Part shown: positions 1-64,000 of the stretch, piece by piece
How positions within the stretch are numbered: the stretch's first letter is position 1
How the letters are laid out: the number at the start of each line of letters is the position of its first letter
Assembly (NCBI RefSeq): GCF_017916455.1
Contig: NZ_JAFMSY010000002.1
Span: 310,001-374,000 of the forward strand
DNA from: Nocardioides xinjiangensis
Lineage (GTDB): Bacteria; Actinomycetota; Actinomycetes; Propionibacteriales; Nocardioidaceae
Direction of reading: 5' to 3'
Length of the DNA: 64,000 bases
The notes under the pieces: model-generated
What the model saw: only the letters and a program-made list of their open reading frames with translations
Databases searched by the model: none
Told to the model about the DNA's origin: nothing
Position numbers and translations under genes: made by a program

Positions 1-900
1 GAGGTGCAGCAGCTCGAGCACCTCGTCGAAGGACGCCGAGTCCGACGCCCCCGGGGTGCAGATCGGGAACAGGCGCTCGAGGTCGCCGGGGATGAGATCG
101 CTCTCGAGCAGCGCCTCGCGGGCCCGCATCCAGTTGCGGTTGCCCATCACCGTGTTGATCTCGCCGTTGTGGGCGATGAAGCGGAACGGGTGTGCCAGCG
201 GCCAGCTCGGGAACGTGTTGGTCGAGAACCGCGAGTGCACCACCGCCATGGCGGACGCGACGCGCTCGTCGGTGAGGTCGGGGAAGACCCGGTCGAGCTG
301 GTCGGTGGTGAGCATGCCCTTGTAGGCGAGGGTCCGCGAGGACAGCGAGGGGAAGTAGACGTCGGTCTCCGACTCCGCCCTCTTGCGCAGGCAGAACGCC
401 AGGCGCTCCAGCCCCATGCCGCTGATCCGCGACCCCTTGCCGGCGACGAACACCTGCGCGAAGGTCGGCATCACGCTCCGGGCGGTCGCGCCGAGGGTCG
501 AGTCGTCGACCGGGAGGTCGCGCCAGCCCAGGACGCTCAGCCCCTCCTCGTCGGCGATCTCCTCGATGCGCTGCCGGGTCTTGGCGACCGCGTCGGCGTC
601 ACCGGGCAGGAACGCGGTGCCGACGGCGTACGCACGTGACGGGGGCAGCTCGAACCCCAGGTCGCGGGTGACCTCGCGCAGGAACGCGTCCGGCACCTGG
701 AGCAGGATCCCGGCGCCGTCGCCGGAGTTGACCTCGGCGCCGGCGGCGCCGCGGTGGTCGAGGTTGCGAAGCGCGGTGAGCGCCTTGACCACGATGTCGT
801 GGCTGGCCTCACCGGTGAGGGTCGCGACCATGGCGACGCCACAGGCGTCCTTCTCGTGCCGGGGGTCGTAGAGACCCTGGCTCGGCGGGAATGCGTGCAT
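1..900 (-). CDS. gltB: Glutamate synthase (NADPH) large subunit, 5' part only
   Basis: The large GOGAT subunit moves the amide nitrogen of glutamine to 2-oxoglutarate, giving two glutamates. Only the first 300 codons are here; the gene runs off the left edge. Translation begins [19 protein letters not shown] and continues CGVAMVA. Cys20 after a short propeptide matches the N-terminal nucleophile of the class II glutamine amidotransferase domain exposed by processing in this family. Further amidotransferase features follow: [30 protein letters not shown] and AHNGEINT. The ATG at 900 is preceded by GGGAG. A TAGATT -10-like box lies at 1003-1008, implying a leader of about 95 bases. It follows lgt in the same direction. 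Confidence 0.95.
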
Positions 901-1002
901 GGAGGCATTCTCCCGTCGTCGTCCTGCCTCTCCCGGGGCGTGCGCGGGTGGGGCTGGGGGTGGGCGTTTCCGCTGGGGACGACGTTGGCCCGAGCGAGGG
1001 AG

Positions 1003-1008
1003 AATCTA
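1003..1008 (-). promoter_or_regulatory. Candidate -10 box for gltB
   Basis: On the minus strand the sequence reads GATAGATTCT between the lgt stop and gltB. TAGATT fits the TANNNT -10 pattern seen at many starts in this window. No convincing -35 box was seen. If used, gltB has its own promoter with an untranslated leader of roughly 95 bases. Confidence 0.4.
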
Positions 1009-1039
1009 TCACCGGCGATCGGCGCCGGTGCGCGACGTT

Positions 1040-1966
1040 TCAGGCCGTGGGATCGGCGGTGCTGCGCGGCGCGGGCTCGTCGCCGGACCCGGCCTGCTCG
1101 TCGGGCTCCGGCTCGCGGGTGCGCACCGCCTCCTCGCGGCCGGGGTGCCGCCTGGCCGACCACACGAAGTACGCCGCGGCGAGCGTGAAGAGGACCAGGG
1201 AGGTCCACACGTTGAGCCGCAGCCCCAGCACGTCGTCCATCTGCACGTCGTCGATGCGCAGGTTCTCGATCCACGCCCGGCCCGAGGTGTAGAGCATGAC
1301 GTAGAGGGCGACCACCCGGCCGTGGCCGAGACGGAAGCGCCGGTCGAGCCAGACGAGCAGGCCGAAGGCCGCGAGGTTCCAGAGGCACTCGTAGAGGAAG
1401 GCGGGGTGGTACGTCGCGACCTCGAGGTACTGCGCGGGCCGGTGCGCGACGTCGATCTCCAGCGCCCACGGCAGGTCGGTCGGACGACCGTAGAGCTCCT
1501 GGTTGAACCAGTTGCCCCAGCGGCCGACCGCCTGGGCGACCAGCACGCCCGGCGCCATCGCGTCGAGGAGCGAAAGCAGCTTGATGTCGCTGGAGCGGGC
1601 GCCGAGCCACACGCCCACGGCGCCGAGCGCGATCGCGCCCCAGATGCCGAGGCCGCCGCGCCAGACGTACAGCGCGGTGATGGGGTTCTCGCCGTCACCG
1701 AAGTAGAGCTCCCAGTCGGTGATCACGTGGTAGAGCCGTCCGCCGACGAGGCCGAACGGCACCGCCCAGATCGCCAGGTCGCTGACCTCCCCGGGCCGGC
1801 CGCCGCGAGCGACCCAGCGGCGCTCGCCGATCCAGATCGCGAGCACGATGCCGAGGATGATGGACAGCGCGTAGCCGCGGATCGGCACCGGTCCGAGGTG
1901 CCACACGCCCTCGGCGGGGCTGGGGATGGACAGCAGCGTCACCATCGGCGACTGGAGGCTCGGCAT
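1040..1966 (-). CDS. lgt: Prolipoprotein diacylglyceryl transferase
   Basis: Lgt transfers diacylglyceryl from phosphatidylglycerol to the lipobox cysteine of prolipoproteins at the cytoplasmic membrane. The 308-residue product has several hydrophobic segments, a conserved arginine/histidine region GGRLYHVITDW (about 75-85) and the family signature GRWGNWFNQE (148-157). The C-terminal 35 residues are charged and low complexity, common in actinobacterial Lgt. Start choice: ATG at 1966 has GAGGG about 11 bases upstream; in-frame ATGs at 1978 and 1975 overlap the SCO1 stop and would add up to four residues. The preceding gene encodes a lipoprotein, a natural Lgt substrate. Confidence 0.95.
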   Translation of the reverse strand: MPSLQSPMVTLLSIPSPAEGVWHLGPVPIRGYALSIILGIVLAIWIGERRWVARGGRPGEVSDLAIWAVPFGLVGGRLYHVITDWELYFGDGENPITALYVWRGGLGIWGAIALGAVGVWLGARSSDIKLLSLLDAMAPGVLVAQAVGRWGNWFNQELYGRPTDLPWALEIDVAHRPAQYLEVATYHPAFLYECLWNLAAFGLLVWLDRRFRLGHGRVVALYVMLYTSGRAWIENLRIDDVQMDDVLGLRLNVWTSLVLFTLAAAYFVWSARRHPGREEAVRTREPEPDEQAGSGDEPAPRSTADPTA

Positions 1967-1974
1967 GGGCAGCA

Positions 1975-2610
1975 TCATCCCTCGTCGAGCAGCATCGTGA
2001 CGTCGCGGGCGAGCTGCGCCTGCGAGACGTCGGAGCCCCAGTAGGTCTCGACGTCGTCGTCGGCGCTGACGCCGAAGACCTGGGTGCCGTGGTCGACCTC
2101 GTAGGTGTCGGGAAGGTCCTGCGGGTCGAGCTCGCGGCCCGCCGCGTCGAAGTAGCCGATCGCGACCTTCATGCTCGCCGCGACCTCCACGATGTCGGCG
2201 CGGTCGCCGGTGAGGCCCGTGATCGCGGGGTCGAACGCCGCGACGTAGTCGGCGACCACCTGTTCGGTGTCGCGGGCGGGGTCGGTGGTCACGAAGACCA
2301 CCTCGAGCCGCTCGCGCTGCTCGTCGTCGAGGCGCGCGAGCATGCCGGCGAGGGTGGCCATCACCTGCCCGCAGATGTCGGGGCAGTGGGTGTAGCCGAA
2401 GAACACCAGCGTGAGGTCCTCGTCGGTGTCCTCGGTGAGGCTGTAGGCCTCGCCGTCGGTGTCGACGAGCGGGGTCGAGGCGACCTCGAAGGGTGGGTCG
2501 AGGCGGGTGCCGGTGAGCTCCGCCGAGGCCGTCTGCGCGCGCCCGCCGCACGCGGCGAGCAGACCGAGCAGGGCGACCAGGACGAGGGCCCGCGCCCTAC
2601 GCCCGCGCAC
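1975..2610 (-). CDS. SCO1/SenC-family copper/thiol lipoprotein
   Basis: SCO proteins are membrane-anchored thioredoxin-fold proteins that deliver copper to, or reduce, the CuA site of cytochrome c oxidase. Visible here: a short arginine-rich n-region, a hydrophobic stretch, the lipobox LLAAC, a CxxxC copper motif (YTHCPDIC) and a downstream His in VDHGTQ, all three being the metal ligands of the family. GTG at 2610 has GGAGG at good spacing; a GTG at 2619 is directly against the same GGAGG and would add three residues. The gene overlaps the 3' end of trpA and its TGA overlaps the alternative lgt starts, so it is probably co-translated in the trp-lgt run. Confidence 0.9.
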   Translation of the reverse strand: MRGRRARALVLVALLGLLAACGGRAQTASAELTGTRLDPPFEVASTPLVDTDGEAYSLTEDTDEDLTLVFFGYTHCPDICGQVMATLAGMLARLDDEQRERLEVVFVTTDPARDTEQVVADYVAAFDPAITGLTGDRADIVEVAASMKVAIGYFDAAGRELDPQDLPDTYEVDHGTQVFGVSADDDVETYWGSDVSQAQLARDVTMLLDEG

Positions 2611-3408
2611 GGCGCACACCCTCCGCGAGATCGGTCGTCAGCTCGCGCAGGGCCGCGAGGCCGGCCGCCCGGTCGCCGGCGTGGTCGAGCAGGCAGCGCA
2701 CGAACGCCGACCCCACGATCACGCCGTCGGCGTACGCCGCCACGTCGGCCGCCTGGTCGCCGTTGCTCACCCCGATGCCCACGGCCACCGGCACGTCGCC
2801 GCACGCACGCACCCGGCCCACCAGCGGGCCGGCGAGGTCGGACGTCGCGTCGCGCGCGCCCGTGACGCCCATGACGGCGGCCGCGTAGACGAAGCCCCTG
2901 CTGGCCGCGGCCGTCATCGCGATCCGCTCGTCGGTCGAGCTCGGCGCGACGAGGAAGACCTTGTCGAGGTCGTGGGCGTCAGCCGCGGCGATCCACTCCG
3001 ACCCGTGGTCGGGGGTGATGTCGGGGGTGATGAGGCCCGCTCCCCCGGCCGCGGCCAGGTCGGTGGCCCAGCGCTCGACGCCGTAGCGCTCGATCGGGTT
3101 CCAGTAGGTCATCACGAGCGTGGGGACGCCCATGGCCGCCACCGCCTCCACGACGCGGAGCACGTCGGCGGTGCGGACGCCGCCGTCGAGGGCGGCCTGC
3201 GCCGCGGCCTGGATGGTGGGTCCGTCCATCACCGGGTCGCTGTAGGGCAGGCCGATCTCGATGGCGTCGCAACCGGCCTCGACCATCGTCGCGAACGCCT
3301 CGATCGAGCCCTCGACGCTGGGGTAGCCGGCGGGAAGGTAGCCGATGAGGGCCGCCCGGTCCTCGGCGCGCGCCTTCTCGAAGGCGGTGGAGGTCGAGGT
3401 CGTCGACG

Positions 3409-3412
<4 letters not shown>
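2597..3412 (-). CDS. trpA: Tryptophan synthase alpha chain
   Basis: TrpA cleaves indole-3-glycerol phosphate to indole and glyceraldehyde-3-phosphate; indole is channelled to TrpB. The 271-residue product is a TIM barrel with the family motif [14 protein letters not shown]; Glu52 and Asp63 sit at the two catalytic acid positions. The phosphate-binding end [10 protein letters not shown] and GVIVGSAFV is also visible. The GTG start at 3412 overlaps the trpB stop (GTGA), so translation is coupled to trpB. The first ten residues are Ser/Thr-rich and vary in the family. Confidence 0.97.
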
Positions 3413-4709
<1,297 letters not shown>

Positions 4710-4713
<4 letters not shown>

Positions 4714-5507
4714 CGCGCTGTCACTCCTGTCATCGCTCGTACGGCGGCCTCGGGGTCGCCGTCCTTGACCAGCGCCTCACCGACCAGCACGACGCCCGCT
4801 CCCTCGGAGACGAAGCGCTCGACGTCGGCGACGCCGGTGATGCCGCTCTCGGCGACCCGGACGACGTCGTCCGGGATCTGCGGGGCGAGGCGGCCGAAGA
4901 CGTCGGGATCGACGTCGAGGGTCTTGAGGTTGCGGCTGTTGACGCCGACCAGTGCGGGGGCCAGCGCCAGCGCGCGCTCGGTCTCGGCCTCGTCGTGGAC
5001 CTCGACGAGCACGGTGAGTCCGAGCTCGCGCGCCTCGTCGTGGAGGCGACGCAGGGTGTCGTCGTCGAGCGCCGCGACGATCAGCAGCGCGAGGTCGGCG
5101 CCGGCGGCGCGGGCCTCGACGAGCTGGTAGGTCTCGACGATGAAGTCCTTGCGGAGGATCGGCGCGTCGACGGCGGCGCGGACCGCGCGGAGGTCGTCGA
5201 GGCTGCCGCCGAACCGCCGCTGCTCGGTCAGGACCGAGATCGCCGCCGCGCCACCGCGGGCGTACGCCGTCGCGAGCACCGCAGGGTCGGGGATGTCCGC
5301 GAGGTCGCCCTTGCTCGGGCTCCGCCGCTTGACCTCGGCGATGACGCTCGAGCCGGCCGCGTGGAAGTGCGGCATCGGGTCGCGTGGCGCGGGCGCGTCG
5401 GCGAGCCGGGCGCGGAGGTCGCCGATCGGGACCGCCGCCTCCCGGCGCGCGAGGTCCTCGCGCACCCCGGCGACGATGTCGTCGAGCACGGAAGCGGTCG
5501 CAGGCAT
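4710..5507 (-). CDS. trpC: Indole-3-glycerol phosphate synthase
   Basis: TrpC closes the indole ring of carboxyphenylaminodeoxyribulose phosphate. The 265-residue TIM barrel shows [13 protein letters not shown] (substrate lysine region), the catalytic lysine in ILRKDFIV, the EVHDEAE strand, [10 protein letters not shown] and VAESGI, all diagnostic. It stands alone rather than fused to TrpF. Start is the ATG at 5507. A 155-base spacer separates it from the upstream mini-protein. Confidence 0.98.
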
Positions 5508-5584
5508 GGGCTCAGCCTCTCATCCGGGGCCCAGCAGGCCGGGGGCCGGTGCCCAGTGGCCGGACGGGAGACCGCGCTGGCCGG

Positions 5585-5628
5585 GCCGCCGGTCGGCCGC
5601 CGGTCGGCCGCCGGTCGGCCGCTGGTCG
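5585..5628. repeat. 11-bp tandem repeat, four copies
   Basis: Three exact copies of GCCGCCGGTCG followed by one with a single change (GCCGCTGGTCG) lie head to tail in the spacer between the HGxxPAAW mini-protein and trpC. The period is close to one helical turn. No gene or terminator is seen in 5508-5663 otherwise. Confidence 0.9.
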
Positions 5629-5663
5629 GCCGGGGCTCGGACGTGGTGCGGACGCGCTGCGGA

Positions 5664-5864
5664 TCAGTGGTCGGAGGAGTTGAACCCGAGCTTGTTGAGC
5701 ACCAGGAACAACGGGAGCGCGGCGACGGCGATGATGATGCCGATCCACAGCAGGGTCTCCTGCGCCGGCACCTGCAGCAGGGCGACGCTGCCCACGACGA
5801 ATCCGAGCATCGCGACCGCCACGGCGGTCCAAGCAGCGGGGGTGTTGCCGTGGCCTGCAGCCAT
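5664..5864 (-). CDS. HGxxPAAW-type small membrane protein (DUF6704-like)
   Basis: A 66-residue protein beginning MAAGHGNTPAAWTAVAV with two predicted membrane segments (about 12-31 and 38-58) and a short polar tail ending NSSDH. The HGxxPAAW start is typical of small actinobacterial proteins encoded next to trpC and the Trp-associated membrane protein, as here. Its function is unknown. The conserved position suggests a link to tryptophan synthesis or to the neighbouring membrane protein, but nothing in the sequence proves it. Confidence 0.85.
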   Translation of the reverse strand: MAAGHGNTPAAWTAVAVAMLGFVVGSVALLQVPAQETLLWIGIIIAVAALPLFLVLNKLGFNSSDH

Positions 5865-5918
5865 CGTCGGTGCTCCTTCGTCGGGTCAGCGGGTGCGGGA
5901 TGAAGTCTAGGCGGTCGG

Positions 5919-6512
5919 CTAGGCCGTCGGGTCGCGGCCCTCGTCGAGGGCCTTCCAGATGTCGATGTTCTCCGTCGGCTGCCGGGGGACGGCCGCGTCG
6001 TCCCGGGCGCTGGTGGGCGCGTCGTAGCGCGTGCCCATCTCCGGCCACGACCGGACCAGGCGCACGGCCAGCGCCGTGGAGACCAGCAGCAGGACAGCCG
6101 CGGCCGCGGCCAGCCAGAACCATCCGGTGAGCGAGGTGCTCTCCAGCTCGGCGCCGGTGCGGGTGCGCACCTGCTCGCGGAGGTGGTCCGGGAGGCTGGA
6201 CGGCGCCCAGACGACGGTGGCGGCGTAGCCGAGCGCCACCACCACGGCCAGCCAGGTGACGGCCCGCCGGAAGCGGCCCCGGGTCACGAGCACCACTCCG
6301 ACGCAGGCCAGCGCGACCAGGCCGAGGGCCGTGCCCAGCGGGGACGAGGCGACCTCGCCCCACGTCGTCGTCGCCATGCCGGGCGCGGAGTCCGCGCCCT
6401 CGCCGGTGACCCACGGCTTGCCGGCGGCGTAGGCGGCCAGCCCGCCGGCCACCAGCTCGAGCGCGACGACCGGCCCGAAGGTCCGGCGCGGGTGACGGGC
6501 CGGCTCAGCCAT
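5919..6512 (-). CDS. Trp biosynthesis-associated membrane protein (Trp_oprn_chp family)
   Basis: A 197-residue protein with four hydrophobic segments (about 13-32, 55-73, 83-102 and 130-150) and a polar C-terminus. The arrangement and the position between hisI and trpC match the actinobacterial family named for its place in trp operons; its biochemical role is not known. Start: ATG at 6512 overlaps the hisI stop region, giving [13 protein letters not shown]; the longer reading upstream lies inside hisI and is rejected. In many relatives trpE precedes this gene, but here hisI does. Confidence 0.88.
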
Positions 6513-6876
6513 CGACCCGGAGGAGCAGGTCGGCGTCGAAGCAGGTGTGGTCACCGGTGTGGCAGGCGGCGCCCACCTGGTCGACGACGAAGAGCAGGGT
6601 GTCGCCGTCGCAGTCCAGCCGGACCTCCTTCACCCACTGCACGTGCCCGGACGTGTCGCCCTTGACCCAGTACTCCCCGCGCGAGCGCGACCAGTAGGTC
6701 GCCCGGCCGGTGTCGATGGTCCGCGCGAGCGCCTCGTCGTCGACCCACGCCAGCATGAGGACCTCGCGGGAGTCGTGCTGCTGCACGACGACGGGGACCA
6801 GCCCGTCCGCGGTGTGCCGCAGCCGCGCGGCGACCGCCGGGTCCAGGGAGGAGGACGAGGAGGAAGGGGTGCTCAC
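6505..6876 (-). CDS. hisI: Phosphoribosyl-AMP cyclohydrolase
   Basis: HisI hydrolyses the adenine ring of phosphoribosyl-AMP, the third step of histidine synthesis. The 123-residue product has the metal-binding DCDGD motif and the zinc site CHTGDHTCF, plus [12 protein letters not shown] and [19 protein letters not shown]. It is the stand-alone form without a HisE domain. The GTG start overlaps the stop of the upstream aminotransferase gene (GTGA). A serine-rich stretch at residues 2-9 is unusual but harmless. Confidence 0.97.
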
Positions 6877-7703
6877 GGGTCCATCGTCTCAGCCTCGCGG
6901 GCGGCCCACGTCTCCGCGCACCGCCGGGTGACGTGTCCCGGCGCCGGGAGCTCGCGGTCGTCCCACCGCGAGACGGCCTGGACGTCGCGCGTCGTGGAGA
7001 CCAGGAACACCTCGCTGGCGCCGGCACGGACCTCGACGAGCGGCGCGTCGACCTCCCGCGCGCCGCACCACTCGATCACCAGGTCGCGGGTGATGCCGGC
7101 GAGGCAGCCCGCCGCCAGGGTGGGTGTGCGCAGCTCGCCGTCGACGACGTAGAAGACGTTGGAGCCGGTGCCCTCGCACAGGTCGCCCGCGGTGTTGGCG
7201 AAGACGGCCTCGGTGGCGCCGCGCTCCTTGGCGTGTGCCAGGGCGATCACGTTCTCGGCGTACGACGTCGTCTTCAACCCGGCGGTCGCGCCGTGCTCGT
7301 TGCGGGTCCACGGGACCGTGGCGACGGTCGTGCTGCTCGCCGCGGCGTCGATCGCGCTGTAGGCCACGACCAGCGTCGCCGGTCCCCCACCGCGACCCGA
7401 GCCCATCGGGGCGGGACCGGCGGTCCACGTGATCCGGAGCCGTCCCACGGGGTCGTCGGCCGCCTCGCCCCCGAGCACCGCCTCGACCCCCCGGCGCACG
7501 TCGTCGAGGTCGGGCGCGGGCAGCCCGAGGCCCGCCGCGCTCCGCTGGAGCCGGGCCAAGTGGCGGGTGAGCGCGAAGGGGCGCCCGTGCAGCGTCTTCA
7601 CCGCCTCGAACACCCCGTCGCCCACGGTGAACCCGTGGTCGGTGACGGCGATGGCCCCGTCGGTCGGATCGGTCAGCAGGTCACCGTTGAGCCACGCGCG
7701 CAT
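6873..7703 (-). CDS. PLP aminotransferase class IV, probable aminodeoxychorismate lyase
   Basis: A 276-residue fold-type IV PLP enzyme. The PLP lysine lies in [11 protein letters not shown] (Lys144), and [17 protein letters not shown] and [11 protein letters not shown] are typical of the PabC/IlvE/D-amino acid transaminase group. Size and the LNGDLL...[12 protein letters not shown] start favour 4-amino-4-deoxychorismate lyase (folate pathway), but branched-chain or D-alanine transaminase cannot be excluded from sequence alone. ATG at 7703 has TAGGGT seven bases upstream, fitting a leaderless start. It leads the hisI-trp run. Confidence 0.85.
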
Positions 7704-7770
7704 GCCGTGCACCCTATGCGTCCCCGCTGCCTGGAGGCGGGCACCCCGGACACGCTGGAGGGGGGCCGAT

Positions 7771-7800
7771 TTGGGCGCCGGTCGAGCCATGTACTACTGT
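7771..7800 (+). promoter_or_regulatory. Candidate promoter of the tRNA cluster
   Basis: TTGGGC at 7771-7776 and TACTGT at 7795-7800 with an 18-base spacer lie about 40 bases before tRNA-Gly. This is the only -35/-10-like pair seen there; it is an inference from position and resemblance. Confidence 0.4.
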
Positions 7801-7840
7801 TCCACTCGCGCTCAGGCCGGGAAACCGGAACGGGTCGCAA

Positions 7841-7913
7841 GCGGACGTAGCTCAGTTGGTAGAGCGCAACCTTGCCAAGGTTGAGGTCGCGAGTTCGAGC
7901 CTCGTCGTCCGCT
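7841..7913 (+). tRNA. tRNA-Gly (GCC)
   Basis: Complete cloverleaf: acceptor GCGGACG pairs with CGTCCGC, D-arm around AGCTCAGTTGGTAGAGC, anticodon stem CAACC/GGTTG with loop TTGCCAA (anticodon GCC), and T-arm with GTTCGAGCC. Discriminator is T. No CCA is encoded. Confidence 0.97.
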
Positions 7914-7946
7914 CGGAGAGGTCTCCCCCGACACGTGGGCCTCCAC

Positions 7947-8017
7947 GGTGGGTTGGCCGAGAGGCGAGGCAACGGACTGCAAATCCGTCTACACGGGTTC
8001 AAATCCCGTACCCACCT
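7947..8017 (+). tRNA. tRNA-Cys (GCA)
   Basis: Acceptor GGTGGGT pairs with ACCCACC; anticodon stem ACGGA/TCCGT holds loop CTGCAAA with anticodon GCA; T-loop GTTCAAATC is present. CCA is not encoded. It lies 33 bases after tRNA-Gly. Confidence 0.97.
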
Positions 8018-8036
8018 CGCAGGAACAACTCAACAC

Positions 8037-8111
8037 GGGCGATTGGCGCAGCGGTAGCGCGCTTCCTTGACACGGAAGAGGTCACTGGTTCAAACCCAGT
8101 ATCGCCCACCA
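8037..8111 (+). tRNA. tRNA-Val (GAC)
   Basis: Acceptor GGGCGAT pairs with ATCGCCC; anticodon stem CTTCC/GGAAG with loop TTGACAC gives anticodon GAC. This is the only one of the three tRNAs with an encoded CCA end (8109-8111). Confidence 0.97.
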
Positions 8112-8119
8112 CGCAGTCA

Positions 8120-8150
8120 GACCCCGTCCTCCTCGAGGGCGGGGTCTTCT
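8120..8150 (+). terminator. Hairpin terminator after the tRNA cluster
   Basis: GACCCCG (8120-8126) pairs with CGGGGTC (8140-8146) around a 13-base loop and is followed by TTCT. It sits nine bases after tRNA-Val and is a good candidate for the end of the tRNA transcript. Confidence 0.75.
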
Positions 8151-8246
8151 GCTGCCCCCGGCATGATGGCGCGGCCGTAGTAGCCCCGGACGGGCGGGAG
8201 ATCGCAGACCGGTCCCGGAGTCGGGTCCCCCACGACCCCGGGCGGC

Positions 8247-8870
8247 TCAGAACTCGTAGCCGAACTCGCTGATCGTCCGGCGGAACCGCTGAGCCACGAT
8301 CTCGACGTCGCCCGGTCCGTAGAGCTCGCGGTAGTGCGGGCCGCTCCCCTGCTTCGCGTGGGGCAGGTCGAGGTTGACGCCGAGCCGTGCGGAGATGTCG
8401 GCGACGGCGTCGGGCAGGTCCTCGTAGCGGTAGACGCGGTCGACCGCGACGCGGCCGCCGACCCGGTAGAGCCGCTCGTTGAGGGCGAGCCGGTCCAGGC
8501 GCCGCGGCGTGCGCACGAACTCGCCGAAGGTCTTGGTGAAGGTCGGCTTGCGGGCGCTGTAGCGGTAGGACGAGGCGACGACGTCGAAGGGGTTCCGCTC
8601 CACCGCGAAGGTGAAGTACGCGTCCCACGTCGGGCGCCCGACGACCTGGATGATGCGCCGCGCCCCCATGTGGGCGTACGAGCTGGGGTCGGTGTCGTCG
8701 TTCTGCGGTCCCACTCCCCCGGCGGCTGCGCGCAGCTCCTCGTCCTCGGGGCTGATGCGGGTGACGATGTCGTCGGGACCGCAGTGGCGCGACAGCGCGA
8801 TCTCGAGGCTGGTGCCGGCCGTCTTGCGGGTCTTGACGAAGACGAACCGGTGGCGGTGGGAGGCGATCAC
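8247..8870 (-). CDS. Sulfotransferase-family protein
   Basis: A 207-residue protein with the PAPS 5'-phosphosulfate loop near the N-terminus (VFVKTRKTAGTSLE, residues 10-23) and a second signature FAVERNPFDVVASSY, in which the Arg/Ser match the 3'-phosphate contact of sulfotransferases. It lacks a signal peptide, so it probably acts in the cytoplasm. The acceptor is unknown; relatives act on carbohydrates or glycolipids. It starts four bases after the stop of the K+ channel gene and is likely co-transcribed with it. Confidence 0.85.
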   Translation of the reverse strand: MIASHRHRFVFVKTRKTAGTSLEIALSRHCGPDDIVTRISPEDEELRAAAGGVGPQNDDTDPSSYAHMGARRIIQVVGRPTWDAYFTFAVERNPFDVVASSYRYSARKPTFTKTFGEFVRTPRRLDRLALNERLYRVGGRVAVDRVYRYEDLPDAVADISARLGVNLDLPHAKQGSGPHYRELYGPGDVEIVAQRFRRTISEFGYEF

Positions 8871-8874
8871 CGGC

Positions 8875-9963
8875 TCAGACGTCCTCGTCGGCCGAGTCCT
8901 CGCCGTGGGTGCCGGGGCGGGGCGCCCACGGCAGCTCCTTCGCCGGGCGTACGACGATGAGGCGGTCGCCGCGGGCGAGGAGCGAGACGACCGGGTCGAA
9001 GTAGCGGTAGACCTTCTCGTCGCGCACGACCGCGATGACCTGGTCGGGGAGCCGCTGCGGCTGCTTGCCCACCTCGTTGACGAGCAGGTCGCGCTCCGCG
9101 ACCTCGAGGCCCTCGCCGTAGGTCATCAGGTCCTCCATGACCGACCCGAGCATCGGCGACATCGACGACAGGCCCAGGAGGCGGCCGACGGCGTCGGAGG
9201 AGGTGATGACCGAGTTGGCGCCCGACTGGCGCATCAGGGGGACGTTCTCCTGCTCGCGCACCGAGGCCACGATCCAGGCGTCCGGGTTGAGCTGGCGCAC
9301 CGTGAGCGTCACCAGCACGTTGGAGTCGTCGCGGTCGGTGGTGATGATGACGTGGGTCGCCTTCTCCACGCCCGCCTGCCGCAGCACCCCACGTCGGGTG
9401 GCGTCGCCGGCGATGCCGACGAGCTGGTCGCGGTTGGCCTCCTCCATCGCCACCGGGCCGGGGTCGACCACGACGATCGACTCGCGGTCGTAGCCGTTGT
9501 TGACGAGCGTCTCGATGGCGCTGCGGCCCTTGGTGCCGTAGCCGACGACGACGACGTGCTGGTCCATCTTCTTCCTCCACCGGGCGACCCGGAACATCTC
9601 ACGTCCCTGCGAGGCGAGGACCTCCAGGGTGGTGCCGATCAGCAGGACGAGGAAGGCGATGCGGGCCGGCGTGATCACGAACGCGTTCACCAGGCGGGCC
9701 TGGTCCGACACCGGGGCGATGTCGCCGTAGCCGGTCGTGCTGAGCGTGACGGTCGTGTAGTAGATCGCGTCGATCCAGCTGATCGTGTTCGTGGGGTCGT
9801 TGCCGTCGCGGTAGCCGTCGCGGTCGAGGTAGACCAGCAGGACGGTGCCGACGAGGATCGACATCGCCGCAAGCAGGCGCCGACCCAGCTCCCACCACGG
9901 CGAGCGGCGCACCTCCGGCAGGGAGACCCGCCCCACGCTGGGATGAGAGGTGTCGGCGCGCAC
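8875..9963 (-). CDS. Two-TM potassium channel with TrkA-N/TrkA-C domains
   Basis: A 362-residue K+ channel. Residues 31-46 form the first membrane helix, 61-81 the pore loop with selectivity filter TTGYGD (76-81), and about 96-118 the second helix. A cytoplasmic RCK/TrkA-N domain follows (VVVVGYGTKG at 137-146, nucleotide-binding Rossmann fold), then a TrkA-C-like end. This is the MthK/Kch-type layout in which ligand or nucleotide binding gates the pore. GTG at 9963 lies two bases after the YihY stop. Confidence 0.93.
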   Translation of the reverse strand: MRADTSHPSVGRVSLPEVRRSPWWELGRRLLAAMSILVGTVLLVYLDRDGYRDGNDPTNTISWIDAIYYTTVTLSTTGYGDIAPVSDQARLVNAFVITPARIAFLVLLIGTTLEVLASQGREMFRVARWRKKMDQHVVVVGYGTKGRSAIETLVNNGYDRESIVVVDPGPVAMEEANRDQLVGIAGDATRRGVLRQAGVEKATHVIITTDRDDSNVLVTLTVRQLNPDAWIVASVREQENVPLMRQSGANSVITSSDAVGRLLGLSSMSPMLGSVMEDLMTYGEGLEVAERDLLVNEVGKQPQRLPDQVIAVVRDEKVYRYFDPVVSLLARGDRLIVVRPAKELPWAPRPGTHGEDSADEDV

Positions 9964-9965
9964 GG

Positions 9966-10931
9966 TCAGGAGTCTCGCACGCTGATCCGCTCGCGCAGCC
10001 GCTGCACCAGCTCCAGCCGGGCGCGCGTCGTGCTCTTCTGCGGGAAGACGGTGTCGAAGGCGGCGTTGACCGCGGCGCCGATGAGCACGGCGAGGGCGAG
10101 CAGGTAGAGCCAGAGCAGGACGGCGATCGGGGCGGCCAGCGGCCCGTAGATCGAGCGCGACTCGGCCGCGGTGACCGTCAGCACCCAGCGCAGGACGTAC
10201 GACCCGGCGATCCAGCAGAACAGCGCGAAGCAGGCGCCGGGCAGGTTGAAGCGCCAGCTCGTCCGCACCGGCACCGACACGTGGTAGAGCGTGGCGAGGA
10301 AGCAGATGCAGACCGCCAGGACCACCGGCCAGTAGAGGCTGTTGACGAAGTCGAGCCGGTGCGGCACGACCCGGTTGACCAGGGTCGGCCCGGCCACCAC
10401 GAGGGGGATGCTCACTGCGCCGGTCACCATCGCGAGCGCGTACAGCACGAAGGAGAGCGCACGGGTGGCGACGATCCCCCGGTGTCCGCCGAGGCCGTGC
10501 ATGATCGTGATGGTGTCGACGAAGACGTTGAGGGCGCGCGAGCCCGACCAGAGCGCGAGGACGAAGCCGATGGAGATGACGTCGTAGCGACCGCCGTCGA
10601 GGACGGTGTCGATCGTCGGCCGGATGATGCCGTTGACGGCCCTCTCGGTCAGCGCCTGGCGCGAGATGTCGAGGACGGCGTTGCGGACGTCCTCCACCTG
10701 CGTGTCGGTGAAGCGCTCGCTGACGAAGCCCACCGCGCCGGCCAGGGCGAAGATGAGCGGCGGCACGGAGAGCACGGCGAAGAACGCCGCCTCGGCCGCC
10801 AGCCCGGTCACCCGGTGCCGCAGGCACGACCCGACCGTGGTGACCACGATCCGCCACAGCTGCTCACGGCGGCGGAGCAGCAGCGCCTCGACCGGGCGCG
10901 GGGCAGGGGTGTCCTCGCGCGCCTCGACCAT
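9966..10931 (-). CDS. YihY/BrkB-family inner membrane protein
   Basis: A 321-residue integral membrane protein with about six hydrophobic segments. It matches the YihY family by its AAFFAVLSVPPLIFALAG first helix, the ALWSGSRALNVFVD segment and the PLAAPIAVLLWLYLLALAVLIGAAVNA end. The function of the family is unsettled; older RNase BN naming is not supported. ATG at 10931 is preceded by TAGCGT with a six-base gap (leaderless type). It is the first gene of a three-gene run with the K+ channel and sulfotransferase. Confidence 0.9.
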   Translation of the reverse strand: MVEAREDTPAPRPVEALLLRRREQLWRIVVTTVGSCLRHRVTGLAAEAAFFAVLSVPPLIFALAGAVGFVSERFTDTQVEDVRNAVLDISRQALTERAVNGIIRPTIDTVLDGGRYDVISIGFVLALWSGSRALNVFVDTITIMHGLGGHRGIVATRALSFVLYALAMVTGAVSIPLVVAGPTLVNRVVPHRLDFVNSLYWPVVLAVCICFLATLYHVSVPVRTSWRFNLPGACFALFCWIAGSYVLRWVLTVTAAESRSIYGPLAAPIAVLLWLYLLALAVLIGAAVNAAFDTVFPQKSTTRARLELVQRLRERISVRDS

Positions 10932-11014
10932 GCGGCCACGCTATCGAGCCGGAGCGTCGATCCGCCGGACGCGTGCCAGGGTTTCGCCGGGCACGACGTG
11001 GGTAGCGTCACGCC

Positions 11015-12093
11015 ATGAGCCGACACCCGCTCCGCGCCTCCCGCACCCCCGTCGTGGCCGCCGTGGCGATGCTTAGCACGAGCGTGCTGACCGTCTCCCT
11101 GCTCGCCGCGCCGACCCAGGCCGCGCCCCGCAAGACCCGCGTGTCGGCGGCGCTCAGCGCCACCGTCGCCCCCGGCGGGGCGCCCGTGGCCATCTCGGGC
11201 CAGGTCAGGGACAAGGGCCGCACCAAGCGCACCGTCGTGCTCGAGCAGAGGGTCGCCTCGGGCTGGCGCACGGTCGCGAGGACGAGGTCCGACAGGTCCG
11301 GCGCGTACGCGATGACCGTGCCGACGCACTGGTTCTACTCCTCGAAGCTCCGCACCCGCGTGGTGAGGACCCGCAAGCACCGCGGCGACACCTCGCGCGC
11401 GCACCGGCTCACCGTGATCCCGGCCTACGTGCCGCTCGGCTCCCCCACCTCCTGGGCGAGCCTGCGCAGGGAGGGCGACCGCTGGGACCCCTGCCGGACC
11501 GTGACCTACGGCATCAACTCCTCGCGCGCGACCCCCGACGCCGCCACGGTCGCGGCGGGCATCCACAACACCATCGCCCTCGTGTCGCAGGCCACCGGCG
11601 TCACCTTCCGGTTCACCGGCGAGACCTCCGCCGCGCCCTTCGACAGGAGGTTTCGCCGCAAGGACCCGATGCTGGTCTTCGCCTTCACCACCGACGCGGA
11701 GACCCCGCTCGCCTCGGCCCGGCGTACGCCGCGCGCGGCGGGTCTGACCGCACCGTCTGGGCCCGCGACGCCCGCGGCATGCGGATGCTGCGCATCCGCG
11801 ACGGCGGCGTGCTCTACGACCTCGACGACACGGCGACGATGACGGCCGCGCAGTTCCAGCAGCTCACGCTGCACGAGATGGGCCACGCGATGGGGCTCGG
11901 CCACGTGCCCGCCACCGACCAGTACATGACCCCGGGCCCCGAGTTCTACGACCTGCCGTTGTCCTACCAGGCCGGCGACCTGCAGGGCTTCGCCGAGGTC
12001 GGCCTCCAGGCGGGCTGCGTCCGCCCGCTCCGCGCCGGCCGCAAGACGGCGCTCGAGCGCGTCGCGGTCCCGGACGGCGTCACCGAGCACTGA
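11015..12093 (+). pseudogene. Secreted matrixin-like zinc metalloprotease with a one-base frameshift
   Basis: The first frame (11015 to about 11716) gives a signal peptide ending near TQAAP, an Ig-like or all-beta region with a VTVIPAY-type linker, and the start of a metalloprotease domain. The second frame (to 12093) gives GGSDRTVWARDARGMR, then the zinc motif HEMGHAMGLGH (from 11872) and a Met-turn-like QYMTP. The frames join if one G is restored in the GGCCC near 11716-11719, reading TDAETPLASGPAYAARGG. This is a metzincin (M10/matrixin-like) of about 360 residues. It is either decayed or hit by a sequencing error. TAGCGT six bases before ATG suggests a leaderless promoter that is still intact. 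Confidence 0.88.
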
Positions 12094-12133
12094 GCCCGGC
12101 CGTCCGCGACGGCCGAGGTCCTACGGTGGGGCC

Positions 12134-12217
12134 ATGACCGAGGCCCTCGCCGACCCCCGCGCCGCCACCCGCCAGTCGTTGCGGACGATCGTCGAGCGCG
12201 CCACCCCGGTCGGCTGA
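12134..12217 (+). CDS. Short leaderless ORF, 27 codons, possible gene remnant
   Basis: An ATG with TACGGT exactly six bases upstream starts a 27-residue reading MTEALADPRAATRQSLRTIV... ending in TGA at 12217. The promoter/start layout equals that of genuine leaderless genes nearby, but the peptide is not recognised. It could be a true small protein, the surviving 5' end of a deleted gene, or chance. Confidence 0.3.
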   Translation: MTEALADPRAATRQSLRTIVERATPVG

Positions 12218-12334
12218 GGGCGCACTGGTCCAGACGGGCCGTCCGATCTCGGACGTTCGGTCAAGGATCCCCCAACACCGGGGGCGGCGGGCAGGGGCGC
12301 GCGTAGGGTCGGCCGGAGCCTGAGGGGGTCCGCC

Positions 12335-12652
12335 ATGTCGAGCCAGTCGAGCACGTTGTTCACCGTCGGCACGCTGCTGCGCCACGCCAAGGACGCCGGC
12401 TCGCCGGTGCGGGTCCTGGTGTCCGGCACCTGGCTCGAGGGGGTCGTCGTCGGCTCCGACGGGCTCGGCGTCATCCTCGACGACGGGGCCGGGAACCAGG
12501 TGCTGGTGCGCCTGGACGCCGTGCTCGCGGTCAGCGTCTCGAGGGACGCGATCGACGGCGGGCGCGACGAGCCGCCGGCGGACGCCGCCCGGCCGCACTG
12601 GCACGCGCCGCGCCAGCCGATCGAGGCGGGCCCGGTCGGCTCCTCACGCTAG
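12335..12652 (+). CDS. Small protein of unknown function, possibly Sm-like fold
   Basis: A 105-residue protein. Residues about 13-70 (LLRHAKDAGSPVRVLVSG followed by WLEGVVVGSDGLGVILDDG and VLVRLDAVLAVSV) alternate hydrophobic strands with turns as in LSm/Hfq or SH3-like barrels; the last 35 residues are polar and probably disordered. No catalytic motif is visible. GAGGGGG precedes the ATG by about seven bases, and TAGGGT at 12306-12311 may be its -10 box. Its 3' end overlaps the convergent pgm gene by nine bases. Function is not known; the fold idea is weak inference. Confidence 0.7.
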   Translation: MSSQSSTLFTVGTLLRHAKDAGSPVRVLVSGTWLEGVVVGSDGLGVILDDGAGNQVLVRLDAVLAVSVSRDAIDGGRDEPPADAARPHWHAPRQPIEAGPVGSSR

Positions 12653-14287
12653 GGCCGCCGAGACCACCTCCCGGGCCTCCTCCTGCACCTCGGCGAGGTG
12701 CTCCGGGCCGCGGAACGACTCCGCGTAGATCTTGTAGACGTCCTCCGTGCCGCTGGGACGCGCGGCGAACCACGCCGACTCGGTGACGACCTTCAGACCG
12801 CCGATCTTCGCGCCGTTGCCCGGCGCCTCGGTGAGCTTGCCGGTGATCTGCTCGCCGGCCAGCGACGTCGCACCGACGTCGTCGGGCGACAGCGCCGCGA
12901 GCTTGGCCTTCTGCTCGCGGTCCGCGGGCGCGTCGATGCGGGCGTAGGCCGGGTCCCCGTGCTGCGCGACCAGGGCGGCGTAGTGCTCGCTCGGCGTCCT
13001 CCCGGTCGCGCCCAGGATCTCGCTGGCGAGCAGCGCCAGCAGGATCCCGTCCTTGTCGGTGGTCCACGTCGAGCCGTCGCGGCGCAGGAACGACGCACCG
13101 GCCGACTCCTCCCCGCCGAACCCGAACGAGCCGTCCATGAGACCGGGGACGAACCACTTGAAGCCCACCGGCACCTCGACCAGCGGCCTGCCGATCGCCT
13201 CGGCCACCCGGTCGATCATCGAGCTCGACACCAGGGTCTTGCCGATCCGGGTCGCCTCCGGCCAGTGCGGGCGCGCGCCCCCGAACAGGTGCGCGATGGC
13301 GACGGCGAGGAAGTGGTTCGGGTTCATCAGGCCGGCGTCGGGCGTCACGATGCCGTGCCGGTCGGCGTCGGCGTCGTTGCCCGTCGCGACGGCGTACTCG
13401 TCCTTGCGCCCGACCAGCGACGCCATGGCGTGGGGCGAGGAGCAGTCCATGCGGATCCTGCCGTCCCAGTCGAGGGTCATGAAGCGCCACGTCGGGTCGA
13501 CCAGCGGGTTGACCACCGACAGGTCGAGCCGGTGCCGCTCGGCGATCTCGCCCCAGTAGGCCACGCTGGCACCGCCCAGGGGATCGGCGCCGATGCGCAG
13601 TCCGGCGTCGCGGATCGCGTCGAGGTCGAGCACGGACGGGAGGTCGTCGACGTAGGTGCCGAGGAAGTCGTAGCTGCCGGCCGCGGCGCGTGCCCGCGCG
13701 AACGCCACCCGCCGCACCCCCTCGATGTTGCCGCGGATCAGCTCGTTGGCGCGGGCCGCGATGACGCTCGTGGCGTCGGAGTCGGCCGGCCCGCCGTGCG
13801 GCGGGTTGTACTTGAAGCCGCCGTCCTGCGGCGGGTTGTGCGACGGGGTGACCACGATGCCGTCGGCGAGCCCGCCGCCCGTGGTGCGTCCCTGGTTGGC
13901 GCGCAGGATCGCGTGGCTCACCGCCGGGGTCGGGGTGAAGCCGTCACGGTCGTCGACGAGGACCGTCACGTCGTTGGCGACCAGCACCTCCAGCGCCGTC
14001 GCCCACGCGGGCTCCGACAGCGCGTGGGTGTCGCGACCCATGAAGAGCGGGCCGTCGTAGCCCTGCTCCCGCCGGTAGTCGCAGATCGCCTGCGTCGTCG
14101 CCGCGATGTGCACCTCGTTGAAGGACGTGGTGAGCGAGGAGCCACGGTGGCCGCTGGTGCCGAAGGCCACCTGCTGGGCGACGTCGTCGGGGTCCGGCTC
14201 GAGGTCGAAGTAGGCCGTCACGAGGTGGGACACGTCCACCAGGTCCTCGGGGCGGGCGGGCTGTCCGGCTCTCTCGTGGGTGGCCAT
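12644..14287 (-). CDS. pgm: Phosphoglucomutase (alpha-D-glucose-1,6-bisphosphate type)
   Basis: Interconverts glucose-6-phosphate and glucose-1-phosphate, the substrate of GlgC nearby. The 547-residue product has AFGTSGHRGS (41-50), the phosphoserine loop VTPSHNPP with catalytic Ser149, the Mg2+ loop GNDADADRHG, the sugar-binding GGEESAGAS and the phosphate-binding ARPSGTED near the end: all four domains of the phosphohexomutase family in order. CAAGAT lies six bases before the ATG, fitting a leaderless start. Confidence 0.97.
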   Translation of the reverse strand: MATHERAGQPARPEDLVDVSHLVTAYFDLEPDPDDVAQQVAFGTSGHRGSSLTTSFNEVHIAATTQAICDYRREQGYDGPLFMGRDTHALSEPAWATALEVLVANDVTVLVDDRDGFTPTPAVSHAILRANQGRTTGGGLADGIVVTPSHNPPQDGGFKYNPPHGGPADSDATSVIAARANELIRGNIEGVRRVAFARARAAAGSYDFLGTYVDDLPSVLDLDAIRDAGLRIGADPLGGASVAYWGEIAERHRLDLSVVNPLVDPTWRFMTLDWDGRIRMDCSSPHAMASLVGRKDEYAVATGNDADADRHGIVTPDAGLMNPNHFLAVAIAHLFGGARPHWPEATRIGKTLVSSSMIDRVAEAIGRPLVEVPVGFKWFVPGLMDGSFGFGGEESAGASFLRRDGSTWTTDKDGILLALLASEILGATGRTPSEHYAALVAQHGDPAYARIDAPADREQKAKLAALSPDDVGATSLAGEQITGKLTEAPGNGAKIGGLKVVTESAWFAARPSGTEDVYKIYAESFRGPEHLAEVQEEAREVVSAALA

Positions 14288-14340
14288 GGCCCCATCTTGG
14301 TGGGTCGGGAGGCCGGCGGTCGAGGGACCTGCCGCCGTGC

Positions 14341-14367
14341 TGTCGATTCCGGCAGGGTGGGCCCGTC
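14341..14367 (+). promoter_or_regulatory. Candidate ECF42-type promoter
   Basis: TGTCGA at 14341-14346 and CGTC at 14364-14367 are separated by 17 bases and lie about 47 bases before the first DGPF gene. These match the -35 TGTCGA and -10 CG(A/T)C described for ECF42 sigma factors. The sigma factor itself is the third gene of this operon, so the site suggests autoregulation. Confidence 0.65.
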
Positions 14368-14413
14368 AAAGGGGTGAGGCCGCAGCCCTGCGGCCCGCGA
14401 CAGGAGGCATGGG

Positions 14414-14773
14414 ATGACCGAGTACGTCGTACTGCTGCTGGGCGACGCGGAGAGGTGGTGGGACCTCTCCGAGGAGGAGCGCGCCGCCGGCTACGAGGCC
14501 CACGAGACGTTCACCGCACGGCTCGTCGAGCGTGGCCACCGCGTCACCGGCGGCGCCGAGCTGCACCGCGCGTCGCAGGCGCGCACCATCGCGCCGAACG
14601 CCACCACCGTCACCGACGGCCCGTGGGCCGAGACCCGCGAGCAGGTGGGCGGCTTCTACCTCGTGGAGACCGACGACCTCGACGACCTCTTGGACTGCTG
14701 CCTGGTCCTGGCCGCCACGGGCGACGCCGTCGAGGTGCGCCGGTGCGTGACCGCCGAGGAGCGCGCGTCGTGA
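14414..14773 (+). CDS. DGPF (YCII-related) domain protein 1
   Basis: A 119-residue YCII/dimeric alpha-beta barrel protein: MTEYVVLLLGD start, VTDGPWAETREQVGGFYLVE in the middle. The DGPF-type motif appears as DGPW. Such proteins are encoded next to ECF42 sigma factors; their molecular role is not settled. AGGAGG at 14402-14407 serves the ATG at 14414. The stop overlaps the next gene's GTG. Confidence 0.9.
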   Translation: MTEYVVLLLGDAERWWDLSEEERAAGYEAHETFTARLVERGHRVTGGAELHRASQARTIAPNATTVTDGPWAETREQVGGFYLVETDDLDDLLDCCLVLAATGDAVEVRRCVTAEERAS

Positions 14774-15123
14774 GGTACCTGGTGCTGCTCGTCGGCGACG
14801 GCGAGGTGAAGCCCTGGTCGGAGCACACCGAGGAGGAGCAGGAGGCGGCGATGGGCCGGTTCGCGGCGTTCGACGCCGCCTGCAGCGAGCGGGAGGGCGT
14901 GGAGCTGCTCGCCGGCGAGGCGCTCGGCGACCCGCGCGACGCGACGGTGATGCGGACGAGGGCGGGCACCGTGGAGCTCTCCGACGGGCCCTACGCCGAG
15001 GCCATCGAGGGCATGGGCGGGTTCTACCTGGTCGAGGCCCCCGACCTCGACGTCCTCGTGGAGCTGCTGCGGGTGCTCCCGCCCTACGACATCCAGATCC
15101 ATCCCACCGTCGAGGTGACGTGA
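14770..15123 (+). CDS. DGPF (YCII-related) domain protein 2
   Basis: A 117-residue paralogue of the preceding gene: MRYLVLLVGDGEV start, LSDGPYAEAIEGMGGFYLVE in the middle. The GTG at 14770 overlaps the upstream stop (GTGA), and its own TGA overlaps the GTG of the sigma factor, so all three genes are translationally coupled. Two DGPF genes per sigma factor is a known arrangement of this system. Confidence 0.9.
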   Translation: MRYLVLLVGDGEVKPWSEHTEEEQEAAMGRFAAFDAACSEREGVELLAGEALGDPRDATVMRTRAGTVELSDGPYAEAIEGMGGFYLVEAPDLDVLVELLRVLPPYDIQIHPTVEVT

Positions 15124-16367
15124 CCGCCGCCGAGCCCCCGGAGGACGCCCTCGCCCGGGTCGTGCACCAGGAGTGGGGGCGCCTCGTGGCGCTGCTGCTG
15201 GCGCGGTTCCGGCGGCTCGACCTCGTCGAGGACGCCCTCGCCGACGCCGTCGAGGCGGCCAGCCGCACCTGGCCCGCCGACGGCGTCCCGGACAACCCGG
15301 CGGGGTGGCTGATGACCGCCGCCCGGCGGCGGGTCGTCGACCGGCTCCGCACCGAGGAGGTCGCCCGGCGCAGGCTGCCGTTGCTGGCCACCGACGTCGA
15401 ACGCACCCAGGAGGGCGCCCGCGCGATGGCCGACGGCGGCACCCTCGTCGAGGACGACGTCCTCCGGCTGGTGCTCATGTGCGCCCACCCCGCCCTCGCC
15501 CGCGAGGCCGCGAGCGCGCTCTCGCTGCGGCTCGTCCTCGGTGTGCCGACGGCCGACATCGCGCGGCTGTTCCTGGTGCCCGAGCCGACGATGGCCGCGC
15601 GCATCACCCGGGCGAAGAAGCGGATCGTCGGTGCCGGCATCCCGTTCGCCGTCCCCGACGCCTCCGCGCTGCCCGAGCGGCTCGACGTGGTGGCGCAGAC
15701 CGCCTACCTGGCCTTCACCGCCGGCTACTCCCCCGGCGCCGGTCCCGACCTGCTCCGCGCCGAGCTCTCGGGCGAGGCGATCCGCCTGGTGCGCGTCGTG
15801 CTGGCCCTGCGTCCCGACGAGCCGGCGCTGGTCGCGCTGCTGGCGCTGGTGCTGCTGCAGCACTCCCGACGCGACGCCCGCGCGCACGCCGGCCGGCTGG
15901 TGCTGCTCGCCGACCAGGACCGCACCCGGTGGCGCCACGACGAGATCGCCGAGGCGATGCGGCTGCTGGCCACACCGAGCCTGACCGGCCCGCTGACGCC
16001 GCTCGCCGCGTCGTACCTGCTGCAGGCGCGGATCGCCGCCGAGCACGCCACCGCCCCGACGGCGGAGGCCACCCGCTGGGACCGTGTCGTCGAGCTGTAC
16101 GACCTGCTGCTGCGCGTGGCGCCCTCCCCGGCGGCGCGGCTGGCCCGAGCCGTCGCCGTCGCCGAGCACCGCGGAGCGGCCGCCGGCCTCGCCGCGCTCG
16201 AGGGGCTGGAGATGGCCGACAGCCACCGGCCCGCGGCGGTGCGTGCCGAGCTGCTGTCGCGCGCCGGCGACACCGACGCGGCGCGCGCGGCGTACGACCA
16301 GGCCATCGCCGCGTGCCGCAACGAGGTCGAGCGGGAGTTCCTGGTGGGCCGGCGCGAGGGGCTGTGA
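15120..16367 (+). CDS. ECF sigma factor, ECF42-type, with C-terminal helical extension
   Basis: A 415-residue sigma-70 family protein. Region 2 lies about 8-75 (ARVVHQEWGRLVALLLARFRR, then LVEDALADAVEAA) and region 4 about 120-175 (LSLRLVLGVPTADIARLFLV, MAARITRAKKRI). A long alpha-helical TPR/DUF6596-like domain follows to the end, which is the hallmark of ECF42 and makes it twice the usual ECF length. No anti-sigma gene is adjacent; in this group the C-terminal domain is thought to control activity. Start GTG overlaps the upstream stop. Confidence 0.93.
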   Translation: MTAAEPPEDALARVVHQEWGRLVALLLARFRRLDLVEDALADAVEAASRTWPADGVPDNPAGWLMTAARRRVVDRLRTEEVARRRLPLLATDVERTQEGARAMADGGTLVEDDVLRLVLMCAHPALAREAASALSLRLVLGVPTADIARLFLVPEPTMAARITRAKKRIVGAGIPFAVPDASALPERLDVVAQTAYLAFTAGYSPGAGPDLLRAELSGEAIRLVRVVLALRPDEPALVALLALVLLQHSRRDARAHAGRLVLLADQDRTRWRHDEIAEAMRLLATPSLTGPLTPLAASYLLQARIAAEHATAPTAEATRWDRVVELYDLLLRVAPSPAARLARAVAVAEHRGAAAGLAALEGLEMADSHRPAAVRAELLSRAGDTDAARAAYDQAIAACRNEVEREFLVGRREGL

Positions 16368-16369
16368 GC

Positions 16370-17623
16370 TCAGTCCTCCGGGACGGCCTGCTGCTTGGCG
16401 AGCACGGTGAGCCCCTCGTCGACGACGAAGCCGCGAGCGCGGTCGGCCTCCTGGTCCACGCCGATGCGGGCGCCCGGCGGAACCTTGACGCCCTTGTCGA
16501 TGATGGCGTTGCGGACGATCGCCCCCTCGCCGACGTGGACGCCGTCCATGAGGACCGAGTCCGACACCTCGGCGCCGTCCTTGACCCACACCGCGGGCGA
16601 GAGCACGGAGCGGTTCACCGCGCCGCCGCTGACCACGACGCCCGGGGACAGGATCGAGTTGAACGTCGAGACGCCGGCGCCGCTCGCGCCCTCCACGAGC
16701 TTGGCCGGCGGGTGCGGCCCGTAGCTGGTGTAGATCGGCCAGGCGGTGTTGTAGAGGTTGAACACGGGCAGCGGTGAGACCAGGTCCATCTGGGCGGCGT
16801 AGTAGGACCGCATCGTCCCGACGTCGCGCCAGTAGCCCCGGTCGCGGTCGGTGGCACCCGGGACCTCGTTGTCCTTGTAGTCGTAGACGGCCGACTCGGC
16901 CTTGTCCACGAACCACGGCACGATGTCGCCGCCCATGTCGTGCTTGGACTGCTCCGCCTCCGCGTCGCGGGTGACGGCGTCGCGGAGCGCGTCGGCGTCG
17001 AAGACGTAGTTGCCCATGCTCGCCAGCACCTCCTCCGGCGCGTCCGGGAGGCCCACCGGGTCGGTCGGCTTCTCGAGGAAGGCACGGATCCGGCGCGGGC
17101 TCGCGGGGTCGACGTCGATCACGCCGAACTGGTCGGCGAGGCTGATCGGTTGCCGGATCGCGGCCACCGTGCACCCGGCGCCGGACTCCACGTGGGCGGC
17201 GACCATCTGGGCGAAGTCCATCCGGTAGACGTGGTCGGCGCCGACGACCACCACGATGTCCGGCTGCTCGTCGGTGAGCAGGTTGAGGGACTGGTAGATC
17301 GCGTCCGCGCTGCCGAGGTACCACCGCTTGCCCACGCGCTGCTGGGCCGGCACGGGCGTGACGTAGTTGCCCAGCAGGTTCGACATCCGCCACGTCGTGG
17401 TGACGTGCCGGTCCAGGCTGTGCGACTTGTACTGCGTCAGCACGACGACCTTGAGGTAGCCGGAGTTGACGACGTTGGACAGCGCGAAGTCGATGAGCCG
17501 GTAGATGCCCCCGAAGGGCACGGCGGGCTTGGCGCGGTCGGCGGTGAGCGGCATCAGGCGCTTGCCCTCACCGCCGGCCAGGACGACGGCGAGGACCTTC
17601 TTGCGACGCGGCGTGACTGCCAT
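16370..17623 (-). CDS. glgC: Glucose-1-phosphate adenylyltransferase
   Basis: GlgC makes ADP-glucose from ATP and glucose-1-phosphate, the committed step of bacterial glycogen synthesis. The 417-residue product shows [18 protein letters not shown] with the nucleotide loop, [23 protein letters not shown] and the left-handed beta-helix C-terminus ([19 protein letters not shown]). TAGTTT six bases before ATG suggests a leaderless transcript. It is convergent with the sigma factor and divergent from glgA. Confidence 0.97.
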
Positions 17624-17629
17624 GCGACG

Positions 17630-17688
17630 AAACTAGCCGTCCGCGGAGGCCCGGTCGACCTTCCATCAGGTGGGGAGAGGACTAGGTT
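17630..17688. promoter_or_regulatory. Divergent leaderless promoters of glgC and glgA
   Basis: On the minus strand TAGTTT (17630-17635) stands six bases before the glgC ATG. On the plus strand TAGGTT (17683-17688) stands six bases before the glgA ATG. Both match TANNNT with a spacing that places transcription start at the start codon. The 71-base intergenic region must hold any shared control site. Confidence 0.65.
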
Positions 17689-17694
17689 CGGGTC

Positions 17695-18882
17695 ATGCGC
17701 ATCGACGTCCTCAGCAAGGAGTACCCCCCGGAGATCTACGGCGGGGCCGGCGTGCACGTGGCCGAGCTGGTCCGCGCGCTGCGCGTCCTGCGCGACGTGG
17801 ACGCCCGCGTGCGCTGCTTCGGGGCCCCGCGCTCCGAGCCCGGCACCACGGCGTACGCCGAGCCGGAGTCGCTGGCCGGGGCCAACCCGGCCATCCGCAC
17901 GCTCGGCGTGGACCTGGCGATGGTCGACGACTGCGCCGGCGCCGACGTGGTGCACTCGCACACCTGGTACGCCAACACGGCCGGCCACCTCGCCGGGCTG
18001 ATGCACGGCGTCCCGCACGTCGTCAGCGCCCACTCGCTGGAGCCGATGCGGCCGTGGAAGGCCGAGCAGCTCGGCGGCGGCTACGCGGTGTCGAGCTGGG
18101 CGGAGCGCACGGCGTACGAGGGCGCCGCCGGGATCATCGCGGTCAGCGCCGCGATGCGCGACGACGTGCTGCGCAGCTATCCGTCCGTCGACCCCGCGAG
18201 GGTGCACGTCGTGCACAACGGCATCGACACCGCGGAGTGGTCGCCGGTGGAGGACCCCGACCGGCTGCGCGAGCTCGGCGTGGACCCCGACCGGCCGAGC
18301 GTGGTCTTCGTCGGCCGGATCACCCGCCAGAAGGGGCTGCCGCTCTTCCTCCGTGCCGCGGCCGCCCTGCCGCCGGAGGTCCAGCTGGTGCTGTGCGCGG
18401 GCGCACCCGACACCCCCGAGATCGAGGCCGAGGTGCGCGGCCTCGTCGACGACCTCGCCACCACGCGTTCCGGCGTCGTCTGGATCCCCGAGATGCTTCC
18501 CCGGGCCGACGTGATGACGCTGCTGACCGGCGCGACCGTCTTCGCCTGCCCGTCGATCTACGAGCCGCTGGGCATCGTGAACCTCGAGGCGATGGCCTGC
18601 GAGACCGCGGTGGTCGCCACCGCGACCGGTGGCATCCCCGAGGTCGTCGTCCACGGTGAGACCGGCTGGCTGGTCCCGATCGAGCAGGCCTCCGACGGCA
18701 CCGGCACCCCCCTCGACCCCGACCGCTACGTCGCCGACCTCGCCGGCGCGCTGATCGAGGCCGTCAGCGACCCCGACCGGGCGCGGGCCTTCGGCGCGGC
18801 GGGCCGCCGCCGGGCCGAGGAGTCCTTCAGCTGGGGCTCGATCGCCGCGCGGACCCTGGACCTGTACCGCTCGCTGGCGTAG
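17695..18882 (+). CDS. glgA: GT4 glycogen synthase / maltose-1-phosphate synthase (GlgA/GlgM type)
   Basis: A 395-residue GT-B glycosyltransferase beginning MRIDVLSKEYPPEIYGGAGVH. The N-terminal domain carries the ADP-glucose glycine loop, and the C-terminal domain has VVFVGRITRQKGL and the E-x7-E region FACPSIYEPLGIVNLEAMAC. It resembles the actinobacterial enzyme next to glgC which in Mycobacterium was shown to make maltose-1-phosphate (GlgM) rather than extend glycogen directly; which activity applies here cannot be read from sequence. Leaderless start. Confidence 0.9.
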   Translation: MRIDVLSKEYPPEIYGGAGVHVAELVRALRVLRDVDARVRCFGAPRSEPGTTAYAEPESLAGANPAIRTLGVDLAMVDDCAGADVVHSHTWYANTAGHLAGLMHGVPHVVSAHSLEPMRPWKAEQLGGGYAVSSWAERTAYEGAAGIIAVSAAMRDDVLRSYPSVDPARVHVVHNGIDTAEWSPVEDPDRLRELGVDPDRPSVVFVGRITRQKGLPLFLRAAAALPPEVQLVLCAGAPDTPEIEAEVRGLVDDLATTRSGVVWIPEMLPRADVMTLLTGATVFACPSIYEPLGIVNLEAMACETAVVATATGGIPEVVVHGETGWLVPIEQASDGTGTPLDPDRYVADLAGALIEAVSDPDRARAFGAAGRRRAEESFSWGSIAARTLDLYRSLA

Positions 18883-18944
18883 GGCGGACGGGGCCGGGGC
18901 CCGCGCCGGAGCGCCGGCCCGCTTTCTCGCGCGGCCCGGGTCCA

Positions 18945-19136
18945 GCGTCATACGAACCAGCACCTATACGTCCGCCTTCGTATGACGCACCGGGCGCCGC
19001 CCGCGTGGCCCGAGCCCAGCGTCATACGAACCAGCACCTATACGTCCGCCTTCGTATGACGCACCGGGCGCCGCCCGCGCCGCCCGGCCCCAGCGTCATA
19101 CGAACCAGCACCTATACGTCCGCCTTCGTATGACGC
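18945..19136. repeat. Nested-palindrome array A, three copies at a 74-bp period
   Basis: Copies at 18945-18988, 19019-19062 and 19093-19136 are identical over 44 bases. Each has outer arms GCGTCATACGAA and TTCGTATGACGC (perfect inverted repeat of 12), five-base spacers CCAGC and CCGCC, and an inner ten-base near-palindrome ACCTATACGT. Linkers of 30 bases are GC-rich and similar to each other, beginning ACCGGGCGCCGCCC. The array fills most of the gap between convergent glgA and glyA (18883-19188), which contains no gene. The arms are AT-rich against a very GC-rich background. Six more copies occur near 28 kb. Confidence 0.95.
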
Positions 19137-19188
19137 ACCGGGCGCCGCCCGAGCCGCCCGCGCCGCACGAGTGTCGCCGGCCCCGCGG

Positions 19189-20625
19189 TCAGCCCAGGAC
19201 GAGGCCCGGGTAGAGCGGGTGCTTGTCGAGCAGCTCCGCGGACCGCTTGACGACGCGGTCGGCGACGCCGTCGGCGAGGACGTACGACGCCTTGCTGGGG
19301 CCGCCGGCCTTGGTGGTGCCGGCCTCGGTGTTGCTGAGCACGTCGACGATGAGCTCGGCGACGGTGTCGAACTCGTCGTGGCCGAACCCGCGGGTGGTCA
19401 GGGCCGGGGTGCCGAGGCGGACGCCGGAGGTGTACCAGGCGCCGTTGGGGTCGGCCGGGACCGAGTTGCGGTTGGTGACAACACCGGCCTCGAGCAGTGC
19501 CGACTCCGCCTGGCGGCCGGTGAGGCCGAACGAGGAGACGTCGAGCAGCACGATGTGGTTGTCGGTGCCGCCCGTGACCAGCGTGGCGCCGCGGGTCAGG
19601 AAGCCCTCCGCGAGCGAGTGGGCGTTGTCGGCGATGCGCTGCGCGTAGTCCTGGAACTCGGTGGTGCGCGCCTCCGCGAAGGCGACGGCCTTGGCGGCCA
19701 TCACGTGCGACAGCGGGCCGCCGAGCACCATGGGGCAGCCCCGGTCGACGTCGGCGGCGAACTCCTCCTGGGCCAGCACCATGCCGCCGCGCGGACCGCG
19801 GAGGGACTTGTGCGTGGTGGTGGTGGTGATGTGGGCGTGGGGCACCGGGTCCTCGTCGCCGGTGAAGACCTTGCCCGCCACCAGGCCGGCGAAGTGCGCC
19901 ATGTCGACCATCAGCACGGCGCCCACCTCGTCGGCGATCTCGCGCATCTTCGCGAAGTTCACCCGCCGGGGGTAGGCGGAGTAGCCGGCGACCAGCACGA
20001 GCGGCTTGAACTCGCGCGCCTTGGCGGCCACCGCGTCGTAGTCGAGCAGGCCGGTCTCCGGGTCGGTGCCGTACTGCTGCTGGTGGAACATCTTCCCGCT
20101 GATGTTGGGACGGAAGCCGTGGGTGAGGTGCCCGCCGGCGTCGAGCGACATCCCGAGCAGCCGCTGGTTGCCGAACTCGTGGCGCAGGGTCTCCCAGTCG
20201 GCCTCGGTGAGCTCGTTGACGTTCTTGGCCTGCAGCTTCTCCAGGTAGGGCGTCTCGACCCGGTTGGCCAGGATCGACCAGAAGGCGACGAGGTTGGCGT
20301 CGATGCCCGAGTGCGGCTGCACGTAAGCGTACGGCGCTCCGAACAGCTCGCGCGCGTGCTCGGCCGCCAGCGACTCGACGGTGTCGACGTTCTGGCAGCC
20401 GGCGTAGAAGCGGTGACCGACGGTGCCCTCGGCGTACTTGTCGCTTAACCAGGTGCCCATCGTCATCAGGACCGCCGGCGAGGCGTAGTTCTCCGAGGCG
20501 ATCAGCTTGAGCGACGCGCGCTGGTCGGCGAGCTCCTGCCGGGTCGCCTCGGCGATGCGGGGCTCGACCGAGGCGATGACCTCGAGGGCCTGCGAGTACG
20601 CACTGCTGATCAGGGAGTCCGTCAT
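19189..20625 (-). CDS. glyA: Serine hydroxymethyltransferase, long actinobacterial form
   Basis: GlyA converts serine plus tetrahydrofolate to glycine plus methylene-THF using PLP. The 478-residue product has [23 protein letters not shown] and the PLP lysine in [15 protein letters not shown] (Lys273). It is about 60 residues longer than the E. coli enzyme, mostly from an insertion around residues 113-170 ([18 protein letters not shown] region), a feature of one actinobacterial subgroup. TAGGCT seven bases before the ATG at 20625 supports this start over the longer upstream reading. Confidence 0.96.
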
Positions 20626-20811
20626 GGGTGACAGCCTAGAGGCCGTCGGCGCGGACGAGGAGCACCCCGGCACGGGCATGAGGAGTGTGACCTGGACCGC
20701 ATTCCGGCCGTCTGCACCGCGACACCGCCACCCGCCGTCTCAGCATGTGGCGTGCCATCTCGTATGGCGGGATTTCGGCTTGTGGAACCGGTGTCCACGC
20801 CCTGAGACTTC

Positions 20812-20840
20812 TTGACATGGTCAACGCCTCCACCCATGCG
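20812..20840 (+). promoter_or_regulatory. Candidate promoter of the sulfite reductase operon
   Basis: A consensus -35 TTGACA at 20812-20817 is followed after 17 bases by CATGCG at 20835-20840, a poor but correctly placed -10. Transcription would start about 20847, at the GTG of the leader peptide, making that peptide leaderless. A 5-bp inverted repeat GCCAT/ATGGC at 20754-20768 could be an upstream operator. Confidence 0.45.
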
Positions 20841-20846
20841 CACCTC

Positions 20847-20906
20847 GTGGTCCGACGTCACGTCGACCTCATGCGCGTGGGCAGCGCGACCTGTTGGCAT
20901 CGCTGA
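20847..20906 (+). CDS. Cysteine-sensing leader peptide upstream of sir
   Basis: A 19-residue reading beginning VVRRHVDLMRVGSATC and ending WHR. The RRHVDLxRVxSAxC pattern is that of the short leader peptides found before sulfur-assimilation genes in Streptomyces and mycobacteria, where translation across a late cysteine codon controls the downstream gene. An in-frame ATG at 20817 would extend it, but falls inside the TTGACA box, so the GTG is preferred. It lies 75 bases before sir, with hairpins in between. Confidence 0.8.
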   Translation: MVRRHVDLMRVGSATCWHR

Positions 20907-20928
20907 CGCCGCCCCCAGAACGTCCCTC

Positions 20929-20978
20929 CCGCGCTCAACGTCGCGCGCGGCACTTCATCAGCGAACAGGACTCTCCTG
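20929..20978 (+). promoter_or_regulatory. Leader hairpins before sir, second one masks the ribosome site
   Basis: CCGCGC (20929-20934) pairs with GCGCGG (20945-20950). A second small hairpin CAGGA (20966-20970) with TCCTG (20974-20978) encloses the AGGA that would serve the sir ATG at 20982. Together with the leader peptide this looks like a translation-attenuation device. Pairing was judged by eye only. Confidence 0.5.
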
Positions 20979-20981
20979 ACC

Positions 20982-22700
20982 ATGCCCGACCTCCGGTTCA
21001 AGCCCCAGGCCGCCCAGCACACCGAGATCCCGCGCCCGAAGCGCGCCGAGGGTCAGTGGGCGCTCGGCTACACCGAGCCGCTCAACAAGAACGAGCAGTC
21101 CAAGAAGGACGACGACCCGCTCAACGTCCGGGACCGCATCCTCTACACCTACTCGCGCCGCGGCTTCGACTCGATCGACCCGGCCGACCTGCGTGGCCGC
21201 TTCCGCTGGATGGGGCTCTACACGCAGCGGGCTCCCGGCTTCGACGGCGGCAAGACCGCGCAGCTCGAGGAGGAGGAGCTCGACGACCGGTTCTTCATGA
21301 TGCGCGTGCGCACCGACGGCGCGATCCTGGACGGCGCGGCCCTGCGTGCCCTGGGTGAGCTGTCGACCGCGTACGCCCGCAACACCGCGGACATCACCGA
21401 CCGCAACAACATCCAGTACCACTGGATCGAGATCGAGAGCGTCCCGGCGATCTGGGAGCGGCTGGAGTCCGTCGGCCTCACCACGCTGGAGGCGTGCGGC
21501 GACAGCCCGCGGCCCTTCCTCGGCTCTCCCGTCGCCGGCATCGCCAAGGACGAGATCATCGACGGCTCCGAGGCGCTCGCCGAGATCAAGCGGCGCATCC
21601 TCGGCAACCCCGAGTACTCCAACCTGCCGCGCAAGTTCAAGACCGCGCTGACCGGCCACCCCAGCCACGACGTCGCGCCCGAGGTCAACGACGTGGCCTT
21701 CGTCGGCACCGTCCACCCCGAGCACGGCCCCGGCTTCGACCTCTGGGTCGGCGGCGGCCTCTCGACCAACCCGATGCTCGCGCACAAGCTGGGCGTCTGG
21801 ATCCCGGTCGACGAGGTGCCCGACGCCTGGGAGGGCGTGGCCGGCATCTTCCGCGACTACGGCTACCGGCGGCTGCGCTCCAAGGCCCGCCTCAAGTTCC
21901 TCCTCGCCGACTGGGGCAAGGAGAAGTTCCGCGAGGTCCTCGAGAACGAGTACCTCCACCGCGCGCTCGTCGACAACCCCTCCCCCGAGTCGCCGGTCGT
22001 GCCCGGTGACCACATCGGCATCCACGAGCAGAAGGACGGCCGCTTCTACGTCGGCGCCGCCCCCGTCGTGGGTCGCATCGACGGCACCACGCTGTCCGCG
22101 CTCGGTGACCTCGTCGAGCGCTACGGCGCCCGCGGCGCCCGGCTGACGGCGTACCAGAAGCTCGTCGTCATCGGCGTCGCCGCGGAGGACGCCGAGGCGT
22201 TCGCCGACGACCTCGAGACGATCGGGCTGACGGCGCGCCCCAGCAACTGGCGCCGCTCGACCATGGCGTGCACCGGCATCGAGTTCTGCAAGCTCGCCAT
22301 CGTCGACACCAAGGAGCGGGCGCGCCGCCTGGTGACGGAGCTGGAGAAGCGGTTCCCCGACCTCGACACCGACATCACGGTCAACGTCAACGGCTGCCCC
22401 AACGCCTGCGCCCGCACCCAGGTCGCCGACATCGGCCTCAAGGGCCAGCTCGTCATGGACGCCGACGGCCGGCAGGTCGAGGGCTTCCAGGTCCACCTCG
22501 GCGGGTCCCTGGGCCTGAACCCGGCGATGGGCCGCAAGCTGCGCGCCCACAAGGTGACCAGCGCGGGCCTCGACGACTACGTCACCCGCGTGGTGGCCGC
22601 CTACCTCGAGGACCGCACCGACGGCGAGCGCTTCGCCGCCTGGGTGGCGCGGGCCGACGAGGTGCTGCTGCGCGGCGAGCCGCAGCCGGTGGGCGTCTGA
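20982..22700 (+). CDS. sir: Ferredoxin-dependent sulfite/nitrite reductase (assimilatory)
   Basis: A 572-residue siroheme and [4Fe-4S] enzyme reducing sulfite to sulfide with six electrons. The two symmetric halves each carry a ferrite-reductase-like domain; the cluster ligands are Cys430 and Cys436 (ACTGIEFC) and Cys472 and Cys476 (NGCPNAC). Context (cysH, siroheme chelatase, cysteine leader) favours sulfite over nitrite as substrate. Electrons come from ferredoxin, as there is no flavoprotein subunit nearby. Confidence 0.95.
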   Translation: MPDLRFKPQAAQHTEIPRPKRAEGQWALGYTEPLNKNEQSKKDDDPLNVRDRILYTYSRRGFDSIDPADLRGRFRWMGLYTQRAPGFDGGKTAQLEEEELDDRFFMMRVRTDGAILDGAALRALGELSTAYARNTADITDRNNIQYHWIEIESVPAIWERLESVGLTTLEACGDSPRPFLGSPVAGIAKDEIIDGSEALAEIKRRILGNPEYSNLPRKFKTALTGHPSHDVAPEVNDVAFVGTVHPEHGPGFDLWVGGGLSTNPMLAHKLGVWIPVDEVPDAWEGVAGIFRDYGYRRLRSKARLKFLLADWGKEKFREVLENEYLHRALVDNPSPESPVVPGDHIGIHEQKDGRFYVGAAPVVGRIDGTTLSALGDLVERYGARGARLTAYQKLVVIGVAAEDAEAFADDLETIGLTARPSNWRRSTMACTGIEFCKLAIVDTKERARRLVTELEKRFPDLDTDITVNVNGCPNACARTQVADIGLKGQLVMDADGRQVEGFQVHLGGSLGLNPAMGRKLRAHKVTSAGLDDYVTRVVAAYLEDRTDGERFAAWVARADEVLLRGEPQPVGV

Positions 22701-22715
22701 TGTCCGAGCGCGCCC

Positions 22716-22871
22716 ATGTCTGAGAGAGCACAGCCCTTCCACTGCCCCTACTGCGGGGACGAGAACCTGTTCCCCCGTGAGGGCACAGGCGCGTGGGAGT
22801 GCCGCTCGTGCCTGCGGGCGTTCACCGTGCAGATGACCGGCATGATCCGGCCGGGCGGAGGCGCGGCATGA
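22716..22871 (+). CDS. Small zinc-ribbon protein between sir and cysH
   Basis: A 51-residue protein beginning MSERAQPFHCPYCGDENLF. It has two CxxC knuckles (CPYC and CRSC) about 18 residues apart, enough for one zinc ribbon, and an otherwise featureless tail. The TGA overlaps the ATG of cysH (ATGA), so it is translationally coupled and is a true gene. Such mini-proteins occur in actinobacterial sulfate-reduction operons; its role is unknown. It was too short for common ORF cut-offs. Confidence 0.85.
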   Translation: MSERAQPFHCPYCGDENLFPREGTGAWECRSCLRAFTVQMTGMIRPGGGAA

Positions 22872-23611
22872 GCCTGTCCACCGCCGCCGCCCGCGACTTC
22901 AAGGGCACGCACACCGAGGGACGTACGCCGGAGGAGCTGCGCGAGCTGGTCTCCCACGTCGGCGCCGAGCTCGAGCTCGCCCCGGCCGAGGTGATCATCG
23001 AGTGGGCCGTGGCCACGTTCGGCGACCGGTTCGCGGTGACGTCGTCGATGGGCGACGCGGTCCTCGCGCACCTGGCCTCGACGGTGGCGCCCGGCATCGA
23101 CGTCGTGTTCCTCGACACCGGCTACCACTTCGTCGAGACCATCGGCACCCGCGACGCCGTCGAGGCGACGCTGCCGGTCAACCTACGCACGGTGCGACCT
23201 GCGCAGAGCGTGGCGGAGCAGGACGCCGAGCACGGCGCGGAGCTGTTCCGCACCGACCCCGACCTGTGCTGCGCCCTGCGCAAGGTCAAGCCGCTCAACG
23301 ACGCCCTGGCCGACTACGACGCCTGGGCGACCGGGCTGCGCCGGGCGGAGACGCACAACCGGGTCATCGCGCCGGTCATCGGCTGGGACGCCCGGAAGGG
23401 CAAGGTCAAGGTCTCGCCGCTGGCCCGATGGAGCGACGAGCAGGTCGAGCAGTACATCGCCGAGAACGGCGTCCTCGTGAACCCCCTCGTCCACGACGGC
23501 TACCCGAGCATCGGGTGCTGGCCGTGCACCCGCCGGGTGGCCCCGGGCGACGACCCGCGCAGCGGGCGCTGGGCCGGCACGAGCAAGACCGAGTGCGGGA
23601 TCCACGCATGA
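22868..23611 (+). CDS. cysH: Adenylyl-sulfate (APS) reductase
   Basis: Reduces APS to sulfite using thioredoxin. The 247-residue product has the cysteine pairs Cys134-Cys135 and Cys217-Cys220 that bind a [4Fe-4S] cluster, marking it as an APS rather than PAPS reductase, and the catalytic Cys243 in KTECGIHA at the extreme C-terminus. The nucleotide loop SSMGDAVLAHL is near residue 60. A 97-base gap with GGAGG follows before the chelatase gene. Confidence 0.96.
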   Translation: MSLSTAAARDFKGTHTEGRTPEELRELVSHVGAELELAPAEVIIEWAVATFGDRFAVTSSMGDAVLAHLASTVAPGIDVVFLDTGYHFVETIGTRDAVEATLPVNLRTVRPAQSVAEQDAEHGAELFRTDPDLCCALRKVKPLNDALADYDAWATGLRRAETHNRVIAPVIGWDARKGKVKVSPLARWSDEQVEQYIAENGVLVNPLVHDGYPSIGCWPCTRRVAPGDDPRSGRWAGTSKTECGIHA

Positions 23612-23708
23612 CGCCCCGAACCTCACCGCAGATCGCACGACAGACCAGCGACAACGTCGTCGCACCCACCCAGCACCACCGCACCACACACGATCGGAGG
23701 CACCCCTG

Positions 23709-24452
23709 ATGGCTGCTCCTGCTCTGGTTGCCCTGGCCCACGGAAGCCGGGACCCGCGTTCGGCCGCGACGATCAAGGCGCTCGTCGCCGAGGTCAAGGC
23801 GATGCGCCCCGACCTCCGCATCGAGACGGCGTTCCTCGACCTCTCCAAGCCGACCTTCGACACGGTCGTCGACCGGCTCGTGAAGGCCGGCTTCGACGAG
23901 ATCGTCGTCGTGCCCCTCCTGCTCACCGAGGCCTACCACGCCAAGGTCGACGTCCCGGAGGCCATCGCCGCGGCCATGGCCCGCCACGAGGGCGTCCGCA
24001 TCCAGGCGAGCCGGATCCTCGGCATGGAGTCCGCGTTCCTCGAGGTGCTCGACGTCCGCCTGCGCGACGCGCTCCGGGCGGCGCGCGTGCGCGAGCTCGA
24101 CGCCCTCGTGCTCGCTGCAGCCGGCTCCTCCGACCCGCTCGCCAACCAGGCCGTCGCCCGCATCGCCCGCACCTGGGGCGCTCGTCACCGGTTGCCGGTC
24201 ACCGCGGCCTTCGCCTCCGCGGCCCCGCCGGCCGCGGGCGAGGCGGTCCGGGCGTTCCGCGCCGAGGGCAAGCGCCACATCGCCGTGGCGTCGTTCTTCC
24301 TCGCCCCGGGACGACTCCCCGACCGGGCCGCCGAGCTCGCTGTCGAGGCCGGAGCCGTCGCGGTCTCCGACCCGCTGGGTGCCCACCCGGCTGTCGCCCG
24401 CGCGATCCTGGCCCGCTACGCCGTCGGCGCCGTCGAGCTGGTGCCCGTCTGA
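23709..24452 (+). CDS. Sirohydrochlorin chelatase-like protein (CbiX/SirB family)
   Basis: A 247-residue protein made of two CbiX-like halves. The N-terminal half has the metal-site histidines His11 (ALAHGSRDP) and His77 (LLTEAYHAKVD). The second half keeps the fold but lacks the first histidine motif. By context it inserts iron into sirohydrochlorin to make siroheme for Sir, but cobalt chelation cannot be excluded. GATCGGAGG precedes the ATG. Last gene of the sulfur operon. Confidence 0.88.
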   Translation: MAAPALVALAHGSRDPRSAATIKALVAEVKAMRPDLRIETAFLDLSKPTFDTVVDRLVKAGFDEIVVVPLLLTEAYHAKVDVPEAIAAAMARHEGVRIQASRILGMESAFLEVLDVRLRDALRAARVRELDALVLAAAGSSDPLANQAVARIARTWGARHRLPVTAAFASAAPPAAGEAVRAFRAEGKRHIAVASFFLAPGRLPDRAAELAVEAGAVAVSDPLGAHPAVARAILARYAVGAVELVPV

Positions 24453-24506
24453 GCCGAGCCGCGTCCGCCGGGGTGGGTGCTCGCCCGGGCGGCTCCGCCT
24501 CGTACG

Positions 24507-25203
24507 TCAGTCGAGGTGCTTGAGGGCCTCACGGCGGGAGAGACCGCTGAGGCGGTCCGCGTGGGTGCGCACGAACGTGCGGACCCACGCCGGGTCGGTG
24601 CGAGCGTGCTGCCGCAGGGCCCAGCCGAGCGCCTTGCGGATGAAGAAGTCCGTGCCGTACGCCGTGTCGTCGAGGTTCGCGACCAGCACCCTCGCGAGCA
24701 GGGCCGTGTCGGTCCGCTCGCCGTGCCGCAGCTGCGCGAGCACGGCCGTACGCCGGACCCACAGGCTGTCGCGGTCGACCGACCACGCATCGACGACCCG
24801 CGTCGCCTCCCCGCGGTGGTCGAGCAGCACCCGCCCCACGGGGTGGACCGCGATCTCGTCGACGACGTCCCACCACGCCCCGGAGCGGACGAGCCGCTCG
24901 AGCAGCGGCAGCACGTCGGGGTCCAGCCACTGCCGGTAGGCACGGTGACGCACCAGCGCGATCGCGGCGTACCACTCCTCGCGATGGGTGGCGTCCTCCC
25001 ACAGCTCGAGGACGGCGGCCTCCCACTGTGCCCGGTCGACGAAGCGGTGCTCGACGAGCAGCGGCCCCAGCAGCGCCTCGAGGGCGGGCGAGCCGAGGCC
25101 GACGAACGGGCAGCGCGGACTTCATGTACGCCTGCTGCCGCGCGGCCCGCTCCGGGTCGCCCGACCGCGCCAGGGCCGCGCGGACCGCGGGGACGTACGT
25201 CAT
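24507..25203 (-). pseudogene. DNA alkylation repair protein (AlkD-like) with a one-base frameshift
   Basis: The N-terminal frame reads MTYVPAVRAALARSGDPE and ARQQAYMKSALP, the usual AlkD start. It then shifts: removing one base from the GGG at 25108-25110 restores FVGLGSPALEALLGPLLVE and joins the frame that ends ALKHLD at 24507 and includes YRQWLDPDVLPLLERLV and FFIRKALGWALR. The whole is a HEAT-repeat alkylpurine glycosylase of about 230 residues. Either the gene is inactivated or the base is a sequencing error. Confidence 0.88.
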
Positions 25204-25233
25204 CGAGCGTGCTCCGCCCGGCTCAGCGGACGT

Positions 25234-25620
25234 TCATCCGACGAGGCGCTCGCGCAGGTGCTCGAGCTGCCGCGCCGGGTCGCCGGTGACGCCGCCGTGG
25301 ACGGGGCCCGGCTGCAGGACCGTGCTCCGCGGCGCCTTGAGGAAGCCGAACCGCTGCCCCAGGGGCTGTCGGGCCGCCTCCCCACCGCGGTCGTCGCCCC
25401 GGCACACCCAGTCGACGAACGTGAGCGCGTCGCAGACCTGGTCGACGTCGATGCCGGCGTCGAGTGCCCGAAGCCGGTGGCCGTCGACGCTCCACGACGC
25501 GTCGAGGAAGTCCGCGGACTGGCAGTGCAGCACCACGCCGACGTTGAGGAACTCCTCGCGGTCCGGCCGCGGGACGCAGCGGAGGACGACGTACTGGTAG
25601 GCCAGCCGCGGCGCGCTCAT
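25234..25620 (-). CDS. DUF3037 protein paired with a HipA-like kinase
   Basis: A 128-residue protein beginning MSAPRLAYQYVVLRCVPR and containing REEFLNVGVVLHC, the DUF3037 signature. The rest (ASWSVDGHRLRALD, VDWVCRGDD) is of unknown function. The ATG at 25620 overlaps the stop of the HipA-like gene (ATGA), so the two proteins are made together. DUF3037 is regularly found beside this kind of kinase-fold protein, which suggests a partner or substrate role. Confidence 0.85.
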   Translation of the reverse strand: MSAPRLAYQYVVLRCVPRPDREEFLNVGVVLHCQSADFLDASWSVDGHRLRALDAGIDVDQVCDALTFVDWVCRGDDRGGEAARQPLGQRFGFLKAPRSTVLQPGPVHGGVTGDPARQLEHLRERLVG

Positions 25621-26405
25621 CGCGCCACCTCCGGGAGCCACTGGCGGGTGCCGAGCCGGGCGGTGAGGAACTCGACGTAGGCGGCCCGCAGCGCCTGCGG
25701 CGTCTCCGCGCCCGGCACCGGCTCCAGCCAGACGTCGGGCACCTGCGCGAGGACCTCGGTGAAGACGTCGCGGTCGAGGCGCGCCGAGATCTCCTCGTCG
25801 AGCTCGCGTGCGCGGCTCGCGCAGGTCTCGAAGACGTGGCCGCCGGCGTCCCACGGCTGCGCGGCGAACCGGGCGGGGTCCGTGACGCCGGAGCGCCAGC
25901 CGTGGTGGAAGTAGAGCGAGGCTCCGTGGTCGATGACCCAGAGGTCGCCGTGCCAGAGCAGCAGGTTGGGGTTGCGCCACGAGCGGTCGACGTTGGCGGT
26001 GAAGGCGTCGAGCCACAGCACCGTGGCGCCCTCGTCGTCGGCCGCGCTGACCTGCCCGTCGACACCGAACGAGCCGGGCAGGAAGTCGATCCCCAGGTTG
26101 AGTCCGACGCTGGCGTTGAGCAGGTCCTGCACCTCCTCGTCGGCCTCGTAGCGCGCGAGCTCGGGGTCGAGGTCGAGCACCACCAGGCGCGGGGTGCGCA
26201 GGCCGAGGCGGGTCGCGAGCCCGCTGGCCACCACCTCGGCGACGAGCACCTTCGCGCCCTGGCCGGCGCCGCGGAACTTGCAGACGTAGGTGCCCAGGTC
26301 GTCGCCCTCGACGACGCCCGGCAGGCTGCCGCCCTCGCGCAGCGGAGTGACGTACCTCGTGACGTGGACGGTCGGGAGTGGGTCCGGAGGACCGGCGACG
26401 GTCAC
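25617..26405 (-). CDS. HipA-like kinase-fold protein
   Basis: A 262-residue protein related to the HipA/PI3-4-kinase fold but with no N-terminal HipA domain. Visible: GTYVCKFRGAGQGAKVLVAE (ATP-binding lysine region), the catalytic-loop-like TANVDRSWRNPNLL with Asp and Asn, and WVIDHGASLYF, in the place of the metal-binding DxG. Classical HipA toxins act with an HTH antitoxin HipB; none is present here. Substrate is unknown. Starts GTG/ATG at 26405, overlapping the PPK2 stop by four bases. Confidence 0.82.
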   Translation of the reverse strand: MTVAGPPDPLPTVHVTRYVTPLREGGSLPGVVEGDDLGTYVCKFRGAGQGAKVLVAEVVASGLATRLGLRTPRLVVLDLDPELARYEADEEVQDLLNASVGLNLGIDFLPGSFGVDGQVSAADDEGATVLWLDAFTANVDRSWRNPNLLLWHGDLWVIDHGASLYFHHGWRSGVTDPARFAAQPWDAGGHVFETCASRARELDEEISARLDRDVFTEVLAQVPDVWLEPVPGAETPQALRAAYVEFLTARLGTRQWLPEVAR

Positions 26406-27256
26406 TGGACCGAGTCCTCCTCGGCGAGCCGCTGCTGCTCGGCCGCCACGTCGAAGTCAGCCGTGGGCCACTGCAGGTCTAGGCCGCGCAGCGTGTCGAG
26501 CAGGAGCTGACCGACCGCGAGGTTGCGGTACCACTTCTTGTCCGACGGCACGACGTACCACGGGGCGGCGTCGGTGTGGGTGCGGTGCAGCGCGACCTCG
26601 TAGGCCTCGCGGTAGGCAGGCCAGCGCGCGCGCTCGTCGAGGTCTCCGGGGTTGTACTTCCAGTGCTTCTCGGGGTTGGCCAACCGTTCGGCGAGCCGCT
26701 CCTTCTGCTCGTCGGGGCTGATGTGGAGCATGCACTTGATGATCGAGACCCCCTGGTCGACCAGGCGGGCCTCGAAGTCGTTGATCGCGCCGTAGCGGCG
26801 CTCGACCTCGCCGGGGTCGGCGAAGCCGCGGACGCGGGCGATGAGGACGTCCTCGTAGTGCGAGCGGTCGAAGACACCGACGTAGCCGGCGTCCGGCAGG
26901 CCCCTCTCGATCCGCCAGAGGAAGTCGTGGGCCCGCTCCTCCTCGGTCGGCGCCTTGAAGCTCGTGATCCGGACGCCCTGCGGGTCGACCAGGCCGATGG
27001 TGTGCCGCAGCACGCCGCCCTTGCCGCTGGTATCCATGCCCTGGAGCACGAGCAGGACCCGACGCTGCGACCCGGCGGTGCGCTCGGCCCACAGGCGTTC
27101 CTGGAGGTCCGACAGCTCGGGCTGCATGGCGGCGAGCGCGGCCTTGCCGTCGGCCCTCTTCCCGTCGAAGCCGGGCGCTGCGTCGGTGTCGATGGCGGTC
27201 AGGTCGACCGTTCCGCCCGGCAGGCGCAGGGCGTCGGCGATCGCGGAGGTCGTCAT
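26402..27256 (-). CDS. Polyphosphate kinase 2 family protein
   Basis: PPK2 enzymes phosphorylate nucleoside mono- or diphosphates with polyphosphate. The 284-residue product has Walker A LQGMDTSGKGG (71-81), the lid-like KAPTEEERAHDFLWR, and Walker B VFDRSHYEDVL with Asp130; the end YVVPSDKKWYRNLAV is conserved. Single-domain size fits class I or III; AMP, ADP or GDP preference cannot be told. ATG at 27256 is chosen; a GTG at 27274 would add six residues. Confidence 0.93.
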   Translation of the reverse strand: MTTSAIADALRLPGGTVDLTAIDTDAAPGFDGKRADGKAALAAMQPELSDLQERLWAERTAGSQRRVLLVLQGMDTSGKGGVLRHTIGLVDPQGVRITSFKAPTEEERAHDFLWRIERGLPDAGYVGVFDRSHYEDVLIARVRGFADPGEVERRYGAINDFEARLVDQGVSIIKCMLHISPDEQKERLAERLANPEKHWKYNPGDLDERARWPAYREAYEVALHRTHTDAAPWYVVPSDKKWYRNLAVGQLLLDTLRGLDLQWPTADFDVAAEQQRLAEEDSVQ

Positions 27257-27305
27257 GGGGTCATCATGGCCCACCGGCTCGGTGCGCCGTCGGGTGCCGG
27301 TCCGC

Positions 27306-27797
27306 TCAGTGCGCCAGCGCCTCGGGATCCACGACGGGCGGGAGCACGGACCAGGGGAAGTCGATCCAGCGCTCGGTCAGCCGCCAGGCGTAGGTCGGCT
27401 TGATGACCGACTGCGGCTTCTCGTAGATCACGACCGTGCGCGCCTCGGCGACGTGGCCGCCGCAGAACTGGTGCACCAGCTCGAGGGTCCGCCCGGTGTC
27501 CGCGACGTCGTCGGTGATCAGCACCTTGAGCCCGGACAGGTCGACCGCAGCCGGGGTCGGCGGCAGCATGATCGGCACGTCCAGCCGCTCGTCGACGCCG
27601 GTGTAGAACTCGACGTTGACCACGGAGATGTTCTTGACCGCCAGGGCGTAGCCCAGGCCCATGCCCAGGGCCAGTCCACCGCGGGCGATCGCCAGGATGA
27701 TGTCGGGACGGTAGCCGGAGTCCGCGACCTGCTGCGCCAGCTCGCGGGTTGCCGTGCCGAACAGCTCGTAGGACAGGACCTCGCGCTCGTCGCTCAC
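27306..27797 (-). CDS. Phosphoribosyltransferase (Gpt/xanthine-guanine type)
   Basis: A 163-residue type I PRTase with the PRPP loop VLITDDVADTGRTL (92-105), the AIARGGLALG loop and a hydrophobic hood. Likely substrates are xanthine, guanine or hypoxanthine (purine salvage). The GTG at 27797 gives MSDEREVLSYELF; an in-frame start at 27845 is less likely. It is preceded by a G-rich tract and the palindrome array B, and is 32 bases downstream... of no other gene, so it probably has its own promoter. Confidence 0.85.
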   Translation of the reverse strand: MSDEREVLSYELFGTATRELAQQVADSGYRPDIILAIARGGLALGMGLGYALAVKNISVVNVEFYTGVDERLDVPIMLPPTPAAVDLSGLKVLITDDVADTGRTLELVHQFCGGHVAEARTVVIYEKPQSVIKPTYAWRLTERWIDFPWSVLPPVVDPEALAH

Positions 27798-27864
27798 GGG
27801 ACCATCACACCACTGGTGGCGCGGCGCGTCGATGTCGACCGTCACGTGGTGGTGTCGGGTCGCG

Positions 27865-27925
27865 GGCCCGCCCCCGCCCCCGGCCCGGTCCCGTCCCCGG
27901 CCCCGGCCCCAGCCCCAGCCCGGCC
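27865..27925. repeat. Low-complexity G-run tract upstream of the phosphoribosyltransferase
   Basis: On the minus strand (the coding strand of the gene that follows) the 60 bases contain about ten runs of three to five G, separated by one to three bases, such as CTGGGGCTGGGGCCGGGG. This pattern could form G-quadruplexes in DNA or in the 5' leader RNA. No gene is seen here. Confidence 0.75.
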
Positions 27926-27926
27926 A

Positions 27927-28368
27927 GCGTCATACGAACGAGCACCGATAGGTCCGCCTTCGTATGACGCACGCGGCGCCGCCCGACCCGCGCCCGACCC
28001 GCCACGCGCGCCAGCCCCAGCGTCATACGAACCGGCACCCATACGTCTGCCTTCGTATGACGTACCGGACAGCGTCATACGAACCAGCACCTATAGCTCC
28101 GCCTTCGTATGACGCACGCGGCGCCGCCCGCCCCGCGCCCGACCTGCCCGGCCCCAGCGTCATACGAACCAGCACCTATAGGTCCGCCTTCGTATGACGC
28201 ACTGGGCGCCGCACGCCCCGCGCCCGACCCGCCACGCGCGCCGAACCCCAGCGTCATACGAACCGGCACCCATACGTCTGCCTTCGTATGACGCACCGGG
28301 CGCCGCCCGACCCACCCGGCGCCAGCGTCATACGAACCAGCACCTATAGGTCCGCCTTCGTATGACGC
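27927..28368. repeat. Nested-palindrome array B, six copies
   Basis: Copies at 27927-27970, 28020-28063, 28072-28115, 28157-28200, 28251-28294 and 28325-28368. All keep the 12-base arms GCGTCATACGAA and TTCGTATGACGC; the only arm change is C to T in the second copy. The inner ten bases vary: ACCGATAGGT, ACCCATACGT (copies 2 and 5), ACCTATAGCT and ACCTATAGGT (copies 4 and 6, a perfect palindrome). Copies 2 and 5 also share spacers CCGGC/CTGCC, showing two sequence classes. Linkers are 8 to 56 bases. All copies have the same orientation as array A. The 627-base gap 27798-28424 between recX and the phosphoribosyltransferase holds no gene. Confidence 0.95.
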
Positions 28369-28424
28369 ACCGGGCGCCCGCCCGAAGATGACCCAAAGGA
28401 GGGCCACGGCGCGGTGGAGGCCGC

Positions 28425-29186
28425 TCAGTCGTCCAGGGGGCCGAGGTCGTCGACCTCGTCGCCACTGTCGCGCAGCGCCTCGCGCACGACCGAGTACGCC
28501 AGCCCGGCGGGGTAGCCCTTGCGGGCGAGCAGCCCGGCGAGGCGTCGCGTCGCGACCTGGGGATCGAGCCCCCGCATCGACCGGAGCTTCTTGTCGACCA
28601 GGGCCCGAGCGGCCGCGCGCTGGTCGGCGTCGCCGATCTGCTCGAGTGCGGCCGAGGTGGCGTCGTCGTCGACGCCCTTGCGACGCAGCTCCTGGGCCAG
28701 CGCCCGGGGCGCAAGCCCTCGGCTGCGGTGCCGGCTCTCCACCCACTGCCGGGCGAACGCGGCGTCGTCGATCAGGCCGACCTCGGTGAACCGGTCGAGG
28801 AGGTCCTTGGCCAGCCGGTCGGGCACGTTCTTCCTGGCCAGCTTGTCGGCGAGCTCCTTGCGCGAGCGCGCCTGCCCGGTGAGCGCATCGAGCAGGATCC
28901 TGCGTGCCACGGCTTCGGGGTCGGCTTCGACCTCGGCGGCGGCCGCCTCCGCCCGGGCGGTCCTGGCCGCCTCACGCTCCTCCCAGGTCCGGGTGCGACG
29001 TCGACCGCCACGCCCTTCACGGCCCTCGGTGCGACCGGTGCGCTCCTCGGAGCCGCGTGCAGCGGTCGACCGCCCGGCAGGGCGGCGCGGCGCGGCCGGC
29101 GTGGATGGGGTCTCCCCCACCCACGCCTGCACGCCGAGCCCGACGTCACCGGCCCACTCAGGGGCGGGGCGGCGCTCAGAAGTCAT
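28425..29186 (-). CDS. recX: Regulatory protein RecX
   Basis: RecX binds RecA filaments and limits recombination. The 253-residue product has the three-helix RecX repeats from about residue 95 ([52 protein letters not shown]). The first 90 residues are an Arg/Ala/Glu-rich low-complexity extension absent from E. coli RecX but common in actinobacteria. ATG at 29186 overlaps the recA 3' end by 11 bases, so expression is coupled to recA. Confidence 0.95.
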
Positions 29187-30228
29187 TGACCCCGATGGGC
29201 TCGTCGCTCAGCTCGTCGGCCGGCTTGTCGACGGCAGGGATCACGCCGAGCTTCTCCAGGATGAGCTTCTCGATCTCGTTGGCGAGGTCGGGGTTGTCCC
29301 GCAGGAAGTTGCGGGAGTTCTCCTTGCCCTGGCCGAGCTGGTCGCCCTCGTAGGTGTACCAGGCGCCGGCCTTGCGGATGATGCCCGCCTCCACGCCGAC
29401 GTCGATCAGGCCACCCTCGCGGCTGATGCCCTTGCCGTACATGATGTCGAACTCGGCCTGCTTGAACGGCGGGGCCACCTTGTTCTTGACGACTTTCACG
29501 CGGGTGCGGTTGCCGACCATGTCGGTGCCGTCCTTGAGCGTCTCGATGCGGCGCACGTCGAGGCGCACCGAGGAGTAGAACTTCAGCGCCCGACCACCGG
29601 TCGTGGTCTCCGGCGAGCCGAACATCACGCCGATCTTCTCGCGCAGCTGGTTGATGAAGATCGCGGTCGTGCCGGAGTTGTTGAGGGCACCGGTCATCTT
29701 GCGCAGCGCCTGGCTCATCAGGCGGGCCTGGAGACCGACGTGGCTGTCGCCCATCTCGCCCTCGATCTCGGCGCGGGGCACCAGGGCCGCCACGGAGTCG
29801 ATGACGATCAGCGAGAGCGCGCCGGAGCGGATCAGCATGTCGGCGATCTCGAGCGCCTGCTCACCCGAGTCGGGCTGGGAGACCAGGAGGGCGTCGGTGT
29901 CGACGCCGAGGGCCTTGGCGTAGTCGGGGTCGAGCGCGTGCTCGGCGTCGATGAAGGCGACGATGCCGCCGGCCGCCTGGGCGTTGGCCACCGCGTGGAG
30001 GGCGACCGTGGTCTTTCCGGAGGACTCCGGACCGTAGACCTCCACGACGCGACCGCGCGGGAGACCGCCGAGGCCGAGGGCCACGTCGAGGGCGATCGAC
30101 CCGGTGGGGATCACCTCGAGCGGGGCACGCGTCTCGTCGCCCAGTCGCATGACCGAGCCCTTGCCGAACTGCTTCTCCACCTGTGCGAGCGCGGCGTCGA
30201 GGGCCTTCTCGCGGTCTGCACCAGCCAT
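29176..30228 (-). CDS. recA: Recombinase RecA
   Basis: Strand-exchange ATPase and LexA coprotease. The 350-residue product has Walker [10 protein letters not shown] (66-74), Walker [12 protein letters not shown], the L1/L2 loops ([38 protein letters not shown]) and the usual acidic end GVNDF. No intein is present. An SOS box lies about 140 bases upstream, followed by recX. Confidence 0.99.
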
Positions 30229-30320
30229 TGCTGTGTCCCGTCTTGTCGTCGTGTGATGTGAGGTACGTCTGCGACGCTAGGGCGAGCCACCGACAGTCCC
30301 TGATCAGGACGGTCGACCGC

Positions 30321-30357
30321 TGTGGACAACCTCGCCCCTCGTCGTACCTGTGGACGA
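30321..30357. promoter_or_regulatory. Two DnaA-box-like sites in the recA leader
   Basis: TGTGGACAA at 30321-30329 is the exact complement of the actinobacterial DnaA box TTGTCCACA. TGTGGACGA at 30349-30357 differs by one base. They are 28 bases apart between the LexA box and recA. Confidence 0.5.
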
Positions 30358-30365
30358 ACAGTATC

Positions 30366-30381
30366 CCGAACAGGTGTTCGA
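30366..30381. promoter_or_regulatory. LexA (SOS) box of recA
   Basis: CCGAACAGGTGTTCGA fits the actinobacterial/Gram-positive SOS box CGAACRNRYGTTCG with dyad symmetry. On the minus strand GATACT follows as a likely -10 box (30356-30361), so LexA would cover the promoter of recA-recX. Confidence 0.88.
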
Positions 30382-30413
30382 CACACGGTCCGCGTGCGGC
30401 GTGTCGCCGACGA

Positions 30414-31670
30414 TCAGGCGCGGTCGCGGGTCAGCCGCCCGGCGACCACGACGGTCGCGGCGAGCAGTGCGGCGAACAGGGCGAGCGCCGGGTAGCCGAG
30501 CCACCCGACGACGACGCCGGCGAGGGCGCCTCCGCCGGCGGCGGTGAGGGACATCGCCATGTCGGAGGTGCCCTGCACGTCGGTGCGCGCCTCGACGGGC
30601 GTGAGGTCCGCGACCACCGTGGATGCCGCCACGGTGGCGCAGGACCACCCGACGCCGAGCAGGAAGAGCCCGGCGGTGATCTGCCAGGACGAGCCCTCCG
30701 GCGACAGCCCGCACAGCGCGAGGGACACCAGCAGCACTCCTCCCCCCGTGACCAGGACGACCGGACGGCCGAAACGGTCGGCCGCCCACCCCACCAGCGG
30801 CGAGAACGCGAACATGCCGAGCACGTGGACGGAGATCACGAAGCCGATGACCTCGAGGTGCGCACCGCCGTGCTCCATGTGCAGCGGCGTCATGATCATC
30901 ACGGTCACCATGGCGGCGTGCGCGCACGCCATGGCCGCCACGGCCGCACCGACGGCGGGCACGTCCCGCACGACCGCGACGAACCGCACCCACGACCGGC
31001 CGTCGCGGTCCGGCGCCGCGGCCGTCTCGACCCCGGCCGTGCGCTGCGCGAGCAGCAGCGGGTCGGGGCGCAGCCGCACGCCCACCCAGCCGGCCGCCAG
31101 CACGAGCACGACGGCACCGATCGCGAAGCCGCCGGTGAGCTCGGGGACGGCGAGGGCCCCGGCCACCGCGCCGCCGACGCCCGTGAGGTTCGGTCCGGCG
31201 ACAGCTCCGATGGTCGTCGCCCAGACCACGACCGACAGCGCCCGCGCCCGGTGCTCCTCCGTGGCGAGGTCGGTCGCGGCGTAGCGCGACCCGTTGTTGA
31301 CCGCGGTGGTCGCGCCCAGCAGCACGGCGCCCACGAGCAGCACGAGCATCGAGTCGACGACGCCCGCCACCACCGCCAGCGCGGCGCCTGCCGCACCGGC
31401 GAGGTAGCCGGCGACCAGCCCGACGCGACGGCCGTGCCGACGCATCACCCGGGCGAGCGCGTACGCCGCGCCGGCGGTGCCCAGCACCTGGGAGGTCTGC
31501 GCGAGCCCGGCCATCGTCTCGCTGCCGGAGATGTCGCGCGCCAGCAGCGACGCGGTGGCGACGCCGATGGTGACGCCGACGGCACCGACGGCCTGCGACA
31601 CGACGAGCGTGCGGACCGTGTGCCGCTGGACGGCCGCGAGGTCGAGCTCCGGCTCGAGGCGGCTGCTCAC
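30414..31670 (-). CDS. MFS transporter
   Basis: A 418-residue major facilitator with 12 predicted membrane segments. Between helices 2 and 3 is MRRHGRRVG, the basic loop typical of the family, and WAADRFGRPVVL repeats it in the second half. The two halves are linked by a charged loop around residue 215. Substrate is unknown; the drug/metabolite efflux subgroup is a guess. The GTG start overlaps the DUF3046 stop (GTGA). Confidence 0.88.
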   Translation of the reverse strand: MSSRLEPELDLAAVQRHTVRTLVVSQAVGAVGVTIGVATASLLARDISGSETMAGLAQTSQVLGTAGAAYALARVMRRHGRRVGLVAGYLAGAAGAALAVVAGVVDSMLVLLVGAVLLGATTAVNNGSRYAATDLATEEHRARALSVVVWATTIGAVAGPNLTGVGGAVAGALAVPELTGGFAIGAVVLVLAAGWVGVRLRPDPLLLAQRTAGVETAAAPDRDGRSWVRFVAVVRDVPAVGAAVAAMACAHAAMVTVMIMTPLHMEHGGAHLEVIGFVISVHVLGMFAFSPLVGWAADRFGRPVVLVTGGGVLLVSLALCGLSPEGSSWQITAGLFLLGVGWSCATVAASTVVADLTPVEARTDVQGTSDMAMSLTAAGGGALAGVVVGWLGYPALALFAALLAATVVVAGRLTRDRA

Positions 31671-31861
31671 CGCTCGCTGTCCGGCAGCTCGAGCTGCCGG
31701 CGCACGGCTGCCCAGACCTGCTTCGGCGGGACGCCGGCGTCGAGCGCCTCCTGGGTGGTGCGACCGTCGAGGTCGCGCACCACGGTCAGCTCGGCCCAGG
31801 TGCGGGAGTAGTCCCGGCCCAGGACCTCGTCGAGCCGCGCCCAGAACTCGGTGTGCCTCAT
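31667..31861 (-). CDS. DUF3046 protein
   Basis: A 64-residue protein: MRHTEFWARLDEVLG, then TWAELTVVRDLDGRTTQEAL and GVPPKQVWAAVRRQLEL. It is a full-length member of DUF3046, a small helical family found near recA in many actinobacteria. Its function is unknown. TAGGAG just before the ATG may be a ribosome site. Confidence 0.9.
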   Translation of the reverse strand: MRHTEFWARLDEVLGRDYSRTWAELTVVRDLDGRTTQEALDAGVPPKQVWAAVRRQLELPDSER

Positions 31862-31919
31862 GCTCCTACCGAACCACGCGCCGCCGACAGCTCCAACCGC
31901 GCCCTCGGCGCCGTCCCGG

Positions 31920-32441
31920 TCACCGCGCGCCCACGTCGTGCAGGTGGTGCACGACGTCGTGCAGGTGGTAGCTGCCCAGGCTCTCGATGGTGAACTCGTC
32001 GCCGTTCGAGCGCGTGCCGCGGCGCTGCGCGGTGACCTCGGTGAGGCCGGCGTAGAGGTCGGCCGCGGTGCCCGCGGCGGCGACCAGCCCGGCAGCGACC
32101 CGGTCCGGGTCCTGGTGGGCGTAGTCGCTCTCGACGGCGGTGGCGTCCTGGTCCCAGTTGGCGAAGGTCGGACCGTCCTCGTCGAGCATCAGCCGTACCC
32201 GCTGCGTGAACAGCTCGTGCACGTCGCGCACGTGGGCGCCGTACTCGAGCGGCGACCACACGTCGGCGGCCGGTCGCCGCGCGACGTCGCTGCGGGCGAG
32301 CACCTGCGCCCACGCCTCAGCGGTGGAGCGCAGGAGTCCCGGCAGGTCGCCCCGCCCCTGCGCGGCAGGGTCGAAGCCGCAGTCGGCGCAGGGTCGCTCG
32401 AGGACCCAGGTCCAGTCCTTGGTGTCGGGGGTGATGCCCAT
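31920..32441 (-). CDS. DinB-like four-helix protein
   Basis: A 173-residue protein with the helical layout of the DinB/YfiT metal-dependent family. Three histidines fit the metal site: one in SPLEYGAHVRDVH, and the pair in YHLHDVVHHLHDV near the end. An unusual CADCGFD motif lies at about residues 17-23. DinB-fold members are thiol transferases or hydrolases; the substrate here is unknown. ATG at 32441 is preferred, with TTGGAT seven bases upstream; it is divergent from the GNAT gene. Confidence 0.75.
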   Translation of the reverse strand: MGITPDTKDWTWVLERPCADCGFDPAAQGRGDLPGLLRSTAEAWAQVLARSDVARRPAADVWSPLEYGAHVRDVHELFTQRVRLMLDEDGPTFANWDQDATAVESDYAHQDPDRVAAGLVAAAGTAADLYAGLTEVTAQRRGTRSNGDEFTIESLGSYHLHDVVHHLHDVGAR

Positions 32442-32484
32442 GCCGGCCATCCAACCAGCGGCGCCGACGGGGACAATGCGGGGA

Positions 32485-32967
32485 ATGGACATCCGCCGTG
32501 CACTTCCCGCCGACCTCGACACGGTGGCGGACATCTACGGCCGAGAGGCCCGCGAGGGGCACGCCACCTTCGACGTCGAGCCCCGCCCGGCGACGTGGTG
32601 GGAGGAGAAGCTGGCCGCGACGGACGACCACTTCCTCGTCGCCGAGCACCAGGGCCGCGTCGTCGGCTACGCCACCTCCGGCGCCTTCCGGCCCAAGCCC
32701 GCCTACCGCCACACCCGCGAGAGCACGGTGTACGTCGCCCCCGGGCACCAGGGCCTCGGCACCGGGCGGGCGCTGTACGACGCGCTGCTGGCGGGGCTCG
32801 CCGACGACGGCGTGCACCTCGTCGTCGCTGCCGTGGCGCTGCCCAACCCCGCGAGCCTCGCGCTGCACCGCGCCTGCGGCTTCGAGGAGGTGGGCGTCAT
32901 GCGGGAGGTGGGCCGCAAGCTCGGCCGGTGGGTCGACCTGGCCTGGCTCCAGAAGGTCCTGGGATGA
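32485..32967 (+). CDS. GNAT acetyltransferase, phosphinothricin-acetyltransferase-like
   Basis: A 160-residue GNAT: MDIRRALPADLDTVADIYG, VVGYATSGAFRPKPAYRHT, and the acetyl-CoA loop VAPGHQGLGTGRALYD. The ESTVYVAP stretch and ALHRACGFEEVGVMREVGRK place it with the Pat/YncA group, which N-acetylates small amines such as phosphinothricin or methionine sulfone. GACAAT sits seven bases before ATG 32485, which supports this start over ATG 32476. Confidence 0.88.
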   Translation: MDIRRALPADLDTVADIYGREAREGHATFDVEPRPATWWEEKLAATDDHFLVAEHQGRVVGYATSGAFRPKPAYRHTRESTVYVAPGHQGLGTGRALYDALLAGLADDGVHLVVAAVALPNPASLALHRACGFEEVGVMREVGRKLGRWVDLAWLQKVLG

Positions 32968-32990
32968 CGCCGTCCGCATAGGGTGCGCCC

Positions 32991-33962
32991 ATGACCACGG
33001 CCCGCACCGTCCCGGTGACTACCGAGATGGACGGTGACGAGCTCGACGTCGAGGACGCCTGGCACCTCGCGCGCCGCCACGGCCTGCGGCGGATCATGGT
33101 GGAGTCGGCCGTGCGCTTCCGCTACGGCGACGGGTTCACCAACAGCCGCGCGCTCGCCCTCCAGACTTGCCTGGCGGTCGTGCCGTTCCTGCTGGCGGTG
33201 ATGGGGCTGGCCGCGGACATCGACGACGAGCGCCCCGCGCGGGTGGTCGCAGCCACGGTGAACGCCGTCTCTCCCGCCAGCGGCGGCGACGACGCGGTGG
33301 CCCAGGCGCTGGCCTCCGGCTCCGAGGAGGCCGGGGAGCTCGCCCTCGCTCTCGGCCTGTTGCTGGCGGTCGCCTCGATGACGACCGCCATGGCCCAGGT
33401 CGAGCGCGGCAGCAACCGCATCTACGGCATCCGGCGCGACCGTCCCGCCCTGCACAAGTACGGTCGCGCGGCCGTCTTCACCGCCCTCCTCGCAGGTCCG
33501 GTGGGGCTGGGCTTCCTGTCGATGGTGGCCGGCGGCGCCTTCGGGGACGCCATGGTCGCGGAGTACGGCTGGTCCGACGGGACACGCCTGGCCTGGGAGG
33601 TCGGTCGGTGGCCGCTGGGGCTCGTGGCGCTCGTCGTGGCCATCGCGGCGCTCTTCGACCACGCCCCCCGACGCCGCCAGCCGGCGCTGTCGTGGCTCGC
33701 CCTGGGCTCGGCGATCACCGTCGTCGGCAGCATGGCGGCGGCGGCCGGGCTCGCGGCGTACGTCAACGTCAGCGGCTCCTTCAGCAGCACGTACGGCCCG
33801 CTGGCGGGCGTGTTCGCCCTGCTGGTGTGGAGCCTGCTCTCCTCGATCTCGCTTTTCTTCGGCGTGGCGGTGTGCGCGCAGCTCGAGGCGCTGCGGGCCG
33901 GTGAGCCCGAGCCGGCGTACGACGACCCGGGCCGACCGCACAGCCGCGTCGTCGACGACTGA
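32991..33962 (+). CDS. YihY/BrkB-like membrane protein 2
   Basis: A 323-residue protein with about six membrane segments and a YihY-like pattern (NSRALALQTCLAVVPFLLAV, NRIYGIRRDRPALHKYGRA, TYGPLAGVFALLVWSLLSS). It is diverged from the YihY gene at 10 kb but has the same topology. TAGGGT (32979-32984) six bases before ATG marks a leaderless start. Role unknown. Confidence 0.83.
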   Translation: MTTARTVPVTTEMDGDELDVEDAWHLARRHGLRRIMVESAVRFRYGDGFTNSRALALQTCLAVVPFLLAVMGLAADIDDERPARVVAATVNAVSPASGGDDAVAQALASGSEEAGELALALGLLLAVASMTTAMAQVERGSNRIYGIRRDRPALHKYGRAAVFTALLAGPVGLGFLSMVAGGAFGDAMVAEYGWSDGTRLAWEVGRWPLGLVALVVAIAALFDHAPRRRQPALSWLALGSAITVVGSMAAAAGLAAYVNVSGSFSSTYGPLAGVFALLVWSLLSSISLFFGVAVCAQLEALRAGEPEPAYDDPGRPHSRVVDD

Positions 33963-33989
33963 CCCGGTGCCGCGTCCGGGGCCCGGTCG

Positions 33990-34790
33990 TCAGGTGAGGA
34001 GCAGCGCGTCCAGCCGGCGGCGTACGACGGCCAGGCCGGCGATGCCCATCGCCACGAGGTAGACCACCGAGATCGCCGACTCCCAGGTCACCACGCCGGT
34101 GGTGAGCTCGCGGCACAGCACGACGCCGCGGTAGAGCGGGGTGGCCTCGACGATCCAGCGCAGCGCGCCGTCGCCGAACGCCTCGATCGGGAAGAAGGTG
34201 GCCGAGAAGAGGAACAGCGGCATCTGCGCGAGCTGGATCTTGTCGAAGTCCTGCCAGCTCTTCATCCAGGTCGTCACCGCCATGCAGACGGCGGAGAAGG
34301 CGAACGCGATGAGCACCGTGGCCGGCAGCGCCAGGACCGCCCACCACGAGTGCGTCAGCCCCATCAGCGCCATCACCACGAGGAACGCCGCGGAGTAGAC
34401 CGACCCCCGCATCAGGCCCCACGCGATCTCGCCCCGGGCGATGTCACCGGTGGACAGGGGCGTGGCGAGCATCTGGTCGTAGAGCTTCTCGTACTTGAGC
34501 TTGAAGAAGACGTTGTAGGTCGAGTCGAGCAGCGCGCCGTTGAATGCCGAGGTCGCCAGCATGGCGGGCGCGACGAACTCCGCGTAGGGGATCGCCTCGC
34601 CGTGGAACTCGAAGGTGTCGATGAGCCGGCCGACCCCGATGCCGATGGAGAACAGGTAGAACACGGGCTCGAGGAAGCCGGTGACGAACAGCTTCCACGC
34701 GCCCCGGTAGACGACGTAGTTGCGCAGCACCAGCATCCTGGTGGCCGCGGCCGGCGTCAGCGGGGCCGGGATCCTCTGCACGAGCGCCAC
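33990..34790 (-). CDS. ABC-2 type exporter permease
   Basis: A 266-residue permease with six hydrophobic segments and the ABC2 layout. Together with the next permease and the ATPase it forms one exporter (DrrABC-like, drug or lipid/polysaccharide efflux). It starts at GTG 34790, one base after the upstream stop. Substrate cannot be inferred. Confidence 0.88.
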   Translation of the reverse strand: MALVQRIPAPLTPAAATRMLVLRNYVVYRGAWKLFVTGFLEPVFYLFSIGIGVGRLIDTFEFHGEAIPYAEFVAPAMLATSAFNGALLDSTYNVFFKLKYEKLYDQMLATPLSTGDIARGEIAWGLMRGSVYSAAFLVVMALMGLTHSWWAVLALPATVLIAFAFSAVCMAVTTWMKSWQDFDKIQLAQMPLFLFSATFFPIEAFGDGALRWIVEATPLYRGVVLCRELTTGVVTWESAISVVYLVAMGIAGLAVVRRRLDALLLT

Positions 34791-34791
34791 C

Positions 34792-35622
34792 TCAGACCTC
34801 CAGCCGCTTGTCGAGGTTGCGCACGGCGAGCACCCAGCCGACGACGGTCAGCCCCGCGAGCACGGCGACGTGCAGCAGCGCCAGCGACCAGTCGACCCGG
34901 TCCACGCACAGCATCCGCGACAGCGAGACGCCGTGCCACAACGGGGTGAGCCGCGCCAGCCACTCGAGCACCGGGCCGAGGTTCGCGACGGGGAAGAACG
35001 CCCCGGAGAAGAGGGTCAGCGGGATGACGCCGAGCCGGAACAGCAGGCCGAAGCCCTCCTCGGACCGCAGGCGGGCGCTGTAGGCGAAGGTGAGGGAGGC
35101 GAACGCGGAGCCCACCAGCACCTGGCCGACCCACGCGAGCACCGGTCCCCACCACGTCTCGAAGACGCCGAACGGCGCGAGCACGAGCATGAAGACCGCA
35201 CACGCCACCGCCACGCGGAACACCACGAACGCCACGAACGCGTTCACCAGGTCGCGCACGGCGAGCGGCGTGGCGAGCTGGGCGTAGAACGTCTTGTGCC
35301 ACTTGATGGCGCCCATCACGGGGTACGTCGACTCGCTGACCGCGATGGTCATCGCGTGGGAGGCGACGAGGCCGGGCACCACGAAGGCGAGGTAGGAGGT
35401 GGCGCCCTCCAGCGTGTCGGGGTCGCCCTCGATGAAGCCGCCGAGCAGCACGCCCATCGCGACGACGTAGAGCAGCGGGGTGAGGAAGCTGCTGACCACT
35501 CCCCCGCGCCAGGTGCGCTTCAGGACGGTGAGCCAGTAGTCGTACTGCCGGGCCATGCCCTCCCGCGCCGACAGCGTGCCGGTGGGTCGGGTCGTCCGGG
35601 CAGGGCGCGTCGTGGTGGCCAT
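34792..35622 (-). CDS. ABC-2 type exporter permease
   Basis: A 276-residue permease paralogous to the next gene: ARQYDYWLTVLKRTWRGGVVSSFLTP start and six membrane segments. The stop and start around 34790 are nearly continuous, and its ATG at 35622 overlaps the ATPase stop, so all three genes form one operon and probably a heterodimeric channel. Confidence 0.88.
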   Translation of the reverse strand: MATTTRPARTTRPTGTLSAREGMARQYDYWLTVLKRTWRGGVVSSFLTPLLYVVAMGVLLGGFIEGDPDTLEGATSYLAFVVPGLVASHAMTIAVSESTYPVMGAIKWHKTFYAQLATPLAVRDLVNAFVAFVVFRVAVACAVFMLVLAPFGVFETWWGPVLAWVGQVLVGSAFASLTFAYSARLRSEEGFGLLFRLGVIPLTLFSGAFFPVANLGPVLEWLARLTPLWHGVSLSRMLCVDRVDWSLALLHVAVLAGLTVVGWVLAVRNLDKRLEV

Positions 35623-36548
35623 CAGTCCGCCAGGCTCCGGCCGGTGAGGCGCAGGAACACGTCCTCGAGGGTGGAGCGGCGCACGAGCGTGGCCAGCGGG
35701 TGCAGCCCACGCTCGAGCACGGCGGTGACGACGTCCTCGCCGTGGTCGCTGTAGACGAGCAGCCGGTCGGGCAGCACCTCGACCCGCTCCCCGAGGTCCT
35801 CGACCTTTCCGGCCAGCGCCTCGTGCTCACCGACGCCGAAGCGGAGCTCGGCGACCTCGCGCGTGGAGTGGGCGTCGATGAGCTCGCGCGGTGAGCCCTC
35901 GGCGGCGATCAGGCCCTTGTCCATGACGACCAGCCGGTCGCAGAGCTGCTCTGCCTCGTCCATGTAGTGGGTGGTGATGACGAGCGTGACCCCGGCCTGC
36001 TTGAGCCGGAAGAGCTGGTCCCACAGCACGTGGCGCGCCTGCGGGTCGAGCCCGGTCGTGGGCTCGTCGAGGAGCAGCACCTCGGGTCGGTTGATGAGGC
36101 TGCGGGCGATGGTGAGTCGCCGCTTCATGCCGCCGGAGAGGTCCTCGACCTTGGCCTTGGCCTTGTCGGTGATCTGCGCGAACTCGAGCAGCTCCTGGGC
36201 GCGCTCGCGGCAGGTGGCACGGTCGATGCCGAAGTAGCGGCCGTAGATGTAGAGGTTGTCGAAGACGTTGAGCTCGTTGTCGAGGGTGTCCTCCTGGGGG
36301 CAGACGCCGAGACGACCGCGGATGGCCGGCCCGTCGGTGGCCGGGTCCATCCCGAGGATCCGCAGCTGGCCGCCGCTGACCGGGCTCACCGAGGCGATCA
36401 TGCGCATCGTGCTGGACTTCCCCGCGCCGTTGGGTCCGAGGAAGCCGAACGCCTCGCCCCGGCGCACCTCGACGTCGATGCCCTTCACGGCCTCGAAGTC
36501 ACCGAACGACTTGCGCAGCCCCCGCGCCGAGATCATGGCTTCGCTCAC
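35622..36548 (-). CDS. ABC exporter ATP-binding protein (DrrA-like)
   Basis: A 308-residue ATPase with Walker A GPNGAGKSS, signature LSGGMKRRLTIA, Walker B LLLDEPTTGLD and H-loop TTHYMDEAE, plus a C-terminal DUF4162-like domain typical of DrrA-type exporters. GTG at 36548 is chosen because TAGTGT lies eight bases upstream; an in-frame GTG at 36560 would add four residues. Confidence 0.92.
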   Translation of the reverse strand: MSEAMISARGLRKSFGDFEAVKGIDVEVRRGEAFGFLGPNGAGKSSTMRMIASVSPVSGGQLRILGMDPATDGPAIRGRLGVCPQEDTLDNELNVFDNLYIYGRYFGIDRATCRERAQELLEFAQITDKAKAKVEDLSGGMKRRLTIARSLINRPEVLLLDEPTTGLDPQARHVLWDQLFRLKQAGVTLVITTHYMDEAEQLCDRLVVMDKGLIAAEGSPRELIDAHSTREVAELRFGVGEHEALAGKVEDLGERVEVLPDRLLVYSDHGEDVVTAVLERGLHPLATLVRRSTLEDVFLRLTGRSLAD

Positions 36549-36686
36549 GAGCGCCGACACTAGATCAGTGCGACGGCCTCGGGGAACCGAGTTGGGCGGC
36601 CGACAACAATGGAGCTCCCGACTGCGTCCCAGCCTCGAACGCCCCGGTCGGGGTGCTCGTCCACACCCCGACGGATCAGGTCACCC

Positions 36687-37886
36687 ATGTCAGCTCGACG
36701 CTCCGCGATCGCCACCGCCCTGGCGCTGCTCGTCCCGGCGGCGGCCCTCGCCGTTCCCCCATCCGGCTCCGCCACCGAGCCGTCCGACCCCGTCGGGGAC
36801 GTCGCCGTGCTCGTCACGCCGCACCAGCGCATCCGGCTGGAGGCGCTGCCGCAGATCGTCCAGCAGGGGCGGCTGGTCGCCGGTGCGGACGCCGCCCGGT
36901 CGGCGGTCGTCGCGACCCTGCGACCCGCGACGCCCGGACGACGGGTGCAGCTCCAGGTCCGCCGAGGCGACTCGTGGCAGGTCGTGGCGACCGGGCGCCA
37001 GGACGGCCGCGGCCGCGTGCAGTTCGCCGCCGCCGCGACCACGGACGAGCACCCGTCGACGTACCGCGTGCGCGCCATGGCCTCCGGCAGCCTCCGCCCG
37101 CTCAGCAGCCACGCCGTGAGCACGGCGCGCTGGCAGGACCCCACCTGGACCGAGGAGTTCCCCGGCGAGCACCTCGACCCGGTCTGGAACCACCGCGGCC
37201 ACGACTACGTGCCGACGGCGCGGCGCTCCTGCTCCCGCGGGCACCCCAGCGCCGTCAGCGTGGACGGTGGCGCCGCCCGGCTCAGCGTCGTGATCGACCC
37301 CGACGCCACGCGCCGGTGCCGCATCCGCGGCCGCGACCGCGCGCCGGGCACGTACGCCTACCGCCTCAACGGCCACATCGGCACGCAGGGCGCCTTCGCG
37401 TTCCGCTACGGGGTCGCCGCGGCGCGCGTGAAGTTCCACGCCCGGCGCGGGCAGCACGGCGCGTTCTGGCTCCAGCCCGTCGAGGGCATGTACCCCGGCG
37501 GCGCCGGCAGCGAGATCGACGTCGTCGAGTACTTCGGCGACCACCACCCGCAGGGCGGGCTGGCGACCTTCATGCACCGGTACGACGGACGTCGCCGGGT
37601 CTCGTCGGGCGGCTGGATCCCCCGCTCGGCGTCGTACCTCAAGAACCGCCGGGACGGCTGGTCGAAGAACTACCACGTCTTCTCCGTGGAATGGTCGCCG
37701 AGGCTGCTGGTCTTCCGCATCGACGGCGTGGAGACCGGGCGCATGCGCGGCGGCGTCTCCGCCGTCCGGCAGTTCCCGATCCTCAGCCTGCTCGCGGCGG
37801 ACTACGAGGTGCCGAAGATCCGCGAGCGCCACCTGCCGCAGCACATGTACGTCGACTGGGTGCGCGTGTGGGAGACCGGCGGCTGA
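36687..37886 (+). CDS. Secreted glycoside hydrolase family 16 protein
   Basis: A 399-residue protein: signal peptide (MSARRSAIATALALLVPAAALA), an all-beta region of about 110 residues, and a GH16 beta-jelly-roll domain from about residue 155. The catalytic motif is SEIDVVEYFG with Glu276, Asp278 and Glu281 (nucleophile, helper and acid/base). GH16 enzymes cleave beta-1,3/1,4-glucans, laminarin or galactans; the substrate is not determined. Polyglucan turnover would fit the glycogen genes only loosely, as this enzyme is secreted. Confidence 0.92.
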   Translation: MSARRSAIATALALLVPAAALAVPPSGSATEPSDPVGDVAVLVTPHQRIRLEALPQIVQQGRLVAGADAARSAVVATLRPATPGRRVQLQVRRGDSWQVVATGRQDGRGRVQFAAAATTDEHPSTYRVRAMASGSLRPLSSHAVSTARWQDPTWTEEFPGEHLDPVWNHRGHDYVPTARRSCSRGHPSAVSVDGGAARLSVVIDPDATRRCRIRGRDRAPGTYAYRLNGHIGTQGAFAFRYGVAAARVKFHARRGQHGAFWLQPVEGMYPGGAGSEIDVVEYFGDHHPQGGLATFMHRYDGRRRVSSGGWIPRSASYLKNRRDGWSKNYHVFSVEWSPRLLVFRIDGVETGRMRGGVSAVRQFPILSLLAADYEVPKIRERHLPQHMYVDWVRVWETGG

Positions 37887-37920
37887 CGCCGACGACCCCG
37901 GCGTCTGCGAGCATCACGGC

Positions 37921-38838
37921 ATGGACGTCGAGGTGCTGGGAGCCAGTCGGCTGAGGTTCAACGACGGCACGCCCGTACGGGCGGCGTCGGCGGTCGTCGC
38001 CCTTGGAGACGGCCACCTGGTGGTGTCGGACGACGCCACCCACGCGGCATGGTGCCGCGACGGGTCCGTGACCGCCGTACTGCTCCTGCCGCCGGTCGAG
38101 GGGCACGAGGTCTTCGACGAGGCGTCGGGGACCAAGGCCCTCAAGCCCGACCTCGAGACCGCGTGCCGCGTCGAGGTCGACGGCGAGCCGGCGGTCCTGG
38201 TCATGGGGTCGGGCTCGTCGCCGGCCCGGATGCGGTGGTGCCTGCTCCGCCTCGACGGTGGCCGTCCGACCACCGTGGTGGCCGACGCGAGCGCGCTCTA
38301 CACCCGCGTGGCGGACGTCCTCGGCGTCGACCTCGACGTGCTCAACCTCGAGGGCGCCTGCGTCGTCGACGGCGCGCTGCGGTGGTTCCACCGCGGCCTG
38401 CCGTCCGCGGGACTGCCGTCGGGCAGCGTCGACGTCGACCTCGCCGACGCCGTGGCGCTGGCCGTCGGGCGGGGCGCAGCGGCCGGGGTGCGGGTCGCGC
38501 GGCCGAGGCACTACGACCTCGGCTCCGTGCACGGGGTCGGCCTCGCGATCACCGACGTCGTCGCGCTGCCGGACGGCCGGCTGCTCGCCAGCGCCGCCGC
38601 CGAGGACAGTCCCGACCCGCGCGACGACGGACCGGTCGTGGCGTCGGCCCTCGCGCGCATCCGCGGCGACCGGGTGCTCGAGGTCGCCGCCATCCCCGAG
38701 CTCGACGGCGCCGTGGTGAAGGTCGAGGGCCTGATGCTCCTCGGCGCCGACGACGCGGGCGCCACCCTGCTCGCGGTCACCGACGTGGACGACCCCGACG
38801 CCGCCTCGTGGGAGGTGCGGATCCGCGTCTCCCGCTGA
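37921..38838 (+). CDS. Unrecognised protein (DUF6929-like beta-strand repeat protein)
   Basis: A 305-residue cytoplasmic protein with no signal peptide or membrane segment. It is rich in beta strands ending in small loops (VVALGDGHLVVSDD, VVALPDGRLLASAAA, LMLLGADDAGATLLAVTDVDD), resembling a beta-propeller. No catalytic motif was found. It lies between a secreted GH16 gene and the ERCC4 nuclease, all in the same direction but with separate promoters. Confidence 0.7.
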   Translation: MDVEVLGASRLRFNDGTPVRAASAVVALGDGHLVVSDDATHAAWCRDGSVTAVLLLPPVEGHEVFDEASGTKALKPDLETACRVEVDGEPAVLVMGSGSSPARMRWCLLRLDGGRPTTVVADASALYTRVADVLGVDLDVLNLEGACVVDGALRWFHRGLPSAGLPSGSVDVDLADAVALAVGRGAAAGVRVARPRHYDLGSVHGVGLAITDVVALPDGRLLASAAAEDSPDPRDDGPVVASALARIRGDRVLEVAAIPELDGAVVKVEGLMLLGADDAGATLLAVTDVDDPDAASWEVRIRVSR

Positions 38839-38912
38839 CCCGGGTGCCCCAGGGGCTGCACCGTGCGCCGCCCCCGGTGGGTGGCGGCCCGGGCGCGCGG
38901 TACCGTCGCAGC

Positions 38913-39767
38913 GTGGTCGAGAAGGGTCCGGTGCTGGTCGACCACCGCGAGCGCAGCAGCGGCATCCCGGACGCGCTCGTCGCCGCAGGTCTCGACGTGC
39001 AGCTCACGGACCTGCCGGTGGGCGACTACGTGCTGGGGCACGGGCTGGCGGTGGAGCGCAAGGGCCCCGGCGACCTGAGCGCCTCCATCCGTGACGGCCG
39101 CCTGTTCGACCAGGCGGTGCGCCTGCAGTCGACGTTCCCCCAGGCCGTGCTGCTGGTCGAGGGCGAGCCGCGGATGGCCGAGGACGCGTGGCGGGGCGCG
39201 GTGTGCCGCCTGCTGGAGGACGGCTTCACCGTGCTGCACAGCCTGGACGTGGAGGACAGCGCGGCCTGGATCGCCCGGCTCGCCAAGCGCGCCCGGCGCG
39301 CCGCGCCGACGTCGCGGACGGACGGACCGCGCCGGTCCCCGCGCCACCCCTCCGCACAGGCCGAGGTCATGCTCTCCGCCGTCCCGGGCATCAGCGCGAC
39401 GATGGCCCGCAGCCTGCTCGCCGCCCACGGCAGCGTCGCCGCCGTCGCCGCGGCCGCTCCCGACGGGCTGCGCAGCCACCCCGGCATCGGGCGGGTGCGG
39501 GCGGCGCGCCTCGCCGAGGCACTGCACGGCGCCTACGTGGCGCCCGCCGACCGCGAGCCGGAGCCCGAGCGTCCCGCTCCTGGGACGCGACCGGCGCGCC
39601 GCTGGATCCTCAGCAGCCGCGACCGGGACGAGGAGACCCGGTCGTTCGACCGGCGCGCGATCGCGCTGCGCGCCCTGCGGTCCTCCGCCGAGGGGACCCA
39701 GCTGGTCGACGGGCTCACCGGCGAGGTGCTCGACGCCGAGGGCGCCGCCGAGCACCTCGCGGAGTGA
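38913..39767 (+). CDS. XPF/ERCC4-type nuclease with HhH domain
   Basis: A 284-residue protein. Residues 1-115 form an ERCC4 nuclease domain with DHRE (10-13), VERKGPGDLSASIRDGR (47-63), matching the ERKxxxD nuclease signature, and VLLVEGEPRM. Residues about 145-200 hold helix-hairpin-helix motifs (LSAVPGISATMARSLL, HPGIGRVRAARL). This is the layout of archaeal/eukaryotic XPF cut short, without the helicase. It would cut branched or bubble DNA. TACCGT six bases before GTG gives a leaderless start. The helicase Lhr follows. Confidence 0.9.
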   Translation: MVEKGPVLVDHRERSSGIPDALVAAGLDVQLTDLPVGDYVLGHGLAVERKGPGDLSASIRDGRLFDQAVRLQSTFPQAVLLVEGEPRMAEDAWRGAVCRLLEDGFTVLHSLDVEDSAAWIARLAKRARRAAPTSRTDGPRRSPRHPSAQAEVMLSAVPGISATMARSLLAAHGSVAAVAAAAPDGLRSHPGIGRVRAARLAEALHGAYVAPADREPEPERPAPGTRPARRWILSSRDRDEETRSFDRRAIALRALRSSAEGTQLVDGLTGEVLDAEGAAEHLAE

Positions 39768-39864
39768 GGGGGCCGGCGAGCCGCTGCTGCGGTGCCGGCC
39801 CGAGGACCGGCGTGCCTCCCTCGGGGCGGGGTCGTTGTCGGACCCCGGTGTCAGACTGCGGAGC

Positions 39865-42800
39865 ATGACTGCCCTCGACCGCTTCAGCGCGCCGACCCGC
39901 GCGTGGTTCGAGGCGTCCTTCGCCAGCCCCACTCCGGCGCAGGAGGGGGCGTGGGACGCCATCGCGGCCGGCAGGAACGCGCTCGTCGTCGCGCCCACCG
40001 GCAGCGGCAAGACACTGAGCGCCTTCCTCCACGCCATCGACCGGCTGCTCACCACCGAGCGACCCGACGACAGGTCCCGGCGCACCCGTGTCCTCTACAT
40101 CTCCCCGCTCAAGGCACTCGGCGTCGACGTCGAGCGCAACCTCCGCGCGCCGCTGACCGGCATCCGCAACACCGCGGAGCGGCTCGAGACCTCCGTCCCC
40201 GACGTCACGGTCGGCCTGCGGTCGGGCGACACCAGCCCGGCCGACCGTCGCAGGCTCGGCACGGCGCCGCCCGACATCCTCATCACCACTCCCGAGTCGC
40301 TCTTCCTGATGCTCACCAGCCAGGCCCGCGAGACCCTGCGCGGCGTCGACACGGTCATCGTCGACGAGGTGCACGCCGTGGCGGGCACCAAGCGCGGCGC
40401 CCACCTCGGCCTCAGCCTCGAGCGCCTCGACCACCTGCTCGAGCGGCCCGCGCAGCGCATCGGCCTCAGCGCGACCGTCCGCCCCCTGGAGGAGGTGGCA
40501 CGATTCCTCGGCGGCACCCAGCCGGTCGAGATCGTCTCGCCGCCCAGCACGAAGGAGTGGGACCTGCGGGTGGTCGTGCCCGTCGAGGACATGACGATGC
40601 CCGAGGAGTACGACGAGGGCTCCGGCGACCCGGGCCGTTCCAGCAGCATCTGGCCGCACGTCGAGGAGCACGTCGTCGACCTCGTCGAGCAGCACCGCTC
40701 CACGATCGTGTTCGCCAACTCCCGCCGGCTGGCCGAGCGGCTCACCGCCCGCCTCAACGAGATCGCGGCCGAGCGCGCCGAGCGGGCGGCGTCCGAGCCG
40801 CCCGTCGGCGACGCGCAGGTCGGGGAGCGTGCCGGCACTCCGCCCGCCCAGGTCATGGCCCAGTCCGGACAGAGCTCGGGCGCCGAGGCGGTCATCGCCA
40901 AGGCGCACCACGGCTCGGTCTCCAAGGAGCAGCGGGCGGTCATCGAGGACGACCTCAAGCGGGGTCGGCTGCCGTGCGTGGTGGCCACGAGCAGCCTCGA
41001 GCTCGGCATCGACATGGGCTCGGTCGACCTCGTCGTCCAGATCGAGTCGCCGCCCAGCGTCGCGAGTGCCCTGCAGCGGGTCGGCCGCGCCGGGCACCAG
41101 GTCGGCGAGACGAGCCGAGGGGTGCTCTTCCCCAAGCACCGCGGCGACCTCGCCCAGACCGCCGTGGCCGTGGACCGCATGCGGTCCGGGGCGATCGAGA
41201 AGATGGCCGTCCCGGCCAACCCGCTCGACGTCCTGGCCCAGCAGGTCGTCGCCGCGCTCGCGATGGACGAGTGGCACGTCGACGAGCTGTTCGCGCTGGT
41301 CACCCGCGCCGCGTCGTACACCCAGCTCCCCCGCTCCGCCTTCGACGCCACCCTCGACCTGCTGAGCGGGCGCTATCCCAGCGAGGAGTTCGCCGAGCTG
41401 CGCCCGCGCATCGTGTGGGACCGGGTGACCGGCCGGCTCACGGGCCGGCCGGGGGCCCAGCGGCTCGCCGTGACCAGCGGCGGCACGATCCCCGACCGCG
41501 GTCTCTTCGGCGTCTTCCTCGTCGGCGAGAAGGCCAGCCGGGTCGGCGAGCTCGACGAGGAGATGGTCTACGAGTCGCGCGTCGGCGACGTCTTCGCCCT
41601 CGGCGCCACCAGCTGGCGCATCGAGGACATCACGCACGACCGGGTCCTCGTCACGCCCGCGCCCGGCATCCCCGGCCGGCTCCCCTTCTGGAAGGGCGAC
41701 GCCCTCGGCCGCCCGGCCGAGCTCGGCGCCGCCGTCGGCGCCTTCACCCGCGAGCTGGCCGGCAAGCCGGCAGCGAAGGCGATCGACAGCGTCCGCGAGC
41801 AGGGCCTCGACGTCAACGCCGCCACCAACCTGGTGACCTACCTCGGCGAGCAGCGCGAGGCCACGCAGGTCGTCCCCAACGACACGCAGATCGTCGTTGA
41901 GCGGTTCCGCGACGAGCTCGGCGACTGGCGCCTGGTCGTCCACTCGCCCTACGGCACGCCCGTGCACGCCCCGTGGGCCCTGGCGATCAACGCCCGGCTG
42001 CGCGAGCGCTTCGACGTCGACGGGCAGGCGGTCGCCTCCGACGACGGCATCGTCATCCGGATCCCCGACACCGACGCCGAGCCGCCCACCGGCGAGGTCA
42101 TCGTCTTCGAGCCGGAGGAGATCGAGCAGCTCGTCACCCAGGAGGTCGGCGGCTCGGCCCTGTTCGCCAGCCGCTTCCGCGAGTGCGCGGCCCGCGCCCT
42201 GCTGCTCCCTCGCCGCGACCCCGGCCGGCGCAGCCCGTTGTGGCAGCAGCGCCAGCGCAGCGCGCAGCTGCTCGAGGTCGCGGCGCAGTACCCCGCCTTC
42301 CCCATCGTGCTCGAGGCGGTTCGCGAGTGCCTCCAGGACGTCTACGACCTCCCGGCCCTCGTCGCCCTGCTCGGCCGGGTCCAGCGCCGCGAGGTGAGCG
42401 TCCTCGACGTCGCGACGACCCAGCCCAGCCCCTTCGCGCGGAGCCTGCTCTTCGGCTACGTCGCCCAGTTCGTCTACGAGGGCGACTCCCCCATCGCCGA
42501 GCGCCGCGCCGCCGCGCTGTCGCTCGACCAGGGCCTGCTCGCCGAGCTGCTCGGCCGCGCGGAGCTGCGCGAGCTGCTCGACCCCGAGGTGCTCGCCGAG
42601 GTCGAGGCCGAGCTGCAGTGGCTCGCCGACGACCGGCGCGCCCGCGACGCCGAGGCGGTCGCCGACCTGCTGCGGCTGGTGGGTCCGCTGTCGACCGACG
42701 AGGTCCGCGCCCGCGCGGTCGCCGGCGCCGACGTGGAGGCGTGGCTGGCCTCCCTGTCCGACGTACGCCGCGTCCTGCAGGTGCGCATGGCCGGCGAGGA

Positions 42801-44418
42801 CCGCTGGACCGCCATCGAGGACATCGGGCGCCTGCGCGACGGGCTCGGCGTCCCCGTCCCGGTCGGCACCCCCGACGCCTTCCTCGAGCTGCCGGAGGAC
42901 CCGCTCGGGGACCTGGTCTCCCGCTACGCGCGCAGCCACGGACCCTTCACCACTGCGGAGGTCGCGGCGCGGCTCGGGCTCGGCGAGGCCGTCGCCCGCC
43001 AGACCCTGCAGCGCCTCGCCCACCGCGGCCGGGTGCTCGACGGCGAGTTCCGGCCGTCCGGCTCGGGCACGGAGTGGTGCGACGCCGAGGTCCTGCGCAA
43101 GCTGCGCCGGCGTTCCCTCGCCCGGCTGCGCCAGGAGATCGAGCCCGTCGGCCAGGACGCGGTGGCCCGGTTCCTGCCCGCCTGGCAGCGGGTCGGCGGC
43201 TCGCTGCGGGGGCTCGACGGCGTCGTCGCGGCGATCGACCAGCTCGCGGGCTGCCCGGTGCCCGCCAGCGCGCTGGAGCCCCTGGTCCTCGCCGCCCGCG
43301 TGCGCGACTACGAGCCCTCGATGCTCGACGAGCTCACCGCCTCCGGGGAGGTGATCTGGGCCGGCCACGCGCCCCTCCCGGGAAGCGACGGCTGGGTGAG
43401 CCTCCACCTCGCCGACCAGGCCCACCTGACGCTCCCGGAGGTCGAGGCGGCGGAGCCGACCGGCCTCCAGCGAGCCGTCCTCGACGCCCTCGACCCCGGC
43501 GGGGCCTGGTTCTTCCGCCAGCTCGCCGACCGGGTCGGGTCGTCCAGCGACGCCGAGCTCACCACGGCGCTCTGGGAGCTGGTCTGGGCCGGCCACGTCA
43601 CCAACGACACCCTCAGCCCCCTCCGCGCGCTGGTCCGCAGCGGCACGCCCTCCCACCGCAGCCGTCGTACGCCGCCGCGGATGGGCCGCACCACCCGGGG
43701 CCGGATGCCCGCGCGCTCGGGGCCGCCCGAGACCGCGGGGCGCTGGGCACTGCTGCCCGAGCGCGACGGCGACCCGACGAGACGCGCCCACGCGCGGGCC
43801 GAGCACCTCCTCGAGCGTCACGGCGTGGTCACCCGCGGCGCCGTCGTGAGCGAGCGCGTGGCCGGCGGCTTCGCCGGGGTCTACAAGGTGCTGAGCGCGT
43901 TCGAGGACACCGGGCGCTGCCGCCGCGGCTACTTCATCGAGGGGCTCGGCGCCGCCCAGTTCGGCAGCGCGGGCGCGATCGACCGGCTCCGCACGTTCGC
44001 CGAGCCCGAGAGCGCGCGGGGCGGTGCCAAGCCGTCCGTCCTGGCCCTCGCCGCGACCGACCCGGCCAACGTCTTCGGCGCCGCCCTCCCGTGGCCCGAC
44101 GCCGGCGACGACGAGCGCAGCGGGCACCGGCCCGGACGCAAGGCCGGCGCCCTCGTCGTCCTCGTCGACGGTGCCCTCACGGTCTACGTCGAGCGCGGCG
44201 GCCGCACCCTGCTCACGTGGAGCGACGACCAGGAGGTCCTGACCCCCGCCATGGCGGCGCTGGCCGACGCGGCCCGCCGCGGCGCCCTCGGGCGGCTCAC
44301 CGTCGAGAAGGCGGACGGCCAGGCGCTGATCGGCAGCGGCGGCGAGACCCCCATCCGGCTGGCGCTGACGGCGGCCGGGTTCGTGGCGACGCCCAAGGGA
44401 CTGAGGCTGCGTGCCTGA
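39865..44418 (+). CDS. lhr: Large ATP-dependent helicase Lhr
   Basis: A 1517-residue superfamily 2 helicase. Visible: Walker A VAPTGSGKT (42-50), the DEVH box Asp167-His170 in VIVDEVHAVAG, the SAT motif GLSATVRPL and the motif VI region VGRAGHQ. After about residue 850 comes the long Lhr C-terminal region of unclear function. In mycobacteria Lhr translocates 3'-5' and is induced by DNA damage. CAGACT seven bases before ATG suggests a leaderless start. The stop overlaps the nei2 start. Confidence 0.96.
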   Translation: MTALDRFSAPTRAWFEASFASPTPAQEGAWDAIAAGRNALVVAPTGSGKTLSAFLHAIDRLLTTERPDDRSRRTRVLYISPLKALGVDVERNLRAPLTGIRNTAERLETSVPDVTVGLRSGDTSPADRRRLGTAPPDILITTPESLFLMLTSQARETLRGVDTVIVDEVHAVAGTKRGAHLGLSLERLDHLLERPAQRIGLSATVRPLEEVARFLGGTQPVEIVSPPSTKEWDLRVVVPVEDMTMPEEYDEGSGDPGRSSSIWPHVEEHVVDLVEQHRSTIVFANSRRLAERLTARLNEIAAERAERAASEPPVGDAQVGERAGTPPAQVMAQSGQSSGAEAVIAKAHHGSVSKEQRAVIEDDLKRGRLPCVVATSSLELGIDMGSVDLVVQIESPPSVASALQRVGRAGHQVGETSRGVLFPKHRGDLAQTAVAVDRMRSGAIEKMAVPANPLDVLAQQVVAALAMDEWHVDELFALVTRAASYTQLPRSAFDATLDLLSGRYPSEEFAELRPRIVWDRVTGRLTGRPGAQRLAVTSGGTIPDRGLFGVFLVGEKASRVGELDEEMVYESRVGDVFALGATSWRIEDITHDRVLVTPAPGIPGRLPFWKGDALGRPAELGAAVGAFTRELAGKPAAKAIDSVREQGLDVNAATNLVTYLGEQREATQVVPNDTQIVVERFRDELGDWRLVVHSPYGTPVHAPWALAINARLRERFDVDGQAVASDDGIVIRIPDTDAEPPTGEVIVFEPEEIEQLVTQEVGGSALFASRFRECAARALLLPRRDPGRRSPLWQQRQRSAQLLEVAAQYPAFPIVLEAVRECLQDVYDLPALVALLGRVQRREVSVLDVATTQPSPFARSLLFGYVAQFVYEGDSPIAERRAAALSLDQGLLAELLGRAELRELLDPEVLAEVEAELQWLADDRRARDAEAVADLLRLVGPLSTDEVRARAVAGADVEAWLASLSDVRRVLQVRMAGEDRWTAIEDIGRLRDGLGVPVPVGTPDAFLELPEDPLGDLVSRYARSHGPFTTAEVAARLGLGEAVARQTLQRLAHRGRVLDGEFRPSGSGTEWCDAEVLRKLRRRSLARLRQEIEPVGQDAVARFLPAWQRVGGSLRGLDGVVAAIDQLAGCPVPASALEPLVLAARVRDYEPSMLDELTASGEVIWAGHAPLPGSDGWVSLHLADQAHLTLPEVEAAEPTGLQRAVLDALDPGGAWFFRQLADRVGSSSDAELTTALWELVWAGHVTNDTLSPLRALVRSGTPSHRSRRTPPRMGRTTRGRMPARSGPPETAGRWALLPERDGDPTRRAHARAEHLLERHGVVTRGAVVSERVAGGFAGVYKVLSAFEDTGRCRRGYFIEGLGAAQFGSAGAIDRLRTFAEPESARGGAKPSVLALAATDPANVFGAALPWPDAGDDERSGHRPGRKAGALVVLVDGALTVYVERGGRTLLTWSDDQEVLTPAMAALADAARRGALGRLTVEKADGQALIGSGGETPIRLALTAAGFVATPKGLRLRA

Positions 44419-45202
44419 GGGCGACACCGTGTACCGCGCGGCGGTCAGGCTCGACCGTGCCCTCAGCGGCCGGGAGCTGACGACCACCGACTTCCGGGTG
44501 CCGGCGTTCGCCACCCACGACCTCACCGGCGGCACCGTCGTCGGCACCGTCTCGCGCGGCAAGCACCTGCTCACCCGGATCGACCACGAGCGGCCGTGGA
44601 GCCTGCACACCCACCTGAAGATGGAGGGGTCCTGGCACGTCTATCCCGCCGGAGGGCGGTGGCGCCGGCCCGAGGTGCAGGTGCGGGTGGTCCTCGGCGT
44701 CGAGGGCGTGACGGCCGTCGGCTTCCAGCTCGGCATCGTCGAGGTGGTCCCGCGCGAGGCCGAGCACGACCTCGTCGGCCACCTCGGCCCGGACCTCCTC
44801 GGACCGGACTGGGACGAGGAGCGGGCGCTGGCCAACCTGCGGGCGGAGCCCGCGCGGCCCATCGGCCAGGCCCTGCTCGACCAGCGCAACCTCGCCGGCA
44901 TCGGCAACATGTACATGGCCGAGCTCTGCTTCACGATGGGCGTCCACCCGGCCACACCGGTCTCCGAGGTCGGCGACCTGACGCGCCTCGTCAGGCGGGG
45001 ACGCCAGATGCTCGAGGTCAACAAGGAGCGCGCGGTCCAGTCGACGACGGGCAGCCTGCGCGAGCGGGAGCGCATGTGGGTCTACCGCCGCGACCGGTCC
45101 CCGTGCCGCCGGTGCGGCACCCCGGTCGCGGTGACGATGCTCGGCGAGCCCGGGCGCGAGCGCGCGGCGTACTGGTGCCCGAGCTGCCAACCCGGGCGCT
45201 GA
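44411..45202 (+). CDS. nei2: Fpg/Nei-family DNA glycosylase (Nei2)
   Basis: A 263-residue base-excision enzyme. The N-terminal PEGDT gives the catalytic Pro1 after Met removal and Glu2; Lys appears in SRGKHLL; the helix-two-turn-helix AGIGNMYMAELCF follows; and the zinc finger is CRRCG...WCPSC. The GTG start overlaps the lhr stop by eight bases, the same lhr-nei order as in Mycobacterium (Rv3296-Rv3297). Confidence 0.94.
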   Translation: MPEGDTVYRAAVRLDRALSGRELTTTDFRVPAFATHDLTGGTVVGTVSRGKHLLTRIDHERPWSLHTHLKMEGSWHVYPAGGRWRRPEVQVRVVLGVEGVTAVGFQLGIVEVVPREAEHDLVGHLGPDLLGPDWDEERALANLRAEPARPIGQALLDQRNLAGIGNMYMAELCFTMGVHPATPVSEVGDLTRLVRRGRQMLEVNKERAVQSTTGSLRERERMWVYRRDRSPCRRCGTPVAVTMLGEPGRERAAYWCPSCQPGR

Positions 45203-45246
45203 CCCGCGTCGGCGAGCGGTCCGCCTCGAGCGGACGACCGCAGCGG

Positions 45247-45564
45247 TCAGGCGGCCGAGGCGACCACGTCGCCGGCGCGGCGCGCGGCTGCAAGCGGCGT
45301 GCGGGCCACGGCCACCTGCTCCAGCGCCGTCTCCTCGAGGGCGACGGCGTCGGCGACGTCACGCAGGACGTCGGACAGCGGCAGGTCCATCGCCTGGCAC
45401 AGCGACGCCAGCAGCTCCGACGACGCCTCCTTCTGGCCCCGCTCGATCTCGGAGATGTAGCCCAGGCTGACCCGGGCCTCCGCGGAGAGCTCGCGCAGTG
45501 TCATCCCGCGCTGCATCCGCGCACCGCGCAGCACGTCGCCGAGCAGTCGCCGGAAGAGCACCAT
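45247..45564 (-). CDS. clgR: ClgR-type XRE transcription regulator
   Basis: A 105-residue HTH_3 protein: [17 protein letters not shown], then the Cro/C1 helix-turn-helix [25 protein letters not shown], and a short C-terminus. ClgR activates clp protease and stress genes in actinobacteria; gene order with cinA is conserved. ATG at 45564 fits the family start. The stop is convergent with nei2. Confidence 0.88.
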
Positions 45565-45657
45565 GCGCGAGGTCCTGTCTCTCGAGAAGCGGTTCGAGGA
45601 GGTCGTCTGCCCCAACGCTACCGGAGTGCCCCTTCTTCCCGGTCGGATACCTCCACT

Positions 45658-46131
45658 TCACCCGAGGAGGTGGTGGAGCGCCGCGAGCACCGACCCGCAC
45701 GTGGCCTGCCGGACGGCGAGGCGGTCCCCGTCGAGGGCGAGCAGCTCGGCGTCGACGCGGGTGGGGCCCGCGACCGCGATCCACACGGTGCCCGGCGGTC
45801 GGCCCTCCTGCTCGTCCGGACCGGCGACGCCCGTCGTCGCCAGGCCCCACGTGGCCTCGAGGCGGGTGCGCACGCCCTGTGCCATCGCGACCGCGCACTC
45901 GCGCGAGATCACGCCGTGCTCCGCCACGAGCTGCTCCGGGACGTCGAGCACGGACACCTTGACGCGGGTCGCGTAGGACACGACGCCGCCGACGAAGCTG
46001 CGCGAGGCACCCGGCACGTCGGTCAGCCGGGACGCCAGGAGCCCGCCGGTCAGCGACTCCGCCGTGGCGAGCGTCTCGCCGCGGCGTGCGAGCGCGTCGA
46101 GCACGCGCGCCTCGAGATCCTCCGACCACAC
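45658..46131 (-). CDS. cinA: CinA C-terminal domain nicotinamide-nucleotide amidase
   Basis: A 157-residue CinA C-terminal domain: LATAESLTGGLLASRLTDVPGAS start, VVSYATRVK, and ATTGVAGPDEQEG. It deamidates NMN in relatives. The molybdopterin-like N-terminal domain is absent, as is usual in actinobacteria. GTG start at 46131 is divergent from the GH15 gene, whose ATG lies 19 bases away. Confidence 0.92.
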   Translation of the reverse strand: MWSEDLEARVLDALARRGETLATAESLTGGLLASRLTDVPGASRSFVGGVVSYATRVKVSVLDVPEQLVAEHGVISRECAVAMAQGVRTRLEATWGLATTGVAGPDEQEGRPPGTVWIAVAGPTRVDAELLALDGDRLAVRQATCGSVLAALHHLLG

Positions 46132-46149
46132 GTCGGCGAGACTAGCCGC

Positions 46150-47916
46150 ATGGCACTCCCCATCGAGGACTACGCCCTGATCGGCGACAGCGGGACGGCG
46201 GCGCTGGTCGGCCGCGACGGATCCATCGACTGGCTCTGCCTGCCGAGGTTCGACTCGCCGGCGTGCTTCGCCGCCCTCCTCGGCACGGAGGAGCACGGCC
46301 GCTGGCTGCTCGCACCCGCCGACGAGGTGGTGGCCACCAGCCGCCGCTATGTCGACGGCACCGCGCTGCTGGAGACGACGTTCACCACCCGGGACGGCGA
46401 GGTCGTGCTGCTGGACCTGATGCCGACCGGCGACGGCCGGGCCGACGTCGTGCGCCGCCTCACCTGCACGCGGGGGACGGTGCGGATCCGTCACGACTGG
46501 GTGGTGCGCACCGACTACGGCAAGGTGCGGCCGTGGGTCAGCCGCGAGCGCGTCCACGGCAACGACGTCGTGGTCGCCGTCGCTGGACCAGACAAGCTCA
46601 TCCTGCGCGGGCCGCGCCTGCCGCGCGGGCACCGCGGGCACCACAGCGACGAGTTCGAGCTCGCCGCCGGCGACGAGGTGACGTTCTCCACCACGTGGGT
46701 GCGGTCGTGGCGGGAGGTGCCCGAGCCGCTGAGCTTCGACGAGCGGATCGAGGCCACGGCGGCGGAGCAGCAGGGCTGGACCTCCCGCGCGCCGAGCACC
46801 CTGCCCTACGCCGACATGGTGCGGCGCAGCTTGATGACCCTGCTCCTGATGACCCACGCCGAGACGGGCGGGATCGTGGCGGCGCCGACGACGTCGCTGC
46901 CCGAGGACTTCGGCGGTGCCCGCAACTGGGACTACCGGTTCTGCTGGCTGCGCGACGCGGCCCTCACCCTCGAGTCGCTGCTCGGTGCGGGATACGTCGA
47001 CGAGGCGCAGCGGTGGCGCGAGTGGCTGCTGCGGGCCGTGGCCGGTGACCCGGCCGACCTGCAGATCATGTACACCGTCGACGGCGGTCGGCACCTCCCC
47101 GAGCACGAGCTGGCGCACCTCCCGGGCTACGCGGGGAGCACGCCGGTGCGCATCGGCAACGGTGCGGTCTCGCAGCGCCAGAACGACGTCCTCGGCGAGG
47201 TGATGCTGGCGCTCGAGCTGGCCCGGCGCGCGGGACTCGAGGAGACCCGCAACTCGTGGGCCCTGCAGCGGGCGCTCGTGGACGAGCTCGGCGACCACTG
47301 GGACGAGCCGGACAACGGCCTGTGGGAGATCCGCGGCCCCCAGCGCCACTTCACCCACTCGCGCGTGATGGTGTGGGTGGCCTTCGACCGCGCGGTCCGC
47401 GCGATCGAGGAGCACGGCCTGGACGGCCCGCTCGAGCGCTGGCGCGACCTGCGCGACCGGGTGCGCGAGGAGGTCCTCGACAAGGGCTTCGACGACGAGC
47501 GCGGCACCTTCACGCAGCACTACGACACCCGCGAGGTGGACGCGTCGCTGCTGACCATCCCGCTGGTCGGCTTCCTGCCGGGCGACGACCCGCGGGTGCT
47601 GGGCACGATCGACGCCGTCGTCGCGGACCTCATGCGCGACGGCCTGCTGCTGCGCTACCGCACGCAGAGCGGGGTCGACGGGCTCCCCGGCGACGAGCAC
47701 CCGTTCCTGGCGTGCTCCTTCTGGCTCGTCTCGGCGCTGGCCGCGGCCGGGCGACGCGACGAGGCGGCCACACTCATGGACCGGCTGTGCGGCCTTGCGA
47801 ACGACGTCGGGCTGCTCTCGGAGGAGTACGACGCCGCGCACGGGCGGATGGCCGGGAACTTCCCCCAGGCCTTCAGCCACCTCACGCTCGTGCAGGCGGC
47901 CCTCGCCCTGCGGTGA
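46150..47916 (+). CDS. Glycoside hydrolase family 15 protein
   Basis: A 588-residue cytoplasmic protein: MALPIEDYALIGDSGTAALVG, GSIDWLCLPRFDSPACF, then the (alpha/alpha)6 barrel with NWDYRFCWLRDAALT and GLWEIRG, where the Glu is the likely general acid. Actinobacterial members such as Rv2402 are trehalases or glucan glucohydrolases; the true substrate is not known. GAGACT six bases before ATG suggests a leaderless start. Confidence 0.93.
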   Translation: MALPIEDYALIGDSGTAALVGRDGSIDWLCLPRFDSPACFAALLGTEEHGRWLLAPADEVVATSRRYVDGTALLETTFTTRDGEVVLLDLMPTGDGRADVVRRLTCTRGTVRIRHDWVVRTDYGKVRPWVSRERVHGNDVVVAVAGPDKLILRGPRLPRGHRGHHSDEFELAAGDEVTFSTTWVRSWREVPEPLSFDERIEATAAEQQGWTSRAPSTLPYADMVRRSLMTLLLMTHAETGGIVAAPTTSLPEDFGGARNWDYRFCWLRDAALTLESLLGAGYVDEAQRWREWLLRAVAGDPADLQIMYTVDGGRHLPEHELAHLPGYAGSTPVRIGNGAVSQRQNDVLGEVMLALELARRAGLEETRNSWALQRALVDELGDHWDEPDNGLWEIRGPQRHFTHSRVMVWVAFDRAVRAIEEHGLDGPLERWRDLRDRVREEVLDKGFDDERGTFTQHYDTREVDASLLTIPLVGFLPGDDPRVLGTIDAVVADLMRDGLLLRYRTQSGVDGLPGDEHPFLACSFWLVSALAAAGRRDEAATLMDRLCGLANDVGLLSEEYDAAHGRMAGNFPQAFSHLTLVQAALALR

Positions 47917-47959
47917 GCAGGTGGAGGGCCGCCGCTGGCTCGCTGGCGTGCGACACGGC

Positions 47960-47995
47960 GGAGGCCCGGCCATCGCGGACGATGACCGGGCCTCC
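47960..47995. terminator. Bidirectional hairpin terminator
   Basis: GGAGGCCCGG (47960-47969) pairs with CCGGGCCTCC (47986-47995) around a 16-base loop, between the ends of the convergent GH15 and nucleotidase genes. There is no T-run, as is common in actinobacteria. Confidence 0.8.
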
Positions 47996-48061
47996 GGGTG
48001 CTGCTGGCCGAGCAGGTTGTGTGGCCGGGGTGGTGCCTGGGGTGGTGCTGCCGAGCTCAGG

Positions 48062-50305
48062 TCACCTGCGGCGGCGCACCTTGATCTCGACGACCTTGCG
48101 CACCCGCTCGAGCGCGTTGGTGCCGTTGAAGGTGACCTTGGCGTTGTAGGTGCGGGCCTTCTTGAACGCCCGCAGCTTCACCTTGGCGACGCCGTCCTCG
48201 ACCTTCGTGCGGTAGGTCTTGCCCGCCACGCGGACCTTGACCCATCCGTCCACGTCGGCCACGTGGGCAGCCTTGACCTTGATGCGCAGCCGCACCTGGG
48301 TCTTGCCGACCTTGGCCTTGCCGGCCCTCGGGAACGCACGCACGCTCATCCGCGGCTGGCCCTTGACCACGGCCCGGGCGATGGTGGTGCCGCTCGGCTG
48401 GGCGATGATCCGCAGCTCCTTGCCCGCACGGACGGTGAACGACACGGTGCTCTTGCCGCCCACCACGGCGGTGGTGCCGAAGACCTTGCTCGACCCGTCC
48501 CGACGCACCTTGACCAGCTCGAGCTTGGTGTTGGCCGGGATCCCGAGGGAGGTGATGTCGAGCTTCTCGAAGCTGATCTTGGCCTTCTCGCCGGCCACGT
48601 AGCTGTTCTTCAGGCCGCTGGCGTAGATCTGGCGCTTCACGGGCGAGGGCGACTTGACCTGGCCGTTGCGGAAGAACGAGTCGATCCAGAGGTCGCGGTC
48701 CACGGCGCCGGTGTCGATGGCCTTGCCCTCCTTGAAGGCGCCGAAGTTGTCGCCGCCCTGGGCGAGGAAGCTGAACGTCGACACGGTGTAGGTCTTGGCC
48801 GGGTCGACCAGCTGTCCGTCGACGGTGATCGACACGACCCTGTCGCCGACCGGGCGGGAGGCGTCGAGGATCGTCTGCACGTTCCTGGACACGCCGAGGT
48901 GCAGGAACGGGTTGCTCGCGGTCGAGGGCTGCCACTGCTGCTCGAAGATCTTCTTGAGCGTCGCGCCGGTCACGTCGACGTAGCTGACGTTGTTGACGAA
49001 CGGGAGGACCGCGTTGGCCTCCTCGAACGTCACCACGCCGTCGGTGTTCTCGGGGCTGGTGGAGAGGTCGCCCTTGTAGAGCAGGTCCGCCCGCAGCCCA
49101 CCGGGGTTGGTGATGCCGATGGTGGGCGTCTTCGCCACCGCGGGGATCTTGACGTCACGAAGCGCGTCGGCCACGAGGTTGCCGATGGTCGACTCCGCCT
49201 TGCGGTCCTCCTGCACGCCGGGTGCCACCGGGTCGGAGTCGGCCCGGGTGATGTCCGCCGAGATCCTGCCCACGGCGCGGTCGCCCACGACGTTGGCGGC
49301 GGCGAGGGCGGCCTTGACGATCGCGTCGACGGCAGCGACGCGCGGCCGCGCGAGGTCGGCCGCGGTGGCCCTCGGGACCAGTGTCGCGGTCACCGCGCTC
49401 ACGGTGTTGGTGTCGGTGTCGATGGTCATCGACACCTTGCCGAGGCTGGCGCCGTACGCCTCGGTCTGCACGACCGGGCGCGAGCCGTTGTAGGCGTAGG
49501 GCTGGTGGCTGTGACCGTTGTAGATCACGTCGACGGCGGCGACGGTGTCCTGCGTCAGGTGGCGGAACACCGCGGACGCCGCCTCCTGCTGCGCCTGGGT
49601 CGCAGCCGCCTGCGACTGCGGTCCGCCCTCGTGGTAGTTGGCGACGGTGGCGTCGCAGTCGACGCCGGCCGACTGCAGGCGCGCGACCTCCTGGTTGACG
49701 GCGGCGACCGGGTCGGTGAACCGCAGTCCGGCGATGCCTCCGGGCGACACCAGCGACGGCGTCTCCTGGGTCACGGCGCCGATGACGCACACGTTGGCAC
49801 CGCCGAGGGTGATCTGCGTCGAGGCGGGCAGGACCGGGTTGCCGGCAGCGTCCAGCACGTTGGCGCCGAGGTAGGGGAAGGACGCCTGCGGGTACGCCGT
49901 CCCGTCGGGGGCCGTGCCCCCACCGTCGACGACGTGCGACTTGAACCAGGGCCAGCCCTTGTCGAACTCGTGGTTGCCCACCACGCTCACGTCGAGGTCG
50001 AGCGCGTTGAGGACGTCGATGGTCGGCTTGTCGTCGTTGAACGCCGACGCGAAGAGCGAGGCTCCGATGTTGTCACCGGCCGAGAGCACCATCGTGCTGG
50101 CGTCCCGGTTCTGCTCGATGGTCGTCGCCCACCTGGTGGTGTTGTTGTCGATGCGACCGTGGAAGTCGTTGAAGTTGAGGATCGTGACGGGGACGGCGGC
50201 GGCGGTCGCCGGAGCGGCGGTCGCCACGACCGCGAGGGGTGCTGCGAGCAGCCCCGTCAGCGTGGTCGCGAGAGCGAGCTTGCGACCGGTTCGTGATGCT
50301 GGCAC
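48062..50305 (-). CDS. Secreted 5'-nucleotidase / metallophosphatase
   Basis: A 747-residue secreted enzyme: signal peptide ending near TAAAVP, metallophosphatase motifs NFNDFHGRI, GDNIGAS, VVGNHEFD and NGHSHQPY, and a 5'-nucleotidase C-terminal domain (about 380-570). The last 190 residues form an Ig-like module and end KVRRRR. It would hydrolyse extracellular nucleotides to nucleosides and phosphate. GTG at 50305 with AAGAAAGG seven bases upstream is chosen; the longer GTG at 50344 is inside the operator. Confidence 0.94.
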   Translation of the reverse strand: MPASRTGRKLALATTLTGLLAAPLAVVATAAPATAAAVPVTILNFNDFHGRIDNNTTRWATTIEQNRDASTMVLSAGDNIGASLFASAFNDDKPTIDVLNALDLDVSVVGNHEFDKGWPWFKSHVVDGGGTAPDGTAYPQASFPYLGANVLDAAGNPVLPASTQITLGGANVCVIGAVTQETPSLVSPGGIAGLRFTDPVAAVNQEVARLQSAGVDCDATVANYHEGGPQSQAAATQAQQEAASAVFRHLTQDTVAAVDVIYNGHSHQPYAYNGSRPVVQTEAYGASLGKVSMTIDTDTNTVSAVTATLVPRATAADLARPRVAAVDAIVKAALAAANVVGDRAVGRISADITRADSDPVAPGVQEDRKAESTIGNLVADALRDVKIPAVAKTPTIGITNPGGLRADLLYKGDLSTSPENTDGVVTFEEANAVLPFVNNVSYVDVTGATLKKIFEQQWQPSTASNPFLHLGVSRNVQTILDASRPVGDRVVSITVDGQLVDPAKTYTVSTFSFLAQGGDNFGAFKEGKAIDTGAVDRDLWIDSFFRNGQVKSPSPVKRQIYASGLKNSYVAGEKAKISFEKLDITSLGIPANTKLELVKVRRDGSSKVFGTTAVVGGKSTVSFTVRAGKELRIIAQPSGTTIARAVVKGQPRMSVRAFPRAGKAKVGKTQVRLRIKVKAAHVADVDGWVKVRVAGKTYRTKVEDGVAKVKLRAFKKARTYNAKVTFNGTNALERVRKVVEIKVRRRR

Positions 50306-50329
50306 GAGTGGGCCTTTCTTGGATGGCGG

Positions 50330-50345
50330 GGTGAATCGGGTCACC
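50330..50345. promoter_or_regulatory. Palindromic operator overlapping the 5'-nucleotidase promoter
   Basis: GGTGA N6 TCACC (plus strand GGTGAATCGGGTCACC). On the minus strand TAAGGT, a TANNNT -10 box, ends inside the left half, so a protein bound here would cover the -10 and start. Near-identical sites precede two other secreted enzymes at 53946 and 61950. Confidence 0.7.
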
Positions 50346-50401
50346 TTAACCCGACCCGGAGGGGTCGTTCGGGGCCTCGTCCCGGTACGTCGGGGAGGCG
50401 G

Positions 50402-50441
50402 GAGACGGCCCGGCCAGCCGGTCGGAGGGCCGGGCCGTCTC
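50402..50441. terminator. Strong hairpin terminator between nuclease and nucleotidase
   Basis: GAGACGGCCCGGCC (50402-50415) pairs perfectly over 14 bp with GGCCGGGCCGTCTC (50428-50441), loop 12. It follows the stop of the large nuclease gene (minus strand), so the two secreted genes are separate transcripts. Confidence 0.85.
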
Positions 50442-50471
50442 GTTCGATCCAGGGGATGCGAGGGCGCTCGT

Positions 50472-53400
50472 TCAGCGCCGCCGCACCGTGATGGTCACGC
50501 GGGCCTTGTCGCCCGCCGTCCTTCGGCTCCCGGCGTAGGAGACCGTCGCCTTGTAGGTGCCCGGCTTCGTGAACGCCTTCACCCTGACCGCGGCCTTGCC
50601 CGCGCGGAGCGCGGCCCGGTAGGTCTTCTGGCCGATCGTCACGGTGACCTTGCCGCGCGGGGTCACGCCCCTCGCGGACACGGCCACCTTGACCGTGGCT
50701 CGCATGCCCGCCACGACCGGCGTGCGCTTCAGCTTCGCCCGGACCTTCGACACCGCCTTCTTGACCTTGACGCGGACCGTGCCGGTCGCCGCCTTGTGGG
50801 TGGTGTCGCCCGAGTAGGTGAGCGTCAGCGAGTGGGTGCCGACGGGCAGCGACTTCGGGGGCAGGGTCACGGTGCCCCGACCCGACGCGAGGGTGGCCGT
50901 GCCCAGGACGGTCGAGCCCCGCGACACCTTGACGGTGCCGGACGCCGTCGCCGGGGCCACCTCGACCGAGACGGAACCCTTGGAGCCGTACGCGATCCTG
51001 CGCGCCGTGCCCGTCACAGAGGTGGCGACCTGCGCGACCGGGGCCGTGAGCCGCAGCCCGAGGATCACCGGGTCGTGGTCGGAGGACCGGTACGGACCGT
51101 CGGCGTGGAAGTCGGTCGCGTGGTAGTTCCAGCGGCTGTACTCCAGCGCCAGCGACTCACCGGCGTTGATGTTCCAGATGTCCGTGCCGGTGGACCGCTT
51201 GAGCGCGGGACCGTTCACCAGGATGTGGTCGAGGGAGCCGGACAGCCCGGAGAACGAGTACGAGAACTCGCCGTTGTCGAAGTGGCGCTCGACGTTGGTG
51301 AACCCGGCGCCGTAGAGGACCCGCAGCGGGTCCTCCATGGTGTAGGAGTTGAAGTCGCCGCCGAGGACGACGGACTGCACCCCGGTCTCCGCCTGCAGGC
51401 CGGCGACCCAGTCGCGCAGGGCGGTCGCCTGCAGCACGCGCGAGCCGTTGGACGCGCTCTGGCCGTCACCGGTGTCGGCGTCGCCCGGGTTCGGCCCGGC
51501 CGAGCCCTTGGACTTGAAGTGGTTGACGACGAACAGGAACGGCTCGCCGCCGGCGTCGGCCTTGAAGACCTGGCCGAGGGGCTCGCGGGCGTTGTCGAAG
51601 GCCTCGCCGGCGTCGCTCAGGGTGCCGAGCGCGCGGGACTGGCCCACGCGGTCGACGCTGGCGGGCTTGTAGATGATGGCGTTGGTGATGACGTCCATCC
51701 CGCCGTCGGGCAGCTCGGTCGAGGACGGGTTGGCCGCCCAGGTGCCGGCACCCGCGTCGGCGTTGAGCGCCGCCACGAGGCTGTTGGTGGCCTCGTCGGG
51801 CGTCTCCCCGAGCGTCCGGGAGTTCTCGATCTCCATGAGGCCCACGACGTCCGCGTCGAGCTTGTTGATCGCGGACACGATCTTGGACTGCTGGCGCTCG
51901 AAGTCCTCGGGGTCCCACGCGCCGCGCTGCTCGCAGCCGCCGTTCACCGTGGCGCCGTCACCGGCCCGGTCCCGGAACGGGGTGCAGCCGCCGTCGCCCA
52001 CGTTGTCGTCGTCCGCGTCACCCAGGGTCGTGAAGTAGTTGAGCACGTTGAACGAGGCGATCTTGAGGTCGGCGGTGCCGGTCTCGTTGATGAGGGCCTC
52101 GTCGGGAGCAGCGGTCCGGGTGTCCTCGAAGGTGGCCGGGCTCTCGGCGTTGTCGGGGCCCGTCACCGTGACCAGCGGCTGGAACCGGTAGGTCGGCGCG
52201 CTCGGCGAACCGCCCTGGGTGAAGATCACGTCGTCGACGAACGTCGCCCGGGCGCCGACGCGCACGGGCTCGGTGGTCGAGACGTAGGGCGGCGTCAGGT
52301 GGCCGTTCAGCAGGCAGCCGGAAGGCCGCGGGCTGCACTCGGTTGCGTTGCCGGTGAGAAGGAAGTTGGTCGACGCGCCGTCGTCCAGCACGATCGAGCG
52401 GGCGGCGTTGTCCGCCTCCACGGCGCTCGCCGCGGCCGGACCGGGCAGCTCGACCTCGGTGCGCTGGATCAGCGGCCTGTCGCCGGCCGCGAGGCCGACC
52501 TCACCGAAGTTGTTGGTCGAGAACGTGTTGGTGACGGTGAAGGCGCCCGTGGGGCGGTAGCGCATCCCCTCGAGGGACTCCTTCTCCGCGGCGGAGCGCG
52601 GCCACGTCGCGGTGGTCGTCGTGACGACGGGCGGGACGTCCTGGTCCACGACGGTGATGTCGCCGGGCTGCACCTGTACCTGCGTGGCGCCGGCGAACTC
52701 GGTCACCCGCCCGCGCACCTCGACGTACGAGCCGGGGGTCGCGGTGACGGTGCCGCTGGCCTGGCGGACGAACAGGCCGTCGGAGGCGGTGTGCGCCGTG
52801 AGGTCGATGCCGGCCGCACCGGAGCCGGGGGTCTGGATGTTGAACCCGAAGAACCCGCCCGCGGGGTAGACGGACGTGACGATGCCGCGGGTGGTCACCG
52901 TGGTGCCCAGGAGCGGCGAGGTGGCGCCCGTGCCCTGGACCTGGTCGATGGCGACGACGCCGGCCGGGTTCACCGTGATGTCGAAGGTGGTGCTGCCCTG
53001 CGCGGCGTCCGCGTCGGTGGCGGTCACCGTCACCTCGAAGACGCCCGGGGTGGTCGGCGTACCGCTGACCTGCCCGGCCTCCGTGCCGCTGCTCGTGATT
53101 GAGAGCCCGGCGGGAAGGCCCGTGGCCGTCCACGTGTACGGGGCCTTGCCGCCCGTGGCGGTCACGGTGAAGGGCGTGATCGGCTCGTAGACGGTGACGG
53201 ACTTGTCCGACACGGTCGCGACGGTGGGGCCGGCGGTGCCGGCCGCGGACTTCGTCGGGGTCGGAGTCGCCGGTGCGGCGAAGTCGGTCCGGTTGTTGTC
53301 ACCATCGACCGACGTGGTGCGCGAGGTCGACGTGGTCGTCGACAGCGCGGTGCCGGTGTTGTCGGTCTCGGAGGAGGTGGCGGTGCCGTAGCCGACGAAG

Positions 53401-53924
53401 TCCACCACGTTGGTGACGGTGTGCATGCTCGTCCCGAGCGCCGTCACGGCCGTCGTGCCGTCGGCCAGGATCACCTGGCCGCTGCTGCCCGACATGTTGA
53501 GGAACGTCGTGGTGGCCTCGAAGTCGGGCGTCGGCAGCTCGGATCCGCCACACACGGCGCCGCCGGTGCAGCTGGTGCGGCTCGAGGTCTGCACGAGGAA
53601 GGTGCTCTTTGCGGGCACGGAGGCGTCGGGAAGCGCGAGGACGCTGACGCTTCCGCCGGCCGCGAAGGAAGCGCTCCGGTACTGAAGGCTCAGCCCGTTG
53701 GTCGGCAGCGCCGACGACGTGGGGTTGTAGAGCTCGACGAAGTCGACCTTGTAGGAGGCCGACGTCGAGGTCGACCCACCGCCGCCGTAGACCTCGTTGA
53801 TGATCAAGCCGCTGCTGGCGGCGTCTGCAGGAGCGATCGCTCCGAGGATGGCCAGGGGCGCCGCAAGAACCCCGGCAGCGGTCGCCGCAGCCGTGAAGCG
53901 ACGCCCGAATCGTGAAGCTGACAC
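50472..53924 (-). CDS. Secreted multidomain endonuclease/exonuclease/phosphatase (ExeM/NucH type)
   Basis: A 1150-residue secreted nuclease. After the signal peptide come a lamin-tail domain (about 28-150, LIINEVYGGGG), a putative Ig domain (about 200-290), an OB-like region (VTTRGIVTSVY, about 300-400), and an EEP nuclease domain (about 590-960) with LKIASFNVLNYF, VVGLMEIENSR, VNHFKSKGS, GGDFNS and SSDHDPV, all catalytic motifs. Ig-like repeats and a C-terminal KVRRR-type end follow. GTG at 53924 with GAAAGG seven bases upstream is chosen. It likely degrades extracellular DNA. Confidence 0.94.
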   Translation of the reverse strand: MSASRFGRRFTAAATAAGVLAAPLAILGAIAPADAASSGLIINEVYGGGGSTSTSASYKVDFVELYNPTSSALPTNGLSLQYRSASFAAGGSVSVLALPDASVPAKSTFLVQTSSRTSCTGGAVCGGSELPTPDFEATTTFLNMSGSSGQVILADGTTAVTALGTSMHTVTNVVDFVGYGTATSSETDNTGTALSTTTSTSRTTSVDGDNNRTDFAAPATPTPTKSAAGTAGPTVATVSDKSVTVYEPITPFTVTATGGKAPYTWTATGLPAGLSITSSGTEAGQVSGTPTTPGVFEVTVTATDADAAQGSTTFDITVNPAGVVAIDQVQGTGATSPLLGTTVTTRGIVTSVYPAGGFFGFNIQTPGSGAAGIDLTAHTASDGLFVRQASGTVTATPGSYVEVRGRVTEFAGATQVQVQPGDITVVDQDVPPVVTTTTATWPRSAAEKESLEGMRYRPTGAFTVTNTFSTNNFGEVGLAAGDRPLIQRTEVELPGPAAASAVEADNAARSIVLDDGASTNFLLTGNATECSPRPSGCLLNGHLTPPYVSTTEPVRVGARATFVDDVIFTQGGSPSAPTYRFQPLVTVTGPDNAESPATFEDTRTAAPDEALINETGTADLKIASFNVLNYFTTLGDADDDNVGDGGCTPFRDRAGDGATVNGGCEQRGAWDPEDFERQQSKIVSAINKLDADVVGLMEIENSRTLGETPDEATNSLVAALNADAGAGTWAANPSSTELPDGGMDVITNAIIYKPASVDRVGQSRALGTLSDAGEAFDNAREPLGQVFKADAGGEPFLFVVNHFKSKGSAGPNPGDADTGDGQSASNGSRVLQATALRDWVAGLQAETGVQSVVLGGDFNSYTMEDPLRVLYGAGFTNVERHFDNGEFSYSFSGLSGSLDHILVNGPALKRSTGTDIWNINAGESLALEYSRWNYHATDFHADGPYRSSDHDPVILGLRLTAPVAQVATSVTGTARRIAYGSKGSVSVEVAPATASGTVKVSRGSTVLGTATLASGRGTVTLPPKSLPVGTHSLTLTYSGDTTHKAATGTVRVKVKKAVSKVRAKLKRTPVVAGMRATVKVAVSARGVTPRGKVTVTIGQKTYRAALRAGKAAVRVKAFTKPGTYKATVSYAGSRRTAGDKARVTITVRRR

Positions 53925-53945
53925 AGGAAGACCTTTCGAAGGGCG

Positions 53946-53961
53946 GGTGAGCCGGGTCACT
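53946..53961. promoter_or_regulatory. Palindromic operator overlapping the secreted nuclease promoter
   Basis: GGTGA N6 TCACT on the plus strand, the same layout as at 50330. On the minus strand TACAGT, a TANNNT -10 box, runs into the palindrome GTGACCCGGCTCACC. An upstream GTG in the palindrome is not used as the start. Confidence 0.7.
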
Positions 53962-54032
53962 GTAACCCCGAGACCGCCCTTCAGGACCCTTCGCAGGGAG
54001 GCATTGCCTGAACGCTGCGTGACGACTTCGCG

Positions 54033-54668
54033 TCAGTGCTGCGTGGACCGCTGGCGGCGCACCTCGCGGACGAACTCCCATCCCGACCACAGCGTCATCG
54101 CGACGGCGCCCGCGAGCAGCAGCTGGCTGGCGTAGAAGAGGACCTCGCCGAGCGGTCCGGGCCAGAAGTCGAAGGCGCCCCCGTGAGCGTCGCCGTGGGG
54201 CAGCGGCCAGGTCAGGCCCGACAGCGCGATGGCCTGCAGGACGGTCTTGATCTTGCCGCTCCGGGCCGCCGGGATCACGATCTGCTTGAGCACCGACAAG
54301 CGCAGCAGCGTGACGCTCCACTCGCGCAGCAGCACCACGACCGTCACCCACCACCAGATGTCGCCCACGACCGACAGGCCGATGAAGGCCATGCCGGTGA
54401 TCGCCTTGTCGGCGATGGGGTCGGCGATCTTGCCGAAGTCGGTGACCAGCCCGTGCTTGCGGGCGAGGTCGCCGTCGATCTTGTCGGTGATCATCGCGAC
54501 GGCGAAGAGCGCGAACGCCACCCAGCGCCAGAGCGGGTCGTTGCCGCCGTCGTGCAGCAGGGCCCAGCCGAAGAAGGGCACCATCACGATGCGGAGGGTG
54601 GTGAGCAGGTTGGGCACGTTGAAGTTCGACACCGTGCGCGGCTCGGTGCCGGCCTGGTCGTGGGTCAT
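54033..54668 (-). CDS. pgsA: CDP-diacylglycerol-glycerol-3-phosphate phosphatidyltransferase
   Basis: Makes phosphatidylglycerol phosphate; also supplies the PG used by Lgt. The 211-residue membrane protein has the CDP-alcohol phosphotransferase motif DKIDGDLAR then eight residues, G, three residues, D, three residues, D ([19 protein letters not shown] and DPIAD). Four to five membrane helices. ATG overlaps the rimO stop (ATGA). Confidence 0.95.
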
Positions 54669-56167
54669 GCGCGCGCTCCGTCCGCTCGGGCGATCAGGTC
54701 CACCCCGTCTGTACCCGTGACCACGGCGGTCAACAGGTCGCCCACCCGGGCGTCCTCGGCGCCGGTCACCAGCGTCGTCCCGTCGACCTCCGGACCCTGG
54801 TGGGCGGCGCGGCCCTCGACGGCGCCGTCCTCGACGGACTCGACGAGGACGACGACCGCCTCGCCGATGCGCTCCTCGGCCCGCTGGGCATTCAGCTCCT
54901 CGACGAGGCCGGTGACGTGCTCGGTGCGGGCGCGGATCTCGTCGTCGTCGAGCTTGAGGTCCTCGGCGAAGCCGGCCGCCTCGGTGCCGTCCTCGTCGGA
55001 GTAGCCGAACACGCCGGTCACGTCCATGCGCGCCGCCTCGAGGAAGTCGCACAGCACCTCGAGGTCGTCCTCGGTCTCGCCGGGGAAGCCGACGATCACG
55101 TTGGACCGCACGCCGGCCAGCGGCGCGAGCGACCGGATCCGCTCGAGCAGGTCGAGGAAGCTGTCGGGGTCGCCGAAGCGGCGCATCCGGCGCAGCACCG
55201 GGGCGCTGGCGTGCTGGAAGGACAGGTCGAAGTAGGGCACCACGCCGGGCGTGGCTGCGATCGCCTCGATGAGGCCGGGCCGGGTCTCGGCCGGCTGCAG
55301 GTAGGAGACGCGGACGCGCTCGATGCCGTCGATGCCGGCGAGCTCGGGCAGCATCGTCTCGAGCAGCCGGAGGTCGCCGAGGTCCTTGCCGTAGGACGTG
55401 GAGTTCTCGCTGACGAGGAACAGCTCGCGCACGCCCTGCGTGGCCAGCCACTGCGCCTCCTGGAGCACGTCGCTGGGACGGCGGCTCACGAAGGAGCCGC
55501 GGAAGCTCGGGATGGCGCAGAACGAGCAGCGGCGGTCGCAGCCGCTGGCCAGCTTGAGCGGCGCCATCGGTCCGGCGTCGAGGCGGCGGCGCACGGCGCG
55601 GGGCCCGGTGGCCGGTGCGCCCGCACCGATGTCGCTCACGTCGACGGCGACCGCCTGGTGACCCGGCACCGAGATCGCGGCGGCGCTGCGCTCGACCGGC
55701 GAGATCGGCAGCAGGCGGCGCCGGTCGGAGGGCGTGTGCGGGTGGTGGACCTCCCCCGCCACGATCGCGCGCAGCCGGGACGCGATGTCGGGGTAGTCGT
55801 CGAAGCCGAGCACCGCGTCGGCCTCGGGCAGCGACTCCGCGAGGTCCTTGCCGTACCGCTCGGCGAGGCACCCGACGGCCACCACGGCCTGCGCCCGGCC
55901 ACCGTGGCCCGCGGACCTCTTGAGGTCGGCAGCCTCGAGCAGGGTGTCGACCGAGTCCTTCTTGGCGGCCTCGACGAAGCCGCACGTGTTCACCACGACC
56001 GTGTCGGCGTCCTCCGGGTCTTCGACGAGGACGAAGCCGCCCGCCTCGAGGCGTCCGGCGAGCTCCTCGGAGTCCACCTCGTTGCGCGCGCAGCCGAGGG
56101 TCACGACCGCCACCTGCAGCGGTTCGGCGGGTGCGGCGGGCGGGGTCTCGAGGTCGGTCGTGGTCAT
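54665..56167 (-). CDS. rimO: Ribosomal protein S12 methylthiotransferase RimO
   Basis: A 500-residue radical-SAM enzyme that methylthiolates an S12 aspartate. It has the UPF0004 N-terminal domain with cysteines in [12 protein letters not shown] and [13 protein letters not shown], the radical-SAM triad in CDRRCSFC, and a C-terminal TRAM domain. The ATG at 56167 is preceded by CATACT nine bases upstream. It leads into pgsA. Confidence 0.96.
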
Positions 56168-56228
56168 CGCACCGTGAGTATGCCGCGTCCGGGCGACGCG
56201 ACGCGCACCGCCGAGGCGGTGAGGCGGC

Positions 56229-57325
56229 TCACGTGCACGCCGCGGCGTCCCCGGTCGACGGGTCCATGGAGCTCCTGACGGCCCGCCAGACGTCGTCGCC
56301 GCGGTCGTGCCCGCCCAGGCCACGCGTGACGAACGCCGCCCCGTACCCGGCAGCGGGCTCGGTCCAGGCCGAGCACCCGCCCGCGCCGCCCATGCCGATC
56401 TCGAGCCGACCGTCCTCCTCGTCGCGCTGGAAGCCGAGCGTCCACACGACGTCGCGGTCGAGGACCAGGTCGTGGCCGGTCGCCGCGGGGCCGAGGTACG
56501 CCCGCCACAGCTCGGGCCCCAGGCGCTGCGCCACGAGCCCGTCGGGGCGGGCGACGTCGTCGTAGCAGCGGGCCAGGCCCAGGGCCGAGGCGGCAGGGCG
56601 ATCGCGGGGAACGACGTGCGCCGGAAGCGGGACGAGTTCAGGACCTGCGGGTCGAGCAGCCCGCGCGGGCGCCCCAGGGCCGGCCCCCAGCGCGGGTCGC
56701 GCACGTAGTCGGAGCGCCAGGTCGGCGACACCTCCTCGACCGTGGCGACGCGGTCGAGGTCGTCGTCGGCCACCCGCAGGTGGAGGTCCCAGTCGGCGGC
56801 CGCGGCGATGCGGCCGAAGCGCTCGGCCAGCTCCTCACCCGTCGCGCGTCGCAGCACCTCGTCGAGGAGGTGGCCGTAGGTGAGCGCGTGCTCAGCGACA
56901 CCCGTGCCGGGCTCGTGGACCGGCGTGGCGCGGGCGAGGAGGCCGACCAGCGCCTCGCGGTCGTCGTACGCGACCTCGTCCGCCTCCGGGCCGAAGGCCG
57001 GCAGCCCCGCCTGGTGCGACAGCAGGTGCCGGATCGTCGTGCCGGCCTTCCCGGCCGCGCCGTACTCCGGCCACCAGGCCACGACCGGGTCGTCGAGCGC
57101 GAACGCCCCCTCCGACACGGCGTCGAGCACCGTGAGGGCGGCGAACGGCTTCGCCACCGAGTAGGTCATCACCAGGGTGTCGGACGACCACGCGCGGCTG
57201 CCGTCGGAGGTGCCCGCCGCGTGGTCCACCTCCACGATCCCGTCACGTACGACCGCCACGGCGCAGCCGGGGTCGCGACCCGACGCCACGAGCGCGTCGA
57301 GCGCCGCTGCGGGATCGAGGTCCAT
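56229..57325 (-). pseudogene. Serine beta-lactamase-fold hydrolase with a one-base frameshift
   Basis: The first frame (from ATG 57325) gives a class C-like beta-lactamase/DD-peptidase fold: TYSVAKPF with the SxxK (Ser56, Lys59), [12 protein letters not shown], and [10 protein letters not shown]. Near 56590 the frame shifts: adding one C to GAGGCGGCAGG restores [23 protein letters not shown] and joins the frame [15 protein letters not shown] to 56229. A member of the beta-lactamase family with unknown substrate. It is decayed or affected by a sequencing error; the 5' end keeps CATCGT as a likely leaderless promoter. Confidence 0.88.
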
Positions 57326-57423
57326 GGGCGCAACGATGCCACGCGCTCCCGGACCACGGCGGCGGGGAGTCGCGTGCGCACCTGTGCAGCGGACAGGGCG
57401 CGGAGGGCCCGCGTCCGCGTCTG

Positions 57424-59130
57424 TCAGTCGGCGACGAAGGTGCCCTGGCCGGGCACACCCCGCTCCCCCACCGGGCGTGCCTCGCCGCCGGCGAGCGAGA
57501 CCGTGACGGCGCCGTCGGTGGACTGCACGCGCACCGGTGGCGACGCCTCGAGCTCGCGGGTCTGCCCGGCGGCCAGGTTGCCCTTGAAGACGATCTCCCC
57601 CGCCCCGTCGCGCACGACCACCTGCGCGCCGCCGGAGGCCGCGTCGACGACGACCGGCACCGGCTCGGCGGGCGGGGCGTTCCCGCCGCCCTGAGGGCCG
57701 CCGGAGCCGTTGAGGACCGGGGTGGCCCCGCGCAGCTCGGGCGGGGTGTCCATCACGAGGCGCGCGATCGACCAGGCCAGCACCAGGGCCATCACGACCG
57801 CCACGAGCACCGACCAGTTCGGTCCGCCCCGGGTGCCGCGGATGGAGCCGTGCGCGCCGGTGGCCAGCTCGGCCTCGAAGACCCGACGCGGATTGATCGG
57901 GGCGTGGGCGTAGCGCTCGTCGTAGGAGGCCAGCAGCGGCGCCACGTCGATGCCCAGCACGCGGGCCAGCGTCCGCAGGTGGCCACGCGCGTAGAAGTCG
58001 CCGCCACAGGGCTCGAAGTCGTCGACCTCGACGGCCTCGATGACGTGCGGGCGGATCCGGGTGCGCTCGGCGAGCTGGTCGACGCTGAGGCCGAGACGGG
58101 TGCGGGCGGCAGCGAGCTCGGGGCCGACGACCGGGTCCTCGGCGGGCTCGACCTCGAAGTCGTCGAGCACCAGCGGCTCGACGGGCTCACCGGGCCGGGC
58201 GATGGCGCGGACGCGGTCGCCCCACGACTGGGTCTCCTCGACCAGGCTCACCCGGCCGGGACGGCGCAGCTCGCGACCCTCGAGCTCGTCCTGCTCGGCC
58301 TCGACCTCGCGGCGGACCTCCGAGCGTCGCGCGGCGCCGGCCTCCCGGAGCGCGGCCGGAGTCGGGCTCGCGACGACCGGCGGGTCGACGTGGGTGACCG
58401 CTGCGGAGCCAGCGACCTTCCCGGCAGCCGTGGCGTCCTCGGCCGTCGCGGCCTCCTGGACCACGGCGACCTCCGCTGCTGCGCCGGACTCCTCCTCGCT
58501 CGACCGCTCGAGCACCACGATCCGGGTGGCGTCGCGCGCGACCCGGCCGAGCGCGTCGGTGAGGTCGCCGTCGGCACCGGTGACGCGGGTGGTCAGGCCG
58601 AGCGGGACGGCGAACGGGGCGCCGTGCAGCAGGCGGGAGACACGCGCGTGCCGCCTCCCGGCGCCCGTCAGCTCCGACTCCACCAGCTCGGGGTTGTGCG
58701 GCACGACGGCGAGCCTGCCGTCGCGCAGCAGGCCCTGCCGGGGCGTGTGCTCGACGTGGTGGACGGCCGTCCACGGCAGGCCGCGCCACGTCCGGCCCAG
58801 GCGGATCCTGACGCCCTGGGCGTCGGCGACGAGTAAGGGCGTCCGGGCGTCGACGAGGCCGGCAAGCCAGTAGGCGCCGAGCACCCCCATCGCGGCCACG
58901 AACGCCCAGTCGAGCGCGGAGCCGGACTGGGCGGCTCGGCCGAGGTACGCGATGGCGACGGCCGAGGCGGTCAGGCCGACTCCCGCCGCGACGCCGGCGT
59001 GACGGCGTACCTCCACCGCGTCGGGGGTGAGGGCCAGGCCCTCGTGCCCGTCGGTCCCGGACCGTCCGTTCGGCTCGACCTGCTCGTGCTCGGCGTGCTG
59101 GTCGGACTCGTGCACTGCTGCGGCGCCCAT
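57424..59130 (-). CDS. RodZ-like HTH membrane protein with DUF4115
   Basis: A 568-residue protein. It begins with two membrane segments (about 50-65 and 75-95), then a long low-complexity region, then an XRE-type helix-turn-helix ([20 protein letters not shown] and [10 protein letters not shown], about 375-430), one membrane segment ([20 protein letters not shown], about 470-490) and a DUF4115 C-terminus. The HTH-TM-DUF4115 core is RodZ-like. The ATG overlaps the ftsK stop (TGATG). Confidence 0.85.
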
Positions 59131-61799
59131 CAGGCTCCCCCCTCCAACGTGGCGATCACGGAATCGAGCTCGTCCGGCTTGACCAGGACGTCGCGGGCCT
59201 TGGAGCCCTCGCTGGGCCCGACGACCCCGCGGCTCTCCAGGATGTCCATCAGCCGGCCGGCCTTCGCGAAGCCGACACGCAGCTTGCGCTGCAGCATCGA
59301 CGTCGAGCCGAACTGCGTGGAGACGACGAGCTCGATGGCCTGCACCACGAGCTCCATGTCGTCGCCGATGTCGTCGTCGAGCTCGCGCTTGGACTGCTGC
59401 GGCGCGGTGACGTCCTCGACGTAGGTCGGCTCGAGCTGGTCCTTGCAGTGCTTGACGACCCTGGCGATCTCCGCCTCGCTGACCCACGACCCCTGGATGC
59501 GGGCGGGCTTCGACGAGCCCATCGGGAGGAACAGGCCGTCACCTTGGCCGACGAGCTTCTCGGCGCCGGGCTGGTCGAGGATGACGCGGCTGTCGGCGAG
59601 CGAGGAGGTCGCGAAGGCGAGGCGCGACGGCACGTTGGCCTTGATGAGGCCCGTCACGACGTCGACCGACGGGCGCTGGGTCGCGAGCACCAGGTGGATG
59701 CCGGCGGCACGGGCGAGCTGGGTGATGCGCACCACGGCGTCCTCGACGTCGCGCGGCGCGACCATCATCAGGTCGGCGAGCTCGTCGACGATGACCAGGA
59801 GGTAGGGGTACGGCGACAGCACGCGCTCGCTGCCGGCCGGCACCTCCACCTTCCCGGCGCGCACCGCCTTGTTGAAGTCGTCGACGTGGCGGAAGCCGAA
59901 GTTCGCGAGGTCGTCGTAGCGCATGTCCATCTCGCGCACGACCCACGCGAGCGCCTCGGCCGCCTTCTTGGGGTTGGTGATGATCGGCGTGATCAGGTGC
60001 GGGACGCCCTCGTAGGCGTTCAGCTCCACGCGCTTGGGGTCGACCATGATCATCCGCACCTCGTCGGGCGTGGCCCGCATGAGGATCGAGGTGATCATCG
60101 AGTTGATGAAGCTCGACTTTCCGGAGCCGGTGGCGCCCGCGACGAGCAGGTGCGGCATCTTCGCGAGGTTGGCGACGACGAAGCCGCCCTCGACGTCCTT
60201 GCCGAGCCCCGCCACCATCGGGTGGTGGTCGGACCGGGCGGTGCTCGAGCGGAGCACGTCGCCGAGGGAGACGATCTCCTTGTCGATGTTGGGGATCTCG
60301 ATGCCGATCGCGGACTTGCCGGGGATCGGGCTGAGGATGCGGACGTCGGCCGAGGCCACGGCGTAGGCGATGTTCTTCGACAGCGCGGTGACCTTCTCGA
60401 CCTTCACCGCCGGGCCGAGCTCGACCTCGTAGCGGGTGACAGTCGGGCCGCGGGTGTAGCCGGTGACGGCGGCGTCGATCCCGAACTCCTCCATGACCTG
60501 CATCAGCCGCTCGACGACCGCGTCGCTGGCCTTGGACCGCGCCTTGTGCGGTGAGCCCGGCTTGAGCGAGGAGTTGTCGGGCAGGGAGTAAGTGATGTCC
60601 CCGGACAGCGCGAGCTGCTCCACCCGGGCGGGCAGCGGCGTGTGCGGCGGCGGCTCGAGCGGGCCGGTGTCGTCCTTGCCGGCGCCGGCGGCACCACCCG
60701 CAACGGCGCCCGCGGCGACCGCGGGCGTGACCTCGGTCGGTGCCTCGTCGGGGTCGGCGAAGAGGTCGATGCCGTAGTCCTCCGGCTCGCCGTCGACCTC
60801 GGCGACGGCCTTCCTCCTCCGTCGCTTCGTGAGCTCGCGGTCCGCGAGGACGGGGCTGTCGTAGGCGGGGTCGCCCATGTCGGGGTCCAGGCCGTCGGGG
60901 TCCTGGTCAAGCATGGAGCGACGGCGGGTGCGGACCGGCTTGGTCGCCTCGTCCTCCGGTGCCGTCCCGGCCGGCGTGCGACCCAGGGCCCTGTCGCGCA
61001 GCGCCGCGAGGCGTGCGGGGACCTGGTAGACGGGCGTGGCGGTGATGATGAGGATCCCGAAGACCGCCAGCAGGGCCAGCAGCGGCACGACGACGTACGG
61101 CGTCTGCATGAGGTCGAGCAGCAAGCTCGCGGTCACGTAGCCGACGGCGCCGCCGGCGCCCTGGAGGTTCGTGGCGTCGCCGAGCACCGGCTGCGGGTTG
61201 CCGTTGGCGATGTGGACGATGCCGAGCAGGCCGAGGGCGAAGGCGCTCCAGCCGATGACCTGGCGCCCGGCAGGGCCGTTGCGCTCGGGGTCGCGCAGCG
61301 TGCGCCAGCCGGCCCAGACGAGGAACAGCGGGACGAACCAGCCCACCTTGCCGACGGCGCCGGCCGTCACCGAGCGCGCGAAGTCCATGGTGCCGCCGGG
61401 CAGCTGCCACCACACGGCTGCCGCGACGACCGTGGCGAGCCCGAAGAGGAACAGGCCCACCCCGTCACGGCGGTGCTCGGGGTCGAGGTCGCGGGCCGAC
61501 TGGCCGATCGACCGGGCGACCGCGCCCAGCGCGTGCGCGATGCCGAGCCACACGGCGGCCACCCCGCGGCCCAGCGTGCCGAAGCCGCGCGAGACCGGAC
61601 CGGGGCCGTTGCGCACGGCCCGCGGCGCGGGGCGGCGGGCGGGCGCGCCGGAGCGGCTCCGGCCCTTCGCTGCACCGGAACGTGGGGCGGGGCGCTTGCT
61701 GGTACTCCGTGATCGGGTGCTCGAACCCTTGGTCCTGCTGGTGGATCCTGACGTGCTCGAGCTCCGCGACCCCGGCGGGGAAGACGTACGGGTCGCCAT
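59130..61799 (-). CDS. ftsK: DNA translocase FtsK
   Basis: An 889-residue FtsK/SpoIIIE protein with a Ser/Arg-rich first 70 residues, four to five membrane helices, a linker, the motor domain with Walker A GATGSGKSS and Walker B LLVIVDELADLMM, and a winged-helix gamma domain (TSMLQRKLRVGFAKAGRLMD) that reads polar sequences. TAGGGT six bases before ATG 61799 marks a leaderless start. Confidence 0.97.
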   Translation of the reverse strand: MATRTSSPPGSRSSSTSGSTSRTKGSSTRSRSTSKRPAPRSGAAKGRSRSGAPARRPAPRAVRNGPGPVSRGFGTLGRGVAAVWLGIAHALGAVARSIGQSARDLDPEHRRDGVGLFLFGLATVVAAAVWWQLPGGTMDFARSVTAGAVGKVGWFVPLFLVWAGWRTLRDPERNGPAGRQVIGWSAFALGLLGIVHIANGNPQPVLGDATNLQGAGGAVGYVTASLLLDLMQTPYVVVPLLALLAVFGILIITATPVYQVPARLAALRDRALGRTPAGTAPEDEATKPVRTRRRSMLDQDPDGLDPDMGDPAYDSPVLADRELTKRRRRKAVAEVDGEPEDYGIDLFADPDEAPTEVTPAVAAGAVAGGAAGAGKDDTGPLEPPPHTPLPARVEQLALSGDITYSLPDNSSLKPGSPHKARSKASDAVVERLMQVMEEFGIDAAVTGYTRGPTVTRYEVELGPAVKVEKVTALSKNIAYAVASADVRILSPIPGKSAIGIEIPNIDKEIVSLGDVLRSSTARSDHHPMVAGLGKDVEGGFVVANLAKMPHLLVAGATGSGKSSFINSMITSILMRATPDEVRMIMVDPKRVELNAYEGVPHLITPIITNPKKAAEALAWVVREMDMRYDDLANFGFRHVDDFNKAVRAGKVEVPAGSERVLSPYPYLLVIVDELADLMMVAPRDVEDAVVRITQLARAAGIHLVLATQRPSVDVVTGLIKANVPSRLAFATSSLADSRVILDQPGAEKLVGQGDGLFLPMGSSKPARIQGSWVSEAEIARVVKHCKDQLEPTYVEDVTAPQQSKRELDDDIGDDMELVVQAIELVVSTQFGSTSMLQRKLRVGFAKAGRLMDILESRGVVGPSEGSKARDVLVKPDELDSVIATLEGGA

Positions 61800-61949
61800 G
61801 CTGCGACCCTACGGCCACGCCCCACCAGTCACACGGATCACAGGACTGCGTGTCGCCGGAAGAGGCGCAGACGGCCCCGCCCACCCTTGGGGGGTCGATT
61901 GGGACGATCCGCCGCTTTCCCCTTCCCAACGCTAGGACGTCCTCCTTAT

Positions 61950-61965
61950 TGTGACCCGGGTCACC
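61950..61965. promoter_or_regulatory. Palindromic operator upstream of the M4 protease
   Basis: TGTGA N6 TCACC with the N6 CCCGGG, the most symmetric of the three copies. TATTGT, a TANNNT -10 box, overlaps its left half. The GTG start of the gene lies 47 bases downstream. Confidence 0.7.
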
Positions 61966-62011
61966 CGGGCGTCTCTGGTCCCGGGTGCGTCTCGGATTCG
62001 GAGGAAAGAGC

Positions 62012-64000
62012 GTGAAGCTCCTCAACAGGGGACTTGCACTCGCGGTCGTGGGAGCGGGCCTTGCCGCGCTGCCCACGGTCGGCGTGCAGGCAGCACCGGC
62101 CGCACGGGCCGACACGAACGGCGTCGCAGCCATGGCCGACCGGGCCAAGGGTCAGGTCGCCGTCACGCGCGAAGAGTCGAACAAGAAGGTCGGCTTCATC
62201 CGCGTCAAGGGCGAGGGCGACCTCTTGCCGAGCGTCGAGGGCGACTCCCTCGGCGCGGCGAGGGACAAGGCCGACGCCTACCTCGACCAGTACGCCGCCA
62301 ACTTCGGCGCGCGTCCCGGTGAGCTCGTCCGCAGCGGTGTCGCGAAGACCGCGGCCGGCTGGACCATCACCTACACCCAGTCCTACAAGGGCGTCGGCGT
62401 GTTCGGCTCGATGCTTCGCGTGCAGGTTGACCACGAGGGCGACCTCACCGCCGTCAACGGGTACGCCGCACCCGACCTGTCGCTGTCGGTCGACCCCCGG
62501 ATCTCCGCGGCCGACGCTGGCAAGCGAGCCGTCGGCCTGGTCCGCGAGGACCCGCCGGCTCACGACGGGGAGACCGCCGACCTCACCGGCATCGCGCCCA
62601 AGACGACCGAGCTGGTCGTCTACCGCATGGGTGCCACCCGCGGCGAGACCGGCGAGGCCGTGCTCGCCTACCAGGTCGAGGTCACGAACGAGAACAACAT
62701 CCGCGACGCCGTCTTCATCGACGCCCAGACCGGCAAGGCGCTGAACCGCTGGTCCATGGCCGCGCACGCGCTCGACCGTGAGCTCTACGAGGCCACCGGC
62801 ACCGCGCAGAACCCGGTGCTGACCCGCGTGTGGAAGGAGGGCGACCCGGTCGACGGGCTCAACGTCGACCAGCGGAACCTGGTCTACTCCGCCGGCGAGT
62901 CCTACTGGCTCTACCGCAACGCCTTCGGTCGCGACTCCTACGACGGCAACGGCGCGGTCATGCGCACGGTCAACAACGACCCACGCATCAGCTGCCCCAA
63001 CGCCAACTGGAACGGCGTGACGACCAACTACTGCGACGGCGTCACGTCCGACGACATCGTCTCCCACGAGTGGGGCCACGCCTACACCGAGTACACCTCC
63101 GGCCTGATCTACCAGTACCAGTCGGGCGCGCTCAACGAGTCGTACTCCGACGTGTGGGGCGAGACGCTCGACCTGGTCAACGGTCGCGAGGACGAGGACG
63201 AGGAGTTCACCACCCGGCGCACGGTCGGTGACTGCGACGCGACGGCCCCGCCGGGCCTCGAGATGGCGATCACCGCCCCGGCCAACCTCGCCGGACCGTG
63301 CGTCGCCGTGGCGGCCACGGGCGCCAAGCCCTTCACCACCACCGCGATGACGGCGCAGGTCGTCGTGGCGACCGACGCCGCGAACACGACCGGCCCCACG
63401 ACCACCGACGGCTGCACCGCGTTCACCAACGCCGCCGCGGTCGCCGGCCGGTGGGCCTACGTCGACCGCGGCACGTGCACGTTCGCGACGAAGGTCGCCA
63501 ACGCGGAGACCGCCGGCGCGACCGGCATCGTGATCGGCAACAACAACGTCGACCCGCCGGCCGGCTTCACCGGCGACCCCGACCTGTACGGCGTGATGGT
63601 CTCGCAGGCCGACGGTGCCCGCTTCAAGAGCACCACCAGCCCGGTGACCGTCTCGGTCCGCGCCGAGGACGTCTCCAGTCGTCCCGACACCACCCGGTGG
63701 CTCATGGGCGAGAAGTCCGAGGCCTTCGGCGGCGCGATCCGCGACATGTGGAACCCCACGTGCTACGGCGACCCCGGCAAGGTGACGGACGCCGAGTACA
63801 AGTGCGACCCCAACGGCTCTGACGCCGGCGGCGTGCACAGCAACTCGGGTGTGCCCAACCACGCCTACGCCCTGGTCGTCGACGGCGGCACCTACAACGG
63901 GCAGGCCGTGACCGGCCTCGGCCTCGACAGGGCCGCCGCCATCTGGTGGCGCGCGCAGACGGCGTACCTCACGCCGCAGTCCAACTTCATCGATGCGGCG
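62012..64000 (+). CDS. Secreted thermolysin-like (M4) metalloprotease with inserted PA domain, 3' end missing
   Basis: The first 663 codons are present; the gene runs off the window. Signal peptide (MKLLNRGLALAVVGAGLAAL), FTP/PepSY propeptide, then the catalytic domain with HEWGH (His352-His356) and, exactly 24 residues later, the third zinc ligand Glu376 in NESYSD. A protease-associated (PA) domain follows about 395-545 (CTAFTNAAAVAGRWAYVDRGTCTF). The catalytic domain resumes at RWLMGEKSEAFGGAIRDMW and the active-site His609 in GGVHSNSG. GGAGG precedes the GTG start. Confidence 0.93.
   Translation, partial: MKLLNRGLALAVVGAGLAALPTVGVQAAPAARADTNGVAAMADRAKGQVAVTREESNKKVGFIRVKGEGDLLPSVEGDSLGAARDKADAYLDQYAANFGARPGELVRSGVAKTAAGWTITYTQSYKGVGVFGSMLRVQVDHEGDLTAVNGYAAPDLSLSVDPRISAADAGKRAVGLVREDPPAHDGETADLTGIAPKTTELVVYRMGATRGETGEAVLAYQVEVTNENNIRDAVFIDAQTGKALNRWSMAAHALDRELYEATGTAQNPVLTRVWKEGDPVDGLNVDQRNLVYSAGESYWLYRNAFGRDSYDGNGAVMRTVNNDPRISCPNANWNGVTTNYCDGVTSDDIVSHEWGHAYTEYTSGLIYQYQSGALNESYSDVWGETLDLVNGREDEDEEFTTRRTVGDCDATAPPGLEMAITAPANLAGPCVAVAATGAKPFTTTAMTAQVVVATDAANTTGPTTTDGCTAFTNAAAVAGRWAYVDRGTCTFATKVANAETAGATGIVIGNNNVDPPAGFTGDPDLYGVMVSQADGARFKSTTSPVTVSVRAEDVSSRPDTTRWLMGEKSEAFGGAIRDMWNPTCYGDPGKVTDAEYKCDPNGSDAGGVHSNSGVPNHAYALVVDGGTYNGQAVTGLGLDRAAAIWWRAQTAYLTPQSNFIDAA

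Follow-up and report, generated by a model that had tools for sequence, protein, structure and literature searches.

What three identical palindromes might do between the ends of two convergent genes is the question raised by positions 18945-19136 of the window, i.e. the whole stretch of 64,000 nucleotides from Nocardioides xinjiangensis analysed in this study. An earlier note had described them as an array (array A) of exact 74-bp period and had proposed that it could act as a two-sided terminator, a block to read-through or a nucleoid anchor. The features concerned are the following:

17695..18882, + strand: glgA, convergent neighbour, outside the palindrome system
18945..18988, no strand: palindrome copy A1, 44 bp
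18989..19018, no strand: linker A1-A2, 30 bp
19019..19062, no strand: palindrome copy A2, 44 bp, identical to A1, 74 bp further
19063..19092, no strand: linker A2-A3, 30 bp
19093..19136, no strand: palindrome copy A3, 44 bp, identical to A1, again 74 bp further
19189..20625, - strand: glyA, convergent neighbour, outside the palindrome system

The names of neighbouring genes and domains (glgA, glyA, pst/pit, fumarase, etc.) are partly putative assignments made from their sequences. The reported period was borne out, as the three 44-nt copies are identical and start 74 and 74 nt apart, each with fully complementary arms (GCGTCATACGAA and TTCGTATGACGC) separated by 20 nt. The 30-nt linkers proved alike, starting with ACCGGGCGCCGCCC, in which GGGCG-C-CGCCC forms the small palindrome previously noticed. 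The array does lie between convergent gene ends, since glgA ends at 18882 on the + strand and glyA at 19189 on the - strand.

A second array, whose linkers resemble those of array A, adjoins a recX-like gene and comprises six copies (27927-28368):

27927..27970, no strand: array B copy B1
28020..28063, no strand: copy B2, 93 bp after B1
28072..28115, no strand: copy B3, 52 bp after B2
28157..28200, no strand: copy B4, 85 bp after B3
28251..28294, no strand: copy B5, 94 bp after B4
28325..28368, no strand: copy B6, 74 bp after B5

With at most one mismatch, the half-site GTCATACGAA has 18 matches in the window, where 0.63 would be expected (none of 100 shuffles reached 18), and all of them fall within array A or array B. 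An Rfam scan of the window returned only three tRNAs above the gathering threshold and no RNA family for the palindromes; three consecutive tRNA genes lie at 7841-8108.

Searching the 3.7-Mb genome with the palindromic pattern (up to three mismatches) retrieved 120 copies, and none with the reversed control pattern. The 28 stretches fetched, window included, contain 112 copies, grouped into 30 clusters with one to eight members; the genome contains at least 30 clusters, at least two further single places (C1:1220929 and C1:1643871) lying outside the fetched stretches. The element is a palindrome of 42-44 bp with the outer half-site CGTCAT(A/G)CG(A/G)A, occurring between genes either singly or in direct tandem arrays that are homogeneous internally. 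According to our own gene calls, all 30 clusters are intergenic, 16 of them in convergent, 13 in tandem and one in divergent gaps, whereas the 87 comparison gaps of at least 60 bp in the same stretches divide into 9, 46 and 32, respectively. This excess in convergent gaps (16/30 vs 9/87, Fisher p 4e-6) is accompanied by a divergent deficit (p 3e-4), and arrays in tandem gaps are mostly closer to the end of the upstream gene, giving a general placement towards the 3' ends of genes. A DNA uptake sequence was considered and rejected because half-sites almost never occur alone, 181 of 187 in the window and the 27 other fetched stretches being inside palindromes.

The nearest named relatives of the GlgA protein are from Nocardioides species (90 %). 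Array A was missing, up to a distance of 1.5 kb from the glyA match, in all 29 relatives' loci fetched (24 of the same genus), and likewise at the glgA loci of all 20 named relatives scanned, one of which carries a pair of unrelated sites elsewhere in its 17 kb. Its absence around glyA in all 29 relatives makes a dedicated glgA/glyA terminator unlikely, and array A is without the U tract of a terminator; a device dedicated to these two genes is not supported. Array A is one member of a genome-wide dispersed family with a nuclease-like partner gene, and no local device.

The spacing of the palindromes is helically phased. Start-to-start spacings cluster into five classes (52-53, 62-67, 73-75, 84-86 and 90-94 bp), and the 74 bp of array A equal seven helical turns, placing its copies on the same DNA face as the note had supposed; phasing at 10.5 bp holds across all arrays. 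After dereplication, i.e. equal spacings within one array being counted once, the 41 spacings of 50-100 bp in the N. xinjiangensis genome gave R = 0.683 at 10.5 bp, and 65 dereplicated spacings, from 83 listed pairs in 12 other genomes, gave R = 0.875 with a best period of 10.3 bp. Under a uniform null, p was about 1e-5 in each set, which is the simulation floor; spacings of 69-71, 56 and 66 bp lie off the 10.5-bp fit. Such phasing points to a protein acting on double-stranded DNA, whose sites would be expected to show it, RNA hairpins offering no reason for a 10.5-bp spacing. By pattern search, tandem palindrome pairs were detected in 38 of 196 Nocardioides genomes. Two of these genomes harbour two palindrome types, each with its own in-phase spacing (53 vs 63-64 bp): in G162, the CGTCATGG-type pairs are 53 bp apart (4/4 listed) and those of the other type 63-64 bp (6/6 listed), and in G109 the corresponding values are 53 bp (4/4) and 64 bp (4/4), with one mixed pair at 66 bp.

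Many palindrome pairs in other genomes are approximately 1.0-1.1 kb apart, and the 11 such pairs that we picked from coordinates alone (L133-L141, L143, L145) all enclose members of one protein family; wider pairs, 1.2 and 2.3 kb apart (L142, LacI-type; L144), enclose other genes. The member in the genome under study is located as follows:

G000:C1:1317989-1318921 (L034:2649-3617), minus strand, outside the window: own-genome partner gene, between arrays of four and two copies

The family is discrete, its members matching the N. xinjiangensis protein at E <1e-89 and no other of the 9713 open frames doing so at <1e-5. The partner combines an AbiEi-like, putatively DNA-binding N-terminus with a DUF559/Vsr-like C-terminus that is predicted to be a nuclease of the PD-(D/E)XK kind. 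The similarity of its N-terminal 190 residues to AbiEi is weak (best PADLOC E 3.7e-9, for the N. xinjiangensis protein), and this same member scored 21.4 bits for PF04480, against a cut-off of 20.6, two of the three other family proteins scanned falling below it. No Y1_Tnp domain appeared in the Pfam scan of these four proteins at E up to 1, DUF559 and weak AbiEi matches being returned instead. The putative active-site residues D247, E258, D260 and H264 (D..ExD..H pattern) are kept in 95, 94, 94 and 93 of 95 members, respectively, and solved structures gave only weak matches, the best being PvuRts1I (E 0.04) over the nuclease part.

The partner gene is bracketed by the palindrome. Among 95 family loci (92 from Nocardioides and 3 from other genera; some picked via the palindrome, most via protein search), the palindrome is present on both sides of the gene at 81, upstream only at six and downstream only at three, one of these one-sided loci being cut off by a contig end. 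The remaining five (L252, L260, L263, L267 and L268) carry, on one or both sides, a sister palindrome of the same length ending in ACGTGTGACG or ACGTCCGACG. The reversed pattern yielded three matches at family loci vs 226 for the true pattern, and the palindrome was found at none of 27 other DUF559 loci. From the upstream copy to the matched start of the protein, the median distance is 136 bp. Unlike terminal inverted repeats, the flanking copies are direct at 44, inverted at 25 and tied at 6 of 75 loci.

Gene and palindrome also occur together. The gene was identified in 88 of the 196 Nocardioides genomes (E up to 1e-57), and at least one palindrome in all 88 of these vs 63 of the 108 without it (Fisher 2e-14, ancestry ignored); for at least three palindromes, the figures are 78/88 and 29/108 (3.5e-19, ancestry again ignored). 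The median palindrome count is 12 with the gene and 1 without, and gene-bearing genomes carry between 1 and 104 copies. Counting exact palindromes of the genome, those of G190 (2/2) and G191 (1/1) are sited solely at the gene. At least five palindromes are held by 19 of the 108 gene-less genomes, including 76 in G127; these could be orphans, or the gene could be dispensable.

Protein and palindrome diverge together. Their identities are correlated across 87 loci (Mantel r 0.445, p up to 2e-4, reached by none of 5000 permutations, ancestry ignored), although a palindrome flanking a gene would diverge with it through linkage alone. In genomes with two such genes, each palindrome tracks that of the nearest protein elsewhere and not that of the paralogue in the same genome: likeness is 0.80 and 0.60 vs 0.37 in G162, 0.80 and 0.97 vs 0.23 in G137, and 0.60 and 0.87 vs 0.37 in G092, with the same trend, weaker, in G087, G077 and G149. 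For dispersed copies from 13 genomes, the flanks of the own gene ranked within the top 10 % of 81 for 162 of 172 copies, of which 93 come from the N. xinjiangensis genome (Wilcoxon over genomes p 1.2e-4). The match was weakest, and partial, in G109 and G096; in G019 and G083 the dispersed copies do not match the own gene, which is flanked by the sister palindrome, and for this reason G019 was left out of the scoring.

The system turns over between species. The partner gene stands in at least 25 unrelated neighbour contexts of household genes among the 95 loci; as far as sequence comparison goes, this variety and the absence of the array near the relatives' glyA show turnover and not its mechanism. 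A phage or plasmid origin was rejected: no relative was retrieved by a pattern scan of 2.9 million viral contigs or from plasmids, and one faecal scaffold labelled phage carries a relative at 49 % identity.

The two halves of the palindrome behave differently between and within genomes. Between species, the inner complementarity of halves is 0.641 vs 0.420 when shuffled (87 gene-flanking copies); within the N. xinjiangensis genome (one copy per cluster, n = 30) it is lower than for shuffled halves (0.619 vs 0.686), so that no hairpin is being preserved there. Selection on a hairpin would be expected to produce covariation in both comparisons, and we infer that half-sites of a symmetric dimer whose specificity changes between species would fit both results. 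Of 196 Nocardioides genomes, 151 contain the core CGTCAT-N30-ATGACG, for which the control gave one match; among 394 genomes of the class, the core rises above background only in the same family, three other genera included. Palindrome centres differ by species.

Homologues outside the partner family were recovered at E values of 1e-51 to 1e-113. Clear matching palindrome pairs surround six of 14 such outside genes (L278-L291), namely L282, L283, L284, L286, L287 and L291, those of L286 and L284 being less regular; none was seen in L278, L280, L285 or L290, and L292, beyond this set, has a matching pair as well. These loci (L282-L284, L286, L287, L291 and L292) are not from Nocardioidaceae, and their palindromes are unrelated to the Nocardioides one and similar in length and position. 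In both L282 and L283, for instance, CGTCCGAAGA...TCTTCGGACG is present on both sides of the gene.

We regard it as probable that array A consists of clustered tandem copies of a REP-like palindrome belonging to a two-part system, composed of a dispersed, phased palindrome and a bracketed AbiEi/DUF559 gene, with binding, cutting and mobilisation as its inferred activities. The association of gene and palindrome is observed; most likely, the DUF559 protein binds the phased palindromes and its nuclease activity spreads them. The partner, probably as a dimer, would recognise both half-sites on double-stranded DNA, dimers on neighbouring sites of one DNA face would contact each other, and nicking or cutting by the nuclease domain would allow palindromes and gene to spread via recombination or repair, arrays settling 3' of genes because insertions would be least harmful there. 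A bolder proposal, quite conceivable though we would sooner bet against it than on it, is that a Vsr-like DUF559 nuclease with an AbiEi-like DNA-binding domain copies its cognate palindrome between genes via at least two same-face sites, and would represent a new class of mobile unit, widespread in Actinobacteria, with lineage-specific enzyme-palindrome pairs and spacing and a sister DUF559 class using hairpins of 70-88 nt.

Helical phasing over five spacing classes, a strictly intergenic distribution of up to 120 copies and halves varying independently within the genome, as protein half-sites would, are in line with a domesticated partner whose palindromes are phased anchors organising or looping the chromosome, the nuclease fold serving for binding only. 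We nevertheless find this unlikely, as both the range from 1 to 104 copies among gene-bearing genomes and the lack of conservation in place would be odd for a needed architecture, and the active-site residues are kept in 93-95 of 95. A two-sided terminator or read-through block between glgA and glyA would agree with 16 of 30 arrays being convergent and one divergent, and with a stable RNA hairpin (z -3.4 to -5.5). Against it, no hairpin followed by a T-run, i.e. of the Rho-independent kind, was found in 18800-19250, the array is absent near glyA in the 29 relatives, RNA hairpins give no ground for the 10.5-bp spacing and the gene bracket stays unexplained. Improbable on these counts, the dedicated terminator was rejected for having no U tract, no conservation in place and, within the N. 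xinjiangensis genome (0.619 vs 0.686 shuffled), no complementarity of halves beyond chance; termination may be a by-product of the array.

Arrays that are homogeneous internally, and the many palindrome-bearing genomes without the gene, could also result from neutral tandem duplications or from MITEs of another transposase, the nuclease-like gene merely tolerating palindromes as neighbours. The bracket at 90 of 95 loci vs none of 27 control DUF559 loci, the co-divergence of palindrome and protein and the recurrence of this layout, with different sequences, beyond the family render this even more improbable. Scarcely credible, finally, is a solitary AbiEi-like regulator controlling its own expression, with dispersed copies forming its regulon: an AbiEi-like N-terminus and an upstream palindrome at that median distance of 136 bp would suit an operator, yet the dispersed arrays avoid promoters (1/30 divergent, those in tandem gaps mostly nearer the end of the upstream gene) and a regulon does not need the downstream copy.

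The two-part system preferred here resembles REP/RAYT, in which, according to the accessible text of PMC2817692, extragenic palindromes and a partner gene bracketed by the repeats diverge together. The likeness extends to dispersed, species-specific extragenic palindromes located after genes (120 copies, 30/30 clusters intergenic) and to a single bracketed partner (81/95 on both sides, 9 on one side) co-diverging with its repeat; at 42-44 bp, the palindromes are slightly longer than the 20-40 bp given for REPs (PMC3733652, accessible text). By analogy, the system would be REP/RAYT-like in its working; it is not a REP/RAYT member, since it has no Y1 transposase (HUH, IS200/IS605-kind; no match in the four proteins scanned), its unrelated, nuclease-type partner being DUF559/AbiEi-like, since there is no unpaired GTAG head, both ends being paired (CGTCAT/ATGACG), and since flanks are more often direct than inverted (44 direct, 25 inverted and 6 tied of 75), RAYT flanks being always inverted. 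The direct tandem arrays in helical phase are a further difference. The CGTC-tagged REPs of Di Nocera (2013) share a palindromic repeat with a terminal CGTC and a location mostly after genes; as described in the accessible part of that paper (PMC3733652), they have stems of 8-9 bp, loops of 4-5 nt, an unpaired CGTC tag and a short tail, and reportedly no enzyme dedicated to them; that part makes no use of the word Actinobacteria. Here, by contrast, both termini of the 42-44-bp palindrome carry a paired CGTC, and this stem, loop and tag anatomy is not seen. Caulobacter VsrA likewise has the DUF559 domain, of the PD-(D/E)XK superfamily; a role in mismatch repair, alongside a cytosine methylase, is proposed for it, and the accessible text describes no palindromes (PMC12907096). 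With AbiEi antitoxins of type IV toxin-antitoxin systems, the partner shares a weak similarity over its N-terminal 190 residues; it differs in being fused to a predicted nuclease domain, and the bracket adjoins household genes of unrelated kinds, in 25 contexts or more.

In the literature searched, which takes in few subscription papers and preprints, no earlier report of a palindrome/DUF559 pairing was encountered. DUF559 proteins are abundant, few have a known function, and a cognate DNA element provides a direct, testable substrate for them. Species-specific pairs form a natural library of protein-DNA specificities, for which genomes with two pairs are internal controls, and phased arrays in five spacing classes make cooperative binding testable by helical position. 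Moreover, the REP-like repeats of several groups are described as having no enzyme of their own (PMC3733652, accessible text), which suggests seeking nucleases besides tyrosine transposases.

Other DUF559/MTES_1575 genes of Nocardioides are flanked by species-specific hairpins, often of 70-88 nt, and of 25 such loci 15 share matching 12-mers between their two flanks vs 29 of 600 mismatched pairs. Genes of this kind with different hairpins include L051, L053, L055, L056, L057 and L059, all just after glgA, and L131 (G000:C2:502350). The 85-bp hairpins behind relatives' glgA, considered as the array A element, were rejected as such because they belong to other DUF559 genes. Lastly, in some species (L136, L134 and L168) the reading frame of the partner protein runs into the palindrome downstream of the gene, which supplies its last codons.

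Follow-up and report, generated by a model that had tools for sequence, protein, structure and literature searches.

Peptidase family M4 (MEROPS M4; PF01447 and PF02868), to which thermolysin belongs, comprises textbook proteases with industrial uses, and a small S1' pocket is the main determinant of their specificity. In thermolysin the third zinc ligand follows the histidine of the HExxH motif at a distance of 24 residues and precedes the catalytic histidine by 65, and the loop of residues 182-190 also bears calcium ligands. Protease-associated (PA) domains are found in three other groups of peptidases that are relevant for comparison. In S8 subtilases such as the C5a peptidase ScpA, P57 and VapT, a PA domain interrupts the catalytic domain close to the active site, a nested arrangement that is already known for this unrelated serine-protease fold (PMC5177683). 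M28 aminopeptidases with a PA domain (BSAP, PaAP) are exopeptidases of another fold and carry the domain on a different scaffold. Bacterial M36 (fungalysin) proteins with a PA domain (L125-L127; NF038111, NF038112 and NF038113) are gluzincins with a nested PA domain, which is located upstream of HExxH, after approximately position 62 of PF02128.

We analysed a 64,000-nucleotide stretch of Nocardioides xinjiangensis DNA (the window) which ends within a gene encoding a secreted M4 metallopeptidase with a PA domain nested at a different site. The coding sequence (62012..64000, forward strand, as are all features of this gene) comprises the first 663 of 1140 codons and runs beyond the end of the window; the stop codon is located 1431 nt further downstream on the same contig (locus L005). 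The GTG at 62012 is more likely to be the start codon than the alternative in-frame GTG at 61985, which would give a protein of 1149 amino acids, because a Shine-Dalgarno sequence (GGAGG, 62000..62004) lies seven bases 5' of the former. Residues are numbered from GTG 62012 and would be nine higher if counted from GTG 61985. The N terminus, VKLLNRGLALAVVGAGLAALPTVGVQA (62012..62092), looks like a signal peptide when inspected by eye and is followed by a propeptide region (62366..62752) with weak matches to FTP (E 0.0027) and PepSY (E 0.0034), both below cut-off; FTP is over its cut-off in the homologue L116. The remaining Pfam matches in the protein are a weak MAM-like stretch and C-terminal Ig-like Big_3_5 domains, and a search of the protein against phage families gave no match. 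A close homologue in a public record is named only 'M4 family metallopeptidase'. Elsewhere in the window, a tight cluster of three tRNA genes is present at 7841-8108 (forward strand), and a long frame at 54665-57325 (reverse strand) fuses a serine beta-lactamase-like N-terminal part to rimO (MiaB-like). Because the C-terminal part of the beta-lactamase seems to continue in another frame (56229-56534, reverse strand), the beta-lactamase-like gene looks frameshifted, either as a pseudogene or through a sequencing error.

The protein has the fold and the active site of an M4 peptidase. Pfam searches identified Peptidase_M4 (PF01447; 62879..63091) with 33.6 bits (cut-off 22.4) and Peptidase_M4_C with 104.1 bits (cut-off 24.4), the latter split in two with the PA domain in between; its second part (63698..64000; Pfam and phmmer) starts at a W-x-x-G-E motif. 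Sequence and alignment place the zinc motif HEWGH (His352, catalytic Glu353 and His356) at 63065..63079 and the third zinc ligand, Glu376, at 63137..63139 within NESYSD, which follows the NExxSD pattern of M4, and the catalytic His609 lies within HSNSG at 63836-63850. The spacings given in the sequence-only reading, 24 residues from His352 to Glu376 as in thermolysin and 233 from Glu376 to His609 compared to 65 in thermolysin, both hold in this numbering. The catalytic histidine in HxNSG and its Asp, Arg and Tyr helpers are invariant or nearly so in an alignment of 109 M4 rows, and the active-site residues are invariant in 29 homologues. Because the zinc ligands and the equivalents of the catalytic residues have been kept (His352, Glu353, His356, Glu376 and His609, together with the counterparts of thermolysin Asn112, Tyr157, Arg203 and Asp226), the enzyme should be active as a zinc endopeptidase. 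Membership of M36 was rejected: PF02868 and PF01447 match the protein instead of PF02128, which gave no match at E values up to 1. The M36 motif HEYSHG...EGWSD also differs from that of the Nocardioides protein, and matches to the NCBIfam M36 models were far below cut-off, with the best stretch within the PA part.

Unlike thermolysin, the Nocardioides protein has an insert of about 171 residues that includes the PA domain and lies downstream of the third ligand but ahead of the catalytic histidine (63185..63697; phmmer and alignment), between thermolysin positions ~181 and W186. A phmmer comparison with thermolysin gave two aligned blocks, of which the first ends around position 181 and the second resumes around position 198. 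In the alignment with 32 PA-less M4 proteins, the PA-less rows part from the query at N390/G391 and return at the W-x-x-G-E motif, which corresponds to thermolysin W186-E190, and the insert stands in place of roughly thermolysin residues 182-185. It consists of a linker with Cys408 followed by the PA fold (63245..63679; Pfam and fold match), within which the Pfam PA core spans 63359-63622 (PF02225, E 1.6e-14, 54.2 bits compared to a cut-off of 23.9). The sequence-only reading had recognized a PA domain in the extra segment and had placed it after the third zinc ligand and before the catalytic histidine. Pfam and the fold match identify it as a true PA domain, Pfam and the structure model bear out its nested position, and the PF02225 and fold matches rule out an extension or loop without a PA fold. 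The spacing is 246-275 in 101 homologues compared to 84-102 in the 32 PA-less M4 proteins, and its occurrence in so many homologues rules out chance or an assembly artefact.

Structure prediction recovered both the thermolysin fold and the PA fold. The AlphaFold2 model based on 109 alignment rows had a mean pLDDT of 95.5 and a pTM of 0.91 (94.2-95.5 mean pLDDT over the five models), and this high pTM suggests a fixed arrangement of the M4 and PA domains. The best VIA-align match of the model was thermolysin (Z 32-33 over about 260 residues; 4ow3 with Z 33.1, rmsd 2.3 and 259 residues), followed by other M4 entries and by M36 at Z 19. Solved M4 chains among the structure matches are 298-330 residues long, which is too short to include a PA domain. 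The PA part (model residues ~166-310) matched solved PA domains with Z scores of 13-16 overall, the best being BSAP of the M28 family (Z 16.0, rmsd 2.0, 122 residues), with VSR1 at Z ~16, the S8 peptidase ScpA at ~15.5 and ScpB also matched. An earlier model from 29 close rows showed the same folds at lower confidence and left the loop following the PA domain under a pLDDT of 50, which was cured once PA-less M4 rows joined the alignment.

A PA domain nested in a catalytic domain is not as unusual as the sequence-only reading had assumed, since both S8 (PMC5177683) and M36 peptidases have this arrangement, as do two S8 subtilases encoded by the same genome. The internal PA domain in an M4 peptidase seems to be undescribed, although nested PA domains are well known in other protease families; no M4 enzyme with an internal PA domain was found in the open-access literature, where absence is weak evidence. 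The PA sequence is nearest to the PA domains of M36 peptidases (34-48% identity), which are of the same subtype, and to the PA domain of an M14 peptidase, and is clearly more distant from the PA domains of S8 and M28 peptidases encoded in the same genome. Because of this, the domain was probably acquired from an M36/M14-type donor. One M14 zinc carboxypeptidase (L132; G270:C1:484786-485178) carries a PA domain of the same subtype after its catalytic match. The insertion site is not that of M36, in which the PA domain lies upstream of HExxH instead of downstream of the third ligand. We infer the direction of PA transfer between the families; that an M36-type PA domain moved between gluzincin families to a new site, where it is now part of the M4 primed-side wall, is a tentative proposal that we consider possible and somewhat improbable.

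In a tree computed from the M4 core with the insert removed, the PA-bearing rows form one branch with 100/100 support, joined only by the PA-less L117, and a single PA insertion early in the subfamily is the simplest reading of the sequences. L117 (G205:C60:36176-36967) encodes an M4 peptidase of the HEWGH type without a PA domain, with a spacing of 99 and an altered D226 region. It is long-branched, nested in the large tree and outside the PA-bearing branch in a smaller tree, and may either predate the insertion or have lost the PA domain. An ftsK gene is a neighbour in 63 of the 80 loci examined, and genes for RNase J and dapA are found downstream in many of them; this conserved gene neighbourhood fits vertical inheritance. 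Gene pairs encoding PA-bearing M4 proteases in tandem (L050, L058, L073, L081, L087 and L089) suggest local duplication.

The M4 peptidase with a nested PA domain is present in more than half of the sampled Nocardioides species: a strong match to the combined M4 and PA profile, nearly always full-length, was obtained in 125 of 215 genomes and in 112 of the 191 good genomes. The domain search suggested with the sequence-only reading indicated that the architecture is rare among the sampled Actinomycetota. PF02868 gave about 110 matches in 52 of 396 genomes, and only two were split, in this genome (G000) and in G279. These two genomes also contained the only full-length relatives found with the M4 and PA profile, and G279 was the sole carrier among 27 genomes of its class. 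For this sample, a common occurrence of PA-bearing M4 peptidases across the Actinomycetota is thus ruled out. A scan of all bacterial and archaeal species with clade-specific motifs yielded 339 loci, of which the best 80 belong to Nocardioidaceae or Propionibacteriales, save for one Gaiellaceae MAG and one MAG labelled Promineifilum. The PA-bearing M4 protein of the latter (L101; 54% identity, G+C 0.63) may represent a true transfer or a misbinned contig. A plasmid search added one further full-length homologue. On a plasmid of Georgenia sp. TF02-10 (L133; NZ_CP094290.1), ftsK, the PA-M4 gene, RNase J and dapA are present in the Nocardioides order. This record may hold Nocardioides DNA, because the strain name resembles that of Nocardioides sp. 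TF02-7 (L075).

The nested-PA architecture is well supported and the mechanism is a proposal. After the PA domain the chain resumes at W186, two residues ahead of I188. In thermolysin, S1' includes I188, and S2' includes Y193 and L202 (PMC7993378). By analogy with other proteases, we favour, at about even chances, a PA domain that acts as a primed-side exosite or a partial gate. Inserted into the catalytic domain of a secreted M4 zinc endopeptidase that should be catalytically competent, the M36/M14-type PA domain would pack as a second domain, presumably flanking the active-site cleft on its primed side. As an exosite it might capture or orient protein substrates, and it might also partly restrict access to S1'-S2'. 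In this way it would tune specificity towards bulky protein substrates and take no part in the chemistry. The proposal is based on comparable roles of PA domains in subtilases, where they bind collagen, alter cleavage specificity (casein) or limit access (PMC5177683), and on PaAP, in which the PA domain swings and thereby opens the active site (PMC11313473). Counting against it, PaAP without its PA domain hydrolyses small substrates equally well (PMC11313473). Column conservation is 0.56 for the PA domain compared to 0.77-0.78 for the M4 catalytic core, and within the PA domain it is chiefly cysteines, along with a few further residues, that are fixed; this lower conservation is consistent with an accessory surface adapting to substrates. 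The function of PA domains varies by host, and in plant subtilases they serve in dimerisation and maturation, which also weakens an exosite or gate role.

Alternatively, the PA domain could be mainly structural, replacing the tip of the calcium loop (thermolysin 182-185), with the extra cysteines locking the domain for secretion or stability. The insert does sit in the loop that bears the thermolysin calcium ligands, and Cys408, Cys430, Cys468 and Cys489 are invariant or nearly so in the homologue alignment while most other PA residues vary. However, thermolysin D185 is replaced by R in this protein, and R before W is also found in the PA-less L035 and L118; from these sequences, the loss of the D185-type ligand is not caused by the PA domain, and a PA domain is not needed to compensate for it. 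The other surveyed M4 proteins also manage without one, and we regard a mainly structural role as doubtful. It is unlikely that the domain acts away from the active site, in oligomerisation or in attachment to the cell wall or to substrate particles. Dimerisation of tomato SBT3 needs its PA domain and the PA domain of P57 binds collagen fibres (PMC5177683), and the Nocardioides protein also has C-terminal Ig-like domains, but these domains could already provide attachment, and with few fixed PA residues no conserved interaction surface was found in the homologue alignment. A neutral insert, retained through common descent alone, is quite improbable: although the PA domain evolves faster than the core and one origin explains nearly all members, its length stays within narrow limits in 101 homologues and it is retained, cysteines included, in 125 of 215 genomes.

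If an M36-type PA domain was indeed moved into the M4 primed-side wall, the Nocardioides protein would be an enzyme of the thermolysin type that owes its specificity to a transferred exosite. A natural lineage with a whole extra domain beside the S1' pocket shows where the M4 fold can be extended, and the PA-bearing proteins and their PA-less relatives form a clean pair for probing the function of PA domains.
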